Below, in pieces: positions 1-64,000 of a stretch of 64,000 nucleotides of DNA. The notes under the pieces are model-generated. The model made no database searches and was not told the DNA's origin. It saw only the letters and a list, made by a program, of their open reading frames with translations. The translations under genes were made by a program, and so were the position numbers. The stretch lies in assembly GCF_000949475.1 (NCBI RefSeq), contig NZ_JRHC01000002.1, positions 496,001 through 560,000 of the forward strand, in the 5' to 3' direction. The stretch's first letter is position 1. Every line of letters begins with the position of its first letter. This DNA comes from Draconibacterium sediminis (GTDB taxonomy: Bacteria > Bacteroidota > Bacteroidia > Bacteroidales > Prolixibacteraceae).

Positions 1-1322
1 ATGCCTATGCCTCCAATCCGGATTATGATGGTTTTCCATTAACCCGGGAAAACCCGGAGCTGGCTACTTTAAGGTGGGCCCAATATTATTTTAATACCTT
101 AAACTATATCGACCAACCGGAGCGTTTTGGCGAAGATGCCTACAACCAATTCAACTGGGGACAAAGCAGTGTTCGTATTAATTATAAATCCATATCACTG
201 GGCCTTTCCAATGAAAACCTCTGGTGGGGCCCCGGCAGACGCAATAGCTTGTTAATGACTAATACAGCGCCCGGTTTTCGTCATTATACTTTAAATACCA
301 CCCGTCCGATTCAGACACCTCTTGGTTCCTTTGAAGGACAAATTATAATTGGGAATCTTAAAGCTTCGGGATACCCGCCTCCCAATACCGAGGTAAAAGA
401 CCACAACGGCATTGGCTTTTATTCGCCCAAAAGGCAAGACGATCGATATTTTAACGGCATGATCCTGAATTACAGCCCCAGGTGGGTAAAAGGCCTTCAT
501 CTGGGCTTAATCCGTAGTTTCCAGATGTATAAGATCGATATGGACGACTCCTTCAATGCCTATTTGCCCGTTTTTAGTCCTTTCAGCCAAAAAGGAATAG
601 AAAAACAAGCGGGAGATACCAAAGAAGGTGAATTGAGTAACTACCAGAAAAGAGACGCATACTATTCGTTTTTTATGCGTTATGTCTGGCCCAAAGCACA
701 TGTTGAAATATATGCGGAATATGGACTGGCCGACAATCATTGGGTCGGAAGAGATTTTATTGTGGAGCTGGAACATTCAAGGGCCTTTAACTATGGGTTC
801 AGAAAACTAATTGATCTCCCTTCTGAGGATCAGGTTATTCAGGTGGGCATGGAAATCACTCATTTGGCAAAAAATCCAACCTCAGTATTAAGAGGCCCCC
901 AGGGTGTTTACCAGCAGGGCAGCAAAACCTGGTACACCGGCGTTGGTGTCCGGCAGGGTTATACCCACCAGGGGCAACTGCTGGGTGCCGGAATCGGACC
1001 GGGTAGTAACTTAATGAGTTTAAATGTGGGCTGGAACAAAGGTTTGAAAGGGATTGGACTTCATCTGGAACGGTATGCCCACAACGAAGATTTTCACAAT
1101 GAAATCATAAAAGATATACGAATGCACTGGGTCGATCTGGCAGCCGGATTAAACGGAAGTTGGGATTATAAGAATCTGTTGTTTTCACTGAATTTAAAAT
1201 TTGTAGGTGCCAAAAACTATCAATGGGAGTATGACTTTAACTGGAACGAATACTGGGATAACAGTCGTGGCGAAGATGTGTTTAATTTCCATGGTAAGTT
1301 GGGAATTATGTATCGTTTCTAG
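1..1322 (+). CDS. Wzi-like capsule assembly outer-membrane protein (5' end outside window)
   Basis: The frame is open from the first complete codon at base 3 to the TAG at 1320-1322, so the gene starts upstream of the window. An internal ATG at 249 is not the start: the residues before it still align with the next gene, for example the shared blocks GQSSVR, SNENLWWGPG and, later, GYTHxGQLxGAGI. The protein is rich in alternating aromatic and polar strands and ends in Arg-Phe, as outer-membrane beta-barrels do. Wzi-family proteins are lectin-like barrels that hold capsular polysaccharide on the cell surface. It is a tandem paralogue of the gene at 1660-3342 and lies at the upstream edge of a polysaccharide locus. 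The assignment rests on resemblance to that family and on context. No signal peptide can be checked because the N-terminus is missing. Confidence 0.75.
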   Translation, partial: AYASNPDYDGFPLTRENPELATLRWAQYYFNTLNYIDQPERFGEDAYNQFNWGQSSVRINYKSISLGLSNENLWWGPGRRNSLLMTNTAPGFRHYTLNTTRPIQTPLGSFEGQIIIGNLKASGYPPPNTEVKDHNGIGFYSPKRQDDRYFNGMILNYSPRWVKGLHLGLIRSFQMYKIDMDDSFNAYLPVFSPFSQKGIEKQAGDTKEGELSNYQKRDAYYSFFMRYVWPKAHVEIYAEYGLADNHWVGRDFIVELEHSRAFNYGFRKLIDLPSEDQVIQVGMEITHLAKNPTSVLRGPQGVYQQGSKTWYTGVGVRQGYTHQGQLLGAGIGPGSNLMSLNVGWNKGLKGIGLHLERYAHNEDFHNEIIKDIRMHWVDLAAGLNGSWDYKNLLFSLNLKFVGAKNYQWEYDFNWNEYWDNSRGEDVFNFHGKLGIMYRF

Positions 1323-1352
1323 TATCAGAACAAAAGAGTTGCAAGCTACGAG

Positions 1353-1429
<77 letters not shown>

Positions 1430-1579
1430 TATCCAGAATCTAGTATCAAGTACAAAGGCAAAAAAGATCTAAAAGATTTCACCACAGAGTTACTCCGAGA
1501 AATCACAGAGTTTCACAGCGAATAAGATAGAAAGTTAAGAACTACAATTTTACAATTTATCAGTTTTACAATTCTTTGT

Positions 1580-1656
1580 ATCAAGTATCCAAGATCCAGC
1601 ATCCAAGATCCAGTATCCAGAATCCGGAATCCAGTATCAAACATCAAGTATCTCAT
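1580..1656. repeat. Second heptanucleotide tandem repeat, abutting a start codon
   Basis: Eleven 7-base units of the form ATCCAGn or ATCAAGn run to within three bases of the ATG at 1660. Units 2-8 are the purest (ATCCAAG, ATCCAGC, ATCCAGT and variants). No Shine-Dalgarno-like sequence separates the array from the gene. Slippage by one unit would move the promoter or 5' UTR by 7 bases, so the tract could tune expression. That effect is inference. Confidence 0.9.
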
Positions 1657-1659
1657 ATC

Positions 1660-3342
1660 ATGTACACAAAATATAAACACTTACTTTTCTTCTCCCTGCT
1701 ATTCTTTATTGGCGCGGAGAGTAGTTGGGCGCAGTCCTTATCCCTAAATAAACAAAACCTGAACGATTATTACCGTCGTCAGCAGTTGCTGGGCAATGTG
1801 AATCCGACCTTATCTTTCACCTCCCGGCCTTTGTTTTCGGAAGCACTGGATACTGATAATATTTTCGATCCTGAAAATACATTGGAAAATTCCAGCCTTA
1901 CCAACTTTAACAGCACCTTTACCTTTCACAAAGGAAGGGGGAAATTCACCCTGCTTCCCGCGAGTATACTGAACCAATACAACAGCCATCATCCGGAGGG
2001 CATTAACGATGGTTCGATGATTCCGGCACGGGGAGCACAAATACGCGCCGACCTGGGATTCTATTTTAAATACAGCCTGCTGAGTATAACCTTTAATCCG
2101 GAATTGGTTTATGCCCACAATAAATTATACGATGGTTTTCCTTCCGGCTATAAAACCACTTTGAATCTACAATTTCCCAACTCAAAAGGGACAATTGATC
2201 TACCGGAACGTATCGGTGGTTTTCATTACACCAAGTTTCTGTTAGGTCAGAGTAGTGTTCGCTTAAGCTACAAGCCCATCTCCATTGGGCTGTCGAATGA
2301 AAACCTTTGGTGGGGACCGGGTTATAAAAACTCCCTGCTCATGACTAACTCAGCATCAGGTTTTTTACATCTCACTTTAAATACAGTACACCCCGTAAAA
2401 ACACCGATTGGTTCGTTCGAAGGACGGCTTATTGCAGGAAAACTGGAAGAATCGGGATATACCGAAGGATTGCCGGATGACTGGCGTTATTTAAATGCGA
2501 TGGTTTTAAGCTATCAACCCCGCTGGGTACCGGGTTTGTTTTTGGGCTTTACACGAAGTTTTCAAATCTACTCGGAAGATATGGGCTCAGGATTTTCTGA
2601 TTATCTGCCGGTACTTAGTTTGCTTTCCAAAAGTTCTGGCGGTTCCAATGAAGAGGTAGACAGTCAGCGACAGGATCAACTTATTTCGCTTTTTGCCAGA
2701 TGGCTTTTCCCTGAATCGAATGCCGAAATTTATTTTGAATATGGCCGCGAAGACCATTCCTGGGACATGCGCGACTTTTTGTTGGAACCAACGCATACTT
2801 CCGCTTATATTCTTGGAGCACATAAATTACTGGGCTTTAAAGGAGATCGTTATTTCCAGGTACGGGGAGAAATTACCCAAATGGCTTTAAGTCAGACAAC
2901 GTTGAATAGAAACCGTGACTATACAAATCCTTTAGCTAACGCCTGGTATTACCATCATCAGGTTAAACATGGTTATACCCATAAAGGACAATTAGTGGGT
3001 GCAGGAATTGACCCCGGGAGCAACACCCAAACTCTTGAAATTAGTTGGAACAGAGAAATTAAACAAGTAGGTATTGAATTCGATCGTTATGTACACAATA
3101 ATAATTTCTGGTACGAATCCATTAAAGATTTCCGGGCCAACTGGGTGGATTTAAGCACCTCGGTTTTTGCCAACTGGGATTATAAAAACTTTTTGGTATT
3201 TGGAAAAATAAAGCTGGTTAGCAGCAGAAACTATCAATGGCTTTACGAGCCCACTTGGGCCGAAGTACAGGCCGATTACTGGACACACCCCAACAACACA
3301 TTTAACCTGCATACACAATTTGGTGTTTCCTACCGATTCTGA
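1660..3342 (+). CDS. Wzi-like capsule assembly outer-membrane protein
   Basis: 560 residues. The frame is open from a possible ATG at 1576, but residues between 1576 and 1659 would be encoded by the heptamer repeat. The ATG at 1660 begins a clear signal peptide (MYTKYKHLLFF, hydrophobic core, then SSWAQ as cleavage site), so 1660 is chosen. The mature part is a predicted beta-barrel with many aromatic residues and ends in SYRF. It shares SNENLWWGPG, TNSASGF, GSFEG and GYTHKGQLVGAGIDPGSN with the upstream partial gene, so the two are tandem duplicates. Known role of the family: surface attachment of capsule. Gene order (next to glycosyltransferases, polymerase and export genes) supports this. 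It may share a transcript with the downstream glycosyltransferase at 3414. Confidence 0.8.
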   Translation: MYTKYKHLLFFSLLFFIGAESSWAQSLSLNKQNLNDYYRRQQLLGNVNPTLSFTSRPLFSEALDTDNIFDPENTLENSSLTNFNSTFTFHKGRGKFTLLPASILNQYNSHHPEGINDGSMIPARGAQIRADLGFYFKYSLLSITFNPELVYAHNKLYDGFPSGYKTTLNLQFPNSKGTIDLPERIGGFHYTKFLLGQSSVRLSYKPISIGLSNENLWWGPGYKNSLLMTNSASGFLHLTLNTVHPVKTPIGSFEGRLIAGKLEESGYTEGLPDDWRYLNAMVLSYQPRWVPGLFLGFTRSFQIYSEDMGSGFSDYLPVLSLLSKSSGGSNEEVDSQRQDQLISLFARWLFPESNAEIYFEYGREDHSWDMRDFLLEPTHTSAYILGAHKLLGFKGDRYFQVRGEITQMALSQTTLNRNRDYTNPLANAWYYHHQVKHGYTHKGQLVGAGIDPGSNTQTLEISWNREIKQVGIEFDRYVHNNNFWYESIKDFRANWVDLSTSVFANWDYKNFLVFGKIKLVSSRNYQWLYEPTWAEVQADYWTHPNNTFNLHTQFGVSYRF

Positions 3343-3413
3343 TACTTTAATTAAACCATAAGACAAGCTTATTAGCAAACTAAAAAAACGACCAACATTA
3401 TACCAATTCGCCA

Positions 3414-4229
3414 ATGCAGATCTCCCCGTTAATTTCAATTATCGTTCCTTGTTACAATCAAGGGAAATATCTTACTGAATGTCTCGCAAGTGTTCATTCA
3501 CAAAGCTATGATAATTACGAAATTGTTATAGTAAACGATGGAAGTACAGACGCGCAAACCAACAAAACAATACGCGGGATTTCGCACCCCCGGATAAAAG
3601 TACTGGAAACAAAAAACCAGGGCGTTTCCGCTGCCCGTAACCTGGGAATTAATAAATCGACAGGTAAGTACATTTTACCTTTGGATGCAGACGATAAAAT
3701 TGGTGCAGATTTTATTCAGCAGGCTGTTGAAATTCTGGAAAAGAACGATGAAATTAAAGTGGTAAATTGTAAAGTCACACTGTTTGGGGCAAAAAAAGGT
3801 ATTTTACCTGTTGAAACCTATTCGTTGGAGAAGCTGCTGGCAAGAAACTTTATAGTGGTTTCAGCCATTTTCCGAAGGTCAGATTTTGACCAAACAAAGG
3901 GATACAACCCAAATATGAGAGAAGGTTTTGAGGATTGGGATTTTTGGATAACATTGCTAAAAAACGGAGGTGCTGTACATACCTTAAATGACACCGGCTT
4001 TTTTTATCGCATTAAAAGAAATTCAAGAAATGCTTCCGTACTCTCACGTAGAGAACATTTGCGTAAACTGAGGCATCAAATTTATTTGAATCACCAGGAC
4101 ATTTATTCTCAACATTTACTGGATCCCCAGGAATCTTTTGAATATGAACTAATTACTCAATCACGCGAGTATAAACTGGGTGTACTTTTGCTTCGACCTA
4201 TTCGTGCAATTTTCAAGTTTCTAAATTGA
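3414..4229 (+). CDS. Family 2 glycosyltransferase
   Basis: 271 residues with the GT-A fold of family GT2. The N-terminus PLISIIVPCYNQGKYL is followed by NDGSTD near residue 41-46 (nucleotide binding), LDADD near residue 93 (the DXD-type metal site) and an acidic EDWDFW motif near residue 173, which holds the likely catalytic base. It transfers a sugar from a nucleotide donor to a lipid-linked glycan at the inner face of the membrane. No membrane segment is obvious. Its stop overlaps the next start, so it is translationally coupled to the Wzy-like gene. The sugar specificity cannot be read from the sequence. Confidence 0.9.
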   Translation: MQISPLISIIVPCYNQGKYLTECLASVHSQSYDNYEIVIVNDGSTDAQTNKTIRGISHPRIKVLETKNQGVSAARNLGINKSTGKYILPLDADDKIGADFIQQAVEILEKNDEIKVVNCKVTLFGAKKGILPVETYSLEKLLARNFIVVSAIFRRSDFDQTKGYNPNMREGFEDWDFWITLLKNGGAVHTLNDTGFFYRIKRNSRNASVLSRREHLRKLRHQIYLNHQDIYSQHLLDPQESFEYELITQSREYKLGVLLLRPIRAIFKFLN

Positions 4230-5479
4230 TTCATACTCTAATTCATAATTACAAAAAGTATTATTCAACATTACTAAATCTATTTATAGTATTGTTGTTT
4301 GTGGATGCAATCATTGATCCGAATAATCGGGTTTTGCATTTAAAATACGTATTATTTGGACTGGTAATTTTAATTTGGGGTTCAGGGAAACTTTTTGAGC
4401 GTTTAGAACTACCTCCAAGGCGGCTTATCTATATCATACTGTTTGTTTCGTTTTTTATGCCTTTTTATGCTTTGTCAATGGGGCTCATTAATAACTTCTT
4501 ACAAAATACAGACCTACAAGCTATTGTATATTTTAATTCATTTTTCTTTTTCCTGTTGATATTTATAATATATGATACAGGTTTTGATTTAACTAAAGTT
4601 ATAAATCGATCAACACTATTAATAATAGTAATTACGCTGGGTATATATTGTTTTTTTATTTTACAACCTTCGATGTATCTGGTTCTTACAAAATATTTGG
4701 TAATTGATAAAAACATTGCAGTTTTTGGTTTAAGAAAATATGGACCAATCACGATGCTAATGATCTACTTCAGAACATCTCCTTTGCTCGTATTTCCACT
4801 GGCTTATTTCCTTCAACGCATATTGATGGATAAAACCAGTAAGGCCCGTTTTATACACTATTTTATATTAACTGCCATAATTGTGACATTATTCCTTTCA
4901 GGTACAAGAGCAAACCTGGTATCGCTTCTTTTTATTATCCTGTTCTATGTCTGTTTATGGACTTTTAAAAAATCAAAGCCTGCTTTTATTTTATTGTCGT
5001 TAGTACTTTCTCTGGTATTTATATACGAGGTTTCAACTATTCTTACCATTCTTTTTGATAAGAGCGAAATATCCAACTCCGTAAAACTGGGGCATTTTGA
5101 ATCCTATTTGGATTATTTTTCAAAAAATGGCTTACAATTATTTTTTGGACAAGGTTTTGGAGGAGCTTTTTATTCGTCAGGATTCAACAAGCTTACAACA
5201 GTAACGGAGCTTACCTATCTGGAGACAATCAGAGTATGGGGGCTGCCAATCACTTTCATATTTATTTTGATTTTAATACTCCCAATCATAAAAGATATAA
5301 GGGATAAAAATTTTAGTTCGGTTTCAGTTGCCTATATAGCCTATCTTTTTATCGCCGGTACAAATCCTTTTTTATTCAGTTCTACAGGTATGATGGTACT
5401 GGTATATGTCTTTTCCAGGTCGTTTATGGTAACGAATAGCGAAAACAGGATTGTTGTAAATGGAGTTAAACAATTTTAG
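4226..5479 (+). CDS. Wzy-like O-antigen/exopolysaccharide polymerase
   Basis: 417 residues, almost entirely hydrophobic, with about ten to eleven predicted membrane helices. A long central loop carries the segment LQLFFGQGFGGAF, typical of the O-antigen ligase/polymerase (Wzy_C) superfamily, in which a periplasmic loop near a GxG motif is conserved. It starts at a TTG (4226) that overlaps the TGA of the upstream glycosyltransferase (TTGA), suggesting coupled translation. The protein probably joins repeat units made by the adjacent transferases in the periplasm. Wzy proteins are poorly conserved, so the call depends on topology, size and context. A WaaL-type ligase is the main alternative. Confidence 0.75.
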   Translation: MIHTLIHNYKKYYSTLLNLFIVLLFVDAIIDPNNRVLHLKYVLFGLVILIWGSGKLFERLELPPRRLIYIILFVSFFMPFYALSMGLINNFLQNTDLQAIVYFNSFFFFLLIFIIYDTGFDLTKVINRSTLLIIVITLGIYCFFILQPSMYLVLTKYLVIDKNIAVFGLRKYGPITMLMIYFRTSPLLVFPLAYFLQRILMDKTSKARFIHYFILTAIIVTLFLSGTRANLVSLLFIILFYVCLWTFKKSKPAFILLSLVLSLVFIYEVSTILTILFDKSEISNSVKLGHFESYLDYFSKNGLQLFFGQGFGGAFYSSGFNKLTTVTELTYLETIRVWGLPITFIFILILILPIIKDIRDKNFSSVSVAYIAYLFIAGTNPFLFSSTGMMVLVYVFSRSFMVTNSENRIVVNGVKQF

Positions 5480-5495
5480 CAAACATTAGTAATAC

Positions 5496-6560
5496 ATGAG
5501 AATTACAAAGTTAGATGGATTACGAGGCATTTTCTGTTTGATGATTATTCTTTTTCACTATAAAGAAGATTTTCTGCCATCATACCTATACAACAACTTT
5601 TTCATTCGTGAGTCTTATCTCGCTGTAGATTTCTTTTTTGTATTATCCGGCTTTGTAATTTCTTATAATTACAACACTATAAAAACAATAGGGGAATTTA
5701 TTACTTATATCAAAAAACGTTTTATCCGGCTCTATCCTCTTCTTCTTTTCTCAACAACGGCTTTTTTTCTGACCGATCTTTTTTTCAATTATTTCTTACC
5801 AACGTATATTTCAACTGTCGAACCATTCTATGCACTATTTAAAAAATATTTGGATACCATAGCTTTTACCAATTCCACTCCTATTCTTGGAAATACTTTT
5901 GGAATGAATCCTCCTTCCTGGTCAATTTCAGCCGAAATGATTTCATATATTATCTTTGGTTTTTCAATGGTATTCATCCCAAAAAAATATACCAGACCTT
6001 TTTTAATGACTATAATAATACTCAGTGCAGTATTCCTGATTATAAATGGTTGGTTATTCGAAATTAAAGGCGATTTAAGTTTTCTGAGAGGTTTTATTTC
6101 ATTTAATATCGGGTATTTTGTGTGGTTGTTTTCATTAAAAAAATTCAAAATAAACAACTCACTTGAGTTTATTCTGCCAATACTATTCTTGTTCCTACTA
6201 TTTATATCATTTAACGTAACGGGTCTAAGTAAAAATATAGTTAGCTATACAATAATTCCTCTGTTTTTTGGATTTTCAGTATTAACTTTTCTGAAAACAG
6301 ATGGTGTTCTTAGTAAGTTACTTGAATCAAAACCCTTGAAATTTCTGGGTGATATATCCTATTCCATCTATCTAAATCATTTTATCATTCTGATTTTGGT
6401 TCCTGAGGGAATTGTTACTTTTTTAGGATTAAGCAAAACCAACTTTCATCTGATTTTAATATTCATAATTTCGGTTACATTGATAATTCTTTATAGTTTC
6501 TTTACCTATAAAGTTGTTGAATTACGTGGGGCTTCTTATTTAAAAAAGAAGTTGTTATAG
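5496..6560 (+). CDS. Acyltransferase family 3 (OafA/YrhL-like) membrane protein
   Basis: 354 residues with about ten membrane helices. The N-terminal motif MRITKLDGLRGIFCLMIILFH contains the conserved Asp-Gly-x-Arg and His of acyltransferase family 3, and RESYLAVDFFFVLSGFV is the second family signature. A later segment, PPSWSISAEM, matches the conserved WSL/I-x-E region. These enzymes acetylate sugars of O-antigen or exopolysaccharide, using acetyl groups carried across the membrane. It sits 16 bases after the polymerase gene in the same operon, so the glycan made here is probably O-acylated. Which sugar is modified is unknown. Confidence 0.88.
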   Translation: MRITKLDGLRGIFCLMIILFHYKEDFLPSYLYNNFFIRESYLAVDFFFVLSGFVISYNYNTIKTIGEFITYIKKRFIRLYPLLLFSTTAFFLTDLFFNYFLPTYISTVEPFYALFKKYLDTIAFTNSTPILGNTFGMNPPSWSISAEMISYIIFGFSMVFIPKKYTRPFLMTIIILSAVFLIINGWLFEIKGDLSFLRGFISFNIGYFVWLFSLKKFKINNSLEFILPILFLFLLFISFNVTGLSKNIVSYTIIPLFFGFSVLTFLKTDGVLSKLLESKPLKFLGDISYSIYLNHFIILILVPEGIVTFLGLSKTNFHLILIFIISVTLIILYSFFTYKVVELRGASYLKKKLL

Positions 6561-6581
6561 TACATATTAAACAGAACAACC

Positions 6582-7409
6582 TTGGTCGATATATTATTAT
6601 CAACTTTTAACGGTCAGGCTTATATCCCGGATTTGCTTCAATCGCTGCAAAGCCAAACATTTACTGATTGGCGATTAATTGTCAGAGATGATGGTTCAAC
6701 AGATGAAACCCTTTCCATGTTAAAGCATTTTAGGGAAACCCATCCGAAAAAAATAATCAACCTTGATGAGAAGATAAAAAACCTGGGGCCAATGCGAAGT
6801 TTTGAAAAACTGATGGAATACAGTTCTGCTGAATACATCATGTTTTGCGATCAGGATGATGTATGGTTACCCCATAAAATAGAAGAATCGTTAGCTTGTA
6901 TTCAGCAACTGGAGCAGAAAAACCCGGATAAAGCGGCATTGGTTTTTAGCGATCTGGAAGTAGTGGATGAACACTTAAATACAATTAATTCATCGTTCTG
7001 GAGCTATTCGAAAGTTAATCCCGAGAACGTATACAACTGTTACAAACTTTTGATTAACAATCCGGCACCGGGCTGCACTTTTATATTGAACAAAAAAGTG
7101 AAATCACTGGTTCTGCCCTTCCCTGAACAGGCCCGGATGCACGACTGGTGGATTATATTGAAAGTTGCCGAATCAGGAGTAATTGATTACCTAAAAAAGC
7201 CGGGCTTACTATACCGGCAACACAAAAAAAATAAAGTAGGTGCTGAGGCCATCAAAAACACTTACCTGTTATCGCGTATGGCCAGTTTTTCGCTCACTAT
7301 AAAAAGAAATAAGGAAAGCTATCAAATGATGAAATGTTTGTCGAACGAATATTCACTCATTAAACTTTTCTATTACAAACTGCGCATATCGCTAGCTAAA
7401 CTCCTCTGA
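6582..7409 (+). CDS. Family 2 glycosyltransferase
   Basis: 275 residues. It begins at a TTG (6582) because the GT2 fold starts at once: VDILLSTFNGQAYI, then RDDGSTDET near residue 36, FCDQDDVW near residue 88 (DXD-type site, in the rhamnosyltransferase-like DQDDxW form) and MHDWW near residue 185. The DQDD-W and HDWW pair is typical of GT2 enzymes resembling alpha-L-rhamnosyltransferases. The downstream glycosyltransferase at 7414 follows by only four bases and has the same motifs, so the two are likely related. The exact donor and acceptor are not determined. Confidence 0.88.
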   Translation: MVDILLSTFNGQAYIPDLLQSLQSQTFTDWRLIVRDDGSTDETLSMLKHFRETHPKKIINLDEKIKNLGPMRSFEKLMEYSSAEYIMFCDQDDVWLPHKIEESLACIQQLEQKNPDKAALVFSDLEVVDEHLNTINSSFWSYSKVNPENVYNCYKLLINNPAPGCTFILNKKVKSLVLPFPEQARMHDWWIILKVAESGVIDYLKKPGLLYRQHKKNKVGAEAIKNTYLLSRMASFSLTIKRNKESYQMMKCLSNEYSLIKLFYYKLRISLAKLL

Positions 7410-7413
7410 CAAA

Positions 7414-8139
7414 ATGGTTATTTCGGTTTGTATACCAACTTATAACGGCGGGCACTACATAAAAGAACAGCTCGATTCCATTCTGAACCAGACCCGGGCT
7501 GTTGATGAGATTATTATTTCAGATGATTCATCAACCGATCAAACGCTTGAAATTATTCGGTCGTATAATAATCCCAAAATAAGGTTATTCGAAAATCAAC
7601 AGTTTTCAAGTCCGATATTCAACCTCGAATTTGCTCTAAAACAGGCCACGGGCGATTACATATTTTTAGCCGACCAGGATGATATATGGATGCCTGATAA
7701 AGTAGAAATTTTGGTAAAAGAACTGGCAACATGTAAACTGGTAATTTCAGACGGAGTGGTAATAAACCAACAGGGCAAAGAACTTGCTCCGTCAATATTC
7801 GAAATCTATAACTCGCAAAAGGGCTTTTTTAAGAACCTCACAAAAAACTCCTATATGGGTTGTTGTATGGCTATTCATAAAGATTTGCTACCGATTGTTC
7901 TCCCCTTCCCTAAAAAGATTGCCATGCACGATTTATGGATCGGGCTAAATGCGGAACTTTATACTAACCCGATATTCTGCCCCGCCAAACTGGTGAAATA
8001 CAGAAGGCATGATTTTAACAAAACGCCACTGGATGCCCAAACCAATACGAATTCGCTGTCTTATAAAATAGCCTTTCGGCTTACCATACTTTTGCTTCTC
8101 GTTGCGCGATTTGTGCGACGAAAAATGAGATTTAGATAG
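7414..8139 (+). CDS. Family 2 glycosyltransferase (rhamnosyltransferase-like)
   Basis: 241 residues. Motifs follow the same order as in the previous gene: VISVCIPTYNGG at the N-terminus, SDDSSTDQT near residue 36, LADQDDIWMPDK near residue 84, and MHDLWIG near residue 170. It is slightly short for the family but has all core elements. The C-terminus is a basic, hydrophobic stretch (LLLLVARFVRRKMRF) that could bind the membrane surface. It closes the first co-directional run of the polysaccharide operon, and a repeat-bearing gap of about 200 bases follows. Confidence 0.88.
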   Translation: MVISVCIPTYNGGHYIKEQLDSILNQTRAVDEIIISDDSSTDQTLEIIRSYNNPKIRLFENQQFSSPIFNLEFALKQATGDYIFLADQDDIWMPDKVEILVKELATCKLVISDGVVINQQGKELAPSIFEIYNSQKGFFKNLTKNSYMGCCMAIHKDLLPIVLPFPKKIAMHDLWIGLNAELYTNPIFCPAKLVKYRRHDFNKTPLDAQTNTNSLSYKIAFRLTILLLLVARFVRRKMRFR

Positions 8140-8224
8140 AATTCGTTTCACCGGTGTCCACTATACATGAATAAGATTCCTCGCTCTGCGAGGAATGACA
8201 AAGGATTCAGAAGACCTAATCAGA

Positions 8225-8269
8225 CTTCGACTACGCTCAGTCTGACAGTCACCCTGAGCGTAGTCGAAG
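8225..8269. repeat. Perfect inverted repeat, interspersed-repeat type
   Basis: Arms of 16 bases (CTTCGACTACGCTCAG at 8225-8240 and its exact reverse complement at 8254-8269) flank a 13-base loop. A second small repeat-like palindrome, CCTCGCTCTGCGAGG, lies about 50 bases upstream. There is no T-run, so it is not a plain terminator. It looks like a dispersed intergenic palindrome of the kind common in Bacteroidota. A processing or 3'-stabilising hairpin in the polysaccharide mRNA is possible. Confidence 0.85.
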
Positions 8270-8345
8270 GGTGACTATCAAACGGGTTCTGATAAGTATT
8301 ACCGAACAAAACGAAATAAAAAAAAAGACACGCTATACAACAAAA

Positions 8346-9230
8346 ATGGAAACGCCTCACATAGTTGTACTAATTCTGAATTATAATTCGTGGAAAGCCA
8401 CTTTGGGTTATGTACAGCAATTAAAGTTGCAGCAAGGTATCCGGCTTACCATTTTGGTAGTCGACAACTGTTCTACAGATAATTCTTATCATACCCTTGT
8501 CCAACATTTCCAAGACGAAGAACAGGTAGAGATTATACAATCGGAATACAATGGTGGCTATGCTTACGGAAATAATTATGGCTTAAAACACCTTCTGCAA
8601 AAATTACCGGAAAACACCTTTGTTGTGATAAGCAATAACGATATTTCAATCGATAATCCGAAGCTATTGCAGCAACTCGTTAACTACTACAAGCAATGTA
8701 ACGACATTGCTTTTATTTCACCACTTATGCACATGGATGGTCAACCCGCCCCTAATGCTGCCTGGAAAATTCCGGGTTTTTCTTATGATATCCTCAGTGT
8801 AGCCAGTTTTAACAGAGTAAAATCCAATGAAGCTGTTTACTATGATATACCTATACAACAAGAATTATTTGCAGTGGATTGCCTTACCGGCTCCTTTTTT
8901 ATGGGAAAGCTGGAAACTTTTGCGCGGTTAAACTATTTCGATGAACGTACTTTTTTGTATGAAGAGGAACGTATATTGGGGCTAAAAGTAAAAAAAGCCG
9001 GGCTTAAGAATTACCTGGCACTGCAGCTAAAATTTTATCACGAGCACTCCGCTGTTATCAGCAAAGAAATGAATCAGCTGGCACAAATCCGGCATCTATT
9101 CAACAGCAGAATCGTTTTTCATAAATACCACGCCAATACAAATATCGTTCTGCTTACCTTTTTAAAAGTATTTTACGCGCTTTTTATTTTTGCCAAAAAG
9201 CTGCAATTAAAATTTATAAAGCGCAGCTAA
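8346..9230 (+). CDS. Family 2 glycosyltransferase (WbbL-like)
   Basis: 294 residues from the ATG at 8346. The frame is open from a GTG at 8271, but that codon lies at the edge of the inverted repeat and adds 25 low-quality residues before METPHIVVLILNYNSW, where the GT2 domain starts. Motifs are VVDNCSTDNSY near residue 39, SNNDISID near residue 94 (metal site), DCLTGSFFMG near residue 178 and FDERTFLYEEE near residue 198, the last two in the arrangement of WbbL/RfbN-type rhamnosyltransferases. It probably adds a residue to the lipid-linked repeat unit. It is separated from its neighbours and may be transcribed with the export genes downstream. Confidence 0.88.
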   Translation: METPHIVVLILNYNSWKATLGYVQQLKLQQGIRLTILVVDNCSTDNSYHTLVQHFQDEEQVEIIQSEYNGGYAYGNNYGLKHLLQKLPENTFVVISNNDISIDNPKLLQQLVNYYKQCNDIAFISPLMHMDGQPAPNAAWKIPGFSYDILSVASFNRVKSNEAVYYDIPIQQELFAVDCLTGSFFMGKLETFARLNYFDERTFLYEEERILGLKVKKAGLKNYLALQLKFYHEHSAVISKEMNQLAQIRHLFNSRIVFHKYHANTNIVLLTFLKVFYALFIFAKKLQLKFIKRS

Positions 9231-9352
9231 ATTTCGAATTCTTATGAAGAACTGCCCTGGATGACTTTATTGAAATGAGATTTTATTACTTTTATTGCTC
9301 AATATTTACACATACTGTACATTATTTAATACCTAAAACATAAGCTATATCT

Positions 9353-11785
9353 ATGAGATTTAATATCGTTAAATATTCCTGCCTCATTCTAATGTTACTG
9401 TTTCTAATGCCGGGGAAACTACTGGCTCAGAACCTAAACCCGATGGAGCAAAATGTTTCAGAAATAAAATCGAGCCAGATTTCGGATGCCCAAATGAGGG
9501 TTATCATGCAACGTGCTATTGAGTCTGGTATGACACCTGACCAGATCGAATCTTTAGCCCGCTCCCGGGGAATGACGGAAAGTGAAATTGAGAAATTTAA
9601 AGAACGCGCTGAACGACTGTACGATAACAAGTTAATGGATGAGGATAGTAAGGGTGTAAAAATAAATACACGCCCAAAGGTAGAATATCCCGAAGGCCTG
9701 GAAGAACGACTTCCCTACGCTGCAAAAACACAAACAAACGAGAATTTTGGTTTTTCCCTGTTCAAAAATACCGACCTTACCTTCGAACCCAGCTTTAATG
9801 TTTTAACGCCACGCGATTATTTAATTGGCCCGGGCGACTTGATAAACATCGACGTTTGGGGCGCATCGCAACACAGTTACCAGGAAGTGGTTTCAAACGA
9901 TGGAAGTATAATTATTTCAAATATTGGTCCCGTATTTTTAAGTGGAATGACCACAGAAGATGCCGGGAAAAAACTGGAAACAATCTTAGGCCAGATCTAC
10001 TCAGGACTAAAGGATGGGAAAACTTCAATGAAAGTTACACTGGGAGCTGTAAGGAGTATTCAGATAAATATTGTGGGAGAGGTGGTTTTACCCGGAACTT
10101 ACAATATTTCGGCAATGGCAACGGCGTTTAATGCCATGTACATCGCCGGTGGTCCTGCTGACAATGGATCAATCCGCGATGTACAGATCATACGCGACAA
10201 TAAAATCGTAGCACACATCGACTTTTATGAATATTTGATAAATGCCAAACAATCCAATAACATCCGTTTGCAGGATCAGGATATAATTTTCATCCCTCCG
10301 TATGAAAATCGTGTTAGGATAAACGGAGAAGTGAAACGCCCTATGGCCTTCGACATTAAACCTGACGAATCGATGGAAGATTTAATTGATTTTGCCGGAG
10401 GATTTACAGGAAATGCATACACTGAAAGGGTTAAGATTCTGCGAAAAACAGGCAAAGAAAAACGCATATTAGACATTGCCACGGATTATTTAGATGCTAT
10501 TCGCCTGGAAAATGGCGATGAAGTTCAAATTGATGCCGTTTTAAATCGTTTTGAAAACCGGGTATTTATTTCGGGAGCGGTATTTCGTCCGGGTCCTTAT
10601 GCCATTAACGAAGGAACCACATTAAAAGAGCTGATAAACAAAGCTGAAGGTTTACGTGAAGATGTATTTAAAGACCGCATCTCGGTTTTCCGTTTACAGG
10701 AAGATCTTACAAGAGAGCATATTGCCGTTGATTTGAAGAATTTATTAGCTTCCAATCTCGATTTCACCCTACAACGTGAAGACTCTGTACATATTCCTTC
10801 TATTCACGATTTGCGCGAAACACGAACGATACAAATTGAAGGCGAAGTGAAACATCCGGGAATTTATCCTTACTCCGAAAATACCACCGTTGAAGACTTT
10901 ATTCTTCAGGCCGGAGGTTTATTGGAAACAGCTTCAACAGCAAATATCGAAATTGCCCGTCGCGTGCCAAACGACACCTCAACAGTTACTTCAGTAAAAC
11001 TGGCTGATATTATTAAATTCCCGATCGATAAGTCACTGGCCCTAAGCGAAGAAGCATCCGGGTTTGTATTAAAACCTTTCGATCAGGTGTTTATTCGTAA
11101 ATCACCTGCTTATACTCCGCAAATGCTGGTAAGTATTAATGGCGAAGTTAACTTCCCCGGAAAATACTCGCTCACCTCCCGCAAAGAACGAATCTCCGAT
11201 TTAATAAAAAGGTCGGGCGGTATAACCACGGAAGCGTACATTAACGGCGCCAGCTTAATTCGAAAATCAACACCGAACAAAACACTGACGGACAAAGCCA
11301 TCGACAACATTACAATGGAAAAAGAATCATCCAACAATATCAATATCATCCGAAATGAGTTTGATATAATTGCTGTTGACCTGGCAAGTATTCTTTCCAA
11401 TCCGGGAGGAAAAAGCGATTTGGTTCTGCAGGAAGGCGATTCTATACGCATATTAAAATCCTTACAAACCATAAAGGTTAGTGGCTCGGTTTACAATCCA
11501 AATGTAGTTCCTTTCGACGAATCGCTTAAGGTGAAGCAGTACCTGGCGAATGCAGGTGGTTTAACAAAAAGATCGAAACCCGGACATATTTATGTGGTTT
11601 ACGCCAATGGCTCAGTAAGAAAAACCGACAAAACGTTATTTGGTCGGAAATACCCCGAATTACAGGCAGGGGCAGAAATAATTGTTCCGAGTAAGGGCGA
11701 ACGAAGAAAACTTTCTCAAACAGGTGCCATTTCGTTAGCCGCTTCTTTATCTCTGATTCTTGTTGCTCTAATCAATACCATGTGA
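9353..11785 (+). CDS. Wza-like polysaccharide export outer-membrane protein with SLBB domains
   Basis: 810 residues, much longer than enterobacterial Wza. A signal peptide (MRFNIVKYSCLILMLLFLMPGKLLAQ) precedes a helical region. The polysaccharide-export domain near residues 150-230 includes YLIGPGDLINIDVWG and an IGPVFLSGMT segment. About six SLBB (soluble-ligand-binding beta-grasp) repeats follow; each has the form xxIxGEVxxPGxY, seen near residues 240, 325, 410, 500, 600 and 710. A single hydrophobic helix near the C-terminus (ISLAASLSLILVALINTM) could span the outer membrane. It should form the channel that carries the polymer from the periplasm to the surface with the Wzz-like protein encoded next. 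The long multi-SLBB form is common in Bacteroidota. Confidence 0.92.
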   Translation: MRFNIVKYSCLILMLLFLMPGKLLAQNLNPMEQNVSEIKSSQISDAQMRVIMQRAIESGMTPDQIESLARSRGMTESEIEKFKERAERLYDNKLMDEDSKGVKINTRPKVEYPEGLEERLPYAAKTQTNENFGFSLFKNTDLTFEPSFNVLTPRDYLIGPGDLINIDVWGASQHSYQEVVSNDGSIIISNIGPVFLSGMTTEDAGKKLETILGQIYSGLKDGKTSMKVTLGAVRSIQINIVGEVVLPGTYNISAMATAFNAMYIAGGPADNGSIRDVQIIRDNKIVAHIDFYEYLINAKQSNNIRLQDQDIIFIPPYENRVRINGEVKRPMAFDIKPDESMEDLIDFAGGFTGNAYTERVKILRKTGKEKRILDIATDYLDAIRLENGDEVQIDAVLNRFENRVFISGAVFRPGPYAINEGTTLKELINKAEGLREDVFKDRISVFRLQEDLTREHIAVDLKNLLASNLDFTLQREDSVHIPSIHDLRETRTIQIEGEVKHPGIYPYSENTTVEDFILQAGGLLETASTANIEIARRVPNDTSTVTSVKLADIIKFPIDKSLALSEEASGFVLKPFDQVFIRKSPAYTPQMLVSINGEVNFPGKYSLTSRKERISDLIKRSGGITTEAYINGASLIRKSTPNKTLTDKAIDNITMEKESSNNINIIRNEFDIIAVDLASILSNPGGKSDLVLQEGDSIRILKSLQTIKVSGSVYNPNVVPFDESLKVKQYLANAGGLTKRSKPGHIYVVYANGSVRKTDKTLFGRKYPELQAGAEIIVPSKGERRKLSQTGAISLAASLSLILVALINTM

Positions 11786-11860
11786 TAACGGTAAGTACCC
11801 ATAATAATCAAAGAAATTATTGATGTTACAAGTTCAAAGTAAATTTTCATCTAATTAGAA

Positions 11861-12988
11861 ATGAGCAAGAATACAGCTATCATAAATAAAAAAGATTACC
11901 TCGAGATAAAAGATCTGCTTCTCCGGCTAAAACAAAACCGCGGAATACTCATTAAATCAGCAGTTATTGCCTTTTTGGCAGGAGTATTTATCGTTGTTTT
12001 CACACCGAAAGTGTATAAAACCGAAGTAAGTTTATTAGCCGAATCCAACTCCAACAGCCCGGCAAATGGTTTAATGGGACAACTGGGAAATCTTGCAGGA
12101 TTTGACGTAGGTGGTTTAATGGGCCTCGATATGAGTGGAAGTAACCAGAGTGCCTTAACCCCCGATTTATATCCAGAAGTGGTAAAGAGTACAACTTTCC
12201 TTATCGATATTTTACAGGAAAAAGTGTATTTACCTAAAGATGACCTTACCTTATCGGTTAGCGAATACCTGCAGGAACATACCAAACCATCTATTTCGGG
12301 CTGGCCGGGTTATGCTCTTAGCTTGTTAAAATCGAAGGGCGAGAAAAAAAATATCCCGCAAAAAAACGAAGGAGAACCGCTAAATCTTTCTCAGGCCGAT
12401 CTGGATTTAATTAAAGGTCTGGGCAATACCATAGAAGTAAACATTATTAAATCGGAAGGTGGAATTACAGGTGGCGACAGTAAAATTATTAAAGTAAGTG
12501 TGGAACAACAGGATCCGTACGTTTCAGCGTTATTAACCGAAAAAGTGATTGCCAGTCTGAAACAATACATTATTGATTATCACACCAGTAAAGAGAAAAA
12601 AGACCTCGCTTTTATCGAGGCCCGGTATCAGGAAGCCAAAGCCCGGTATTTTGAAAAACAGGAAGCTTTAGCCGAATACGATGACAGTAATGTAAATGTA
12701 ATTCTGGCATCGGCAAAATCGCGCCGCGACAGGCTGGTTACTGAAAGCACTCTGGCCTCAAACCTCTATAAAGGATTAGCACAGAAGCGAGAACAAGCAC
12801 AAATACTCGTACAGGATAAAACACCCGTATTTACCGTAATAGAACCGGCAAAAGTGCCCCAGCAAAAAAGTAAGCCCAAAACTATATTTACAATTATCAG
12901 CCTTACACTAATAGGATTGTTCGCAGGCACCTGTATTGTTCTCTGGAAGGAATTTATTGTTCCAAATGATACAACTTACATGATCTAG
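11861..12988 (+). CDS. Wzz-family polysaccharide chain-length/co-polymerase protein
   Basis: 375 residues. Membrane helices near residues 33-50 (ILIKSAVIAFLAGVFIVVFTP) and 343-362 (FTIISLTLIGLFAGTCIVLW) enclose a periplasmic coiled-coil-rich domain, and a proline motif (VIEPAKVPQQKSKPK) precedes the second helix. This is the classic Wzz arrangement. No cytoplasmic tyrosine-kinase domain is present, so it is a Wzz-only form. It sits just after the export protein gene and probably sets polymer length and couples the Wzy-like polymerase to export. A Gly/Met-rich stretch near residues 65-90 (GLMGQLGNLAGFDVGGLMG) is seen in Bacteroidota relatives. Confidence 0.88.
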   Translation: MSKNTAIINKKDYLEIKDLLLRLKQNRGILIKSAVIAFLAGVFIVVFTPKVYKTEVSLLAESNSNSPANGLMGQLGNLAGFDVGGLMGLDMSGSNQSALTPDLYPEVVKSTTFLIDILQEKVYLPKDDLTLSVSEYLQEHTKPSISGWPGYALSLLKSKGEKKNIPQKNEGEPLNLSQADLDLIKGLGNTIEVNIIKSEGGITGGDSKIIKVSVEQQDPYVSALLTEKVIASLKQYIIDYHTSKEKKDLAFIEARYQEAKARYFEKQEALAEYDDSNVNVILASAKSRRDRLVTESTLASNLYKGLAQKREQAQILVQDKTPVFTVIEPAKVPQQKSKPKTIFTIISLTLIGLFAGTCIVLWKEFIVPNDTTYMI

Positions 12989-13140
12989 TTTTGTATAAAC
13001 TGAACCTTCGAACTGGATAACAACGATTTAAATACGCCCCAAAACCAGAGTCAGGAAAGGATATGAACAAAACTCAGAGCATTGTCAAAAATGATTATTC
13101 CTGACTAAAATAATCCCACAATACCATCGTTTAAGATCTA

Positions 13141-14568
13141 ATGAAAAAACATTCCCAAAAGATAATCGCTCTATTACTGTTATTATGTCTCGGTCCTTTA
13201 TCCGGCTTATTTGCCCAATCGCTAAATCTGGAGTCAAATACTTTGTCAGGCACAAAAGGCCAGCTGCCATTCTGGCTTTGGGCCAACCAACTGGGACAAT
13301 ACGATAAAAACAGCAGCACAATACAAAACTTCAGTTTTAATGCATTTCAGAAGCAACAAATCGGAGATTCCGATTTTAGCTATCAGGTAGGTCTTGACCT
13401 GGATCTGCTTCTGGCTGATGAAAACGATATTCGATTCACCCAGCTTTATGGTGGAATGAGTTGGAAGTTTCTTCAATTACAGATTGGTGCTTTTCCTGAA
13501 GAAGAGGTTTACGCCGGATTGTCAACCACCAACGGTAACCTGGCAGCATCGCGAAATGCGCGTCCTTACCCCAAAATCAGGGCAGGTTTTAACCGCTTTG
13601 TTCCTGTTTTGACAGATTGGTTCTTTATTAATGGCTTTTATGAAGAGGGCATACTCAACGATGATCGGTTTGTAAAAGATACTCATTTGCACCGGGGAGC
13701 CCTATACTTTCGCTTTGGCCAACCTAAATCAATTCAGGTAACAGCCGGGATTGAACATTTTGTAATGTGGTGGGGTACACATCCTGTCTACGGTGAATTT
13801 CCTGGCTGGGATGCTTACTTCAAATATTTGACAGCCAGTGCCGGCGGTTCAAACGTGATTGAAGAAGAACAACTAAATGCCATGGGGAACAGTTATGGAG
13901 TTTATCAGCTGGAATTTAAAAAAGCATGGGATAAACTTGATGCGACATTGTATATCAGTCATCCTTATGAAGATCACTCTGGAATGGAATTCGTTAATTA
14001 TGCTGATAACCTGATTGGTATTCACCTCGATTTTAACAAAAAACAGTCTTCCTTAAAAAATATTGTTATCGAATATTTCCATACCAAAAATCAAAGTGGG
14101 GCGTATCTTATCGGTGAAGCCCCCGATGAAAACGGGCGTGGTCGGGGAATTGATGATTATTTTAACCATGGGATTTACCTATCGGGTGCCACCTACAATA
14201 AAATGGCAATGGTAAGTCCGCTGTTTGGTCCGGTAGTTATAGCGGATGGCACCAGCAGAGGTTTTGAAAGTACACGTTTCGCAGGATTCCATCTGGGTTC
14301 CGATGGATTATTTTCAGAAACCTTACAATGGAAAGCACTGCTCACCTATTCCAATAATTTTGGCCGGCACAATGGCCAGGGAGGTACAACAATCGAACCA
14401 TCCCGAAAACAAGTATCAGTGCTTGGGCAGCTTTCCTGGCAACCACCAACCAAAAAGTTGACTATCTCTACGTCCGTTGCCTACGATCGTGGAAGCCAAT
14501 ATAATAAAGGAGTTAGCACCACTCGTTTGGGAGCAATGGTCTCATTCGCATATCGCTTCTCCAAATAA
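13141..14568 (+). CDS. Wzi-like capsule assembly protein (third copy)
   Basis: 475 residues with a clear signal peptide (MKKHSQKIIALLLLLCLGPLSGLFAQ). The mature protein begins SLNLESNTLSGTKGQLPFWLWANQLGQYD, close to the N-terminal barrel of Wzi-family proteins in Bacteroidota. It contains many aromatic beta-strands and ends in SFAYRFSK. It is only distantly like the two tandem copies at 1-3342, so it is probably not a recent duplicate. It lies after the Wza- and Wzz-like genes, where a surface anchor for the exported chain would fit. Outer-membrane location is inferred from the signal peptide and strand pattern. Confidence 0.82.
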   Translation: MKKHSQKIIALLLLLCLGPLSGLFAQSLNLESNTLSGTKGQLPFWLWANQLGQYDKNSSTIQNFSFNAFQKQQIGDSDFSYQVGLDLDLLLADENDIRFTQLYGGMSWKFLQLQIGAFPEEEVYAGLSTTNGNLAASRNARPYPKIRAGFNRFVPVLTDWFFINGFYEEGILNDDRFVKDTHLHRGALYFRFGQPKSIQVTAGIEHFVMWWGTHPVYGEFPGWDAYFKYLTASAGGSNVIEEEQLNAMGNSYGVYQLEFKKAWDKLDATLYISHPYEDHSGMEFVNYADNLIGIHLDFNKKQSSLKNIVIEYFHTKNQSGAYLIGEAPDENGRGRGIDDYFNHGIYLSGATYNKMAMVSPLFGPVVIADGTSRGFESTRFAGFHLGSDGLFSETLQWKALLTYSNNFGRHNGQGGTTIEPSRKQVSVLGQLSWQPPTKKLTISTSVAYDRGSQYNKGVSTTRLGAMVSFAYRFSK

Positions 14569-14806
14569 ACTTTCAGTTCTCTGCCTTTAATAAAACGCTA
14601 AAAAAATTGCCCACTAAAAGATTATGAATTAAGACGTTTGTTAAAACATTTTGATTAAATTTTGATCTTTTTCCGAGCAAATATTCTTATTTTAATTAAA
14701 TTTCTTTAATTTTAACCTCGTTAAAAACGATCTAACTAATTAGGAACACGTACCAATTCATAATTAATAGACCTGGAGAACACAACCAACATCATAGTAT
14801 TTCGTT

Positions 14807-15883
14807 ATGGAAATAATCTTAATCCTATCTGCACTTATACTTGGGTTTCTGCTTGTTTTAATAGCAGTACCGCCAATCATTCGTATCGCTAAATCCAAAC
14901 ATTTATTTGAACCTTTTGAAGAAAGAAAAATTCACACGAAAGTTGTTCCCCCGCTTGGAGGAGTTGCTATTTTTATTGCCTTTACACTAAGTGCCATCTT
15001 TGCAACCGACGGTTTAGATTTTACGGAATTTAAATACATTCTTGCAGGAGTAATACTCATGTTTTTCACTGGATTGAAAGATGATCTGATTATTATCTCG
15101 GCCCGGAAGAAATTAATTATTCAAATAGTAGCCGTCATTCTACTAATTTCCTTTGCCAATATTCATTTCACAAATTTACATGGAGTACTTGGAGAATACA
15201 GAATTGGCCATATTACAGGTATATCGCTGTCGTTGTTTGCAATGATTGTTATTATAAATGCATTTAATCTAATTGATGGCGTAGATGGGCTGGCATCCGG
15301 TATTGGAACCCTGGCTTCATTGGTATTTGGTACCTGGTTTTATTTAACCGGTAACTACCCAATAGCCATTATGACATTTGCGTTGGTTGGTGCTCTTGCG
15401 GCATTCTTTATCTACAATGTGTTTGGCAATTCCAACAAACTGTTCATGGGAGATACCGGTTCATTAATAATCGGATTTCTAATTTCAATAATGGTTGTTT
15501 CCTTTAACGAACTAAATCTGACTGCACCGGAGCCTTACCGCATAGTTGGGGCACCGGCTGTTTCATTTGCAATCGTTATTGTTCCGCTTATTGATACATT
15601 AAGAGTAATGACCATACGGATAGCCCAACGTCGCTCACCCTTTTCTCCGGATAAAAACCATATCCATCATCGTTTGTTGTCCTTGCTTCATTCGCACTTA
15701 AAAGTAACATCAATCATTTTGGCAGGTAACCTTGTGTTAATTGCAATTGCACTTGGCCTCAACTACTGGCAGCTAAATGTAAATCTGCAGTTTGTTATTA
15801 TTTTCCTTGTTGGACTTGGCTTCTCGATGATTCCATCTTATATACTACGTACAAAAAGGACTAAAAAAGCTTATTCTTCGTAA
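14807..15883 (+). CDS. WecA/MraY-type undecaprenyl-phosphate sugar-1-phosphate transferase
   Basis: 358 residues with about ten membrane helices. Family motifs are visible: an N-terminal KIHTKVVPPLGGVAIF segment, GLKDDLI near residue 88 (the Asp-Asp pair binding Mg2+), NAFNLIDGVDGLA near residue 150, FMGDTGSL near residue 215, and the His-rich loop SPDKNHIHHRLL near residue 280. These are the signatures of WecA/TagO-type enzymes, which load a HexNAc-1-phosphate onto undecaprenyl phosphate at the inner membrane. MraY itself uses UMP-MurNAc-pentapeptide and lacks the HIHHR loop. It is therefore the likely initiating enzyme for the glycan of this locus. About 240 AT-rich bases precede it, so it may have its own promoter. 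Confidence 0.92.
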   Translation: MEIILILSALILGFLLVLIAVPPIIRIAKSKHLFEPFEERKIHTKVVPPLGGVAIFIAFTLSAIFATDGLDFTEFKYILAGVILMFFTGLKDDLIIISARKKLIIQIVAVILLISFANIHFTNLHGVLGEYRIGHITGISLSLFAMIVIINAFNLIDGVDGLASGIGTLASLVFGTWFYLTGNYPIAIMTFALVGALAAFFIYNVFGNSNKLFMGDTGSLIIGFLISIMVVSFNELNLTAPEPYRIVGAPAVSFAIVIVPLIDTLRVMTIRIAQRRSPFSPDKNHIHHRLLSLLHSHLKVTSIILAGNLVLIAIALGLNYWQLNVNLQFVIIFLVGLGFSMIPSYILRTKRTKKAYSS

Positions 15884-16231
15884 GGACCAGAATTCGATAT
15901 TCTGATTGATGTGATGATCACTAACGTGAGTTATTGTTTTTCGTATCGGTTGTTCTATTGTGCCAATTTGAAGGCACTCTGTTCTAAATTGATGGGTAAC
16001 TCTGGAGTTCATAAGCTCTTCGTTGTAAACAATAATTCAACAGCTTCAACCTCATTCAATCTTTCCTCAGTCCTCCTCTCCTCATTCTTATTTTCCTCCT
16101 CATTAATTTGTCAAACTCCCCCCTAACTACCCTTTTTCATTTGTTGCATAACACTTTTATTTCTGATTAATAACATTTTATAGGCAGTGCTTTTTATGTA
16201 AATTTAGAATAAACCATAAAAATTGACTGCC
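15884..16231. other. Intergenic region with a polypyrimidine tract
   Basis: This 348-base gap has no convincing gene. A 71-residue reading frame starting at 15911 has no family resemblance and low-complexity Ser/Phe content. A pyrimidine-rich stretch occupies roughly 16048-16104 (CTTTCCTCAGTCCTCCTCTC and similar). The 3' half is AT-rich and presumably holds the malic enzyme promoter, but no full TAnnTTTG element was found. Confidence 0.5.
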
Positions 16232-18514
16232 ATGCCTAAAATTCGTAGAATTGATGCCCTCAACTACCACAAGAAACATCGCCCCGGGAAAATAGAAGTT
16301 ATACCAACCAAACCGCACAACACACAATACGATCTTTCGCTGGCTTACACACCGGGAGTTGCACAACCTTGTCTCGAAATTGAGAAAGACAAGGATAACG
16401 CTTATAAATACACCGCAAAAGGGAACCTCGTTGCCGTGATTTCGAACGGTACTGCTGTTTTAGGCCTTGGTGATATCGGACCCGAAGCCGGAAAGCCGGT
16501 TATGGAGGGAAAAGGTTTATTATTTAAGATTTTTGCCGACGTGGATGTTTTCGACATTGAAGTGGACGAAAAAGATCCCGACAAACTTATTGAAGTGGTT
16601 AAAGCGATAGCTCCAACGTTTGGAGGTATTAACCTGGAAGACATAAAAGCTCCCGAATGTTTCAAAATCGAGGAAACATTGCGAAAACAACTCAATATTC
16701 CTGTTTTTCACGACGATCAACATGGAACAGCAATCATTTCTGCGGCTGCACTACTTAATGCCCTGGAACTAAACAAAAAGCTTATTGAAAATATTCAGGT
16801 GGTTGTTAGCGGTGCCGGAGCTGCGGCCGTATCATGCGCTAAATTGTATATCAGCATAGGTGTTGAACCCGAAAATATCATTATGGTCGACAGCAAGGGT
16901 GTGATTAACCGCGAACGAACCGACCTGAATGAGATCAAACAACAATTTGTTACCAACAGAAAAATAAATACGCTGGAAGAAGCCATGAAAGATGCCGACG
17001 TATTTCTCGGACTTTCGGTTGCCGACGTGGTTAGTAAAAAAATGATCAAATCGATGGCTAAAGACCCAATCGTTTTTGCCATGGCCAACCCCGATCCGGA
17101 AATCTCTTACGAAGACGCCACTGCTGCAAGAAAAGACATTATTATGGCTACCGGGCGCAGTGATTACCCCAACCAGATCAACAACGTCCTGGGGTTCCCT
17201 TTTATTTTCAGGGGAGCATTGGATGTGCGGGCAACCACAATTAACGAAGAAATGAAAATTGCGGCCGCAAAAGCATTGGCAAAACTGGCCAAAGAATATG
17301 TGCCCGAAATGGTGGCCAAAGCCTATAACATGAAAAACATTGTGTTTGGCAAAGACTACATTATTCCTAAACCGCTTGATCCGCGTTTGATAACCACAGT
17401 TTCTTCAGCGGTGGCACATGCTGCCATGGAAACCGGAGTGGCCCGTAAACCCATTAAAAGCTGGGCAGCTTACGAGCGCGAATTAACCGAACGCCTGGGT
17501 ATAGACAACCGTCTGATAATGGCCATTAGAACCAAGGCAAAACAAGATCCGAAACGGATTGTATTTGCAGAGGCCAATAGTTTCCGTATTCTCAAAGCAG
17601 TTCAATTCGTGATTCGCGAAGGAATAGCAAAACCAATTCTGTTGGGCAACAAAGAGAAAATTCATGAGCTGATAAAGGAAAACCAACTGGATCTTGAAAA
17701 TGTACCCATCATTGATCTTTATGAGTCGGTAAGCGACGAAAAACGTCATCACTTTGCAAAAATCCTCTACGAAAAACGAAAACGTAAAGGGATGACCTAC
17801 AATGAGGCGGTAGAAAAAATGTATAACCGCGACTATTATGGTTCGATGATGGTGGAAACAGGCGAAGCTGATGCATTTATTTCAGGATTCTCCAGAAAAT
17901 ATTCTTCTACCATTCGTCCTACCCTGCAGGTAATTGGAGTAAAAAAGGATTTTAACCACATTGCAGGAATGTATATGCTGTTAACCAAACACGGACCATT
18001 GTTCCTGGCCGATACTACTGTGAATATGAATCCGTCGGCACAAACACTTGCCGACACCACACTGCTTACAGCCGCCGAAGTACGTAAATTTAACATCGAA
18101 CCACGCATTGCTCTGCTTTCCTATTCTAACTTTGGAGCGTACAAAGGAGAAGGTAGCCCAATCAGAGTAAAAGAAGCTGTACAGTTACTGCATGAGCAGG
18201 ATCCCGACTTGATAGTAGATGGAGAAATGCAAGCGAATTACGCATTAAATGGCAAATTACGCTATTCGCGTTATCCGTTTAATAAACTGGGCGATATGGA
18301 TGCCAATACCCTTATTTTCCCCAACCTGAGCTCAGGAAATATTACCTACAAAATTTTACAGGCATTGGGCCCTTACGAGGCGATCGGTCCTATTCTGATG
18401 GGCATGAAAAAACCCATCCATATTTTACAACGCGACAGCACTGTACGCGAAATCATTAATATGACAGCCATTGCTGTTATTGATGCTCAGGCAAGCAGTA
18501 CCCTTGAAGATTAA
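16232..18514 (+). CDS. maeB: NADP-dependent malic enzyme fused to a phosphotransacetylase-like domain
   Basis: 760 residues from the ATG at 16232. A TTG at 16223 would add three residues and is less likely. The N-terminal malic domain has YTPGVAQPC near residue 45 and the catalytic Lys/Asp region [10 protein letters not shown] and [11 protein letters not shown]. The dinucleotide-binding part follows ([15 protein letters not shown] near residue 190, [10 protein letters not shown] near residue 285). The C-terminal third resembles phosphate acetyltransferase ([28 protein letters not shown], and [17 protein letters not shown]). It oxidises malate to pyruvate with CO2 release and NADPH formation. 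The PTA-like domain of MaeB proteins is regulatory (acetyl-CoA sensing) rather than catalytic. It is a single-gene unit closed by a terminator. Confidence 0.95.
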
Positions 18515-18535
18515 ACTTCTCGCTTTAAAATAAAG

Positions 18536-18570
18536 AATGCCGGAATCAGATGAATTCCGGCATTTTATTT
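18536..18570. terminator. Bidirectional intrinsic terminator between convergent genes
   Basis: An 11-base perfect stem (AATGCCGGAAT / ATTCCGGCATT, 18536-18546 and 18554-18564) with a 7-base loop is followed by TTATTTT on the + strand. The - strand reads TTCTTTATTTT after the stem. It separates maeB from the oppositely oriented barrel gene. Confidence 0.85.
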
Positions 18571-18594
18571 TGATCACTATCTTTTGTATTCTCA

Positions 18595-19158
18595 TTAAAA
18601 TCCTACTCCAATTCCCAAACTGAAATAGGGTTCCCAATCTTCGTACGGTGAGTTTTTATGGTTTAACACATCAAACAACACTTGTGCGTTTAACCATACA
18701 TTTGGAGAGATTGGTTGGCTGTAACCACCTCCCACGTAAAACATGGGCACTAGTTTTCGATCCTCAGGAAAATAAAACTTATAACTCATCAATTCGAATT
18801 CAGTGTGAGTATATAGACGCGGTGTAACTCGATATCGACTAAAAATACTGGCTCCGTAATTCGATCCATTCTGATCCTCGGCATCACCACCATAACTAAC
18901 ATATTCGTACGATACCTGTGTTCCAACCGACAACTTTGGTGTGAGTTTATAAGCCACGAGGGGCTGAGCACCAATAACACTGTAGTTTTTGCTAAAATTC
19001 ATAGTTACGTAACCCCCATAATAAATTCGGCTTTTGTCGAGCTGGGGTTTGGGTAAACTTGTTTCGTTCTGTTGATCAACAGTGGTGGTATCTTGTACCT
19101 GCGCAAAACCAGATACGGAGAAAAAAATAAATACAACAAGTAAAAATGAGATTTTCAT
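18595..19158 (-). CDS. Small outer-membrane beta-barrel protein
   Basis: 187 residues from the ATG at 19158 (complement). The frame extends 20 codons further upstream, but the signal peptide MKISFLLVVFIFFSVSGFAQ begins at this Met, so the shorter form is chosen. The mature part starts with an acidic linker (VQDTTTVDQQNE) and then shows about eight amphipathic strands. It ends FSLGIGVGF, a terminal Phe as required for barrel insertion. It resembles the OmpA/OmpW-like eight-strand porin fold of Bacteroidota hypothetical proteins. No ligand can be assigned. It is monocistronic and divergent from recR. Confidence 0.7.
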   Translation of the reverse strand: MKISFLLVVFIFFSVSGFAQVQDTTTVDQQNETSLPKPQLDKSRIYYGGYVTMNFSKNYSVIGAQPLVAYKLTPKLSVGTQVSYEYVSYGGDAEDQNGSNYGASIFSRYRVTPRLYTHTEFELMSYKFYFPEDRKLVPMFYVGGGYSQPISPNVWLNAQVLFDVLNHKNSPYEDWEPYFSLGIGVGF

Positions 19159-19296
19159 AGCTTGTGGTTTTAAATTAATGACAATAAGATACACATAATT
19201 TAGGTTTCGGAGCAACAATTTCAGCTATGAAAACAAACGAAAAAACTTCTCTGTGTGAAAAATTGCAATCTCGTATCATATTTTAAAATTCAACAC

Positions 19297-19304
19297 TATT
19301 TTTG
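19297..19304 (+). promoter_or_regulatory. Candidate -7 element (TAnnTTTG) of recR
   Basis: TATTTTTG matches the Bacteroidota -7 consensus exactly and ends five bases before the recR ATG. No good -33 TTTG lies 16-20 bases upstream. If real, the transcript would start at or beside the start codon, giving a leaderless mRNA. Confidence 0.4.
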
Positions 19305-19309
19305 CTCTT

Positions 19310-19936
19310 ATGAACATCGACAAATATCCATCGCGACTGTTGGAGGCCGCTGTAAACGAGTTTTCGAAATTGCCCGGCATTGGCCGAAAAAGTGCATTAC
19401 GGTTGGTTTTGCACCTTTTGAGGCAAGATAAAGAAGATGTTAATTCGTTTGGCAACAGCCTTATACAATTGCGCAACGAAATAAAACACTGCAAAGTTTG
19501 CCATAACATTTCGGATAACGACACATGCCAGATTTGCTCCAATCCATCGCGCAACGAAAGTGTAATTTGCGTGGTTGAGAATATCCGCGATGTAATGTCA
19601 TTGGAGAATACACACCAGTTTAACGGACTTTATCATGTGTTGGGAGGTATTATTTCGCCGATGGATGGAATTGGCCCGGCCGAACTGGAAATCGATTCGC
19701 TGATTGAACGGGTAGATTCAGGCAAAGTTATCGAAATCATACTGGCACTTTCAACCACCATGGAAGGCGATACCACCAACTTTTACATCTATCGAAAATT
19801 AAAAGGTAAAGAAGTAAAAATCTCTACACTGGCGCGGGGCGTATCCATTGGCGACGAACTGGAATACACCGACGAGATTACACTTGGCCGCTCGTTAATG
19901 AACCGCGTACCATTCGAAAGTTCGCTGGGAAAATAA
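19310..19936 (+). CDS. recR: Recombination mediator protein RecR
   Basis: 208 residues, the normal length. The helix-hairpin-helix DNA-binding region is at residues 10-30 ([20 protein letters not shown]). A four-Cys zinc motif (CKVCHN...CQIC) follows at about residues 62-79, and the Toprim domain ([14 protein letters not shown], then [12 protein letters not shown]) comes after it. RecR with RecF/RecO loads RecA at gaps and collapsed forks. It stands alone between the divergent barrel gene and the glycosyltransferase gene. The next gene has its own promoter candidate. Confidence 0.97.
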
Positions 19937-19962
19937 ATTACGCATCAGAAAGCCGGTTTCTT

Positions 19963-19991
19963 TTTGTTATGAAAAGGAAATCTTACATTTG
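19963..19991 (+). promoter_or_regulatory. Candidate promoter upstream of the GT2 fusion gene
   Basis: TTTG at 19963-19966, a 17-base spacer and TACATTTG at 19984-19991 fit the Bacteroidota sigma pattern (TTTG, then TAnnTTTG), although the spacer is a little short. The implied 5' UTR is about 80 bases and contains the hairpin at 20029-20052. Confidence 0.5.
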
Positions 19992-20028
19992 AGAGTGATT
20001 AGTAATCAACGATAAAAGTAGATTTCCG

Positions 20029-20052
20029 TGGCCGCAACGTTATAAGCGGCCA
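20029..20052 (+). promoter_or_regulatory. GC-rich hairpin in the 5' UTR
   Basis: TGGCCGC (20029-20035) pairs perfectly with GCGGCCA (20046-20052) across a 10-base loop, 28 bases upstream of the ATG at 20081. It stands out in an AT-rich gap and has no T-run, so it is not a terminator. It could affect translation of the downstream gene or mark an RNA processing site. Confidence 0.55.
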
Positions 20053-20080
20053 GTCTATTTGAAAACGCCAGTGCAAAAAG

Positions 20081-22036
20081 ATGGATATTTCAATTGTTAT
20101 TGTCAACTATAACGTAAAACATTTTCTGGAACAATGCCTCCACTCGGTTGAGAAGGCTTTGCAGAATGTACAAAGCGAAATTTTTGTTGTTGATAATAAC
20201 TCGGTTGACGGCTCTGCACAATTGATCAATGAAAAATTTCCAGATGTCAAATTTATCCAGAACAACAAGAATGTAGGTTTTTCAAAGGCCAATAACCAGG
20301 CCATTCAGCAGGCAAAAGGGAAATATGTTCTCTTGCTGAATCCCGACACCGTTGTTGAGGAAGATACTTTTGAAAAGGCTCTTTCCTTCATGGATACACA
20401 CCCCGATGCGGGCGGTCTTGGTGTAAAAATGATTGATGGGAAAGGCGTTTTTCTGCCTGAATCAAAACGGGGATTACCAACTCCCTGGGTGGCCTTTTAT
20501 AAAATGTTCGGCCTTTCAAGGCTTTTCCCAAGATCACGTAAATTCGGCAAATATCATCTCTCATTTTTGGATAAGGATGAAGTTCATGAAATTGATGTGC
20601 TGGCAGGTGCTTTTATGTTGCTTCGAAAGTCGGTACTCGATAAAATTGGATTGCTGGATGAATCTTTTTTTATGTATGGTGAAGATATCGACCTTTCGTA
20701 CCGCATTCAAAAAGGAGGATATAAAAATTATTACTATCCCGAAACAACAATAATCCACTACAAAGGAGAAAGCACAAAAAAGGGCTCGCTAAATTACGTG
20801 AAGGTATTTTACAATGCCATGATAATTTTTGCACGTAAACATTTTTCGGGAAGTAAAGCAGGTGTTTTTGCTTTTCTCATTCATATGGCTATTTATTTTC
20901 GGGCTTTGCTTTCTGCGTCAAAACGCGTTCTGCAAAAACTGTATATACCGCTTATTGATGCATTGCTGATTTTTGCCGGATTCTGGCTGATCACTCCAAG
21001 CTGGGAACAATTCCGCTTTCATCAACCGGATTATTATCCGCCCGAATTTTTACAAATTGTGGTACCGGTGTACTGCTTGTTTTATTTATTGGGCATTCGG
21101 TTTTCGGGAGGTTACAAAAAGCCCGTTAGTATTTACAAAGTGGGCCGTGGAATACTCTGGGGGCTAATTTCACTTCTATTGGTCTATTCGCTGGTAGATG
21201 AACAATACCGTTTTTCGCGCGCTTTAATTCTACTGGGAACTGCCTGGGCCGGAATTATCCTTATCGCCTACCGATTGATAGGCCATTGGTTAAAGCTCAG
21301 CGATTTCAGGCTTCACGTGCAAGGCACCCGTAAAATTGCGATTGTTGGTCATTCGGAAGAAGCACGCAGGGTTCAACAGATTCTGGAAGAAACCCGGATT
21401 CAATCGCGATTGACAGGTTTTATTGCGCTCGACAGTAGCGATAAAGGCACAAATTATATGGGTGAGTTAAGCCAGTTGGAAGAGATTATTCGTATAAACC
21501 GTATTGATGAAATTGTATTTTGTGCCGAAAACATCAGCTCGGCAGAGATCATTAAAGCAATGCTCGACCTTAGCCGTTTGGATATTGATTACAAGATTGC
21601 GCCTCCCGAAAGTGCAAGTATCATCGGAAGTAATTCCATTCACACGGCTGGAGACCTTTACGTGGTGAATCTTAATGCCATTTCAAAATCAGGCAATAAG
21701 CGTAAAAAAAGGTTTTTTGATCTGTTTGTTGCGCTGTTGATTTTGTGCCTGAGCCCGATTCTTATCTGGTTCGCAAGTGATAAAGGAAACTTTTTAAGAA
21801 ATATTTTCAGCGTAATTATTGGGGAAAAATCCTGGATTGGATACATAGCTAGTGTTGCCGACGAGAATAAACTTCCAGCGATAAAAGATGGAATCCTTCA
21901 TCCATCCGACAGGTTTCCCGGGTTACAACTGGATAAGGAAAAATCGGCGCAGTTAAACCGATTGTATGCAAAAGATTACAAAGTACTTTCGGACATTGAA
22001 ATTTTGTTGAAAGGCTGGAGAAATCTTGACCGTTAA
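20081..22036 (+). CDS. GT2 glycosyltransferase fused to a degenerate polyprenyl-phosphate sugar-phosphotransferase
   Basis: 651 residues. Residues 1-240 are a WbbL-like GT2 domain (VIVNYNVKHFLEQCL, VDNNSVDGS, LLNPDTVVEE, DVLAGAFMLLRKSV, ESFFMYGEDIDLSYR). About five membrane helices follow (roughly 295-400), then a Rossmann CoA-binding-like domain from about residue 417 (RKIAIVGHSEEARR). The C-terminus opens like a bacterial sugar transferase domain (KKRFFDLFVALLILCLSP near 544). That layout is GT2 joined to a WbaP/WcaJ-type enzyme. The terminal domain is only about 110 residues and lacks the KFRSM-like and Asp-Glu catalytic segments, although SWIGY, PAIKDGIL and DIEILLKGW echo its later parts. 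It is therefore probably inactive as a phosphotransferase and may anchor or regulate the GT2 domain. Confidence 0.8.
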   Translation: MDISIVIVNYNVKHFLEQCLHSVEKALQNVQSEIFVVDNNSVDGSAQLINEKFPDVKFIQNNKNVGFSKANNQAIQQAKGKYVLLLNPDTVVEEDTFEKALSFMDTHPDAGGLGVKMIDGKGVFLPESKRGLPTPWVAFYKMFGLSRLFPRSRKFGKYHLSFLDKDEVHEIDVLAGAFMLLRKSVLDKIGLLDESFFMYGEDIDLSYRIQKGGYKNYYYPETTIIHYKGESTKKGSLNYVKVFYNAMIIFARKHFSGSKAGVFAFLIHMAIYFRALLSASKRVLQKLYIPLIDALLIFAGFWLITPSWEQFRFHQPDYYPPEFLQIVVPVYCLFYLLGIRFSGGYKKPVSIYKVGRGILWGLISLLLVYSLVDEQYRFSRALILLGTAWAGIILIAYRLIGHWLKLSDFRLHVQGTRKIAIVGHSEEARRVQQILEETRIQSRLTGFIALDSSDKGTNYMGELSQLEEIIRINRIDEIVFCAENISSAEIIKAMLDLSRLDIDYKIAPPESASIIGSNSIHTAGDLYVVNLNAISKSGNKRKKRFFDLFVALLILCLSPILIWFASDKGNFLRNIFSVIIGEKSWIGYIASVADENKLPAIKDGILHPSDRFPGLQLDKEKSAQLNRLYAKDYKVLSDIEILLKGWRNLDR

Positions 22037-22054
22037 TAATTAAAAACATTGAAA

Positions 22055-22582
22055 ATGAAAGAGAAGCTAAGCTTTGGAAAAATAATACTCCGCCCTCTTG
22101 AGCCGGAAGATATTGACCTGCTGTACCAGTGGGAGAATAATACTGAAATTTGGGAAGTGAGCAACACAAAGACGCCGTTCTCGAAACATATTCTGGCCCA
22201 ATACCTTTTGGAATCGGCTAAAGATATTTACGAAACCAAACAGCTTCGTCTGGTTATAGAGACGACTGAAAACAAGCCTGTAGGTGCCATTGATCTCTTC
22301 GATTTTGAGCCTTTTCATATGCGAGCCGGAGTAGGTATTCTTATTCACAATAGCGATGACCGTAAAAAAGGCTACGCCGGCGATGCACTCCATGCCTTGT
22401 CCAACTATGCTTTCGAATTCCTGGGATTAAGACAATTGTATGCCAACATCACTTCCGATAATTGGGGAAGCATACAGTTGTTCGAAAAATCAGGATTTAC
22501 GCGTAGTGGCATAAAAAAAGACTGGATTAAAACTTTCTCCGGCTGGAAAGATGAGCTGTTTTATCAGAAGTTTTTGGGATAA
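22055..22582 (+). CDS. GNAT N-acetyltransferase (RimJ/RimL-like)
   Basis: 175 residues from the ATG at 22055. A TTG at 22049 precedes it in frame, but the ATG is preferred. The sequence has GNAT features: LRPLEPEDIDLLYQWENN at the N-terminus, then RAGVGILIHNSDDRKKGYAGDALHAL near residue 90-112, which is the acetyl-CoA pyrophosphate-binding loop (R-x-x-G-Y-A/G-x-x-A), and LGLRQLYANITSDNWGSIQLFEKSGF towards the end. It belongs to the Acetyltransf_3 group that modifies ribosomal-protein or small-molecule amines. The substrate is unknown. It follows the GT2 fusion by 18 bases and could be co-transcribed with it. Confidence 0.88.
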   Translation: MKEKLSFGKIILRPLEPEDIDLLYQWENNTEIWEVSNTKTPFSKHILAQYLLESAKDIYETKQLRLVIETTENKPVGAIDLFDFEPFHMRAGVGILIHNSDDRKKGYAGDALHALSNYAFEFLGLRQLYANITSDNWGSIQLFEKSGFTRSGIKKDWIKTFSGWKDELFYQKFLG

Positions 22583-22620
22583 ACTTCACAGCTTCTCAAG
22601 ACTCAATGACGATAGATACT

Positions 22621-22774
22621 ATTTTTTGCACCGTTCTTTAGAGCGGTGATACTAAACAGTGTTGGTGGCAATGATTTTTTAGGATTTTTGTAAACTTCAT
22701 GTTCCAAAAATCCTAAAAAATCAGATTAAGGCAATAAATTCTTATTCACCGCCTTAAAAGACGGTGCAAAAAAT
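22621..22774. repeat. 154-bp nested palindromic element
   Basis: The ends are a perfect 14-base inverted repeat (ATTTTTTGCACCGT at 22621-22634 and its complement at 22761-22774). Inside is a perfect 19-base inverted repeat (22672-22690 with 22705-22723, loop 14). The intervening parts also pair imperfectly, so almost the whole element can fold into one long hairpin. It fills the gap between convergent genes, carries no reading frame of note and has A/T-rich outer tips that could act as terminators on either strand. It resembles a MITE or a REP-type palindrome. No clear target duplication is visible. Confidence 0.85.
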
Positions 22775-22777
22775 AAT

Positions 22778-23218
22778 TTAGAAAGTTGGTATTTCTTTCA
22801 AAAAAGAATAGCTGTTTTTTTCGTAGTCGATCTCACAGGCAAAGTGCTGAATTCCGTTCGACACCACTACCCTTTCAACGCGTAAAGCCATGTTGTAGCG
22901 CACCACCTGATCAAAAGCATTCTGTGTAATTTTTACATTTGGAGCTTTAAATTCAGCTATCAGATGAGGATTTCCGTTTCGCTGATAAATCAATAAATCG
23001 AAACGCCGTTGTTGCTGGTTTACTTTTATCTGCTTTTCCACAGCCATTAAATTCTGCGGATAATTCCGTTCCTGTATCAAATATTGAATAAAATTCTGGC
23101 GCACCCATTCTTCCGGCGTCAGCACCACAAATTTTTTCCTAATCGAATCAAATATCCAGTTTTTATCGTTTTCTGTTTTTGTTCGGAAAGCATATTCCGG
23201 CAAATTCAGTTTGTACAT
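22778..23218 (-). CDS. Orphan HsdR N-terminal-like (PD-(D/E)xK) protein
   Basis: 146 residues. The domain is that of the N-terminal nuclease part of type I restriction R subunits (HSDR_N): LTPEEWVRQNFIQYL near 33-47, RRFDLLIY near 71-78 and AEFKAPN near 88-94. Asp74, Glu89 and Lys91 form the PD-(D/E)xK set. There is no helicase domain and no HsdM or HsdS gene nearby, so it is not a restriction system. In many Bacteroidota a similar small protein is encoded beside holA, as here (established from general knowledge of these genomes). A housekeeping role in DNA metabolism is possible. It is divergent from the AMP nucleosidase-holA operon. Confidence 0.85.
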   Translation of the reverse strand: MYKLNLPEYAFRTKTENDKNWIFDSIRKKFVVLTPEEWVRQNFIQYLIQERNYPQNLMAVEKQIKVNQQQRRFDLLIYQRNGNPHLIAEFKAPNVKITQNAFDQVVRYNMALRVERVVVSNGIQHFACEIDYEKNSYSFLKEIPTF

Positions 23219-23245
23219 AATCTTCTCAATAACTTATTAAATGAA

Positions 23246-23277
23246 CTTGGCTGGCGAGCTCTAAAAATGTACATTTG
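23246..23277 (+). promoter_or_regulatory. Candidate promoter of the AMP nucleosidase-holA operon
   Basis: CTTG (23246-23249), a 20-base spacer and TACATTTG (23270-23277) give a good Bacteroidota promoter with a near-perfect -33 and an exact -7 element. The start codon is at 23335, so the 5' UTR would be about 50 bases. Confidence 0.6.
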
Positions 23278-23334
23278 TGTTCGCCTTAAAACCAAAGGTA
23301 TTCCTATTTGTTCAAAGGTAGAATAATTCAGCTT

Positions 23335-24105
23335 ATGAAGACGAAAAAAGAAATTGTTGACAACTGGCTACCGCGATATACAGGCAAAAAACTAGATGAA
23401 ATTGGCCAGTATATTTTGCTCACTAATTTTCAGGATTACGTAGAACGGTTTGCACGCAAGTTTGAGGTTCCGGTTGAAGGGACTGACAAAAATATGCCCA
23501 GTGCAACTGCCGAAGGCATTACCATGATCAACTTTGGAATGGGAAGCCCTAACGCAGCAACAGTAATGGATTTACTAAGTGCAATACATCCAAAAGCTGT
23601 TTTGTTTCTGGGAAAATGTGGCGGATTAAAAAAGAAAAATCAGCTGGGTGATTTTATCCTTCCCATTGCCGCCATCCGTGGCGACGGGACATCGACGGAC
23701 TATTTGCCACCGGAAGTTCCGGCATTACCTGCATTTAACCTGCAACGTGCGGTTTCGCATATTCTACGAAATTCGGAGCAGGATTACTGGACAGGCGTGG
23801 TATTAACCACCAACCGTCGGGTTTGGGAGTTCGACAACCGGTTTAAAAAATACCTCAAAAAAACACGCGCAATGGCCATCGACATGGAAACAGCAACCCT
23901 GTTTACCGTTGGTTTTGCCAACCAAATACCTACCGGAGTTTTATTACTGGTTTCCGATCAGCCCATGATTTCCACCGGCGTAAAAACTGACAAAAGCGAT
24001 CAGTATGTTTCTTCTTCGTACGTAGAAAGGCATATTCAGGCCGGTATTGATGCCTTGCTGGAAATTAAAAATCACGGACTTTCTGTAAAACACTTACGAT
24101 TCTAA
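23335..24105 (+). CDS. amn: AMP nucleosidase (short, Bacteroidota type)
   Basis: 256 residues from the ATG at 23335. A TTG at 23308 would add nine residues and is not supported. The protein is a phosphorylase-superfamily member: INFGMGSPNAATVMDLL near residue 63, LFLGKCGGLKKKNQLGDF near residue 87, and AIDMETATLFTVGF near residue 180 holding the Glu that contacts ribose. It hydrolyses AMP to adenine and ribose 5-phosphate. It is about half the length of the enterobacterial enzyme and lacks its N-terminal regulatory domain, as is usual for this phylum. It is two bases upstream of holA and leads the operon. A uridine phosphorylase-like activity is the main alternative. Confidence 0.88.
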   Translation: MKTKKEIVDNWLPRYTGKKLDEIGQYILLTNFQDYVERFARKFEVPVEGTDKNMPSATAEGITMINFGMGSPNAATVMDLLSAIHPKAVLFLGKCGGLKKKNQLGDFILPIAAIRGDGTSTDYLPPEVPALPAFNLQRAVSHILRNSEQDYWTGVVLTTNRRVWEFDNRFKKYLKKTRAMAIDMETATLFTVGFANQIPTGVLLLVSDQPMISTGVKTDKSDQYVSSSYVERHIQAGIDALLEIKNHGLSVKHLRF

Positions 24106-24107
24106 AA

Positions 24108-25109
24108 ATGGAGTATAGCGACATACTGCACAACCTGAAAAAAGGCATCTACCACCCCATTTATTTGCTTCAGGGTGAAGAAGCATATTTTATTGATGAA
24201 CTATCGGATTATATTGAAGACAATGTGCTTACCGATGCTGAAAAAGGATTTAACCAAACCATATTTTATGGAAAAGATTCGGATCCGGTTACTATCGTTG
24301 AAGCATCGTTACGTTTCCCGATGATGGCGAGTAAGCAGGTTATTATTGTGAAAGAAGCGCAAAGCCTCAGCAAAATAGAAACGCTTACATCGTATGCTGA
24401 AAAACCATTGGCTTCAACCATTTTGGTATTGGCTTACAAATACAAAACCCTTGATTCGAGAACAAAACTGGCCAAAGCCATAAAAAAGAACGGTGTACTT
24501 TTTACCTCAAAGAAATTGTACGAGAACAAAATTCCGGGCTGGATTGATGGCTTTTTGAGAACGCACAACTATACCATCACGCCGCAGGCCGCGTTATTGC
24601 TCACCTCGTATCTGGGAACGGATTTAAGTAAAATTGCCAACGAGCTGAATAAACTGGTAATTGCGGTTAAAGACACCACTAAAATCACTCCCGAGCATAT
24701 TGAAAAAAATATCGGGCTAAGTAAAGAGTTTAACATACTTGAACTTCAGAATGCATTGGGAGAAAAGAATGTGCTAAAAGCCAACCGGATCATCAATTAT
24801 TTTGGTGCTAATCCAACACTAAATCCGATACAGAAAACCGTTGCCGGGTTGTATTTTTATTTTTCAAAACTGTTTACCTATCATTTCCTAAAAGACAAAT
24901 CGGAACGAAATGTTGCCGCCGAACTTCGGGTTCATCCTTTTTTTGTAAAAGAATATGTGTCGGCAGCCAAACGTTACTCCCCTACCAAGCTTTACGAAAT
25001 TATGGGTATTTTACGCGAATACGATATGAAAAGTAAGGGTTTTAACGTATCAACAATGGTAGAAACCGGAGAGTTGCAAAAGGAAATGATCTATAAAATT
25101 TTACATTAA
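24108..25109 (+). CDS. holA: DNA polymerase III subunit delta
   Basis: 333 residues, normal length. The N-terminal domain has HPIYLLQGEEAYFIDEL near residue 17, the divergent P-loop region of clamp-loader delta. TSYLGTDLSKIANELNKLVI near residue 165 and EFNILELQNALGEKNVLKA near residue 205 are conserved in HolA. The delta subunit opens the beta sliding clamp. The gene sits between amn and the rhomboid gene. Its TAA overlaps the next ATG (TAATG), indicating translational coupling. Confidence 0.95.
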   Translation: MEYSDILHNLKKGIYHPIYLLQGEEAYFIDELSDYIEDNVLTDAEKGFNQTIFYGKDSDPVTIVEASLRFPMMASKQVIIVKEAQSLSKIETLTSYAEKPLASTILVLAYKYKTLDSRTKLAKAIKKNGVLFTSKKLYENKIPGWIDGFLRTHNYTITPQAALLLTSYLGTDLSKIANELNKLVIAVKDTTKITPEHIEKNIGLSKEFNILELQNALGEKNVLKANRIINYFGANPTLNPIQKTVAGLYFYFSKLFTYHFLKDKSERNVAAELRVHPFFVKEYVSAAKRYSPTKLYEIMGILREYDMKSKGFNVSTMVETGELQKEMIYKILH

Positions 25110-25720
25110 TGATAGTATGGTTCATCATCGGCGTAACAGCCGTAATCTCATATATTGCCTTTCAAAACCGCGAGTTATCGGCAAAACTGCAGTTTAATGC
25201 TGCGCAAATTATCCACCGCAATGAATACTACCGTTTGGTGAGCCATGCCTTTGTGCATGCCAACTGGTCGCACCTGGGTGTAAACATGCTGGTTCTTTAT
25301 TTTTTCGGACGAAATACAGTTGTTTATTTTGACTACTATTTTGGAACTAAAGCAACGGCTTATTTTCTTCTATTGTATTTCGGAGGTATTTTGGCCTCGA
25401 ATATCTGGAGCCTGATAAAGCATAAAAACAACTATTATTACAATGCGGTTGGCGCTTCGGGTGCAGTGTCGGCGGTGCTGTTTGCCACCATATTTTTCCA
25501 GCCCTGGGAGCCTTTGTATTTATTTGCAGTGCTTCCTATTCCCGGAATTCTTTTTGCTGCCGGTTACCTATTTTACTCCTATCAAATGAGTAAACGACAA
25601 TCGGACAATGTGGCACACGATGCCCACTTTCTGGGAGCTGTATTTGGTTTTATTTTCCCGATTTTACTAAAGCCTGAATTATTCAGCCGCTTTATCGACA
25701 ATCTGTTTTCGTTCCTGTAA
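25109..25720 (+). CDS. Rhomboid-family intramembrane serine protease
   Basis: 203 residues with six predicted membrane helices. Rhomboid signatures: HANWSHLGVNMLVLYFFG near residue 50 (conserved His and Asn), GASGAVSAVLF near residue 112 containing the nucleophilic Ser in GxSG, and HDAHFLGAVFGF near residue 169 with the catalytic His. All active-site elements are present, so the enzyme is expected to be active. It cleaves transmembrane segments of unknown substrates. Its start overlaps the holA stop by one base, and the next gene follows within three bases. The operon is conserved-looking, but the functional link is unclear. Confidence 0.93.
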   Translation: MIVWFIIGVTAVISYIAFQNRELSAKLQFNAAQIIHRNEYYRLVSHAFVHANWSHLGVNMLVLYFFGRNTVVYFDYYFGTKATAYFLLLYFGGILASNIWSLIKHKNNYYYNAVGASGAVSAVLFATIFFQPWEPLYLFAVLPIPGILFAAGYLFYSYQMSKRQSDNVAHDAHFLGAVFGFIFPILLKPELFSRFIDNLFSFL

Positions 25721-25723
25721 TTT

Positions 25724-26560
25724 ATGGCCTACCTGCTTGTAAATAATCAGATTTTAAAAGAAGCAGAAACCAACCTTACACCTTTTCTGTTAAACGCTCC
25801 CGATGTGTATAAACACAGCATTTGGTTTGGTTTTGGCGGAATTCCAATGCTTGACGAAAATCTGGATATCCTGAAAATAGAATTAAAATCGCTCGGACAC
25901 GACCTACCAGTCCTTTTTCAAAACCGTCGCGAATTATTCAGGCTGCTAAAACGTATGCTCAATAAAAACCGATTTTTCAGGACAGGACTGATTACTTTTC
26001 AGTTTTTTATAGCTGAAGAAAAAATTGATTACCTGGTTACCTGTAAGGCCTTTAATGATTTCGATTTCCAGATAAATGCACAAGGATTGCTCATCGGCAT
26101 TTCAAGCTCTAAACTGTTAAGTCATTCGCAAAACAGCAATTCACGATTTGGAAAGGCAACATTATGGAAACAAGTTTGTGCAGAAATGAAGGAAAGACCA
26201 AGTCCGGCAACAATAATTCTAAATGAAAAGGATATAGTTTGCGAAGGCATTGCTGCGAACCTTTTTATGATAAAGGAGAATGTTCTTTTTACGCCGTCGG
26301 TTAAAACGGGTTGTTACTGCGATGTAATTCGCCCGGAAATTATGCGACTGGCGAACGAACTAAATATTAAAGTGGTAGAAGCCGATGATCTGGAACCCAA
26401 ACACCTGCTGCAGATGGATGAAATATTCTTTGCTTCAGAAACGAAAGGAATACAATGGGTTTTAGGATTTGAGAACCGCAGATACGTGCATCAACACACC
26501 GACAGGATTTATGCTGCTCTAAATAAATTTTTAGAAATTAAAACGGAAAAGCAGAAATAA
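25724..26560 (+). CDS. Class IV (PLP-dependent) aminotransferase/aminodeoxychorismate lyase-like protein
   Basis: 278 residues. The likely Schiff-base Lys is in SRFGKATLWK near residue 141-150. Downstream, ATIILNEKDIVCEGIAANLFMIK near residue 163-185 and TGCYCDVIRPEIMRLANEL near residue 195-213 match the fold-type IV pattern (E-G-x-x-x-N-x-F, then G-x-x-R). The final FASETKGIQWVLGF corresponds to the conserved F-x-x-x-T/S-x-x-G-I segment. Possible activities are 4-amino-4-deoxychorismate lyase (pabC) or branched-chain/D-amino acid transamination. Sequence alone does not decide. It is the last gene of the amn-holA operon and converges on yqgE. Confidence 0.85.
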   Translation: MAYLLVNNQILKEAETNLTPFLLNAPDVYKHSIWFGFGGIPMLDENLDILKIELKSLGHDLPVLFQNRRELFRLLKRMLNKNRFFRTGLITFQFFIAEEKIDYLVTCKAFNDFDFQINAQGLLIGISSSKLLSHSQNSNSRFGKATLWKQVCAEMKERPSPATIILNEKDIVCEGIAANLFMIKENVLFTPSVKTGCYCDVIRPEIMRLANELNIKVVEADDLEPKHLLQMDEIFFASETKGIQWVLGFENRRYVHQHTDRIYAALNKFLEIKTEKQK

Positions 26561-26566
26561 AAAAGG

Positions 26567-27157
26567 CTAATTAAGTGCCGGGTTCTCAGGGAAATTCTCC
26601 CAAACGGCATAACGATTACCTGCTTTTTTTACAAAATCGAACCATGAAGATTCACTTAAATCTTTCATTACTTCGTTTTGCTCGACATCGGTTACCAGCC
26701 ACGAGTCTTCTTTTAATTCATCTTCCAGCTGTCCACCATCCCAGCCTGAGTAGCCAAGGAAAAAGCGTATATCAGAAGTATTTATCTTTCCGCTGCGAAT
26801 GTCCCTTTTTAATACCTCAAAATCGCCGCCCCAATACAAATCGCCCATTACATGAATACTACCCGGAAGTTTATCGCCCAGTTTGTGAATAAAGTAAACC
26901 GTATCGGTAGAAACCGGACCGCCTAAGTAAACATCGGCGTTAAAATCAGGAAAATCAGGGAAAGCATCCTGCACAGGGAAATCAACCTTTTTATTCAGAA
27001 TAAACCCAACAGCTCCTTTCTGGCTGTATGCAACTAAAAATACCACAGAACGGTTGAAATAATTACCGGCCAAAAATGGTTCAGCAATCAAAATCCGCCC
27101 CTTTTGTGGTGCAATGTTGTTCGATTTAATTCTGAATATGTCAAGATTGTCATTCAT
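26567..27157 (-). CDS. yqgE: YqgE/AlgH family protein
   Basis: 196 residues, close to the family's usual length of 185-190. Conserved parts are GRILIAEPFLAGNYFNRSVVFLVAYSQKGAVGFILNK near residues 21-57, with the family N-terminal motif, and DVYLGGPVSTDTVYFIHKLG in the middle. The region FFLGYSGWDGGQLEDELKEDSWLV near 131-154 is the classic GYAGWGPGQLExE motif. Function is not established; homologues are cytosolic and of the DUF179 fold. It is convergent with the aminotransferase gene. Confidence 0.93.
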   Translation of the reverse strand: MNDNLDIFRIKSNNIAPQKGRILIAEPFLAGNYFNRSVVFLVAYSQKGAVGFILNKKVDFPVQDAFPDFPDFNADVYLGGPVSTDTVYFIHKLGDKLPGSIHVMGDLYWGGDFEVLKRDIRSGKINTSDIRFFLGYSGWDGGQLEDELKEDSWLVTDVEQNEVMKDLSESSWFDFVKKAGNRYAVWENFPENPALN

Positions 27158-27279
27158 TCTAAAAGCAATATAAGAAATTTATATTGGCTATCAAATAGCT
27201 GTTTATCTTACACTACTTTGTAACGAATTTATTAACAGAATGTTCTGAATAGAGGGAATTATTGTTTACCAAAAGTGCG

Positions 27280-27588
27280 CTATTCTTCTTCAACAATAAT
27301 AAAAACATCTTCGTCGGGTTTTGACATCTGGTATTGTTCGCGGGCAAATTTTTCCAGTTCTTCTTTTCCTTTATTCAGGTCCTGAAGTTTTTGTCTGTCT
27401 GAGGCAATACGTTCCTGGTAATATTCTTTTTGTTGCTTCAACTCGTTTAGCTGGCGCTTGCTTTTCACATGAGAAACAATGCTGTTCTCATCAAAAAATA
27501 TTATCCAGACTGCAAAAAAAACAAAGGCGATAACAAACTTATTACCGATGCCTTTAAAAATTCCGGATTTAAATATTTCCTTGTTCAT
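27280..27588 (-). CDS. Septum formation initiator (DivIC/FtsB-like)
   Basis: 102 residues: one N-terminal membrane helix (FVIAFVFFAVWIIFF near residues 18-32) followed by a coiled coil (about 44-85, QLNELKQQKEYYQERIASDR) and LEKFAREQYQMSKPDEDVFII at the end, the typical FtsB/DivIC C-terminus. This small bitopic protein works with FtsL and FtsQ in division. It lies between yqgE and the aldehyde dehydrogenase gene, all on the - strand. Confidence 0.9.
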   Translation of the reverse strand: MNKEIFKSGIFKGIGNKFVIAFVFFAVWIIFFDENSIVSHVKSKRQLNELKQQKEYYQERIASDRQKLQDLNKGKEELEKFAREQYQMSKPDEDVFIIVEEE

Positions 27589-27630
27589 GTTCCTCTAAAT
27601 GTTGATACAAAAGTAGAATCTTTCGCGACC

Positions 27631-27664
27631 AAAAAAAAGAGGAACCGAACAATTCCGATTCCCC
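27631..27664 (-). terminator. Terminator after the P5C dehydrogenase gene
   Basis: Read on the - strand, GGAATCGGAA and TTCGGTTCC form an imperfect stem (one bulge, one wobble) followed by CTC and eight Ts (the A-run at 27631-27638). It lies about 55 bases after the stop at 27719 and before the DivIC gene. Confidence 0.6.
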
Positions 27665-27718
27665 TTTTTCAACAGTTCAACCTTAATAACCTGAGTTTCA
27701 AACATCAGGTATTAATAT

Positions 27719-29356
27719 CTATTCATTATCCGGCTGAAAATTCGGATAAGTATAATCTACCGGTGGTACAAAGTTTTCTTTGATTGTGCGGATTGCAGTC
27801 CAGCGAAGCATGTTAAAGATAGAACCTGCTTTATCGTCGGTGCCCGAACCACGAGCGCCACCAAATGGCTGCTGGCCTACAACAGCTCCTGTTGGCTTGT
27901 CGTTAATATAGAAGTTACCGGCGCAGTTTTCCAGGCGTTTGGCAATCTTCTCGATATTGTAGCGGCTTTGCGACCATACAGCTCCTGTAAGTGCATAAAT
28001 CGAAGTTGTATCAACCAAATCAAGCGTTGTATCCATGTCTTCGTCTTCGTAAACGTAAACAGTAAGAACCGGACCAAACAACTCTTCCTTCATGGTAATG
28101 TAATCTGGCTTTTTAGCCAGAATAACTGTTGGCTCAACAAAATAACCAACTGATTTATCGCAGTTTCCGCCAAAAATAACTTCAGCATCTTCGTCTTCTT
28201 TTGCACGATCGATAAAACCTTTCAGTTTATCAAACGACGACTCGTCGATAACGGCATTTACAAAGTTGGTGAAATCTTCTACCGGTCCCATTTTTACGGT
28301 AGCCAACTCAGCACCTAAAATCTCTTTTACCTCAGGCCAGATACTTGCAGGAACATAACATCTTGAAGCCGCAGAACATTTCTGTCCCTGGTATTCGAAA
28401 GCACCACGTAACATAGCAATCGCCAGTTCGCGTTTTTTAGCTGTAGGATCAGCAAAAATAAAGTCTTTACCACCAGTCTCACCAACGATACGTGGGTATG
28501 ATTTGTATTTGTAGATGTTCTCGCCAATAGTTTTCCAGATGCTTTGGAATACAGCTGTTGAACCGGTGAAGTGAATTCCTGCAAAATCAGGGTGAGTCAG
28601 CACAGTATCGGCAGCAACAGGACCCGATGCATAAACCAGGTTGATAACGCCATCAGGCAGACCGGCTTCTTTAAAGATCTCCATAATTACACCTGCTGAA
28701 TAAACAGCAGTTTTTGATGGTTTCCAAACAGCAACGTTACCCATCATGGCAGGTGCCGCAGGAAGGTTTCCGGCAATTGATGTAAAGTTGAAAGGTGTTA
28801 ATGCATAAATAAAACCTTCCAACGGACGGTATTCGTTGTAGTTCCAGATACCTTTTGCCGACTCAGGCTGGATCTTGTAAATCTCAGTCATTACCTGAAC
28901 GCCAAAACGTAAAAAGTCGGCAAACTCACAAGCCGCATCAATTTCGGCCTGGAAAGCATTTTTTGATTGCCCCAACATCGATGCTGCATTGATTTTTGCA
29001 CGATACGGACCTGCCAAAAGATCGGCTGCTTTCAGGAAAATTGAAGCGCGGTGTTGCCACGACAAGTTTGCCCATTCTTCTCTGGCTGCCAAAGCTGCAT
29101 CAATCGCCATTTCAACGTGGCTGGCATCGCCCTGGTTATAATATCCTAAAGTATGTGCAATTTCGTGAGGAGGAAACATCCTTACTTTTCTGTCGGTAAA
29201 AACTTCTTTTCCACCAATAATCATTGGCTGATCGAGTTCTTCCGAGCGTAATTCCTGCAATTTAGCCTGCAGCTCTGCTCTTTCCGGAGATCCCGGAGCA
29301 TAACTTAAAACCGGTTCGTTTTTAGCAACCGGAACGTTGTAAATTCCTTTTGGCAT
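27719..29356 (-). CDS. L-glutamate gamma-semialdehyde (1-pyrroline-5-carboxylate) dehydrogenase
   Basis: 545 residues from the ATG at 29356 (complement). The frame extends 16 codons upstream, but MPKGIYNVPVAKNEPVLSYAPGS is the usual N-terminus of this enzyme in Bacteroidota. It has the aldehyde dehydrogenase elements: AVWKPSKTAVYSAGV (NAD binding), VGETGGKDF (general-base Glu near residue 290), and GQKCSAASRCYVP (catalytic Cys near residue 325). The active-site Phe/Gly in NFYINDKPTGAVVGQQPFGG belongs to the P5CDH group. It oxidises the proline/ornithine breakdown intermediate to glutamate using NAD+. It stands alone, without a proline dehydrogenase gene next to it, so the two steps are encoded apart. 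Confidence 0.94.
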   Translation of the reverse strand: MPKGIYNVPVAKNEPVLSYAPGSPERAELQAKLQELRSEELDQPMIIGGKEVFTDRKVRMFPPHEIAHTLGYYNQGDASHVEMAIDAALAAREEWANLSWQHRASIFLKAADLLAGPYRAKINAASMLGQSKNAFQAEIDAACEFADFLRFGVQVMTEIYKIQPESAKGIWNYNEYRPLEGFIYALTPFNFTSIAGNLPAAPAMMGNVAVWKPSKTAVYSAGVIMEIFKEAGLPDGVINLVYASGPVAADTVLTHPDFAGIHFTGSTAVFQSIWKTIGENIYKYKSYPRIVGETGGKDFIFADPTAKKRELAIAMLRGAFEYQGQKCSAASRCYVPASIWPEVKEILGAELATVKMGPVEDFTNFVNAVIDESSFDKLKGFIDRAKEDEDAEVIFGGNCDKSVGYFVEPTVILAKKPDYITMKEELFGPVLTVYVYEDEDMDTTLDLVDTTSIYALTGAVWSQSRYNIEKIAKRLENCAGNFYINDKPTGAVVGQQPFGGARGSGTDDKAGSIFNMLRWTAIRTIKENFVPPVDYTYPNFQPDNE

Positions 29357-29401
29357 AATTCTATAATATTTGTCGTTTGTAATTCTTCTGATCTGTTTAT
29401 G

Positions 29402-29429
29402 CAAAACTAAAAAATCGCATTCTCACAAA
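29402..29429 (-). promoter_or_regulatory. Candidate promoter of the P5C dehydrogenase gene
   Basis: On the - strand, TTTG (29429-29426), a 16-base spacer and TAGTTTTG (29409-29402) give an exact -7 element and -33 box, with the spacing at the short end. The start codon is 45 bases downstream. Confidence 0.45.
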
Positions 29430-29543
29430 GCATAACAAAAATCATAATCGAAAAATAGAGCTTAAATCAACCTTCTTATAGCCAAACATTTAGAAGGAAT
29501 AACATCGAAAACAAAACAAAAATCAGGTTTTTGGATTCCCATT

Positions 29544-31694
29544 TTGACAATATTTCCCCGAAAAATCGTTTGTTTTGGCGGGACGTACCTGTTTTTTAAT
29601 ATTTTTACATTATTGTTAAAAAGAATATATAAAATATTAGCAGAAAGATTTTGGGCTGCTAAAACTGATCATGAAAAAAGGCAGCTTTTTCAGCTTCTAT
29701 TGTTTTGGGGAGTTGTAGGCGTGTTGTCACTATTCCTATCCGTTAGAGAATTGACACTTTCTACCCCAAAAAGCGATCTTGTGGGTTATCTGCTGCTACT
29801 TTCGGTTTCAATTTTAGCTATAGTTTGCACTTTTAATGCAAAAAAGAATTGTGCCATCAATGTTATTTTTTCGTTACCCGTTTTTATTTACGCTTATTAC
29901 ATCTCCGATTTAACAGAACATGCACCATTAATTGAAACCGTGCACCTATCGGTATGGTGGCTGATGGCAGGTCTGGTTTTTCTGTACTACTTCTCGATGA
30001 TGGAAGTTCGGGTTATCGTTTACTTCTTTGTATCGCTGGCACTAATTTGTTTCCAGCTGTTAAAAGCCGGACATTTAACTGATGCCTTTAGTTATTTCGA
30101 TCCTTTTGCCAGCAACCCGATTTTAATATTCACGGCCTTTTTCCTGGTAACCTTTTACCTCCGCAAAAAGCTGATCACAAACATCGAAGTTCTTACGGAG
30201 GAAATCGACTCGAAAAACGAAGCAATTAACCGGGTTTTACAAAACTCATCGTTTCTTATTTCGCGACTGCGTGCTGTACGTGACGAAGACGGAAACATTA
30301 CCAACCTGGTGGTTGAGAAAATAAACAACGCTTTTGAAGCCGCTTTTAAACGCAATTTATACGAAGTACAGGAACAGGAAGCTGAATACGTATTCGACCT
30401 TATTTTCAAAGGCCGGTTTGACGTGAACAAAACGGTCCTTTTTAATAAAAAGAATTTTACGGAGTTTTATGCCGAAAATCTCGACAAATGGTATAACATT
30501 CGGGTATTAAATCCCTCATATAATTCATATTACCTGGTTTTTGATGACATCACTAAAACCAAAAAGCAGATTGCTGACCTTGAAGCCAGCAAACGGCGCT
30601 ACAAAGTACTGCTTGAAGCTATTCCTGATATTTTCTTCGTAATTGACAAGGATGGTATTTACGAGGACTTTGTGATTAAAGAAGGAGACCTGTTTAAAAT
30701 TGAAGACTCGAATATTATTGGCAGCTCTATATTTAATGCCGGTTTCCCGGATAAAATGGCGCATAAAATTTATTCATGTATTCAGCATTGTATTAAAAAC
30801 GACACCATTGAAAGTATTGAATACTCGTTAAATACTCCCAACGGAACATTTATGTTCGAAATGCGCCTGGCCAAACTAAATGCCAATGCAGTAATTTCGG
30901 TGGCTCGCGATATTACCAAACGCAAAACAGCTGAATTCGGTCTGGAAAAAGCGCTCGTAAAAGCGGAAGAATCCGATCGTTTAAAATCGGCATTCCTCGC
31001 CAACCTGTCGCACGAAATTCGCACACCAATGAACATTATCTCCAACTTTACGCGCATGTTGGCCGATGATTCACTCGACGGATTGGAACGCCTGCAACTT
31101 ACCGAAGCGATTACCCAAAACGGTCAGCAGTTACTGAATATGATCGACAACACGGTGCATTTGGCAAAAATTGAAACCGAGAATATTCCGGTACACACCT
31201 CTTTTAGCAAAATAAATCCACTGCTTCGCGATATTTACAATGCCTATTTTGCCGAACTTCCCGACAGCAAGGATATTCGCATCAGCTTAAAAACGGATGT
31301 TGCCACGCCTGAATTCGGCTTTTCAACCGATCCTCAGTTGCTGAAAGAAGTGATGACGATTTTGGTTGACAACGCCGTAAAATACACCTTAAGCGGCCAG
31401 GTTACCTTTGGGTTCGAGATGGTACGCAATGATTTTGTAAAATTTTATGTGGCTGATACGGGAATTGGTATTCCTGAAGAAGATTACGAACACATCTTCA
31501 GCCGTTTTTACCGTGTGCAGAACAAAATAAACCAGACAACTTCAGGATCGGGAATTGGATTGCCAATTGCCCAACATTACGTTACGCTGTTGGGCGGAGA
31601 ACTTGAATTTGAATCGAAAGTGAATAAGGGCAGTAACTTCTGGTTTATGCTTCCTTTTAACGAAGGCCGCGGCTATATGAGAATCGTGAGTTGA
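29544..31694 (+). CDS. Membrane-bound histidine kinase with PAS domain
   Basis: 716 residues as read from a TTG at 29544. No ATG lies near the N-terminus, and another TTG at 29613 is possible, so the start is uncertain. Six membrane helices (about residues 50-220) are followed by a linker with two PAS-like regions, the second near 350-465 (YKVLLEAIPDIFFVIDKDGIY). HisKA follows with the H-box ANLSHEIRTPMN (His490), and HATPase boxes are VDNAVKYT, VADTGIGIPEED and GSGIGLPIAQHY. No receiver domain is fused and no response regulator is adjacent. It is an orphan kinase whose partner lies elsewhere; the signal is unknown. Confidence 0.9.
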   Translation: MTIFPRKIVCFGGTYLFFNIFTLLLKRIYKILAERFWAAKTDHEKRQLFQLLLFWGVVGVLSLFLSVRELTLSTPKSDLVGYLLLLSVSILAIVCTFNAKKNCAINVIFSLPVFIYAYYISDLTEHAPLIETVHLSVWWLMAGLVFLYYFSMMEVRVIVYFFVSLALICFQLLKAGHLTDAFSYFDPFASNPILIFTAFFLVTFYLRKKLITNIEVLTEEIDSKNEAINRVLQNSSFLISRLRAVRDEDGNITNLVVEKINNAFEAAFKRNLYEVQEQEAEYVFDLIFKGRFDVNKTVLFNKKNFTEFYAENLDKWYNIRVLNPSYNSYYLVFDDITKTKKQIADLEASKRRYKVLLEAIPDIFFVIDKDGIYEDFVIKEGDLFKIEDSNIIGSSIFNAGFPDKMAHKIYSCIQHCIKNDTIESIEYSLNTPNGTFMFEMRLAKLNANAVISVARDITKRKTAEFGLEKALVKAEESDRLKSAFLANLSHEIRTPMNIISNFTRMLADDSLDGLERLQLTEAITQNGQQLLNMIDNTVHLAKIETENIPVHTSFSKINPLLRDIYNAYFAELPDSKDIRISLKTDVATPEFGFSTDPQLLKEVMTILVDNAVKYTLSGQVTFGFEMVRNDFVKFYVADTGIGIPEEDYEHIFSRFYRVQNKINQTTSGSGIGLPIAQHYVTLLGGELEFESKVNKGSNFWFMLPFNEGRGYMRIVS

Positions 31695-31796
31695 AGTCGA
31701 TTTGGTAGTCGCAGTAAACAGTTTTCAGTTGCAGTTTTCAGTTTGCAGTGTCAAACTTTTCAAACAATTTCAAACAACAAAAACAATGCAACCCAG

Positions 31797-33083
31797 TTAG
31801 TACCTGTTTATAACCGAGTTTAATTGCCGGTACCCAACCAACCTGTCGTAACGGCTGGCTAAATCGCGGTAATATACCAGAATCTGATAATCATTACTGG
31901 TTTCCCAAAAGCTTCCTTCAATATTGGTATGATCGGCCACTTTTGATCCCTGCGGCACATAAACGTAGATATAATTATAATACCCCTGCTTGAGCAACAA
32001 AGTCAATTCATATTCTCCTCGCTCGAAATTATAGGTCATTTCGTTGCTCTTATTGGCGTTCCAGTTGCTTAGAGCGCCAAAAACATTTACCGATCCGCCA
32101 AGTAGCGGCGCTTCCAATGGCAAGGTAAAATGCACGAAGGTATAATCACATTCGGTATCATAATCGCGCACCTCCTGATCCTGGCTTTCAATGGCATACA
32201 TTCCATTCATTTCTTCGTACGAAAAAAAGGGTTTATTGGCACGCACTTCATCAATTTTAACCGTTTTATGAAAATATGGACGGTGAAAATCGGTAGCTAT
32301 CACATTCTCGCCATTCATCCGGTTGGTTCGGTTGTCGAAATACCGAAACTCGTTTCCTGCCGGAAATACATTTTCGCGGTTATAATCGTAATCCAAAACC
32401 CCGTCGCGCATGTACAACGGCTTCAAATCACGAATGGCATTATCCCAGCGGTTATTCTGCATAATCACAACCTTCACCTCTTCCCTCGGATTTAAGATCG
32501 CCAAATTGGGATGGTATATTTTAAAATCTACTTCGTGGTTGCTGCCTTCAAAAGCATCGGCAGTGGCGCGTCTAACTGTTCCTTCAATACGAACAGCATT
32601 TTCGTATATATGAAAACGTTTCGTCAAAACCACCTTCTCCTTGTCCTGATCTTCGTAAACCACTAAAACATAATTTCCCGAGAGTTTAAAGCGCATCTGG
32701 TCGTTGGGCAATTCAATATGGTAATTTACATAGCTAAAAGTGGTATTAAACGACAACGCGTAATCATCAACCGGATTATCGATAAATCCATCGATGTATT
32801 CGTCCTGCGAAATAAAACTCTCGTTCCAGTCAGCATCGCAATGTACCACGGTGTAATAGTAATCTTTCACGCCTTCCGAAAGATCATCGAATTTAAAAAC
32901 CAGCGTTATATCTTCATTCAAACCCATTATCGGGTTCGAGAGTTCGAAGCCATTCCGATAGGCCTGCACCGTTTTTATATTCTCGCGGTTAATGGCATTT
33001 TCGTAGTAAAAATTCTCCTCCTGCCCCTTTGCCCCTGTACTTAGAATCAGAAAAAATATGGTGGTGAAAAAAACGGTTCTCAT
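31797..33083 (-). CDS. Type IX secretion system plug protein (DUF5103)
   Basis: 428 residues with a signal peptide (MRTVFFTTIFFLILSTGAKGQ). The sequence ENFYYENAINRENIKTVQAY, followed by FDDLSEGVKDYYYTVVHCDADWNES near residue 70-95, matches the conserved start of DUF5103 proteins. The middle holds LSGNYVLVVYEDQDKEKVVLTKRFHIYE and the C-terminus has GALSNWNANKSNEMTYN with CBM-like strands. The family includes the Plug protein that closes the periplasmic side of the SprA translocon in Flavobacteria. That role is established for the relative and is inferred here. It suggests a T9SS in this organism. The gene is divergent from nqrA and followed by a repeat-like CAGTTTTCAG stretch. Confidence 0.85.
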   Translation of the reverse strand: MRTVFFTTIFFLILSTGAKGQEENFYYENAINRENIKTVQAYRNGFELSNPIMGLNEDITLVFKFDDLSEGVKDYYYTVVHCDADWNESFISQDEYIDGFIDNPVDDYALSFNTTFSYVNYHIELPNDQMRFKLSGNYVLVVYEDQDKEKVVLTKRFHIYENAVRIEGTVRRATADAFEGSNHEVDFKIYHPNLAILNPREEVKVVIMQNNRWDNAIRDLKPLYMRDGVLDYDYNRENVFPAGNEFRYFDNRTNRMNGENVIATDFHRPYFHKTVKIDEVRANKPFFSYEEMNGMYAIESQDQEVRDYDTECDYTFVHFTLPLEAPLLGGSVNVFGALSNWNANKSNEMTYNFERGEYELTLLLKQGYYNYIYVYVPQGSKVADHTNIEGSFWETSNDYQILVYYRDLASRYDRLVGYRQLNSVINRY

Positions 33084-33504
33084 CTGCTATTTGATTTGTT
33101 ATTGTTGGTATCGTATTTCCAGTTACTATTTTCGCAATCACTCATTCTATTTAACAGCTACAATGTTCGGTTATTGTATTGCAAAAGCAGTGCCTGTTTT
33201 GTTAAAACGTAAAAATCTGCAATTCGTATCTCATATCAAAACCGAAAACACAAATTTCGTTTAAATGTGCTTGCTTTTTATAGTTAAATCGCTAAAATAG
33301 ATAACAAAATGTTAATTTAATCTGAAGATAAATAACGTTAAAAATGATTTTTTATTTTACTCAATACCTGACACTTACACATACTATTGCAACATCCACA
33401 TATCTTCATATTTGAAACCGTTGAACTTTTGCTATAAAGCATTGCGAAAAGCCAATTAAATTAATACTTTTGCCCACTTAAAAATAATACATTCTTAATT
33501 AGAT
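33084..33504. other. Divergent intergenic region holding the nqr promoter
   Basis: 421 bases without a gene separate the plug protein from nqrA. Small frames are shadows or low-complexity. The left half should hold the - strand promoter of the plug gene, but no exact TAnnTTTG was found. The right half holds the nqr promoter at 33441-33472. Confidence 0.6.
33441..33472 (+). promoter_or_regulatory. Promoter of the nqr operon
   Basis: ATTG (33441-33444), 20 bases, then TACTTTTG (33465-33472). The -7 element is an exact TAnnTTTG and the spacing is ideal; the -33 box has one mismatch. The nqrA ATG is 32 bases further on. Confidence 0.6.
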
Positions 33505-34851
33505 ATGTCAGAAGTAGTTAAGTTAAGGAAAGGGCTTAATATAAAGCTAAAAGGAAGTGCAGAAAAGGCACTTGACAAATTGCCGGTTCCGGCAACAGTA
33601 GCTCTGAAACCCACCGATTTTCCGGGACTTACTCCAAAACTTAGTGTAAAAGTTGACGCCGAGGTTAAAGCCGGCGACGCTTTGTTCTACGACAAATATC
33701 ATCCTGAAATCAAATTTACAGCTCCTCTTGGAGGAAAAGTAGTATCGATTAACCGTGGTGAGCGTCGTAAAATTTTGGAGGTAGTTATTGCAACCGACGA
33801 GAATGTTGGTTCAGCCGAATTTAAGAAAGCTGACCCATCGAGCTTATCGGCGGAAGAGGTGAAGGAACAAATTTTGAAAAGTGGTATATGGCCGTTCATC
33901 AAAAAACGTCCGTATGGTATTATCGCCAATCCGGAGGAGAAACCAAAAGCCATTTACATTTCAACATTCGACACGGCTCCATTGGCACCCGATTACAATT
34001 TTGTTCTCGATGGCCAACTGGATACCTTCCAAACCGGTGTTAACGCATTGGCTCAACTTACCGAAGGAAAAGTGAATCTTGGAGTTTCAAAGGATTCGGC
34101 TTTTACTTCGCTAAAAAATGTTGTGGTTAATACCTTTGAAGGGCCTCACCCTGCAGGTAACGTTGGTATTCAAATTGCCAATACATCTCCGATAAACAAA
34201 GGCGAAGTGGTTTGGACCATCAGCGTACAGGATGTATTGTTCATTGGCCGTTTGTTTGAAACTGGTAATGTTGATTTTACAAAAACTGTTGCTTTAACCG
34301 GATCAGAAGTTCAGGCACCAAAATATTACCAAACAACCGTAGGAGCACCAATAGCTAACCTGGTTGGAGGGAAATTGGTTGATGCCGACTACAATCAGCG
34401 TATTATCAGCGGTAACGTGCTTACCGGAACCAAAGTTTCGTCAAAAAGCTTCCTTGGTTTTTACGACTCGCAAATCAGTGTAATTCCTGAAGGCGATGAG
34501 TACGAATTTTTAGGCTGGGCCGACCCGGGCTTTAATAAATTTAGTGCAACCAAAGCTTATTTCGGAAAATTGTTCCCGAAAAAAGAGTACACAATGAATG
34601 CAAACATTCATGGTGGCGAACGTGCATTTGTTTTGTCGAACCAATACGAAAAACTGGTTCCGATGGATATCCTTCCGGTATTCCTGCTTAAAGCTATCCT
34701 GGTAAACGATATCGACAAAATGGAAAACTTTGGTATTTATGAAGTGATAGAAGAAGACTTCGCCTTGTGTGAATATGCCTGTACTTCAAAAATCGAGGTT
34801 CAGAAAATTTTGCGCGAAGGTATTAATACCATGATCAAAGAGCTTGGTTAA
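33505..34851 (+). CDS. nqrA: Na+-translocating NADH:quinone reductase subunit A
   Basis: 448 residues, the usual length. The N-terminal part begins RKGLNIKLKGSAEKALDKLP, as in NqrA of Bacteroidota, and PTDFPGLTPKLSVKVDAEVKAGDALFYDK is the barrel-sandwich (biotinyl-like) segment. The region FNKFSATKAYFGKLFPKK and the C-terminal YACTSKIEVQKILREG are typical. NqrA is the peripheral cytoplasmic subunit contacting quinone. It is the first gene of a complete operon nqrABCDEF. Confidence 0.97.
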   Translation: MSEVVKLRKGLNIKLKGSAEKALDKLPVPATVALKPTDFPGLTPKLSVKVDAEVKAGDALFYDKYHPEIKFTAPLGGKVVSINRGERRKILEVVIATDENVGSAEFKKADPSSLSAEEVKEQILKSGIWPFIKKRPYGIIANPEEKPKAIYISTFDTAPLAPDYNFVLDGQLDTFQTGVNALAQLTEGKVNLGVSKDSAFTSLKNVVVNTFEGPHPAGNVGIQIANTSPINKGEVVWTISVQDVLFIGRLFETGNVDFTKTVALTGSEVQAPKYYQTTVGAPIANLVGGKLVDADYNQRIISGNVLTGTKVSSKSFLGFYDSQISVIPEGDEYEFLGWADPGFNKFSATKAYFGKLFPKKEYTMNANIHGGERAFVLSNQYEKLVPMDILPVFLLKAILVNDIDKMENFGIYEVIEEDFALCEYACTSKIEVQKILREGINTMIKELG

Positions 34852-34882
34852 TCATTACAAGTAACTAATTAGTCTTTTAGAG

Positions 34883-36064
34883 ATGAAATTTATAAAAAAC
34901 TTTTTTGAAAGGACAGAACCGCTGGTTCAGAAGGGAGCCAAATACCATTGGCTCAATTCGGTACACGACGGATTCTTTACATTTTTATACACGCCAAAAA
35001 CCACGTCGAAAACGGGTACGCACATTCACGATTACATCGATTTGAAACGTACCATGTCGATTGTTGTTTTATCGGTGGTTCCGGCTTTGTTGTTCGGAAT
35101 GTACAACGTTGGAGTGCAACACTTTAAAGCCATTGGCGAATTGGCCTCAACAGGATTTTTCGACATCTTCCTGTTTGGTTTAATTAAAGTACTTCCAATC
35201 GTTATCGTATCCTATGGAGTAGGTTTAGGTATCGAATTCGTTTTCGCTCAATTGCGCGGACACGAAATACAGGAAGGCTTCCTTGTATCGGGTATGCTTA
35301 TTCCGCTTATTATGCCTGTTAATACTCCGCTTTGGATGATTGCTGTTGCAACAGCTTTCGCCGTTGTTTTGGGTAAAGAGGTATTTGGTGGAACCGGAAT
35401 GAACATCTGGAACCCGGCGCTTGTAGCACGTGCTTTCCTATTCTTTGCTTATCCGGCGCAAATGTCGGGCGATTCGGTTTGGATCGCATTAAAAGATACC
35501 GATAAAGTAGTTGACGGTTTTTCAGGAGCAACTCCAATGGCCGATGCAGCTGCAGGACACTTAAATTACAGTGTAGCCGATGCATTCTTTGGTTTTATTC
35601 CCGGTTCTATCGGTGAAACATCAACACTGGCAATCCTTATCGGTGCTGTATTGTTGATCATTACCGGAATCGGAAGCTGGAAAATTATGGTTTCAACCAT
35701 TGCAGGTGGTGCAGTTATGGGACTTATCCTTAACGCATTTGCAGGCAGTGCAGGTTTGTCGCCTGAAGTTGCAACATACTTTTCAATGCCTTTCTGGCAT
35801 CACTTAATTTTAGGTGGTTTTATGTTTGGTGCAATTTTTATGGCAACCGACCCTGTTTCGGCATCACAAACCGAAAAAGGAAAGTGGATCTACGGATTCC
35901 TGATCGGTATTCTGGCTATCATCATCCGTGTTATCAACCCGGCCTTCCCTGAAGGTATGATGTTGGCAATCCTGCTGATGAACACATTTGCTCCGCTTAT
36001 CGACCACTACGTTGTAGCCGGTCATGTTAAGAGAAGAACAAAACGAGCTAAAGTTTCTGCATAA
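34883..36064 (+). CDS. nqrB: Na+-translocating NADH:quinone reductase subunit B
   Basis: 393 residues with about ten membrane helices. The covalent FMN attachment site is DGFSGATPMA, with Thr at about residue 217. The upstream part GVGLGIEFVFAQLRGHEIQEGFLVSGML and GGTGMNIWNPALVARAFLFF are family hallmarks. It carries FMN and riboflavin-linked electron steps and part of the Na+ path. It follows nqrA by 31 bases. Confidence 0.97.
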   Translation: MKFIKNFFERTEPLVQKGAKYHWLNSVHDGFFTFLYTPKTTSKTGTHIHDYIDLKRTMSIVVLSVVPALLFGMYNVGVQHFKAIGELASTGFFDIFLFGLIKVLPIVIVSYGVGLGIEFVFAQLRGHEIQEGFLVSGMLIPLIMPVNTPLWMIAVATAFAVVLGKEVFGGTGMNIWNPALVARAFLFFAYPAQMSGDSVWIALKDTDKVVDGFSGATPMADAAAGHLNYSVADAFFGFIPGSIGETSTLAILIGAVLLIITGIGSWKIMVSTIAGGAVMGLILNAFAGSAGLSPEVATYFSMPFWHHLILGGFMFGAIFMATDPVSASQTEKGKWIYGFLIGILAIIIRVINPAFPEGMMLAILLMNTFAPLIDHYVVAGHVKRRTKRAKVSA

Positions 36065-36080
36065 TTAAAACGAAGAAAAG

Positions 36081-36779
36081 ATGGACAGAAATAGTAATAC
36101 TTACACATTTTTATATGCAGCCATTATGGTAATTGTTGTGGCTGCCGTTCTTGCTTCGGTTTCAATGGCGTTAAAGCCAGCGCAGAAAAAGAACGTAGAG
36201 ATAGAGAAAAAACAAAATATCCTGGCATCGGTAAATATTGAAAGTACTGCAGAAACCGCAGAAGCTATTTACGCTGAAAAAATTATTGACGAGTACCTTG
36301 TAAATACAAAAGGTGAAAAAGTTGATGGTAATGCTTTCACAACCGACCTGAAAAAGGAACGTGCCAAGAGTTTCGACGAAATGGTACTTCCGGTATTTGT
36401 ATGCGATACTGAAGAGGGAAGAAAATATGTACTTCCGGTATACGGAGCCGGTCTTTGGGGACCTATCTGGGGATATGTTTCGGTAAGCGCCGATATGAAT
36501 ACCATTTTCGGAGCAAACTTCGATCACGAAGGTGAAACTCCGGGATTAGGTGCTGAAATTTCAACTTCAGCCTTTGAAGAGCAATTTAAAGGAAAAGAGA
36601 TCTTTGATAATTCAGGAGAATTGGTTTCTATTCTGGTTGCAAAAACCGGTCAGGTTGCTCCTGAAGAGCATAAGGTTGACGGAATCTCAGGTGGTACAAT
36701 TACAAGTAAAGGTCTGGAAGCGATGTTAAAAGATGACTTTACAGGCTATGAAGCATTCTTAAACAAGAATAAAAATTAA
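36081..36779 (+). CDS. nqrC: Na+-translocating NADH:quinone reductase subunit C
   Basis: 232 residues with one N-terminal membrane helix ([23 protein letters not shown]). The periplasmic FMN-binding domain ends with [17 protein letters not shown], where Thr206 is the FMN-linked residue. The usual motif reads S-G-A-T; here it is [16 protein letters not shown] and [15 protein letters not shown] are also conserved. Spacing to nqrB and nqrD is 5-16 bases, indicating one operon. Confidence 0.96.
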
Positions 36780-36784
36780 GAGAG

Positions 36785-37429
36785 ATGAGCGAACCATTAT
36801 TTTCAAAGAAAAATTTAAAATTACTGTCGGATCCGTTAAACGACAGTAACCCGATTACCGTACAGGTTTTAGGTATTTGCTCAGCGCTGGCTGTTACTGC
36901 ACAATTGAAACCGTCAATTGTAATGACAATTTCAGTTATGGCTGTTTTGGCATTTGCAAACGTGATTATTTCATTGTTACGAAATACAATTCCTAACCGA
37001 ATCCGAATCATTGTTCAGCTGGTAGTTATTGCAGCCCTGGTAATTTTGGTTGACCAGGTACTTCGTGCCTATGTGTACGACGTAAGTAAGCAGCTATCGG
37101 TATTTGTTGGTTTGATTATTACCAACTGTATTATCATGGGTCGTTTGGAAGCATTTGCTTTGGGTAACCGCCCATGGCAATCGTTCCTTGATGGAATTGG
37201 AAACGCAGCCGGATACGGTTTTATTCTTATTGTAGTTGGTTTCTTCCGCGAATTGCTGGGATCAGGCTCTTTACTGGGTTATAAAATAATCCCTGAAAGC
37301 TGGTACATCGTAAACGGTGGATTTTACGAAAACAACGGACTAATGGTACTTTCGCCAATGGCGCTTATTGTTGTTGGTGTAATTATCTGGGTTCAGCGTA
37401 GCCGTAACCGTAAACTAATTGAAGATTAA
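36785..37429 (+). CDS. nqrD: Na+-translocating NADH:quinone reductase subunit D
   Basis: 214 residues with about six membrane helices. [33 protein letters not shown] and [32 protein letters not shown] are characteristic, as is the conserved cysteine in [16 protein letters not shown]. NqrD and NqrE form a pseudo-symmetric pair holding an intramembrane [2Fe-2S] site. Confidence 0.97.
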
Positions 37430-37453
37430 TTGTAACGCAAAAACAAAATTCAA

Positions 37454-38071
37454 ATGGAAAATCTGATTAATATATTTGTTAAGTCAATTTTTATTGAAAA
37501 CATGGTATTTGCGTACTTCTTCGGAATGTGCTCGTATTTGGCTGTTTCGAAAAAAGTAAGTACCGCTGCCGGTTTAGGAATTGCTGTAGTTTTTGTGTTA
37601 GGAATTACGGTACCGGTTAACTACCTGTTAGAGAAATTTGTATTAAATGAAGGTGCTTTGGTTTGGTTAGGCGAAGGATTTGCCAATGTTGACCTCAGCT
37701 TCTTACGCTTTATCATGTTTATTGCCATCATTGCATCAATGGTTCAGTTGGTGGAAATGATTGTGGAGAAATTTGCTCCTGTGCTGTACAACCAGCTGGG
37801 TATTTTCCTGCCGCTTATTGCAGTAAACTGTGCTATTCTTGGAGGATCGTTATTCCTGCAGCAAAAAGCATTTATTAACGTTGGCGAAGCTACCGTTTAC
37901 GGTTTGGGTTCGGGCGTTGGCTGGTTGCTGGCAATCGTAGGTATTGCGGCCATCAGGGAAAAGATCGAATACTCACAAATACCTGGCCCGCTTCGTGGAC
38001 TTGGAATTACATTTATTGTAACCGGTTTGATGGGATTGGCATTTATGGGATTCGGCGGAATTAAATTGTAG
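37454..38071 (+). CDS. nqrE: Na+-translocating NADH:quinone reductase subunit E
   Basis: 205 residues with about six membrane helices. It begins [33 protein letters not shown], a strongly conserved segment with the first cluster-binding Cys. [13 protein letters not shown] near residue 117 has the second Cys. It is homologous to nqrD and lies between nqrD and nqrF. Confidence 0.97.
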
Positions 38072-38092
38072 AATTAAAAAACAATTAGCAAG

Positions 38093-39364
38093 ATGATATT
38101 ATTGTCAGCACAATCAACTGTAATTATTACCAGTGTTGTTTTCTTCCTGAGTGTAATTATTCTGTTGGTGGCCTTACTTTTGTTCGCCAAAAAGAAACTT
38201 ACGCCATCAGGAAGTGTAAAGGTTAGCATTAACGAAGGCGACCTGGAAATTGAAACCGAACCGGGAAATACCCTGTTATCAACACTTGGTAACAATAAAA
38301 TTCTTCTTCCATCGGCATGTGGAGGAGGTGGTACATGTGCCATGTGCCGTTGCCAGGTTGAAGAAGGTGGTGGTTCTATTCTGCCAACCGAAACCGGTTA
38401 CTTTACCCGTAAAGAGCAAAACGACAACTGGCGTTTGGCTTGTCAGGTAAAAGTAAAAGAAGACATGCAAATTAAAATTCCACAAGAAGTACTTGGTGTT
38501 AAAAAGTGGGAATGCGAAGTGGTATCGAACCACAACGTGGCTACTTTCATCAAAGAATTTGTGGTTAAATTACCTGAAGGCGAAAACCTTGATTTCAAAT
38601 CGGGTGGATATATTCAGATCGATGTACCTAAAGTTGATGTAAACTTTAAGGACATGGATATTGAAGAGGAATACCGCGAAGAGTGGGAAAAATTCGGCAT
38701 GTTCGACCTGGTTATGAAAAACCCGGAGCCTACATTCCGTGCTTACTCAATGGCTAACCACCCTGCCGAAGGTAACATTGTAATGTTGAACATTCGTATT
38801 GCAACTCCGCCTTGGGACCGTGCAAACAACGGATTTAAGAAAGTAAATCCGGGTATCTGTTCATCATACATCTTTAACCTGAAACCGGGCGACAAAGTAA
38901 CTGTATCGGGTCCTTACGGAGAATTCTTCCTGAAAGACAACGACAGCGAGATGATGTTCGTTGGTGGTGGTGCAGGTATGGCGCCAATGCGCTCGCACTT
39001 ATTCCACTTGTTCCACACCATCAAAGAATCGAAAAAGAAAGTTACTTTCTGGTACGGAGCTCGTTCGTGGAAAGAAGTTTTCTATTACGATCAGTTCAGA
39101 GATATCGAGAAAAACTTCCCGAATTTCGAATTCCATTTGGCGCTCGACCGCGAAGATCCTGAAGCCGATAAACTGGGCATTAAATATAAAACAGGATTTG
39201 TTCACCAGGTAATTCACGACAACTACCTGAGTCAGCATGAAGAACCGGAAGAAATCGATTTCTACATGTGTGGACCACCAATGATGAACGACGCCGTTCA
39301 GAAAATGCTTTACGATTTAGGCGTTCCGGACGAAAACGTACTGTTCGACGACTTTGGATCGTAA
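38093..39364 (+). CDS. nqrF: Na+-translocating NADH:quinone reductase subunit F
   Basis: 423 residues. One N-terminal membrane helix (ITSVVFFLSVIILLVALLLF) leads to a [2Fe-2S] ferredoxin domain with Cys76, Cys82, Cys85 and Cys117. An FAD domain follows (RAYSMANHPAEG near 217) and then an NADH domain (FVGGGAGMAPMRSHLFHLF, and YMCGPPMMNDAVQKML near the C-terminus). It is the NADH-oxidising entry subunit of the complex. It ends the operon and is followed by an intrinsic terminator. No ApbE flavin transferase gene is in this window. Confidence 0.98.
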   Translation: MILLSAQSTVIITSVVFFLSVIILLVALLLFAKKKLTPSGSVKVSINEGDLEIETEPGNTLLSTLGNNKILLPSACGGGGTCAMCRCQVEEGGGSILPTETGYFTRKEQNDNWRLACQVKVKEDMQIKIPQEVLGVKKWECEVVSNHNVATFIKEFVVKLPEGENLDFKSGGYIQIDVPKVDVNFKDMDIEEEYREEWEKFGMFDLVMKNPEPTFRAYSMANHPAEGNIVMLNIRIATPPWDRANNGFKKVNPGICSSYIFNLKPGDKVTVSGPYGEFFLKDNDSEMMFVGGGAGMAPMRSHLFHLFHTIKESKKKVTFWYGARSWKEVFYYDQFRDIEKNFPNFEFHLALDREDPEADKLGIKYKTGFVHQVIHDNYLSQHEEPEEIDFYMCGPPMMNDAVQKMLYDLGVPDENVLFDDFGS

Positions 39365-39396
39365 CCAACATCGAAGTTATTAAACTTAGATATTTC

Positions 39397-39430
39397 AAAG
39401 CCACTTCTCTTTTTGAGGAGTGGCTTTTTT
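39397..39430 (+). terminator. Terminator of the nqr operon
   Basis: AAAGCCACTTCTC (39397-39409) pairs with GAGGAGTGGCTTT (39415-39427) with one wobble across a 5-base loop, followed by a T-run to 39430. It is 33 bases after the nqrF stop. Confidence 0.9.
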
Positions 39431-39439
39431 AATGCCCTA

Positions 39440-39629
39440 CCCCTCGTTTGCAACGAGGGGCCAGCAATTTGTCGTTTGTAACGACATTGAATTGTGCATT
39501 ACAAATGCAAAAACATTTTCCCCCTCGTTACAAACGAGGGGGAGTTGGGAACATAGTTTCACGCAGATTACGCAGATTTTCGCAGAAATATTTTCACTTT
39601 CTTCTGCCCCTCGTTTACAACGAAGGGGC
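39440..39629. repeat. Cluster of five small hairpins with three-base loops
   Basis: Five palindromes occur in 190 bases, each with GTT or ATT, then three bases, then AAC or AAT at the tip: 39440-39460 (CCCCTCGTT, TGC loop), 39470-39486 (TGTCGTT), 39495-39509 (TGCATT), 39520-39542 (CCCCCTCGTT) and 39606-39629 (GCCCCTCGTT, one bulge). Between the last two lies a CGCAGATTACGCAGATTTTC direct repeat. The group lies after the nqr terminator and looks like a REP-type element cluster. A sixth related hairpin is at 42358-42383. Confidence 0.85.
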
Positions 39630-39714
39630 ACCAATCTATTTTTAATAGTTCCAAATTCTAAATCAGACTTACCAAATTCTCAATCTGCATTTTTATTGTT
39701 CACACTTTAACATA

Positions 39715-39730
39715 GTTTTACGTGTAAAAC
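39715..39730. promoter_or_regulatory. Palindrome upstream of the LytS-like kinase gene
   Basis: GTTTTAC (39715-39721) and GTAAAAC (39724-39730) form a perfect 7-base inverted repeat with a two-base spacer, eight bases before the ATG at 39739. It could be a regulator site or a small hairpin near the start codon. No binding protein can be assigned. Confidence 0.45.
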
Positions 39731-39738
39731 ATACACAA

Positions 39739-41460
39739 ATGAGAAATTTATCAATTGTCTTTCTGATATGCACTTTTTCAATTTTTGCATTGCCTAATAA
39801 AGCCCGGTCACAAACCTATAAAAGTTATATAAAGTTTAAAACTGAAGGTACCGACACTCGATTTATGGTTCGGCAAGAATCGTACTACTCGATAGATACG
39901 ATGAACTTAAAGAGGATTTACAATCAATCAAGATCTCCCATGAATAAGGACATAAAATTTCACAGTCCTATAATGTTGGGCGTATTGATAAATCCCAAAG
40001 CTACATTCCCACACACATCAGATGTAAAGTCATACACAAAAGACTATACAAGCTACATTATTGCCGATAGTAGCGATGTGAAAATTATTGCAGCGGGTAT
40101 TAATCCCGATAATTATAAAGATTACAAATACCATGTTGTTCTAAACGACAGTATGGAGATAATGCCCTGGTCTTCGGTTTCGGTTTCAAATCTGGAGAAA
40201 AGGTATGGTGCTGAAAAACCATTCGCAAACCTGGGTACATATAATTCTCCCGGTAACCAGATTTTGGTTGAAGTGATTAATAAAAATGACTATTCGATCC
40301 GCGATGGAATTATTTTCGATTGGCGGGTGGATTTTACTCCTGAAGTTACACAAATCGTAGTTAGTACCGATAGAAATTACTTTAATCTGAATTTTAACGA
40401 ATTGAACCGTGGATATGTCACCAGGTTCGATTCAATATCAGGAATGCCTCTGGATCTCTCCTTCCCTCTTGATAGTATTAATAATTTTCGTTTCTATTTT
40501 AAAAACCACGAAACAGTGCCTTACCGAATGTTTTTAAAGAAGGAAACGAATTCTGACACTTCATCATCCGAAATAGATTATTGGATTTTAGGAGATTATT
40601 ATGATTTCGCGTCCAAACATTTTCAGGAACCGGGGAAATACGAATTAACCATACAAGCGATTAATGCCAATAGCCTGACTGAAAGAGACCAAAGCCTTCA
40701 TTTCAAATTCGAAGTGCTTCCTCCTCCTGCAAAAGCCAAAAGCTACTCCCTGTTTCAATTATTCTATTTTGGAGGTGGTATCATTCTTTTGTTTGGCATC
40801 CTGTTTCTTGTTTATTTCATCAATAATAAACGAAAACGGAACAAAATTAAACAGCAGAAACAAATGATCGATTTAAAACTGAAATCGATACAGGCTCAAC
40901 TCAATCCACATTTCATGTTTAATGCTCTAAGTTCCATTCAAAACTTAATGAACAAAAACGAAGTAGATGAAGCCAACCTTTTTCTGGGCAGATTCTCAAA
41001 ACTTACAAGACAAGTTTTAGATGCCGGAGACGAAGAAATGATTAGCCTTGAAGATGAGCTTGCAATATTACAGGAGTATTTATACATGGAACAACTACGT
41101 TTTAATTTCGATTTCCAGATTAAAACAGATGATATGATTAACAAGGCAAATACCGAGGTGCCCGCTATGCTCTTACATCCTTTTATCGAAAATGCAGTTA
41201 AACATGGCGTTTCAGCGCTTGGTAAAGAAGGTAAAATAGATCTGGTAATAACCGAAAGCAATAGCAATTTAGTGATGCAGGTTATCGATAACGGAAAAGG
41301 TTTCTCGGAAGAATTAATAAGCACCCGTTCGATGGGGATAAGATTGGTAAAGGAACGGATCAATCTTTTGAATCAGTTGAACGATCAGCAATTTGAATTA
41401 AAAATTGAATCGGGCTCGGTAGGTACCAAAATCGTTTTAACTTTAAAAAATTGGTTTTAG
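39739..41460 (+). CDS. LytS-family sensor histidine kinase
   Basis: 573 residues. A signal-peptide-like start (LSIVFLICTFSIFALPNKARSQ) leads to a large periplasmic domain of unknown ligand and one membrane helix near residue 340-360 (FQLFYFGGGIILLFGILFLVYFI). A coiled coil and the LytS/YehU-type kinase core follow: QAQLNPHFMFNALSSIQNLMN with His391 as phosphoacceptor, and AMLLHPFIENAVKHG and VIDNGKGFS as the ATP-binding boxes. The partner LytTR regulator is 14 bases downstream. The periplasmic domain probably senses an envelope or extracellular signal. Confidence 0.92.
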   Translation: MRNLSIVFLICTFSIFALPNKARSQTYKSYIKFKTEGTDTRFMVRQESYYSIDTMNLKRIYNQSRSPMNKDIKFHSPIMLGVLINPKATFPHTSDVKSYTKDYTSYIIADSSDVKIIAAGINPDNYKDYKYHVVLNDSMEIMPWSSVSVSNLEKRYGAEKPFANLGTYNSPGNQILVEVINKNDYSIRDGIIFDWRVDFTPEVTQIVVSTDRNYFNLNFNELNRGYVTRFDSISGMPLDLSFPLDSINNFRFYFKNHETVPYRMFLKKETNSDTSSSEIDYWILGDYYDFASKHFQEPGKYELTIQAINANSLTERDQSLHFKFEVLPPPAKAKSYSLFQLFYFGGGIILLFGILFLVYFINNKRKRNKIKQQKQMIDLKLKSIQAQLNPHFMFNALSSIQNLMNKNEVDEANLFLGRFSKLTRQVLDAGDEEMISLEDELAILQEYLYMEQLRFNFDFQIKTDDMINKANTEVPAMLLHPFIENAVKHGVSALGKEGKIDLVITESNSNLVMQVIDNGKGFSEELISTRSMGIRLVKERINLLNQLNDQQFELKIESGSVGTKIVLTLKNWF

Positions 41461-41474
41461 GTTTATAAAATTCC

Positions 41475-42233
41475 ATGGAAATTAAGTGTATAATAATTGA
41501 CGACGAATTAAATAACATTGAGAATCTGCAGCGTATTCTTGAAAATCACTGTAAAGAAGTTACTATTGTTGATACTGCTACAAATGCTGATGATGCTTTT
41601 CAAAAAATTAACGCATATAATCCCGATCTTATCTTTTTAGATATTCAAATGCCGGAAAAATCAGGTTTCGATCTGCTTAAAATGTTTCAGGATATTCATT
41701 TCGAAATAGTATTCGTAACGGCATACGATAAATATGGTATTCAGGCTATCAAGTTTTCAGCTCTTGATTATCTGTTAAAGCCAATTGTGGTTGAGGATTT
41801 AAAACTTGCCGTTAATAAGGCGAAAAGCCGTATTACACAAAAACAACAAAACCTGAATATTGAGAATCTTCTTGAATATTTAAAAAGAGGCCAATCAGAA
41901 CCACCTAAAATTGCGCTTCCAACATTAAGCGAAGTCTACTATGTAAAAACCAATGAGATCATTCGGTGTGAAGCGCTCGACAATTACACTTCATTCTTCC
42001 TCAACGATGGAGAAAAGATACTGGTAAGCAGGTCTTTAAAAGAATACGCTGATATTTTACAACCCTTCCAATTCGTACGTACGCATCAGTCTCACCTGGT
42101 TAATATTCACTTCATTAAAAGCTATTTAAAGGAAGATGGCGGAAAATTATTACTGAAAGACTTAACGAAAATTCCAATTTCAAGACAAAAAAGAAACTTT
42201 GTAAAAGAGACTCTAAATTGTTTTGCCAAATAA
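41475..42233 (+). CDS. LytTR-family response regulator
   Basis: 252 residues. The receiver domain (1-120) has acidic IIIDDE at the N-terminus, FLDIQMPEKSG with Asp56 as phosphoacceptor and ALDYLLKPI with the conserved Lys. The LytTR DNA-binding domain (about 145-250) has VYYVKTNEIIRCEALDNYTSFFL and FQFVRTHQSHLVNIHFIKSYLK, ending in IPISRQKRNFVKE. It forms a two-component pair with the kinase just upstream and is in the same operon. Targets are unknown. A nearby palindrome upstream of the kinase gene could be an autoregulatory site (inference). Confidence 0.95.
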   Translation: MEIKCIIIDDELNNIENLQRILENHCKEVTIVDTATNADDAFQKINAYNPDLIFLDIQMPEKSGFDLLKMFQDIHFEIVFVTAYDKYGIQAIKFSALDYLLKPIVVEDLKLAVNKAKSRITQKQQNLNIENLLEYLKRGQSEPPKIALPTLSEVYYVKTNEIIRCEALDNYTSFFLNDGEKILVSRSLKEYADILQPFQFVRTHQSHLVNIHFIKSYLKEDGGKLLLKDLTKIPISRQKRNFVKETLNCFAK

Positions 42234-42357
42234 GCAAACTCAGAACTTAACCTTTTCTTCCGATTTTCTACTTCTAATTCCATACTATCACCACCTGACA
42301 TCTGCAAAAGAGGAATGGATTCGTGCCGGGATAAGGTGAATTTAAAATTGAATTCTC

Positions 42358-42383
42358 CTGCCCCACGTTACAAACGAGGGCAG
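42358..42383. repeat. Related hairpin of the 39440-39629 family
   Basis: CTGCCCCACGTT, an ACA loop and AACGAGGGCAG form an imperfect hairpin with the same GTT-N3-AAC tip as the cluster at 39440-39629. It lies after the response-regulator gene and before the 21-bp array. Confidence 0.6.
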
Positions 42384-42453
42384 TTGGGTGATCTGCGATA
42401 GCTGCGTGAAATAACAAAATCGTACGGTTTATAGGTTGTAGGCGAAGTTTAGA

Positions 42454-42726
42454 GTGGACCACTCCGGCAAAACCATGGAACGTTCCAGCATCAATCCGGA
42501 CAAGTCCAGGATCATCATGGACTGTTCCGGAGCCTTCATGGACAAGTCCGGAATCGTTATGGAACGCTTTATAATTGTTCTGACCCGTTCCATAATCATT
42601 CTGACCCGGGTCATAATAGATAAATCCCACTCCATAATCGTTACCCCATAGGTAATATCTATTATGGAATATTCCATCACCATTCTGGATAATGAAATTT
42701 TTATCATGGAGCGTTCCATATGAGCT
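42454..42726. repeat. Array of 13 tandem 21-bp units with a palindromic core
   Basis: Thirteen consecutive units of exactly 21 bases run from 42454 to 42726. Most units begin ATGGA or CTGGA/CTGAC, then three bases, then TTCC or GTCC, with ATAATC or similar in the second half. Cores such as GGAACGTTCC (unit 2) and GGAATATTCC (unit 11) are perfect palindromes. Because 21 is a multiple of three, all frames keep a heptad pattern. The + strand reads M-(D/E)-x-S-x-I-x repeatedly in a 65-residue frame from a GTG at 42454 to 42651, and the - strand likewise in a 101-residue frame. No signal for translation is visible. A non-coding array of protein-binding or hairpin units is as likely. Confidence 0.85.
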
Positions 42727-42797
42727 GTGGACAAAGAAAATCTTTGATTAGGGAAGTCGCCCCCGCCTTTAAATGAAGGGTACGCGTCAACTAAAAC

Positions 42798-43529
42798 CTA
42801 CAAGTTAATTGAATTACTAACCACTCCCCTGTTCCGGTAGCGGGTAGAATATTCAGCGGTTATTGTAATGGTTCCGCTGGTTTGCGACACTACAGTTTCG
42901 CCAACATCGTTTCGGGTCTGAAGCGCTTTCATATTTTGGGGTAGATATTTTCCTTCTGTCAGTTCGCCAATATAAAAATCAACATTGTCATAGTTGTCGC
43001 TTAAGCGGGCCTGAATTAAGACGCCGGTGGCAACGCGGTGTTTTGTAAGTATTAATTTGGGCTCCTCTATCTCCTTCCCTGATTCGGTGTATTCTTTTAA
43101 ACCTACAGCGCGTAATCCGTTTTTATACTCGTATTCGGCCTGCAAAGTTCCGTCGCGGTGATAGCGTTTGCAAATGCCATGCAGCTCGTCTTCTTCGTAA
43201 GGTTGTTCTTTCCAAATTTGTGGTTCGCTGTCTAAGGCTGCCTGGTAATAGGTGCACGCCACGCCTTGTTTTTTGCCGGCAACATACGGGATGGTTGAAT
43301 ATAAACTTCCGTGGAGGTAATAGCGCTTCTGAATGCCATGTTTGATGGTTGTTCCCTTTACAACCGATATTTCGTATTCAATCTTCTCAGAATTGCGATA
43401 GGGCCGTTTAACGATTTCCAAACCATCGCTCTCTACACTGGTATTTTCAGGTGCTTCTCTTTTCGGTTCTGAATTACAGGCAACCAGAAATAACAGTGCG
43501 GCAGACAAACAGTAAAACCATCCTTTCAT
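42798..43529 (-). CDS. Lipoprotein with MORN-type (YwqK-like) repeats
   Basis: 243 residues. The start MKGWFYCLSAALLFLVACNSEPK has a lipobox (LVAC), so it is likely lipid-anchored. The middle carries three MORN-2-like units: GIQKRYYLHGSLYSTIPYVAGKKQGVA, HGICKRYHRDGTLQAEYEYKNG and LKEYTESGKEI. Such YwqK-type proteins are often annotated as toxin-antitoxin components in Bacteroidota, but that role is not established, and no toxin gene is adjacent. The C-terminal 80 residues (VATGVLIQARLSDNYDNVDFYIGEL) are a separate beta-rich domain. It is convergent with the 21-bp array. Confidence 0.75.
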   Translation of the reverse strand: MKGWFYCLSAALLFLVACNSEPKREAPENTSVESDGLEIVKRPYRNSEKIEYEISVVKGTTIKHGIQKRYYLHGSLYSTIPYVAGKKQGVACTYYQAALDSEPQIWKEQPYEEDELHGICKRYHRDGTLQAEYEYKNGLRAVGLKEYTESGKEIEEPKLILTKHRVATGVLIQARLSDNYDNVDFYIGELTEGKYLPQNMKALQTRNDVGETVVSQTSGTITITAEYSTRYRNRGVVSNSINL

Positions 43530-43799
43530 AACAGCGGTATTGAATTTTATAAGTTATTAAAGATAATCTTTCATTCCTTTATTAAAACATAATACGGTAA
43601 TATTCTCAAACATCCTGATTAATGGTTGTTCGACGTCTATTTCCCGTCCTCTGTTATACGCTTAATTTGCAGGCTTAGTTTATAAAATTCGGAAAACCCT
43701 ACCCCCTAAAATACGTACATAAAAACGAAAAATACGTTCAGAAAACCATTGTTCTTTTATTGCATGATTTCCTGCCGTTAAAATTTAAAAAATATCGTC

Positions 43800-44564
43800 A
43801 TGGAAAAACATTACTACCTTGTAGCCACTCCCGAATCGTTGATCGTTTCGCATTTAGATCCTTTCGAATTTGGTAACTATATGGCCGTAGGAACAAAGAA
43901 AAACCTGCGTTCGCAATCGGTGTTTTTTGAGATCGATCCGGACAAAACGGAGTTACCGGAGAACTATGTGAACAAGAAACTCATTCCGTACGAAAACGGG
44001 GAACCCAAACGATCGGTGTATCTTTCCATTTACCGCGTTTTTGAAACCGTTCCACTGGAAGCACTTTTGAAACTTTACCTGGTTACCGACGATGGCAAAG
44101 TGCTCGAGATTAACGACGCTGAATACCAGCCACCGGAGAAAAAGGACATTCACCTGTACCAGCAATACAATCCATTTTCCACCATGGTGGCCAGTAAATT
44201 AAGTCCGCCAGAGTTCATTAAGTTTTTAACCGATACCACAAAACCGGTTTCTGTACCAAAATTATTTTTCGTTGAACTTCAGTTAAACGATCTGGCAAAC
44301 GACCCGCTGTTACCGATAAAAAATTTGCCTTATCGAAATCCGGCACACCTGAGGGAATGTTTGATTAAACTCCACCAGTCGGACGAAAGGCTAACCAAGA
44401 CGGTTTTGCGGGTACGACAAAGCGAACTCCCTTACCGAACCATTGAAGATGGATTTTTTATTGGCGAAAACGAACATTACAAGTTTTATCCGTTTCCTGC
44501 TCAACACGAGCTTGAAAGCACCTATTTCTCGTGGTGGAGATCGGCATTGGAGCAACATTTTTAA
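43800..44564 (+). CDS. Hypothetical protein, no recognised family
   Basis: 254 residues, not recognised. No signal peptide, membrane helix or Cys cluster is present, so it is probably cytosolic. The protein shows two similar halves: HYYLVATPESLIVSHLDPFEFGNYMAVG with FFEIDPDKTELPENY and YLSIYRVFETVPLEALLKLYLVTDDG, and then NPFSTMVASKLSPPEFIKFLTD with FFVELQLNDLANDP and ALEQHF at the end, suggesting an internal duplication. The gene follows an AT-rich gap that contains two copies of AAAATACGT about 20 bases apart. Codon use is like that of its neighbours, so the gene is real. Function cannot be stated. Confidence 0.7.
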   Translation: MEKHYYLVATPESLIVSHLDPFEFGNYMAVGTKKNLRSQSVFFEIDPDKTELPENYVNKKLIPYENGEPKRSVYLSIYRVFETVPLEALLKLYLVTDDGKVLEINDAEYQPPEKKDIHLYQQYNPFSTMVASKLSPPEFIKFLTDTTKPVSVPKLFFVELQLNDLANDPLLPIKNLPYRNPAHLRECLIKLHQSDERLTKTVLRVRQSELPYRTIEDGFFIGENEHYKFYPFPAQHELESTYFSWWRSALEQHF

Positions 44565-44732
44565 GCTTTTGAGCTTTCTGTTTGAGGAAATTAGGTGTGC
44601 ACAGCCCTGATTATTGGTATAGTTTGGCGAGAAATAGTGTAGAATACTACTAAAAAGTTAACTCCCGAAATTTATGTTATTTATTTCCAAAAAATTATCG
44701 TAGCTTGCACCCATAATTTTTTTAAGAATAAA

Positions 44733-44924
44733 ATGAATAAAGGAACAGTAAAATTCTTTAACGATACCAAAGGATTTGGTTTTATTAAAGATGCAGAATC
44801 AACAAAAGAGTATTTCGTTCATGTAAGTGGATGTAAAGATGAAATTCAAGAAAATGACGAAGTAACTTTTGACCTTGAAGAAGGTAAAAAAGGTCTGAAC
44901 GCAGTAAATGTAAAACTAGTATAG
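44733..44924 (+). CDS. Cold-shock domain protein (CspA family)
   Basis: 63 residues, the expected size. The cold-shock domain has KGTVKFFNDTKGFGFIK (RNP1-type) and EYFVHVSG (RNP2-type), ending in LNAVNVKLV. It binds single-stranded RNA or DNA and can melt mRNA structure in the cold. It is a single-gene unit with its own terminator at 44944. No exact -7 element was identified upstream. Confidence 0.96.
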   Translation: MNKGTVKFFNDTKGFGFIKDAESTKEYFVHVSGCKDEIQENDEVTFDLEEGKKGLNAVNVKLV

Positions 44925-44943
44925 TTATTATATTGCTTTGATG

Positions 44944-44973
44944 AAAAGTTCGGTTTTTAACCGGACTTTTTTT
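44944..44973 (+). terminator. Terminator of the cold-shock gene
   Basis: AAAAGTTCGGTT (44944-44955) pairs with AACCGGACTTTT (44959-44970) with one wobble and a 3-base loop, followed by further Ts. Confidence 0.88.
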
Positions 44974-45046
44974 ATGCCCTAAAGTCGCGAACACCCCTAC
45001 GAATTAATAGCCAACAGAAAATCACCCTTTTCGTTAAACACGAAGA

Positions 45047-46225
45047 TTATAGGCGAAGTCGAATTCCAATACTTGCCAGCAGCGCAGCAAAACCTATCAT
45101 TGCCAATGCCCATAACACGGAACCGAGAATAACAATTCCGGCATATTCCGACTGTTTGTAAATTAGTATCGGTATTCCACTTAACCACATCGAATAATAC
45201 AAAATATCGGGGGCAAGATATGTTGTTAATGAATTTTGCCCGGCAGGCTTAAATACAACAGTCCATTTCGGGAGCTTAAATAAATCGATAACGATATAAA
45301 GAACAACAAATACCAGCACACTAATTCCATTGCAAATCATCGCCCAACTTGGCGTCCCTTGTATTTTTGAAATAATAAACCACTGACGCAGAATAAATCC
45401 GGCAACAAGCAAAACAACGCCAATGATTAAACTTGTTCTGATTAGCTTTTGATAATCAGTAAAACCAATCCTCCGGATTAAAACGCTAAAAAATAATCCG
45501 GCCAAAACAATCGACGGTGTGTTTCCGCTAAGCAGTACTCCAAAAACAGGTTTTATGGGATTTAAGAAGTTGAGCAGATTCATTTGCGTTAAAATATTCA
45601 ATACAAAAAACAAAGCCCAAAAACCGGCAATTTTTGAAAGATTGTCTTTCACCAACAGGTAAACCAACGAAGCGGCCAAATAACCCCAGCCGATTAATCC
45701 GAGTATCCCCCACCAACTGGTATGAAGCCAGGTTACTGCTTCCGCGCTGCCCGATTTAAAAATTGCTGTCAGTATAAACAGGCCGGCAATTCCGGTTCCT
45801 TTTAACAAATATACCAACCAGAGCTTTAAATTCTTGTAATTGTTCCATACCAGGAAAATGGAGACATAAACCAGAATTGCCCAAAGATTTTTCGGTAAGC
45901 CCGTTAATTCCGGATTTAACCGGGAAACGTTTACCATTAACACACCAATAACTAAAAGGCTGAGTGTTCGAACCAATATGTGATAAAATATTATCAGGTT
46001 AGTGTGCCCCTTTTTTATTCTGCTTTGCACAGCAAAAGGCACTGCCATACCCACCATAAAAAGGAACCCGGGAAAAACCCAGTCGGCGAGTCCCATTCCG
46101 TCGAAATCGGCTGTTGTATGCCCCAGCCATGCCGGAACCCCGGGCATATACAAATCGTTAACAAAAAGCATGAGAAAAAGCGTTAAACCACGCATTATAT
46201 CTATAGACAGGATTCGTTGTTTCAT
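45047..46225 (-). CDS. DUF5009/NagX-like multispanning acyltransferase-type protein
   Basis: 392 residues with about ten membrane helices. The N-terminus RILSIDIMRGLTLFLMLFVNDLY has the conserved Asp-x-x-Arg-Gly, and GMGLADWVFPGFLFMVGMAVPFAV follows. This is the pattern of COG4299/DUF5009 proteins related to heparan-alpha-glucosaminide N-acetyltransferase. Family members are thought to transfer an acetyl group to sugar amines across the membrane; the substrate here is unknown. It is convergent with csp and lies alone. Its relation to the polysaccharide locus at the window start is not supported by position. Confidence 0.8.
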   Translation of the reverse strand: MKQRILSIDIMRGLTLFLMLFVNDLYMPGVPAWLGHTTADFDGMGLADWVFPGFLFMVGMAVPFAVQSRIKKGHTNLIIFYHILVRTLSLLVIGVLMVNVSRLNPELTGLPKNLWAILVYVSIFLVWNNYKNLKLWLVYLLKGTGIAGLFILTAIFKSGSAEAVTWLHTSWWGILGLIGWGYLAASLVYLLVKDNLSKIAGFWALFFVLNILTQMNLLNFLNPIKPVFGVLLSGNTPSIVLAGLFFSVLIRRIGFTDYQKLIRTSLIIGVVLLVAGFILRQWFIISKIQGTPSWAMICNGISVLVFVVLYIVIDLFKLPKWTVVFKPAGQNSLTTYLAPDILYYSMWLSGIPILIYKQSEYAGIVILGSVLWALAMIGFAALLASIGIRLRL

Positions 46226-46358
46226 AAAATCCGATTTAGTTGTTTTGCAAGAATAGCAAAATATGCAGATTCCTCAAGTGTCAAAACTCATATTATTCAA
46301 ATAAATGGATTAAGCACAAAACTCTATACTATTTACTTCCCGATTATTTTTCTATTTT

Positions 46359-46378
46359 CGTATAAACATTGTTATACG
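46359..46378. promoter_or_regulatory. Inverted repeat before the CNNM/CBS gene
   Basis: CGTATAA (46359-46365) and TTATACG (46372-46378) are perfect inverted repeats with a 6-base spacer, four bases before the ATG at 46383. It could be an operator or a small hairpin that affects translation initiation. Confidence 0.45.
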
Positions 46379-46382
46379 TTAT

Positions 46383-47444
46383 ATGGCGATACTACTCTTT
46401 TTCTTTTTCGTTTCAATACTTTTCTCGTTTCTGTGTTCGGTTTGGGAAGCTGTTTTGCTTAGTGTAACACCATCGTATGTTAGCCGCATGCAAATGGAGA
46501 AACCGAGCCTGGGTAAACGGTTAACTTCATTAAAAGACGACATCGACCGCCCGTTATCGGCCATTTTAACGCTAAATACAATCGCACACACCGTTGGTGC
46601 TATTGGAGTGGGTGTACAAGCCGGAAAACTCTTCGGTACAGCAAAGATCAACCTTTATATTTTTGATGCCACTTACGAGTCGCTAATTGCAGGTTTAATG
46701 ACCTTGGCTATTCTTATTCTTTCTGAAATTATACCCAAAACCATTGGAGCAACTTACTGGAAAAATCTAACCCCGTTTACCGTGCGATCATTAAAGGTTT
46801 TAATGATTATACTGGCACCTTTTGTTTGGTTAAGCAAATGGGTAACACATCTGATAAAAAGAGAAGGTGAAAAAAGCGTATTAAACCGTGCCGACGTTGC
46901 AGCAATGGCCGATGCCGGGTTAAGAAGCGGTGCCATCGACAAAGAGGAAAAATCGATTATACAAAACCTGTTACGTTTAGAAAACATGCAGGTAAAAGAT
47001 ATTATGACGCCTCGCAGTGTGGTGTTCACCCTGAATGAAAATCAAACGCTGGGAGAAATTTTTTCGGCCTATAATCCTTTCCAGTTTTCGCGTATACCTG
47101 TTTACGGCGACAACTCCGATCAAATAACCGGGTTTATTTTGAAAGATGCTATTCTGGAAAATATTGCGGCCGACAAACACAGCCGGCAGGCAGTGGAAAT
47201 ACGCCGGAAAATATTTTTCGTTGACGACAGCCTTTCGGTTGCCGGTTTGCTCGATAAACTTATCCTGGAAAAACAACACATGACAATGGTTGCAGACGAG
47301 TTTGGAACTGTTGTTGGCCTGGTTACCATGGAAGATGTTATTGAAACACTATTTGGACTGGAAATAATCGATGAATCAGACAAAGTAGCCGACCTGCAAA
47401 AGCTGGCTCGCGAACGTTGGAAAAGGGCAAAAGATCCGAATTAA
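46383..47444 (+). CDS. CNNM-domain (CorC/HlyC-like) membrane protein with CBS pair
   Basis: 353 residues. The N-terminal CNNM (DUF21) domain has about four membrane helices (to about residue 150) with ILSEIIPKTIGATYW near residue 118, the family's conserved E-I-x-P-K motif. A helix then leads to two CBS domains: MQVKDIMTPRSVVFTL near residue 204 and MTMVADEFGTVVGLVTMEDVIETLFG near residue 300-325. The C-terminal CorC_HlyC domain of longer relatives is missing or very short. Relatives act in Mg2+ (and sometimes Na+) homeostasis. It is a single gene converging on DUF5686. Confidence 0.92.
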   Translation: MAILLFFFFVSILFSFLCSVWEAVLLSVTPSYVSRMQMEKPSLGKRLTSLKDDIDRPLSAILTLNTIAHTVGAIGVGVQAGKLFGTAKINLYIFDATYESLIAGLMTLAILILSEIIPKTIGATYWKNLTPFTVRSLKVLMIILAPFVWLSKWVTHLIKREGEKSVLNRADVAAMADAGLRSGAIDKEEKSIIQNLLRLENMQVKDIMTPRSVVFTLNENQTLGEIFSAYNPFQFSRIPVYGDNSDQITGFILKDAILENIAADKHSRQAVEIRRKIFFVDDSLSVAGLLDKLILEKQHMTMVADEFGTVVGLVTMEDVIETLFGLEIIDESDKVADLQKLARERWKRAKDPN

Positions 47445-47458
47445 ACCACTTTGGTCTC

Positions 47459-49915
47459 TTAGAAACTCATTTCTGCCCTGAAACGTATTCCGCTGTTGTC
47501 GGTAAAACTTCGGTCCATATAAGTGCCGCCCAACTGATGGATATACTCAACACGCAGTACTTTAAAAATATTTGTTATTCCTAATCCCAATTCGGCATAA
47601 GGATGTGTGAGGTCTTGGGTAAAGGCTTCAGGAAGATCGAATATTGGATTATACGCGCTCGTCCGGTCACCATAGTGTGCTTTTAGCGATACCATTTCGC
47701 GCAGTTTTAAACGATTAAATAGAGGAATTTTATTAAAAATAATTCCTCCGCCAACCCAGTCGAGGTGAACATTGGTATACACGTTATGCGCAAAAGATGC
47801 CTGGTGCAACAGGTTAAAGCGGTATTTTGCAAAACCTAGCGATTGCGAACCAACAGGCATATCCAATAAATCGTACGGAGCATCGCCAAACAAATAACCA
47901 CCGTTAACCATATAACGCATAAATGTAGGTCCCCAGTTTACTTTTCCAACTACGGAACCATGAAAATGCGAATACATTCCAAAATCAGGCGTATTATCTC
48001 CCGGCACATAAGCCTGACCAATGTCCCAGCTTAAGTTAATAACCGGAGTTTGGTCGATATAATACACACGCATAAAGTAATACTGGTCGTAGTACTGACC
48101 AAACGCCAAACGTGCATTAAACAAGGCACCGTAGGCCGAATAATGTTTATAATCCACGCCATTATTCACGTAATGGATGGATGGCGTACTGTGATTGGAA
48201 GAAAAATACGCTCCACCCTCAAGAATAACATTATCGGTGTTATACTCCAGGTTAATGTGTGCCTTTTTCTCCTGTTGTAAGTACGGGTTCTCCTCGCGCG
48301 AAGTAATGGCAGCAATAAAGTTACCGTTACCTCTTGTGTTCGGGTTTTTCTTAATAAACCTCAGGTATTTATCCTGCGAAACCAGGTTATAGTCATCCGA
48401 ATAATTACCACGCAAAATAAACTTATCGTCCTGTGTTAACTGCCAGCCAAAGTTCAGGCCATATTTTAACTCCTTATTCCGGGTACCGTAACCTAAAAAA
48501 CCACCAACGGTAAAACGTTCCCACATTTTCTGCCCGGTGCGGAACGGCAGGGAAAAGCGTTGCCCCTCAATGGCATTGGTACTGTAAATATCGAATACCG
48601 GACCGAGCTCAATTTTTCCCAGGTCAACGTAGCTGGTCAACACCATTCCTCCAACGGCATCAATACCTTTTACCACCTGGTTTTCCTTCAATTTATCAAC
48701 GCGTTCGTACGTTCCGTCCGACATCAGGCTGGTAGCAAACTCGGGTTGTGAACGCCAGTTGTAGCCACGTATCTGATCTAAATGTTCAGAAGTTGAATAC
48801 TGCGTTATTTTATTCACCATCCAGTTTCCGCTCGAAATCTGATCGATGCGTTGCGAACCATACCTCGACACGGTATCCTTATTCAGCGTTAACGACAAAT
48901 TCAGACTAATTTGCTGGTTATCGTAAAACCATGTTCCGTTTTCGTCTTTCTTGTATTGTACGTTTGACCGGTAGCCATTTACAAAGTTGATATTGGCCTC
49001 TTCCTGCACGTAAGCGTATATGCTGGTAAGCGCAAAGTTTTTGCCTTCAACAGTAAATCGTCCGGTAAATAAGGGATTATATTTATTTTTCGGTGTAAAC
49101 GAGAAGTTATAATGCCAAACGCTGTCAATACGCGTACTGTCGTTTAAATACAGATCGTAGTGTAAACGGGCCGAATTGCTCAGCGGAGAAACAATACCAC
49201 GTCCCAAAATATTAATCTGATCTTTGTAGAAATCCAGATCGATCACTACATTCAGCAGTATCAAACTTTCAATAGTCTGATTAAGTTTTGGGAAAATACC
49301 GTCCTTTTTATCGTATACAACGCTGTCTTTATTGTTGCTTGTTAAGGTTGCCAATTCAGCCATGTATATAGGCGAAAACCGAATATCGCGGTCATCCAGT
49401 TTCATGGTAACCTCATTCATATTTGGGATAATCCGGTTCACCTTCGAAGTGCTGTCGATGGCCATATAAACCGAAGTTCGCTCAAAAGCCTTGTAATCGT
49501 TATAATTCTCAACTTTATCGCGGTTCTCTTTTTTATGCTCCATTATTTTTCGATACAGCACTTTGGCTCGCGATTCTTCGGGCCTAACCTTAATCTCGCT
49601 AATTTGCTGAACATCGGGTGCCAAATAAATTTTAAGCGGCATTTCCAGTTGTGCAGTTACTTTCAGCTCCTGTTTTTGGTAGCCTACCGAAGAGAAACTA
49701 ATGTCGTCGCCATTAGTTGCCGACAAAAGAAAATGTCCGTCAATATCGGTAATGGTTCCCCGCGTGGTTCCTTTTACCCACACGTTTACAAAAGGAATGG
49801 GCTCGTTGGTATCCTTATCGTAAACATTTCCCGATATTTCGGTGGCTTCATCCGAGGCGTGGGAAATAAATACGAACAGTAAAAAGAGTATTGTTAATCT
49901 GATCTTGTTTTCCAT
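47459..49915 (-). CDS. DUF5686 outer-membrane protein with carboxypeptidase-regulatory-like domain
   Basis: 818 residues with a signal peptide (IRLTILFLLFVFISHA). The N-terminal domain near residues 27-110 (EISGNVYDKDTNEPIPFVNVWVKGTTRG, then ISFSSVGYQKQELKV) is the CarboxypepD_reg-like fold common in SusC-like proteins. The rest (EESRAKVLYRKIMEHKKENRDKVENYNDYKAFERTSVY onward) matches the DUF5686 family and becomes a beta-barrel ending in FRAEMSF. There is no TonB box or SusC plug, so it is not a classical SusC transporter. Location in the outer membrane is expected; function is unknown. It stands alone on the - strand. Confidence 0.85.
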   Translation of the reverse strand: MENKIRLTILFLLFVFISHASDEATEISGNVYDKDTNEPIPFVNVWVKGTTRGTITDIDGHFLLSATNGDDISFSSVGYQKQELKVTAQLEMPLKIYLAPDVQQISEIKVRPEESRAKVLYRKIMEHKKENRDKVENYNDYKAFERTSVYMAIDSTSKVNRIIPNMNEVTMKLDDRDIRFSPIYMAELATLTSNNKDSVVYDKKDGIFPKLNQTIESLILLNVVIDLDFYKDQINILGRGIVSPLSNSARLHYDLYLNDSTRIDSVWHYNFSFTPKNKYNPLFTGRFTVEGKNFALTSIYAYVQEEANINFVNGYRSNVQYKKDENGTWFYDNQQISLNLSLTLNKDTVSRYGSQRIDQISSGNWMVNKITQYSTSEHLDQIRGYNWRSQPEFATSLMSDGTYERVDKLKENQVVKGIDAVGGMVLTSYVDLGKIELGPVFDIYSTNAIEGQRFSLPFRTGQKMWERFTVGGFLGYGTRNKELKYGLNFGWQLTQDDKFILRGNYSDDYNLVSQDKYLRFIKKNPNTRGNGNFIAAITSREENPYLQQEKKAHINLEYNTDNVILEGGAYFSSNHSTPSIHYVNNGVDYKHYSAYGALFNARLAFGQYYDQYYFMRVYYIDQTPVINLSWDIGQAYVPGDNTPDFGMYSHFHGSVVGKVNWGPTFMRYMVNGGYLFGDAPYDLLDMPVGSQSLGFAKYRFNLLHQASFAHNVYTNVHLDWVGGGIIFNKIPLFNRLKLREMVSLKAHYGDRTSAYNPIFDLPEAFTQDLTHPYAELGLGITNIFKVLRVEYIHQLGGTYMDRSFTDNSGIRFRAEMSF

Positions 49916-50185
49916 AATAAATAAGCAATTGCCTCATTTATCACACATTCGCTTAACGGATCATCTAATATAATGAGAATCAACTGACTATGTTTCCTTT
50001 TCTCAAATAAATATTTGTATTTACCTGAGATAATTGTTTTCGTGGCGATTTTACATATTTAAATACTAAACGAAAGTAATTAAGATCACTATTCAAAAAT
50101 TTATAAACGATAAGAATCGTACTATATTTTAACTTTTATTAAGAACCGTTCTAAAACCCTTTTGTTGACGATTGGTGTCAAATAA
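49916..50185. other. AT-rich intergenic region
   Basis: These 270 bases between the DUF5686 start and the terminator hold no reading frame of interest. They should contain the DUF5686 promoter on the - strand; no exact TAnnTTTG on that strand was found. Confidence 0.4.
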
Positions 50186-50218
50186 AAAAACCTCCCCGAT
50201 TAACTCAGGGAGGTTTTT
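50184..50218 (-). terminator. Terminator of the PPi-phosphofructokinase gene
   Basis: AAAAACCTCCC (50186-50196) and GGGAGGTTTTT (50208-50218) form an 11-base perfect stem with an 11-base loop. Read on the - strand it ends in at least seven Ts, 27 bases after the stop of the kinase gene. The + strand also ends in Ts, so it may stop both directions. Confidence 0.9.
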
Positions 50219-50244
50219 AAGATATCGTACTTAAAAGCAGTTGA

Positions 50245-51897
50245 TTAGGCCTGCTCTAATTTTAATGTTTCTGTAGTTTGGTCGCAAACTTCGGTTGGAC
50301 CGAAATACTGAATAGGACCAGGATAAACGAACTCGGTTCCTGTTGCCCACTCACCACGTTTTGAAACGAAATATTTGTATGGAGCGCCTTCCAACTCAAC
50401 CAGTGCTTTTTGGATTACCGGTTTCATATGTCCGTGACGTTTTTCCATGTTCATCATCATAGTTACAGGTACACCACCCGCAATCCACTCATCAGCAGGA
50501 GCAGTTGTGTTACGTACTGATGCCATGTAACCGGTTCTTCCTTCTGAAATAAGAACAGAAGCAGTGTAACCCAATGAGTAACAGTAGTCGGCATCAAAGT
50601 TTGATGGAGCTGCACAACGTCCTTCATAACCAAAGAAGTGGTACTGAGTACCGAATTTCCCGGCAGATTCACCGGCTTCTTTCATTTCATCCAAACGTGT
50701 TTTTACCATTTCACCCAGCAGCTTCTCAGTTTCGATTAACGATACCTGAACGTTTCCGTGTGGATCGCGATCTAAAGTTAACTGAGTAGCAATACCTGAT
50801 GGCAATGAGCTGAATACACTTGAAGAAGTTTCTGAAAGATGACCGGCCACCCACTCGTTACGGTGACTTTTCTTCAACATTTTAAATTCTTTCTCGCTTT
50901 CAGTTCCTTCAGCAAGAAGGTCGTTCAATTCCGAGATCAGAACTTTCATTTCAGGAATGAATTCGATCAAACCTTCAGGAATAAGGGCAACACCAAAGTT
51001 GTTTCCGTCGGCTGCGCGGTTGGCAACAATACCGGCCATATAATCTACAACCTCGCCTAAAGTTTGTTTTTTCTCAGCAACTTCTTCTGAAATTAAAGTA
51101 ATGTTCGGTTGAGTTTTTAAAGCACACTCTAAACCGATGTGCGACGCCGAACGTCCCATCAATTTAATAAAGTGCCAGTATTTTTTTGCTGAGTTGGCAT
51201 CGCGCTGAATGTTACCAATCAACTCTGAATATACTTTTGTTGCAGTGTCGAAACCAAACGAAGTCTCGATCATTTCGTTTTTCAGGTCACCATCAATTGT
51301 TTTCGGACAACCGATTACCTGAACGCCAGAATCGATTTTAGCGTAGTACTCGGCCAAAACACAAGCGTTTGTATTTGAGTCGTCGCCACCAATGATTACC
51401 AGCGCGTTAAGGCTAAGATCTTTTGCAATCTCCAAACCTTTATCAAATTGTGCTTCTTCTTCCAGTTTTGTACGGCCCGAACCAATAATATCGAAACCAC
51501 CGGTGTTACGGTACTCGTCGATAATATCAGCAGTAAGTTCCATGTATTTGTGATCAACCAATCCGCCCGGTCCACCTAAGAAACCATACAATTTACTATC
51601 AGGATGGATATTTTTAATACCATCGAAAATTCCTGAGATTACGTTGTGTCCGCCCGGAGCCTGACCTCCAGAAAGGATTACACCAACATTAACAGGTTGT
51701 TTTTCGGCAGCCGCATCAGCAGCTTCGAAGGTAATTAACGGCATTCCGTAAGTATTCGGAAACAGTTCTGCAATTTCTTTTTGGTCGGCAACCGATTCGG
51801 TTTTTGCACCCTCAACCAATTTTACATTGCCTTTTAACGATTTAGGCAGCTTAGGCTGATATTTAGCCCTTTCTTTTTGTAATGCGCTAATACTCAT
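50245..51897 (-). CDS. pfp: Diphosphate--fructose-6-phosphate 1-phosphotransferase
   Basis: 550 residues, the size of the plant-type long PPi-phosphofructokinase. The key motif [11 protein letters not shown] near residue 175 has Asp in place of Gly after GGD, the mark of PPi specificity. [12 protein letters not shown] near residue 203 carries the conserved Lys. [21 protein letters not shown] near residue 252 and [22 protein letters not shown] near residue 430 are also family motifs. It interconverts fructose 6-phosphate and fructose 1,6-bisphosphate using PPi, a reversible glycolytic step common in anaerobic and marine Bacteroidota. It is a single gene with its own terminator. Confidence 0.96.
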
Positions 51898-52114
51898 GTC
51901 TGTTTATTTTTTAGCCGGAAATTGAAAACAACCTTCCGGAACAAAACTTTAACCGATTAACCGGCTTCAGTAATTATTAATTATTGATTTCTAATTTTTT
52001 AAGCAGACCAAAAATAACGGAATTTGTGGTGAAATCCTCTGTTGAAAAAACAGGATGAACTGATTTAAAGTAAAGTTAAAAGGGAATCGACCAAATCCCT
52101 TCAATAATTGGATT

Positions 52115-52154
52115 TATAAGGATGTCATCTTTCAAAAAAGATGACATCCTTATA
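52115..52154. repeat. Perfect 18-bp palindrome overlapping a stop codon
   Basis: TATAAGGATGTCATCTTT (52115-52132) and its exact complement (52137-52154) flank a four-base loop. The right arm includes the stop codon of the GNAT gene at 52150. There is no T-run on either side, so it is not an intrinsic terminator of the usual kind. It may stabilise the 3' end of the mRNA or be a dispersed repeat. Confidence 0.85.
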
Positions 52155-52647
52155 GCAACTTCTGATAGGCTACAACATCGAGTATGCGCCCGAACTTCTC
52201 TCCTACCTGTTTAAAATGCCCGCATTTTTCATAGCCCATTCGCTCGAACAGTTTTACACTGGCTTCGTTTTCGGCAGTAATAATTCCCATTAGTACAACG
52301 ATCCCAACTTCCAGTGCTTTTTGTTCCATCTGGAGCAAAACTTCGCGGCCAATCCCTTTGCCAAAATATTCCGGCTTAAGATAAATGGTTACTTCGGCGG
52401 TGCGGTCGTAGGCAGCGCGCGGTTTATAGCGCCCCAGGTAACAATACCCGGCCACTTCGTTATCAAAGTAAATCAGGAACGACCTGAAACGGCTATCGCC
52501 TATGGGTAAAATGTCTTTCAAGTCGGCCTCGCTTACCGAACCGGTATGAAAGGTAGCTGTTGAATTAGCGATGTAATAATTATAAATGTCTTTAACCAGA
52601 CCTAAGTCTTTCTCCTCCAGTATTTCGAGGCGAAGTGATTTATTCAT
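52150..52647 (-). CDS. GNAT acetyltransferase (phosphinothricin acetyltransferase-like)
   Basis: 165 residues. It has IYNYYIANSTATFHTGSVSEADL near residue 20, where Pat-type enzymes read IYNxxIxxSTATF, then TAEVTIYLKPEYFGKGIGREVLLQME near residue 84-109 with the acetyl-CoA loop (F-G-K-G-I-G), and AENEASVKLFERMGYEKCGHFKQVGEKFGRILDVVAYQKLL at the end. These enzymes N-acetylate amino-acid analogues. The true substrate is unknown. It is nine bases downstream of ridA on the same strand, so the two are likely co-transcribed. Confidence 0.9.
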   Translation of the reverse strand: MNKSLRLEILEEKDLGLVKDIYNYYIANSTATFHTGSVSEADLKDILPIGDSRFRSFLIYFDNEVAGYCYLGRYKPRAAYDRTAEVTIYLKPEYFGKGIGREVLLQMEQKALEVGIVVLMGIITAENEASVKLFERMGYEKCGHFKQVGEKFGRILDVVAYQKLL

Positions 52648-52656
52648 CCTATCAAC

Positions 52657-53034
52657 TTATTTTACGGCTATCGTTTCAATTTCGACCATTACCCCCAGCG
52701 GCAGTTCCTTTACAGCAAAAGCTGCTCTTGCAGGTGGAGTCTCGCTGTAATATTTTCCGTAAACTTCGTTCATGGCTTTAAAATTGGCCATGTCGCTTAA
52801 CAGACAAGTCGATTTTACTACGTCGGAAAACGAATAACCGGCCTCGGTTAATATCTCACCAATGTTTTTCATTACCTGCTCGGTTTGTTCTGTAATTCCG
52901 CCTTCAACAACTTTCATGGTTGCCGGATCGAGTGGTACCTGTCCTGAAATATAAAGTGTTCCGTTTACTTCAACAGCCTGGCTGTATGGACCAATTGCAG
53001 CAGGTGCTTTTTCTGTAGCTATAATACGTTTCAT
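52657..53034 (-). CDS. ridA: RidA family enamine/imine deaminase
   Basis: 125 residues from the ATG at 53034 (complement). The 14 codons upstream lack family resemblance. KAPAAIGPYSQAVEVNGTLYISGQVPLDPATMKVVEGGI matches the family start. The region AFAVKELPLGVMVEIETIA holds the conserved Lys/Glu pair, and PPARAAF provides the active-site Arg. RidA hydrolyses reactive 2-aminoacrylate-type intermediates from PLP enzymes. It leads a two-gene unit with the GNAT gene. Confidence 0.95.
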   Translation of the reverse strand: MKRIIATEKAPAAIGPYSQAVEVNGTLYISGQVPLDPATMKVVEGGITEQTEQVMKNIGEILTEAGYSFSDVVKSTCLLSDMANFKAMNEVYGKYYSETPPARAAFAVKELPLGVMVEIETIAVK

Positions 53035-53142
53035 CTGATTAAATTTTTGCTGTGAAGATACCAAAAGATGCCCCAATTTTCAAGCCCGGCTATTAAGCAA
53101 TAAAACTTATTAATGGAAAGAAAACAAATGCATATTTTCGAT

Positions 53143-53420
53143 TATTGTTAAATGCGGAAGGGGCCATTTTTATCTAAAAATATATCCTTCCGCACTTAAA
53201 AGGCCTTATTTTTTTGTAAAAACTTTGCCTTCCGCAGTTAAAGGAGGGCATTTTCTTGTAAAAATGTATCCTTCCGCACTTAGAGGGGGTCATTTTTTTA
53301 TAAAAACACTTCCTTCCGCACTTGGAAGGGGTCATTTTTTGGTAAAAACACTGTCTTCCATATGCGGAAGGATACGTTTTTGCGTAAAAACGCTGCCCTC
53401 TAACTACGGAAACAAACTTT
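53143..53420. repeat. Tandem array of about six 42-bp units
   Basis: Units begin at 53185, 53228, 53270, 53312, 53354 and 53396; spacing is 42 bases, except 43 for the first. Each starts CCTTCCGCACTT or a variant, then a G-rich part (AGGGGGTC), then a T-rich part ending in TAAAAACACT. A degenerate copy lies at 53143-53184. Some units can fold (CCTTCC with GGAAGG). The + strand reads as 14-residue units of the form LPSALxGGHFLVKT in a 72-residue frame from a TTG at 53225 to 53443, broken upstream by an extra base. No start signal is visible. It lies between ridA and the 3' end of lptD. Confidence 0.88.
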
Positions 53421-53439
53421 TTTGCAGTGTAATTATCGC

Positions 53440-56112
53440 TTAGAAATTAAAGTTATCGTAGTGACTTTGCTGTTTCTGGATTTTCAAATCCTGCAGCATC
53501 GACGAAGATGCACTAATGGTAAAGCTGTAACTTTTACGGTAGCCAAAAGGCACAAAGTTAAACGACATATTCCAGCAGTGCAGGTCGCGGTTCAGGCGGA
53601 ACGAGGTTAATGCAAACTCCCCTTCCTGAATATCGAAGTTGGTCATGGCACTCATTTGCCACTTATTGGTAATACTAATATTTCCGCGCAAACCTAAAGT
53701 TTGGGTAACCCGCCCATTCGGATTACTGGCACTGGTTGCTCCGGTATAGTTTAAACTGTAGTCGAAACCAAAATCCCAGGGCATACTAAAATCAAGATAG
53801 TCATCAAAAATAGGTGGAAGCACTTCTTCCGGAGGCCCGGGAGTTTCATCCTCATTGTTGCCTTCGTTGTTTTCGCCCTTTTTCTTGTCTTTCGAGTTAA
53901 AATTCATTCCGAACGAAAGGTTGGCCCTAGTTACACGTCCCAGTTTGCCAATACCACTGCGTTCGTTCCAGGCATATTTATGAATACGACGGTAGTTCTC
54001 ATCCACCATATACGGGTCAACCGTGGTTCCCATATTAATACTTACACCTGCTACGGTAGTACGTGCACGAATAGAAAATGGAGCCAGGTTTAATGAGTCG
54101 CGAATCAGGTCATACGATGAAGAAATACTCAGGTTGTCAATAATTTTTACCTTCTTGTATTTCTGTTCTTCATCGGTTTTGGTGGAATCGCGCGTATCCA
54201 GCTTTTTCATTTCCAGGTTGTTGTTCACCGAGAAATTTATAGATCCCGATTCTCCTCTTCCGGGCGAACCACCATAAATACCTCCTAAATTGGTATCAAA
54301 GTAGCGGGTATTTCCTTCATCATCAACCTGTACTTCCTGCCAGTATCCGTAATGTTCCTTGCCAAAATCGGGGCGGTAACTAAACGATACCGAAGGTGTC
54401 ATTTTGTGGCGAATCCGCTGTATTTTGGAGTTAGGATTACGTGGTGCATAAAAACCATAAATATTGGTTGATGCGCTTATACTGTATGAATAATCGTAAA
54501 CCCGGTTAAGTCCGGTGATTGTATCGATCTGAACATTATCGGGAATGCCTGAAGGATTGTCGGGAAACTCACCTTCTTCAACATAGTTGTAGTTGTATTT
54601 TTTAAAGTACCATTTTTCGTTATAACTGATGCCCGGACTAAAATTAACGGTACCTAAATTAAAACTGGGGAACGATATGGGCAGGTTATGGCGAATACCG
54701 TTTTTCCAGTCGGTAGCAAACGAACTGCTAAGTATTTCGCTTTCCTTGGCATTTATCGAGTTTCTGAAGTTGGCGGTATAGTTAATACCAAATTTTTCGT
54801 AGAACTTCACCGATCCGCTTCGGTTCTTTTTCCTGAGCGGATAAATTTTTGCCATGTTAAAGGTCATTTCAGGCAACGACAACGACATGGTGCTGTCTTT
54901 TGTATTTTGCGAATGACGCAGGTTCATCGAAAAATTAAAGGGTGTATTCTCAAATTTTCGAGAATACGAAATACTCGACGATTTTGTGGTCGTCAGGTAA
55001 TCGTTCATGTTGTAGGCATTTTGTTTATCGTAGCCACTCGACGAAACGTTCACACTTGCCGAGAATGTTTGGTTAGGATTGGCTTTTGCATCCTGCGAGT
55101 GCGACCACAAAATTTTATATTGTGTGCCTACCGAGTAATTATCTAAACCTTGCTCTCCATATTTGTTTTTGGCATATTCAAAACCAAAATTACCGCCAAA
55201 CTTGTAACGTTTTTTGTAATTCGTTTTCATACGTGCCCCCCACGAACCACGCGAATAAATATCTCCCTGAACCGCCAAATCGAAATATTCGCTTGCTGCC
55301 CAGTAATACCCTCCGTCGCGCAGAAAGAATCCACGGTTTTGCTCCTCACCGTATTTTGGAATTAATATACCCGACGAATAAGTTGGCGAATTGGGGAAAT
55401 AGCCAAACGGAATAATGGGGAAATACAATGGGAAATCCTCTAAAACCATGTAGGCCGGTCCGGTAATAATCTTTTCGTTTGATATAACCTTGGCTTTTGT
55501 AAGGTGCAAATAAAAGTGTGGATGATCGGCATCGCAGGTGGTATATTTGGCATCCTTGGTAATAAACACTTCTTCGCCAATCTTTTTGGTACGGTCGCTG
55601 TGAATAAAACCTTCGCCCTGTGCCGAAACAACTTTGGTAATAAACGCCTTTTCGGTTTCGAAATTATAGCGCATCGTTTCCGACTCGTATTCTTCAGAAC
55701 CTTGCCGGAACATTGGTTTTTGCGTCATCTCTCCCACCGAATCAAGCACTCCTTCGGCATAAATTTCCTTGGTTTCCAAATCCAACTCAATATAATACGC
55801 CTCCAGTTCAATATTTTGGTAAGTAACTTTTGCCTGGTTATATAAATACACCTTTTGCCCGTCGAGCGAAACAATCATCGAGTCGGTGGCTGCATAATCA
55901 ATGGGCGCATCAATTACCGGCTTTTCTTCTTTTACCATTCCCATGGTGTCAATACCGGTACTATCGATTAAAATGGTATCCTGCGCGCTGATATACTCCG
56001 ATAAAATGGAATCGGGTACCTGCTGTTGCGGAGCCACACTTATGGTGGGTTCCTGAGCTAAAATCAAAAATGGAGCTACCAGGAATAAATATGTAATGAT
56101 TATTTTATACAA
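53440..56112 (-). CDS. lptD: LPS assembly outer-membrane protein LptD
   Basis: 890 residues from a TTG at 56112 (complement); an in-frame TGA lies just upstream and no ATG is available before the signal peptide (YKIIITYLFLVAPFLILAQE). The N-terminal OstA-like part has IDAPIDYAATDSMIVSLDGQKVYLYNQAKVTYQNIELEAYYIELDLE near residue 67-113. A jellyroll and a large C-terminal beta-barrel follow, with KAKVISNEKIITGPAYMVLEDFPLYFPIIPFGYFPN marking the LptD middle. It places LPS in the outer leaflet with LptE. Candidate -7 elements TAGATTTG (56136-56129) and TATTTTTG (56154-56147) lie upstream on the - strand. It is divergent from the amidase gene. Confidence 0.9.
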   Translation of the reverse strand: MYKIIITYLFLVAPFLILAQEPTISVAPQQQVPDSILSEYISAQDTILIDSTGIDTMGMVKEEKPVIDAPIDYAATDSMIVSLDGQKVYLYNQAKVTYQNIELEAYYIELDLETKEIYAEGVLDSVGEMTQKPMFRQGSEEYESETMRYNFETEKAFITKVVSAQGEGFIHSDRTKKIGEEVFITKDAKYTTCDADHPHFYLHLTKAKVISNEKIITGPAYMVLEDFPLYFPIIPFGYFPNSPTYSSGILIPKYGEEQNRGFFLRDGGYYWAASEYFDLAVQGDIYSRGSWGARMKTNYKKRYKFGGNFGFEYAKNKYGEQGLDNYSVGTQYKILWSHSQDAKANPNQTFSASVNVSSSGYDKQNAYNMNDYLTTTKSSSISYSRKFENTPFNFSMNLRHSQNTKDSTMSLSLPEMTFNMAKIYPLRKKNRSGSVKFYEKFGINYTANFRNSINAKESEILSSSFATDWKNGIRHNLPISFPSFNLGTVNFSPGISYNEKWYFKKYNYNYVEEGEFPDNPSGIPDNVQIDTITGLNRVYDYSYSISASTNIYGFYAPRNPNSKIQRIRHKMTPSVSFSYRPDFGKEHYGYWQEVQVDDEGNTRYFDTNLGGIYGGSPGRGESGSINFSVNNNLEMKKLDTRDSTKTDEEQKYKKVKIIDNLSISSSYDLIRDSLNLAPFSIRARTTVAGVSINMGTTVDPYMVDENYRRIHKYAWNERSGIGKLGRVTRANLSFGMNFNSKDKKKGENNEGNNEDETPGPPEEVLPPIFDDYLDFSMPWDFGFDYSLNYTGATSASNPNGRVTQTLGLRGNISITNKWQMSAMTNFDIQEGEFALTSFRLNRDLHCWNMSFNFVPFGYRKSYSFTISASSSMLQDLKIQKQQSHYDNFNF

Positions 56113-56324
56113 AATGTTTTCTGCGTTTCAAATCTACTTGGCTGCACAAAAATATAAATATGGCGTATACTAAAGTGCTATAAAATGTAAAATAATGCTA
56201 ATATTTCTATTTTTACGTTTATAAGCCGTAAGCGGGGCAAAGCAAATAAATAAAATGATACCGAACAAATACTAATACTCCGCTCTTATGTGTTTATATA
56301 TAAAAATACAGATCAGATATTTAC

Positions 56325-57497
56325 ATGACACAACAAGGTTTAAAATTACTTCTGTTCATTTGTAGCGTTTGTTTTGCAGTGCAATCTTTTTCAGCAAATC
56401 TTTTTTTGGCTGAAAACCAAAAAGAAGGCATTTCGGTAGTGGTAATCGACCCCGGACATGGGGGCCGAGACCTTGGCGCGTCGTTTGGTAACGTCCTTGA
56501 AAAAAACATTGTATTGGATATTGCCCTAAAACTGGGAACAACAATAAAAGAAAACTACCCCGATGTAAAAGTGGTTTACACACGCACCACCGATGTTTTT
56601 ATACCATTATATAAACGGGCCGAAATTGCCAATAAAAACGAGGCCGATCTTTTTATATCGATCCATGTGAATGCAGTTGGTGCCCGAAGTGTGCAGGGAA
56701 CCGAAACTTTTGTTCTGGGGCTTCACCGAAACGACGACAACCTTGAAGTAGCCAAAAAGGAAAATGCTGTAATTCTTTTGGAAGACGATTACAACACTAC
56801 TTACGAAGGATTTGACCCGAATTCGCCCGAGTCGTACATCATGTTTGAAACCATGCAGGAAGAGTTCCAGGGACAAAGTGTAATGTTGGCATCGAGTATT
56901 CAAAATGAATTTCGCGATTATGCCAAACGGATCGATCGCAGCGTAAAAATGGCAGGTTTTCTGGTTTTACGCGAAACAACCATGCCCAGCGTGTTAATCG
57001 AAACCGGTTTTATCAGTCATAGCGGCGAGCGGCAGTACCTTAGCAGCGAAGCCGGCAGAACACGACTTGCCTATGCGATTTTCAGGGCTTTCCGCGAATA
57101 TAAATCCGCTATCGAACAACGCAGCAGTTTTCATTTGGTAACAGAAACCGAGGTTCAGCCAGTAAACATTCAAAGTTCAGGATCGGCCCCCTCTGAACTG
57201 CCATTGGCTCAATCCGGAAGTCAGGCTCCTAAACAAAAAACTGATGATTTATTTTATACGGTACAAATAATGGCCTTAACACGAAAAATGGAAGCTACAC
57301 CAGCCAATTTCAAGGGCGAACAAAATATCTTTCGGGTAGAAGGACAAAACCTCAACCGCTACTTTTCGGGTAACTTTAAAACAATTGAAGAAGCCGAGCA
57401 GGAACAACGCCGAATAAGCCCGAAATACCCCAACGCTTTTGTGGTTGCTTTCAAAAATAATAAGTTAATTTCGGTAAAAAAGGTATCAGAGCAGTGA
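56325..57497 (+). CDS. N-acetylmuramoyl-L-alanine amidase (Amidase_3) with SPOR-like tail
   Basis: 390 residues. A signal peptide (LKLLLFICSVCFAVQSFSA) precedes the catalytic domain: VVVIDPGHGGRDLGA near residue 36-50 with the first zinc His, EKNIVLDIALKLG with the Glu ligand, SIHVNAV near residue 111 with the second His, and VLIETGFISH near residue 225 with the catalytic Glu. A C-terminal region (FYTVQIMALTRKMEATPANFKG...ANYPNAFVVAFKNNKLISVKK-like) resembles a SPOR peptidoglycan-binding domain. It cleaves cell-wall peptides in the periplasm. It is divergent from lptD and upstream of the MCE-family gene. Confidence 0.93.
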   Translation: MTQQGLKLLLFICSVCFAVQSFSANLFLAENQKEGISVVVIDPGHGGRDLGASFGNVLEKNIVLDIALKLGTTIKENYPDVKVVYTRTTDVFIPLYKRAEIANKNEADLFISIHVNAVGARSVQGTETFVLGLHRNDDNLEVAKKENAVILLEDDYNTTYEGFDPNSPESYIMFETMQEEFQGQSVMLASSIQNEFRDYAKRIDRSVKMAGFLVLRETTMPSVLIETGFISHSGERQYLSSEAGRTRLAYAIFRAFREYKSAIEQRSSFHLVTETEVQPVNIQSSGSAPSELPLAQSGSQAPKQKTDDLFYTVQIMALTRKMEATPANFKGEQNIFRVEGQNLNRYFSGNFKTIEEAEQEQRRISPKYPNAFVVAFKNNKLISVKKVSEQ

Positions 57498-57548
57498 TTA
57501 ATCCCTCGGGAATTGGCTACTTTTACATTAAAATCTTATTTTTCCGCC

Positions 57549-58802
57549 ATGAAGAATGCAAAGTACACCAAACTTGGAATTTTAATCGTCTTTTCATTTG
57601 CCGTACTCATTTGGGGTTTAAGCTATTTGAAAGGCAACGACATATTTAAACAAAACGACTATTACCATGTGTATTACAACCGTATTGACGGGCTGGTAAA
57701 ATCAAACGATGTAACACTCAACGGATATAAGGTAGGACAGGTTACCGAAATACAATTTGCGCCAGACAACTCCGGGCGGCTGATTGTAACTTTCTCCGTT
57801 AATTCTTCATTCAAAATTCCGGTAAAATCAACCGCACGTATTATTAGCAGTGATATTATGGGAACACGTTCGATCGAAATTGTGTACAGTGGCGAAAGCG
57901 AATTGTATGAATCGAACGATACTATTCAGGGATCGATTGAAGCAGGACTCAAAGACCAGGTAAGCATGCAGGTACTTCCGCTAAAAAATAAAGCAGAAGA
58001 ATTGCTGAGTACCGTTGATTCGGCCATTACCGTGCTTACCATAATTTTTAACGAAGATGCACGCGAAAACCTCACCACCAGTTTTGCTAAAATAAACCAA
58101 ACTGTTGAAAACATTGAAGCAACAACTGCCGACCTCCAGGAGATAATGGCCTCGGAAAAAGGGAATGTAAAAAATATTGTTTCGAATATTGAAGAGCTAA
58201 CCTCCACTTTTAAAAATAATGCAGCCGAATTTGAGGCCACCATACAAAACCTGAATCGATTTTCAGACACGCTGGCCAATGTTTCCGTTACTCCTGTTTT
58301 AAATAATCTGGCCAATGCATCGGCAGAAATTGAAAATATACTGGAGAAACTGAACAGCGATGATAATTCAGCCGGCCTGTTGCTTAACGACGATGAATTA
58401 TACCAGTCGATAAATACACTTTCGGAGAATATGGGTTTCCTTATCGGCGATATTCAGCAAAATCCCAAACGTTACCTCCAGGTTTCGGCATTTGATTTTG
58501 GCAAGGAAGTATATATTAATACCAAAGACGATGCTTCGTCGAAAGATATTGTATTTAAAGTTCACCTGCTTTCAACCAAAACACAATTGGGTACCGACGC
58601 TGAAATTTTTGAAGAAATCGATGATGTGGAAGAATTCACAACAGGGAATGTTTATAACTATTTAACCGGTGCAACAAGTAAGTACAGCGAGATAGAAGAA
58701 ATCTATCAAAATTTACGTTTACAATTTCCCGAATCGAGTATCGTTGCCTTTAAAAACGGCCAACTTATCAAGCTTAAAAAGGCTTTGAAACAGATACGGT
58801 AA
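57549..58802 (+). CDS. MCE-family (MlaD-like) lipid transport protein
   Basis: 417 residues from the ATG at 57549; the frame runs from a TTG at 57513, but the ATG gives MKNAKYTKLGILIVFSFAVLIWGLSYLKG, the usual single membrane helix. The MCE domain is at about residues 37-115 (YYHVYYNRIDGLVKSNDVTLNGYKVGQVTEIQF, then MGTRSIEIVYSGESELY). A long helical region (about 150-290) follows, and the C-terminus has NQVGNVYNYLTG-like sequence typical of SPOR-like Bacteroidota MlaD proteins. It moves phospholipids between membranes with an ABC transporter encoded elsewhere. It is 51 bases after the amidase gene. Confidence 0.88.
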   Translation: MKNAKYTKLGILIVFSFAVLIWGLSYLKGNDIFKQNDYYHVYYNRIDGLVKSNDVTLNGYKVGQVTEIQFAPDNSGRLIVTFSVNSSFKIPVKSTARIISSDIMGTRSIEIVYSGESELYESNDTIQGSIEAGLKDQVSMQVLPLKNKAEELLSTVDSAITVLTIIFNEDARENLTTSFAKINQTVENIEATTADLQEIMASEKGNVKNIVSNIEELTSTFKNNAAEFEATIQNLNRFSDTLANVSVTPVLNNLANASAEIENILEKLNSDDNSAGLLLNDDELYQSINTLSENMGFLIGDIQQNPKRYLQVSAFDFGKEVYINTKDDASSKDIVFKVHLLSTKTQLGTDAEIFEEIDDVEEFTTGNVYNYLTGATSKYSEIEEIYQNLRLQFPESSIVAFKNGQLIKLKKALKQIR

Positions 58803-59089
58803 TTAACCGGCGATTGTTGATAGCTATTAACCCGAAAAAGCAACCCTACCAGACCCCACCAGCTATATAGTTATCGTTCAATCACTTAAAAATAAACCGC
58901 TGATTTTTAAACACTTATAAATATTTCAGAAAATTAAAATTTTAAATGCCTGACTTATAACCAACTATGACAAAAGTTATTTTTCCAATAGAATTATGAT
59001 TTTTTTTTTAACTTTTTTTTCGCAACTTTTGTTCTCGGAATACCACTAGGGAAATTTTTTTGTAGAACCTCATTATCCAGCAATTGTAA

Positions 59090-60517
59090 ATGAACAACGA
59101 ATACAGATCTGCATGGGAGAAATGCCTTAACGTTATTAAAGATAACGTTCCTAGCAGCAGTTTTAAGACTTGGTTCGAACCAATCGAGCCGGTTAAATTG
59201 GAGAATAAAGTATTAACGATTCAGGTACCAAGTGCCTTTTTCTACGAGTATCTTGAAGAACAGTTTATCGACATTCTTCGTAAGACACTTCGTATGGTTT
59301 TAGGTAACGGAGCCAAATTGGAATATAACGTTGTTTTAAGCAATAAAAACAGTAATGAACCGTATACTGTTAGTTATCCTACGAATAACAACAACAAAAT
59401 TCAAAATAAACCACTTACTGTGCCATTAAAAGCGGAGGAAAAAGCAACAATAAAAAATCCATTTATAATTCCGGGGATCCAGAAATTACAGATCGACCCG
59501 CAATTAAAACCGGACAATACTTTCGAAAATTTTGTAGAAGGTGATTGTAACCGACTGGCACGTAGTGCTGGTTTTGCCGTTGCTCAAAATCCGGGAGGAA
59601 CAGCTTTTAATCCCTTAATGATTTACGGTAACTCAGGTTTGGGGAAAACTCACTTGTCGCAAGCTATTGGTATCCAGGTAAAAGAAAATTTTCCCGACAA
59701 AGTGGTTTTGTATGTAAACGCAAATAAATTTCAAACGCAATTTACCGAGGCAACACGTAATAATAACAGAAACGACTTTTTACATTTCTACCAAATGGTT
59801 GATGTGTTGATTCTTGACGATGTGCATGAGTTTGCAGGAAAAGAAAAAACACAGGAAACATTCTTCCACATTTTCAACCACTTGCACCAAATGGGTAAGC
59901 AGCTGATTTTAACATCAGATAAGCCGCCTATTGAGCTGAAAGGAATGGAACAGAGACTCTTGTCGCGTTTTAAGTGGGGATTGACTGCTGATTTGCAAAC
60001 ACCCGACTTTGAAACTCGTATGGAAATTCTGCGTCGTAAAATTTATAAAGACGGCATTACTCTTTCGGATGAAGTATTGGAATATATTGCATCGCATGTA
60101 ACCAATAATGTTCGCGAGCTGGAAGGTGCATTGGTTTCATTGCTGGCACAGTCGATGTTGAACAAGCGCGAAATTACGCTTGAACTGGCTGCCAAGTTGA
60201 TCAACAAACTGGTTAAAAACTCAAAACGCGAACTTTCTATCGAGTACATTTCGAAAGTAGTTTGTGATTATTTCAGCATGCCGGTTGATGCACTGCAAAC
60301 CAAAACCAGGAAACGCGAAATTGTTCAGGCACGGCAAATAGCCATGTATTTCTCGAAAAGTTTAACGAAATACTCGCTGGCAAGTATCGGGGCACAAATT
60401 GGTAGCAAAGACCACGCTACGGTTCTCCACGCTTGCAAAACTGTAAACAACCTGAAGGATACCGATAAGAATTTCCGACAGTTTGTTGAAGACATAGAAA
60501 AGAAATTAAAAATGTAA
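59090..60517 (+). CDS. dnaA: Chromosomal replication initiator DnaA
   Basis: 475 residues, the usual length. Domain I is at the N-terminus (AWEKCLNVIKDNVPSSSFKTWFEPIEPVKLE). Domain III (AAA+) has GNSGLGKTHLSQAIG (Walker A, about residues 180-194), VLILDDVHEFAGKEKTQETFFHIFNHL (Walker B) and LTSDKPPIELKGMEQRLLSRFKWGL. Domain IV has QTKTRKREIVQARQIAMYFSK and SKDHATVLHACKTV, the DNA-recognition signature. It binds oriC DnaA boxes and opens DNA. The region just upstream is AT-rich with poly-T runs but contains no clear DnaA-box cluster, so an origin here is not supported. A terminator follows the gene. Confidence 0.99.
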   Translation: MNNEYRSAWEKCLNVIKDNVPSSSFKTWFEPIEPVKLENKVLTIQVPSAFFYEYLEEQFIDILRKTLRMVLGNGAKLEYNVVLSNKNSNEPYTVSYPTNNNNKIQNKPLTVPLKAEEKATIKNPFIIPGIQKLQIDPQLKPDNTFENFVEGDCNRLARSAGFAVAQNPGGTAFNPLMIYGNSGLGKTHLSQAIGIQVKENFPDKVVLYVNANKFQTQFTEATRNNNRNDFLHFYQMVDVLILDDVHEFAGKEKTQETFFHIFNHLHQMGKQLILTSDKPPIELKGMEQRLLSRFKWGLTADLQTPDFETRMEILRRKIYKDGITLSDEVLEYIASHVTNNVRELEGALVSLLAQSMLNKREITLELAAKLINKLVKNSKRELSIEYISKVVCDYFSMPVDALQTKTRKREIVQARQIAMYFSKSLTKYSLASIGAQIGSKDHATVLHACKTVNNLKDTDKNFRQFVEDIEKKLKM

Positions 60518-60521
60518 TACC

Positions 60522-60549
60522 GGCAGGCTTTTAAGCCTGCCTTTTTTTT
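60522..60549 (+). terminator. Terminator of dnaA
   Basis: GGCAGGC (60522-60528) pairs with GCCTGCC (60535-60541), with TTTTAA between, followed by eight Ts to 60549. It lies four bases after the dnaA stop and only six bases before the next ATG. Confidence 0.9.
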
Positions 60550-60555
60550 GCCCGT

Positions 60556-61413
60556 ATGATTTATCTGATCCTGTGCATCCTTTCATCATCAATGATCTAT
60601 GTGATTTTCAGAGTTGCAAAAAATTACAATTGTAAACTTCAGTCACTGATCACGATAAACTATTTGGCTGCCAGTTTACTGGGCATTCTTTTGTTTCAAC
60701 CATTTGCTGAGGCCAATACCCCGGCCACACTCCCCCACTGGATGCCTTTTGCCATACTACTCGGAATCCTTTTTATTGCCATGTTTTACTTAATTGGTCA
60801 CAGTGCCCAGAAAGCAGGAATTACCGTAACCACGCTTGCCAATAAGTTATCGCTGGTTTTTCCGGTAACCTTCTCACTCATCTATTTTAACGAACAGCTT
60901 TCAACATTAAAAGCAATTGGAATAGTAACAGCGATAATTGCCGTTGGATTAACGGTTTATAAAAAGGAACTTACCAAAACAAACCTGGTTTATATTGTTT
61001 TGCCTCTGTTTATCTTTTTAGGAAGTGGTTTGATCGACTCGATTGTAAAATATGTTCAGGCGGTAAAAATATCGGAAAGCGAAACATCGTTATACACCAT
61101 CCTGGTTTTTATGGTTGCCTTTTTATGTGGAGTACTCGTTTCGATATTCACAAAAACTTACCGGCTAAAACTAAATCCGGCAACACTACTCTTCGGGGCA
61201 CTTTTGGGTATTACGAATTTTGGGTCCCTGTATTTTATTATAAAAGCACTGAATAATTCAGGCCTGGAAAGTTCGCTGGTATTTGCCCTTAATAACATGG
61301 CTATTGTGGCATTTACAGCCATTTTAGGCACCTTACTTTTTAAAGAACGGCTGAATAAAATTAACTTTGCAGGTGTTGTATTGGCACTCATCAGTTTATA
61401 TTTCCTGTTGTAA
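60556..61413 (+). CDS. EamA-family (DMT) transporter
   Basis: 285 residues with ten predicted membrane helices in two repeats: MIYLILCILSSSMIYVIFRVAKN at the start and GALLGITNFGSLYFIIKALNN and LNNMAIVAFTAILGTLLFKERLNKIN in the second half, the usual EamA pattern. It is likely an inner-membrane exporter or importer of small metabolites; the substrate cannot be predicted. The gene begins six bases after the dnaA terminator, so its own promoter must lie elsewhere or the terminator is leaky. Its TAA overlaps the next start (TAATG). Confidence 0.85.
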   Translation: MIYLILCILSSSMIYVIFRVAKNYNCKLQSLITINYLAASLLGILLFQPFAEANTPATLPHWMPFAILLGILFIAMFYLIGHSAQKAGITVTTLANKLSLVFPVTFSLIYFNEQLSTLKAIGIVTAIIAVGLTVYKKELTKTNLVYIVLPLFIFLGSGLIDSIVKYVQAVKISESETSLYTILVFMVAFLCGVLVSIFTKTYRLKLNPATLLFGALLGITNFGSLYFIIKALNNSGLESSLVFALNNMAIVAFTAILGTLLFKERLNKINFAGVVLALISLYFLL

Positions 61414-62015
61414 TGGACGATCAGTATAAAACCATAGAAACACCGAGTAACGGCTACTTTAAAGACAAAGGCAGCAAATTTTATTCGTATGCCTACCCCT
61501 TAAAAGATGAAGAAGAAGTAAAAGAGCTGGTTGCTGCATTAAAAAAAGAACACCACAGTGCGCGCCATCACTGTTATGCCTGGCGACTGGGCACTGAAGA
61601 AATTCGTACGCGCGCAAACGATGACGGCGAACCTTCATCAACAGCCGGGAAACCTATTTTAGGGCAATTACAAAGCTACGAAGTAACCAATATTCTGGTG
61701 GTAGTGGTTCGTTATTTTGGCGGTACACTGCTTGGCGTTAGCGGGCTTATTAATGCCTACCGGGAGGCTACGGTTGAAGCGCTGAACAATGCCGAAATAA
61801 TTTCGAAACTTATTGAAATTCAGTATGAACTAAAATTTGAATACGACATGCTGAACACCGTTATGAATAAGCTAAAACAAGATAATTACGATATTGTAAA
61901 AACCGATTTTCAGGAAAGCTGCCGGCTGATATTTAAAGCGCGGAAATCAGAGGATAAAAGGGCTTTCCAATCGTTTAACGAAATATATGGAATAGAAATA
62001 AAAAGGCTGGATTAG
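61413..62015 (+). CDS. yigZ: YigZ/IMPACT family protein
   Basis: 200 residues. The N-terminal UPF0029 domain has FKDKGSKFYSYAYPLKDEEEVKELVAALKKEHHSARHHCYAWRLG, where His and Cys are conserved, then RTRANDDGEPSSTAGKPILGQLQ and VVRYFGGTLLGVSGLINAYREA, the family signature near residue 107-127. A C-terminal beta domain (ISKLIEIQYELKFEYDM) follows. The eukaryotic IMPACT homologue regulates GCN2; the bacterial role is not fixed. It is translationally coupled to the EamA gene by a one-base overlap. Confidence 0.92.
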   Translation: MDDQYKTIETPSNGYFKDKGSKFYSYAYPLKDEEEVKELVAALKKEHHSARHHCYAWRLGTEEIRTRANDDGEPSSTAGKPILGQLQSYEVTNILVVVVRYFGGTLLGVSGLINAYREATVEALNNAEIISKLIEIQYELKFEYDMLNTVMNKLKQDNYDIVKTDFQESCRLIFKARKSEDKRAFQSFNEIYGIEIKRLD

Positions 62016-62060
62016 CATTTTTATGTGTTAATAAAATGCTGATAAGTACGCCACACTATT

Positions 62061-62092
62061 TTTGACAAACGTTAACTAACACTGTATTTTTG
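62061..62092 (+). promoter_or_regulatory. Consensus promoter of pyrBI
   Basis: TTTG (62061-62064), a 20-base spacer, and TATTTTTG (62085-62092) match the Bacteroidota -33/-7 consensus exactly. The start of transcription should fall a few bases after 62092, that is, at or beside the ATGATG of the leader frame at 62097. Confidence 0.75.
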
Positions 62093-62096
62093 AACC

Positions 62097-62333
62097 ATGA
62101 TGCTACGCGTGATATTCCACTTTACTTTTCTTGAGCGAGGCACTAACAAACGCTTTGAGAAGGTTTCTTTTTCCCATCGCTGCATCAGACGATTTTTAAA
62201 AGCAATCGTTTTTATCTATAAAAAAGGTTCTACTTTTTTAGCAATTAACGAAGACCAACATTTTCTTTTCCGAAATGTTGGTCTTCTTTTTTTCAGTCAA
62301 CCACATTATCAAATTCAATATTTAAGGCAATGA
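62097..62333 (+). CDS. Possible pyrBI leader peptide (pyrL-like)
   Basis: A 78-codon frame runs from ATGATG at 62097 to a TGA at 62331-62333 that overlaps the pyrB ATG (ATGA). It is rich in Phe and Arg/Lys and has U-rich codon runs ([35 protein letters not shown]), resembling the Phe-rich enterobacterial PyrL leader in character but not in sequence. It reads through the terminator hairpin at 62250-62286. If translated, the ribosome would prevent the hairpin from forming. The first codon may lie at the very 5' end of the RNA. Translation has not been shown; a non-coding leader is the alternative. Confidence 0.5.
62189..62213 (+). promoter_or_regulatory. Pause-like hairpin in the pyrBI leader
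   Basis: ACGATT (62189-62194) and AATCGT (62204-62209) form a 6-base stem with a 9-base loop, followed directly by TTTTATCTAT. A weak hairpin followed by a U-run is where RNA polymerase pauses when UTP is low. It is 40 bases upstream of the attenuator stem. Confidence 0.5.
62250..62293 (+). terminator. Intrinsic terminator (attenuator) before pyrB
   Basis: GAAGACCAACATTT (62250-62263) and its exact complement (62273-62286) form a 14-base perfect stem with a 9-base loop, followed by seven Ts. It lies between the promoter at 62061-62092 and the pyrB start at 62330, so it must be overcome for pyrB to be expressed from that promoter. Confidence 0.9.
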
Positions 62334-63238
62334 AGAAGGATTTAATTTCGATCACAGATTTCTCGAAAGAAGAATATCTGAGAATTATGGAACTGGCTGC
62401 GGATTTTGAAGCAAATCCGAACCAGGAATTGTTGAAAGGGAAAGTTGTTGCCTCCCTTTTTTTTGAACCATCAACACGCACACGCTTAAGTTTCGAAACA
62501 GCGATTAATCGTTTGGGGGGACGAATTGTTGGTTTTGCCGATCCTGACAGCTCGAGTGCAACAAAAGGAGAAACACTGCACGACACTATTAAAATGGTGA
62601 GCAACTATGCCGACCTTATTGTTATGCGTCACCCGCTTGAAGGCGCAGCGCGTTATGCTGCCGAAGTTTCAAGTGTACCGATCATCAATGCCGGCGACGG
62701 TGCCAATCAGCACCCTACACAAACCCTGCTCGACATGTATTCTATTTTAAAAACACAGGGAACACTAGATAACCTGAACCTGTTTATGGTTGGCGACCTG
62801 AAATTTGGAAGAACGGTACATTCGCTGCTACAGGCTATGTCTGAATTCGAGAATCCGATTTTTAACTTCATTGCACCCGAAAGTTTGCAAATGCCACGCG
62901 GCTATAAGCACCATTTGGAAGAAAGAGGCATTCGTTATTTTGAGCACGAAGAGTTTACCGATATTATTTCGGAAGCCGATATTATTTACATGACCCGCGT
63001 TCAGAAGGAACGTTTTTCGGACCCGATAGAATACGAAAAAGTGAAAGATGTTTACATTTTAAATAAAGCGATGCTGGAAAATACCAAACCAAATGTTCGG
63101 GTGTTACATCCGCTGCCACGCGTTAACGAAATTGCCACTGATGTAGATAGCAGCGAAAAAGCTTACTATTTCGAACAGGCGCTAAACGGGGTATTTACCC
63201 GCGAAGCCATCATCTCACATGTAATGAACCTTAAATAA
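62330..63238 (+). CDS. pyrB: Aspartate carbamoyltransferase catalytic subunit
   Basis: 302 residues. The carbamoyl-phosphate site is [15 protein letters not shown] near residue 45-60 (S-T-R-T-R), with HPLEGAAR and [10 protein letters not shown] near residue 102-138, and [14 protein letters not shown] [10 protein letters not shown] near residue 262. It makes carbamoyl-aspartate from carbamoyl phosphate and aspartate, the first committed step of pyrimidine synthesis. Its ATG overlaps the leader stop, and the regulatory-chain gene follows by seven bases, so the holoenzyme is likely of the PyrB-PyrI type. Confidence 0.98.
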
Positions 63239-63245
63239 TACCGCC

Positions 63246-63719
63246 ATGGAAAAAAATGACGCAAAAAAGAAACTAAAATTAAAAGTTAGTGCCATTAAAG
63301 ACGGAACAGTGATCGACCATATTCCGGCAAAAAGTTTATTTGAGGTAATTTCCATATTAGGACTCGACACTATCAAAAACCAGATCACTTTCGGAACCAA
63401 CCTTGAAAGCAGTAAGTTGGGCGCAAAAGCTATTATAAAGGTATCGGATAAGTTTTTTGAAAACGACGAGATCAACAAAATAGCACTGATCGCACCACAC
63501 GCCAAGCTCAACATCATAAGAGATTACGAAGTGGCCGAAAAGAAAATTGTTGAAATACCGGAAAAAATTACAGGAATTGTAAAATGCTTTAATCCAAAGT
63601 GTATTACCAACAACGAAAAGATAACTACTTCGTTTAAAGTAATTAACACAAGTCCGGTTGCCTTAAAATGTAAATACTGCGAAAAGATTACAGCAGAAAA
63701 CCAAATAAAAATGTTGTAA
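63246..63719 (+). CDS. pyrI: Aspartate carbamoyltransferase regulatory subunit
   Basis: 157 residues. The allosteric nucleotide-binding domain has LKVSAIKDGTVIDHIPAKSLFEVISILGL near residues 11-39. The zinc domain has Cys114, Cys119, Cys142 and Cys145 (KCFNPKCITNNE and LKCKYCEK), matching the enterobacterial pattern. It confers CTP inhibition and ATP activation on PyrB. Seven bases separate it from pyrB, and a terminator follows. Confidence 0.97.
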   Translation: MEKNDAKKKLKLKVSAIKDGTVIDHIPAKSLFEVISILGLDTIKNQITFGTNLESSKLGAKAIIKVSDKFFENDEINKIALIAPHAKLNIIRDYEVAEKKIVEIPEKITGIVKCFNPKCITNNEKITTSFKVINTSPVALKCKYCEKITAENQIKML

Positions 63720-63738
63720 GAAATAATTGTTTTCAACT

Positions 63739-63779
63739 AAATCCGCCTTTTTAAAGAAACAAGAAGGCGGATTTTTTTT
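63739..63779 (+). terminator. Terminator of pyrBI
   Basis: AAATCCGCCTT (63739-63749) and AAGGCGGATTT (63764-63774) form an 11-base perfect stem with a 14-base loop, followed by Ts to 63779. Confidence 0.93.
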
Positions 63780-63786
63780 ATATTTG
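63779..63786 (+). promoter_or_regulatory. Candidate -7 element of the tRNA gene
   Basis: TATATTTG matches TAnnTTTG exactly, 59 bases before the tRNA. No clear -33 box lies at the right distance, because the pyrBI terminator occupies that space. Confidence 0.4.
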
Positions 63787-63845
63787 CACGTCCAAAATCG
63801 AAACGGAGTAAACGCCACAGATTTTGGAATGTTCTTAACAAATTT

Positions 63846-63932
63846 GCCCAGTTGGCGGAATTGGTAGACGCGCTAGTTTCAGGGACTAGTATTCTTATGA
63901 ATGTGAAGGTTCGAGTCCTTTACTGGGCACCA
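63846..63932 (+). tRNA. tRNA-Leu (anticodon CAG)
   Basis: 87 bases with encoded CCA (63930-63932). The acceptor arms GCCCAGT and ACTGGGC pair perfectly. The anticodon stem CTAGT/ACTAG encloses a loop TTCAGGG with anticodon CAG. A long variable arm (about 15 bases) and the TTCGAGTC T-loop region mark it as a class II leucine tRNA. It reads CUG codons. Confidence 0.95.
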
Positions 63933-63955
63933 GGAGAAATCCAAATAAAATCAAG

Positions 63956-63989
63956 AGCACTTAAAATCAATATTTTAAGTGCTTTTTTG
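63956..63989 (+). terminator. Terminator after the tRNA
   Basis: AGCACTTAAAAT (63956-63967) and its exact complement (63972-63983) flank a four-base CAAT loop and are followed by a T-run. Confidence 0.92.
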
Positions 63990-64000
63990 TTTTCCACAGG

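Follow-up and report, generated by a model that had tools for sequence, protein, structure and literature searches.

A probable translation-dependent, PyrL-like attenuator in the pyrBI leader of Draconibacterium sediminis and other Prolixibacteraceae

Results

Organization of the pyrBI locus

The window (the whole stretch of 64,000 nucleotides that was analyzed, to which all coordinates refer) carries, in this order, dnaA, an EamA-like gene, yigZ, a leader open reading frame, pyrB, pyrI, and a gene for tRNA-Leu(CAG) (Table 1). We take the names of dnaA (59090-60517) and of the EamA-like gene between dnaA and yigZ from their translations, and they are to be read as presumptive. The PyrB encoded in the window and that of D. 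mangrovi (locus L085) share 100% identity. As the first-pass annotation of this DNA had noted, the leader frame starts with ATGATG, pyrBI follows it, and its TGA shares the sequence ATGA (62330-62333) with the start codon of pyrB; the terminator ending in seven Us was likewise found, with a stem (62250-62264/62272-62286) of 14 Watson-Crick pairs and one G-U pair followed by seven T.

Table 1. Features of the pyrBI locus, in window coordinates
Feature	Position	Strand	Basis or remark
yigZ	61413-62015		upstream of the leader
-33 element, TTTG	62061..62064	+	Bacteroidota (sigma-ABfr type) promoter; consensus in the available text of PMC7366714
-7 box, TATTTTTG	62085..62092	+	by consensus (TAnnTTTG)
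Predicted transcription start, A of the leader ATG	62097	+	from box spacing (available text of PMC9723704)
Leader ORF	62097..62333	+	78 codons plus TGA; ATGATG start
Helix P1, 5' strand	62098..62109	+	takes in the start-codon region; fold, family covariation
Hairpin P2	62125..62162	+	fold; covariation z -5.7
U/C run TTTCTTTTTCCC, candidate UTP-sensitive pause	62164..62175	+	directly before the P1 3' strand
Helix P1, 3' strand	62178..62187	+	partner of the AUG region; fold, covariation
Small pre-terminator hairpin, then U-rich RNA	62219..62240	+	second candidate pause; fold; covariation z -4.0
Intrinsic terminator (attenuator)	62250..62293	+	15-pair stem plus T7; covariation z -10
pyrB, aspartate carbamoyltransferase catalytic chain	62330..63238	+	TIGR00670, 374.5 bits
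pyrI, aspartate carbamoyltransferase regulatory chain	63246..63719	+	TIGR00240, 167.7 bits
tRNA-Leu(CAG)	63846-63932		downstream of pyrI

A consensus promoter had also been claimed before the leader. A promoter is present by consensus, but the E. coli-type match reaches only 10/12, and such matches are no more common than in shuffled sequences. The consensus given for the primary sigma factor of Bacteroidota in the available text of PMC7366714 is TTTG at -33 and TAnnTTTG at -7, and the accessible part of PMC9723704 positions TAnnTTTG at -12 to -5. Judged by these sequences, the promoter before pyrBI is better read as of the Bacteroidota type. With a box at -12 to -5, +1 falls on the A of the first ATG (62097), and a leaderless start of the leader frame is therefore predicted.

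Two further observations concern the surrounding DNA. Loci of Draconibacterium and Maribellus share, by eye, the sequence TGTTAATAAAATGCTGATAAGTAC (62026-62049) that precedes the promoter; its conservation is looser further out, and the flanking DNA is not conserved. A conserved TGTTAATAA motif near dnaA prompted the consideration of an origin of replication beside pyrB, which was rejected: there was no cluster of boxes, and the GC skew of the window was indecisive.

An open leader frame is kept in sampled Prolixibacteraceae

DNA upstream of pyrB was collected from relatives, from 50 loci at first and then from 124 loci of the family; after removal of 28 duplicates and of 3 loci with too little upstream DNA, 93 regions remained. 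Relatives with a similar PyrB (77-100% identity) are over-represented, as the loci were drawn from the best matches (best 80 of 526). A leader was defined by the strongest hairpin followed by a T run, by a TAnnTT[TC][GA] box 60-240 nt before it, and by the nearest ATG 3-13 nt after the box; the openness of the frame was not used in the choice. This rule accepted 72 leaders, of which L160, lying in yigZ coding sequence, was dropped before all counts, leaving 71.

In 71/71 accepted leaders, the frame of the promoter-proximal ATG ran without a stop to a point at most 10 nt from the terminator stem; the first-pass annotation had staked its proposal on the conservation of this frame in relatives. 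When only representatives at less than 60% identity were considered, the frame was open in 32/32, with the other two frames open in 1 and 3, and dinucleotide shuffles gave an expectation of 4.47; the log10 product of the shuffle probabilities was -29.7 if the representatives are taken as independent, which holds only in part. The frame was equally open in all 25 leaders at less than 50% identity and in all 22 at less than 45%, the other frames being open in 1-3. On these comparisons, the observation that suggests a switch set by a ribosome holds as far from chance. The distance from the ATG to the stem ranged from 109 to 166 nt across the 71 leaders and fell in all three phases, which indicates that insertions and deletions have not disrupted the frame. 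The short distance from promoter to ATG is also backed by the comparison: the box lay 4-8 nt before the leader ATG in 71/71 accepted leaders (4 nt in 33, 5 in 8, 6 in 1, 7 in 27, and 8 in 2), which puts the AUG at the predicted transcription start or 1-4 nt from it.

The terminator finder missed 20 of the 93 family regions. Leader frames were nevertheless open in the missed loci L053 (where no terminator was detected), L081, L135, L136, L137, and L147. In L150 and L162 the open frame begins, by eye, about 25 nt after the box, and the first ATG in range in L162 yields only 12 codons; L141 failed the box rule and shows, by eye, a short frame ending in a terminator. By eye, some 12 of the 93 regions lack a leader, with pyrB placed close behind yigZ. 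Since these regions are without a leader, and L053 is without a detected terminator, the leader is not indispensable. The leader was not visible in L125, L145, L151-L154, L156, L157, L159, L161, L163, and L164; a promoter-like box and a short remnant remain in L163, which suggests a loss by deletion. In L053, the promoter-proximal frame and the ATGA overlap are retained.

The leader peptide diverges almost completely across the sampled Prolixibacteraceae, even within the genus, and had no family match in Pfam or NCBIfam; the peptide of one relative gave a match to DUF6304 (Pfam) below the cut-off (E 0.028). A comparison of 11 close relatives over the 50 codons before the terminator gave 41 distinct changes, 10 of them synonymous, a proportion of 0.244 against 0.229 for random non-stop mutations. 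By this measure the peptide is free to change, and the absence of stop codons alone is kept. A real small protein was rejected as the product of the leader, given the lack of a Pfam or NCBIfam family and the near neutral ratio of the changes. With the frame open and the peptide not conserved, an action of leader translation on the terminator is therefore favored. The PyrL-like, translation-dependent attenuation that the first-pass annotation had proposed is thus well supported, and we consider it probable that pyrBI is controlled here by a transcription attenuator working like that of E. coli PyrL.

Attenuation of this kind could depend on translation while responding to the general state of translation or growth, or to an amino acid such as Phe, rather than to UTP-dependent pausing. 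The codon composition of the 32 leaders gives some room to this idea, with excesses over the mononucleotide-shuffle null of 1.91 for Phe, 1.82 for Gly, 1.7 for His, 1.57 for Lys, and 1.48 for Gln. However, the excess of Phe may stem from in-frame U runs; pyrBI makes pyrimidines, and Asp, the substrate of its product, is not enriched (0.81); and the swap scan (see below) showed no strong second hairpin that could rival the terminator, unlike in amino-acid attenuators. We regard such a signal as unlikely and retain a PyrL-like attenuator with a likely link to UTP as the preferred reading.

The stop codons of the 71 frames fall at the foot of the stem or in the stem (9), between the stem and pyrB (27), at the ATGA (27), or inside pyrB (8), and these positions fit a ribosome whose job would be to reach the terminator. 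Among the representatives whose frames reach the pyrB ATG, the phase is that of the ATGA in 9/12 (P = 0.0039 for a one-third expectation), a moderate sign, at the level of sequence, of translational coupling from the leader to pyrB. This bias is what one would expect if the frame served coupling alone, with the ribosome handed over to pyrB at the ATGA and the terminator a weak bystander; yet 44/71 frames end elsewhere than at ATGA, and no helix of the leader is better supported than the terminator, so that we hold this reading to be very unlikely and keep to an attenuator acted on by the leader ribosome. Relative to the window, L034 and L054 carry about 72 extra bases between terminator and pyrB, and their frames still reach the ATGA; L040 is extended likewise, by about 90 bases.

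Four helices of the leader RNA covary in the family

Pairing was evaluated by a swap test in which the partner segments of the same species were compared with partners taken from other representatives. The test preserves the make-up of the columns and corrects only partly for shared ancestry. It was run as a scan over 363 window pairs, 153 counted from the ATG and 210 from the terminator. Four helices stood out and are thereby backed by comparison: P1, P2, the pre-terminator hairpin, and the terminator. P1, which encloses the AUG and is additional to the parts listed by the first-pass annotation, was detected between the AUG region (0..15) and +72..87 (z -5.9) and between the 5' end and +70..93 (z -7.0); 0/20000 partner swaps matched its observed mean energy in the 32 representatives. 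P2 corresponds to the segments 30..45 and 48..63, and the pre-terminator hairpin to -33..-18 and -15..0 relative to the terminator. P1 and P2 persisted in the 25 and in the 22 more divergent leaders, with 0/20000 swaps for P2 in both sets. Control windows off the 3' strand of P1 (starting at +20 to +50, +90, and +100) gave z values of -0.6 to +0.2; the control window +110..133 gave -2.3, and several further pairs in the scan lay at about -3.

Individual loci illustrate P1, with GAUGAAAUGCC paired with GGCAUUUUAUC in L073 and L110, and GAUGAAACGCC paired with GGCGUUUUAUC in L077. The helix is not universal: the own partner ranked worse than 16th of 32 in 10/32 representatives, the duplex had a z below -1.64 in only 15/32, and P1 alone was not significant in the D. 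mangrovi locus L023, whose leader is nearly that of the window (z -1.15, p 0.11). Inspection by eye shows the weak hairpin that the first-pass annotation had placed before UUUUAUCUAU (62188-62210) to be conserved among close relatives. It is absent from the 22 strongest covarying pairs listed for the family, among which the pre-terminator hairpin at 62219-62240 is found instead, and it is therefore not supported as a pause hairpin of the whole family.

No strong pairing that would compete with the terminator was found in the 363 window pairs, a scan with low power for the conserved arms of the terminator; weak pairings of -39..-24 with the foot of the terminator reached z -2.7 to -3.0 at about -3 kcal/mol. 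The best match to PyrR in the genome scored 34.3 bits against a cut-off of 138 (one model, NF003549). A search of the window with Rfam returned only a tRNA at gathering score, and at a permissive threshold all matches in 62000-62400 were hairpin look-alikes far below it.

These results bear on two other explanations. The covarying P1 and P2 form a 5' domain that might be a binding site, and a leader binding a metabolite or a protein (of riboswitch or PyrR type) could close the terminator directly; against this, neither a PyrR above the cut-off nor an Rfam hit reaching gathering score was found, the scan gave no strong antiterminator pairing, and such a leader would not account for the open frame, which makes a binding leader highly improbable. 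That the terminator yields a stand-alone sRNA, with pyrB expressed by read-through or from another promoter and an incidental open frame, is scarcely credible: the leader RNA is compact (about 200 nt), has its own terminator and folds 4.4 sd below shuffles (62097-62296, the terminator contributing much), but no Rfam family reaches gathering score in the region, and an sRNA needs no open frame, yet 71/71 leaders of varying length and sequence have one. The first 94 nt from the 5' end, taken alone, fold 1.75 sd below shuffles, and 14 of 200 shuffles fold as well. The reading we favor, a terminator governed by leader translation, is the one followed below.

A U/C run often precedes the predicted partner of the start codon

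A run of T3 plus CC occurs at +45..+95 in 19/32 representatives, against a frequency of 0.108 in mononucleotide shuffles, and 15 of these 19 runs lie at +58..+71, just before the 3' strand of P1. The openness of the start codon was computed by folding growing RNAs. Averaged over the 32 leaders, the openness predicted for the first 12 nt fell from 0.59 at an RNA length of 80 nt to 0.41 at 90 nt, whereas the control with shuffled downstream RNA went from 0.55 to 0.52 between the same lengths. The window's own AUG was uneven in this respect, with values of 0.39-0.54 at 50-80 nt, 0.68 at 85 nt, and 0.34-0.37 from 95 nt on.

Other families and other pyrimidine genes

The other families of Bacteroidales were represented by 106 loci, drawn in part from 140 genomes with PyrB, which gave 98 usable upstream regions. 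A terminator was found in 37/98, and 15 of these also had a box before it. Twelve of the 15 promoter-terminator leaders were open from the first ATG 3-30 nt after the box, where 4.5 were expected and the other frames gave 0 and 4; in four of the 15, the stem is preceded by no more than 5-8 codons, and these are little informative. With 7-25 nt between box and ATG, most of these leaders have a short 5' UTR. The frame of L185 ends in ATGA, as does that of L060, for which the finder gave no terminator. By sequence, similar layouts occur in other Bacteroidales families, without the leaderless start.

The carA genes of the window's own genome (L257) and of relatives (L270-L298) are preceded by a promoter of their own and a terminator that is strongly conserved (GCGTTTG...CAAACGC, T8). 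The relatives comprise 30 loci of 57 genomes with a match, near duplicates being kept and no limit being set on the ATG distance. The first-ATG frame was open in 10/22 family carA leaders and some ATG frame in 21/22, and 7/29 leaders were without any ATG, which sets carA partly apart from the pyrBI leaders. In many relatives an ATG lies about 14 codons before the stem, in a frame open to the stem. The carA leader is possibly another attenuator, of different make. Repeats like AATGAATAAATATTCATT upstream of carA resemble ArgR sites. No terminator was found between box and gene for pyrE, pyrD, and pyrC of the same genome, either by eye or by the finder, whose threshold missed that of carA as well.

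Discussion

The comparisons suggest the following course of events, in which we infer the translation of the leader, the pausing, the response to UTP and the order of the steps. Transcription is predicted to begin at the leader AUG. If a ribosome loaded in time and followed close behind the RNA polymerase, it would cover or unfold the terminator and pyrBI would be transcribed; if it came late or not at all, the terminator would form and the RNA would end near 62293. The accepted frames run to the foot of the terminator or through it, and such a mechanism would need no second hairpin. UTP-dependent pausing in the leader is likely, considering the identity of the operon and the U/C runs. At low UTP the polymerase would be slowed at the U/C-rich stretches, above all at 62164-62175, and the AUG would stay free of its partner at 62178-62187, allowing a ribosome to load and catch up. 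At high UTP the polymerase would run on, P1 would close over the AUG, and transcription would stop. Where the frame ends in ATGA (27/71 leaders, that of the window included), a ribosome leaving the leader may in addition reinitiate at pyrB.

In its most specific form, this proposal implies a start codon gated by time: the leaderless 5' AUG would be usable only until the polymerase makes its partner some 80-90 nt further on, the U/C run would tie the length of this interval to the pyrimidine nucleotide pool, and UTP would be sensed by whether a ribosome loads at all. An AUG at the very 5' end is plausible for early loading, since Bacteroidia ribosomes, according to the available text of PMC9976891, do not recognize Shine-Dalgarno sequences. 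We put this form forward tentatively and think it rather doubtful, since P1 is weak in the window itself and a leaderless start is not the rule in families other than Prolixibacteraceae.

If the attenuator proposed here is real, the enterobacterial logic would have arisen separately in Bacteroidota, with a leaderless start that occludes itself, and transcription-translation coupling in Bacteroidota and pyrimidine sensing without PyrR would become testable questions. Were the start also gated by time, pyrBI of Prolixibacteraceae would provide evidence of close transcription-translation coupling in a phylum that does not use Shine-Dalgarno sequences. Conservation of a leaderless frame with a regulatory role would be unusual, as leaderless mRNAs are a small minority in Bacteroidota: in the available portions of the sources, 5' UTRs under 10 nt account for about 3.7% in B. 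thetaiotaomicron (PMC7366714) and leaderless mRNAs for 5.5% in F. psychrophilum (PMC9723704).

Elements resembling leader peptides have been mentioned for this phylum. The accessible text of PMC9723704 gives clues to amino-acid leader-peptide attenuators in Flavobacterium psychrophilum, and that of PMC7366714 reports, for Bacteroides thetaiotaomicron, sORFs located in long 5' UTRs; as far as these portions go, the frames thought to act on transcription belong to amino-acid operons or to a hypothetical gene, not to pyrBI. The leader described here appears to differ from amino-acid leader attenuators, as the swap scan gave no strong alternative to the terminator hairpin and none of the enriched amino acids suits the pathway. 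Among the literature matches listed, in a search whose coverage mostly excludes subscription journals, there was no report of attenuation in a pyrBI leader of Bacteroidota. Terminator-based control of pyr genes is also exerted by PyrR, in attenuators of the Bacillus type, from which the present leader is set apart by the lack of a PyrR over the cut-off and of a strong antiterminator pairing.

The closest known counterpart is the pyrBI attenuator of E. coli with its leader peptide PyrL, reportedly described by Roland, Liu and Turnbough in 1988. Both systems have the pyrBI operon, a terminator inside the leader frame, and a frame end adjoining the start of pyrB, and in the E. coli leader, too, the terminator is preceded by U/C-rich sequence (TTTTTCTTCCC). 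There, a coupled leader ribosome suppresses termination, according to the available text of PMC4824070 and PMC5021804. The E. coli pyrL has 44 codons, an ATG behind GGAGG and a stop 3 nt before pyrB, whereas the 71 Prolixibacteraceae leaders have 36-108 codons, an AUG at most 4 nt from the predicted start, and a stop in ATGA in 27; they belong to another phylum and are further set apart by the covarying helix over the AUG. No likeness of the peptides was seen when the leader was compared with the E. coli pyrL DNA by eye only. Because the start and the RNA layout differ from those of pyrL, the peptide matches no family, and no PyrR exceeds the cut-off in the genome, convergence is the better reading, and the leader of the window, judged from its sequence, is probably not a pyrL but a convergent or very old variant of the pyrL logic.
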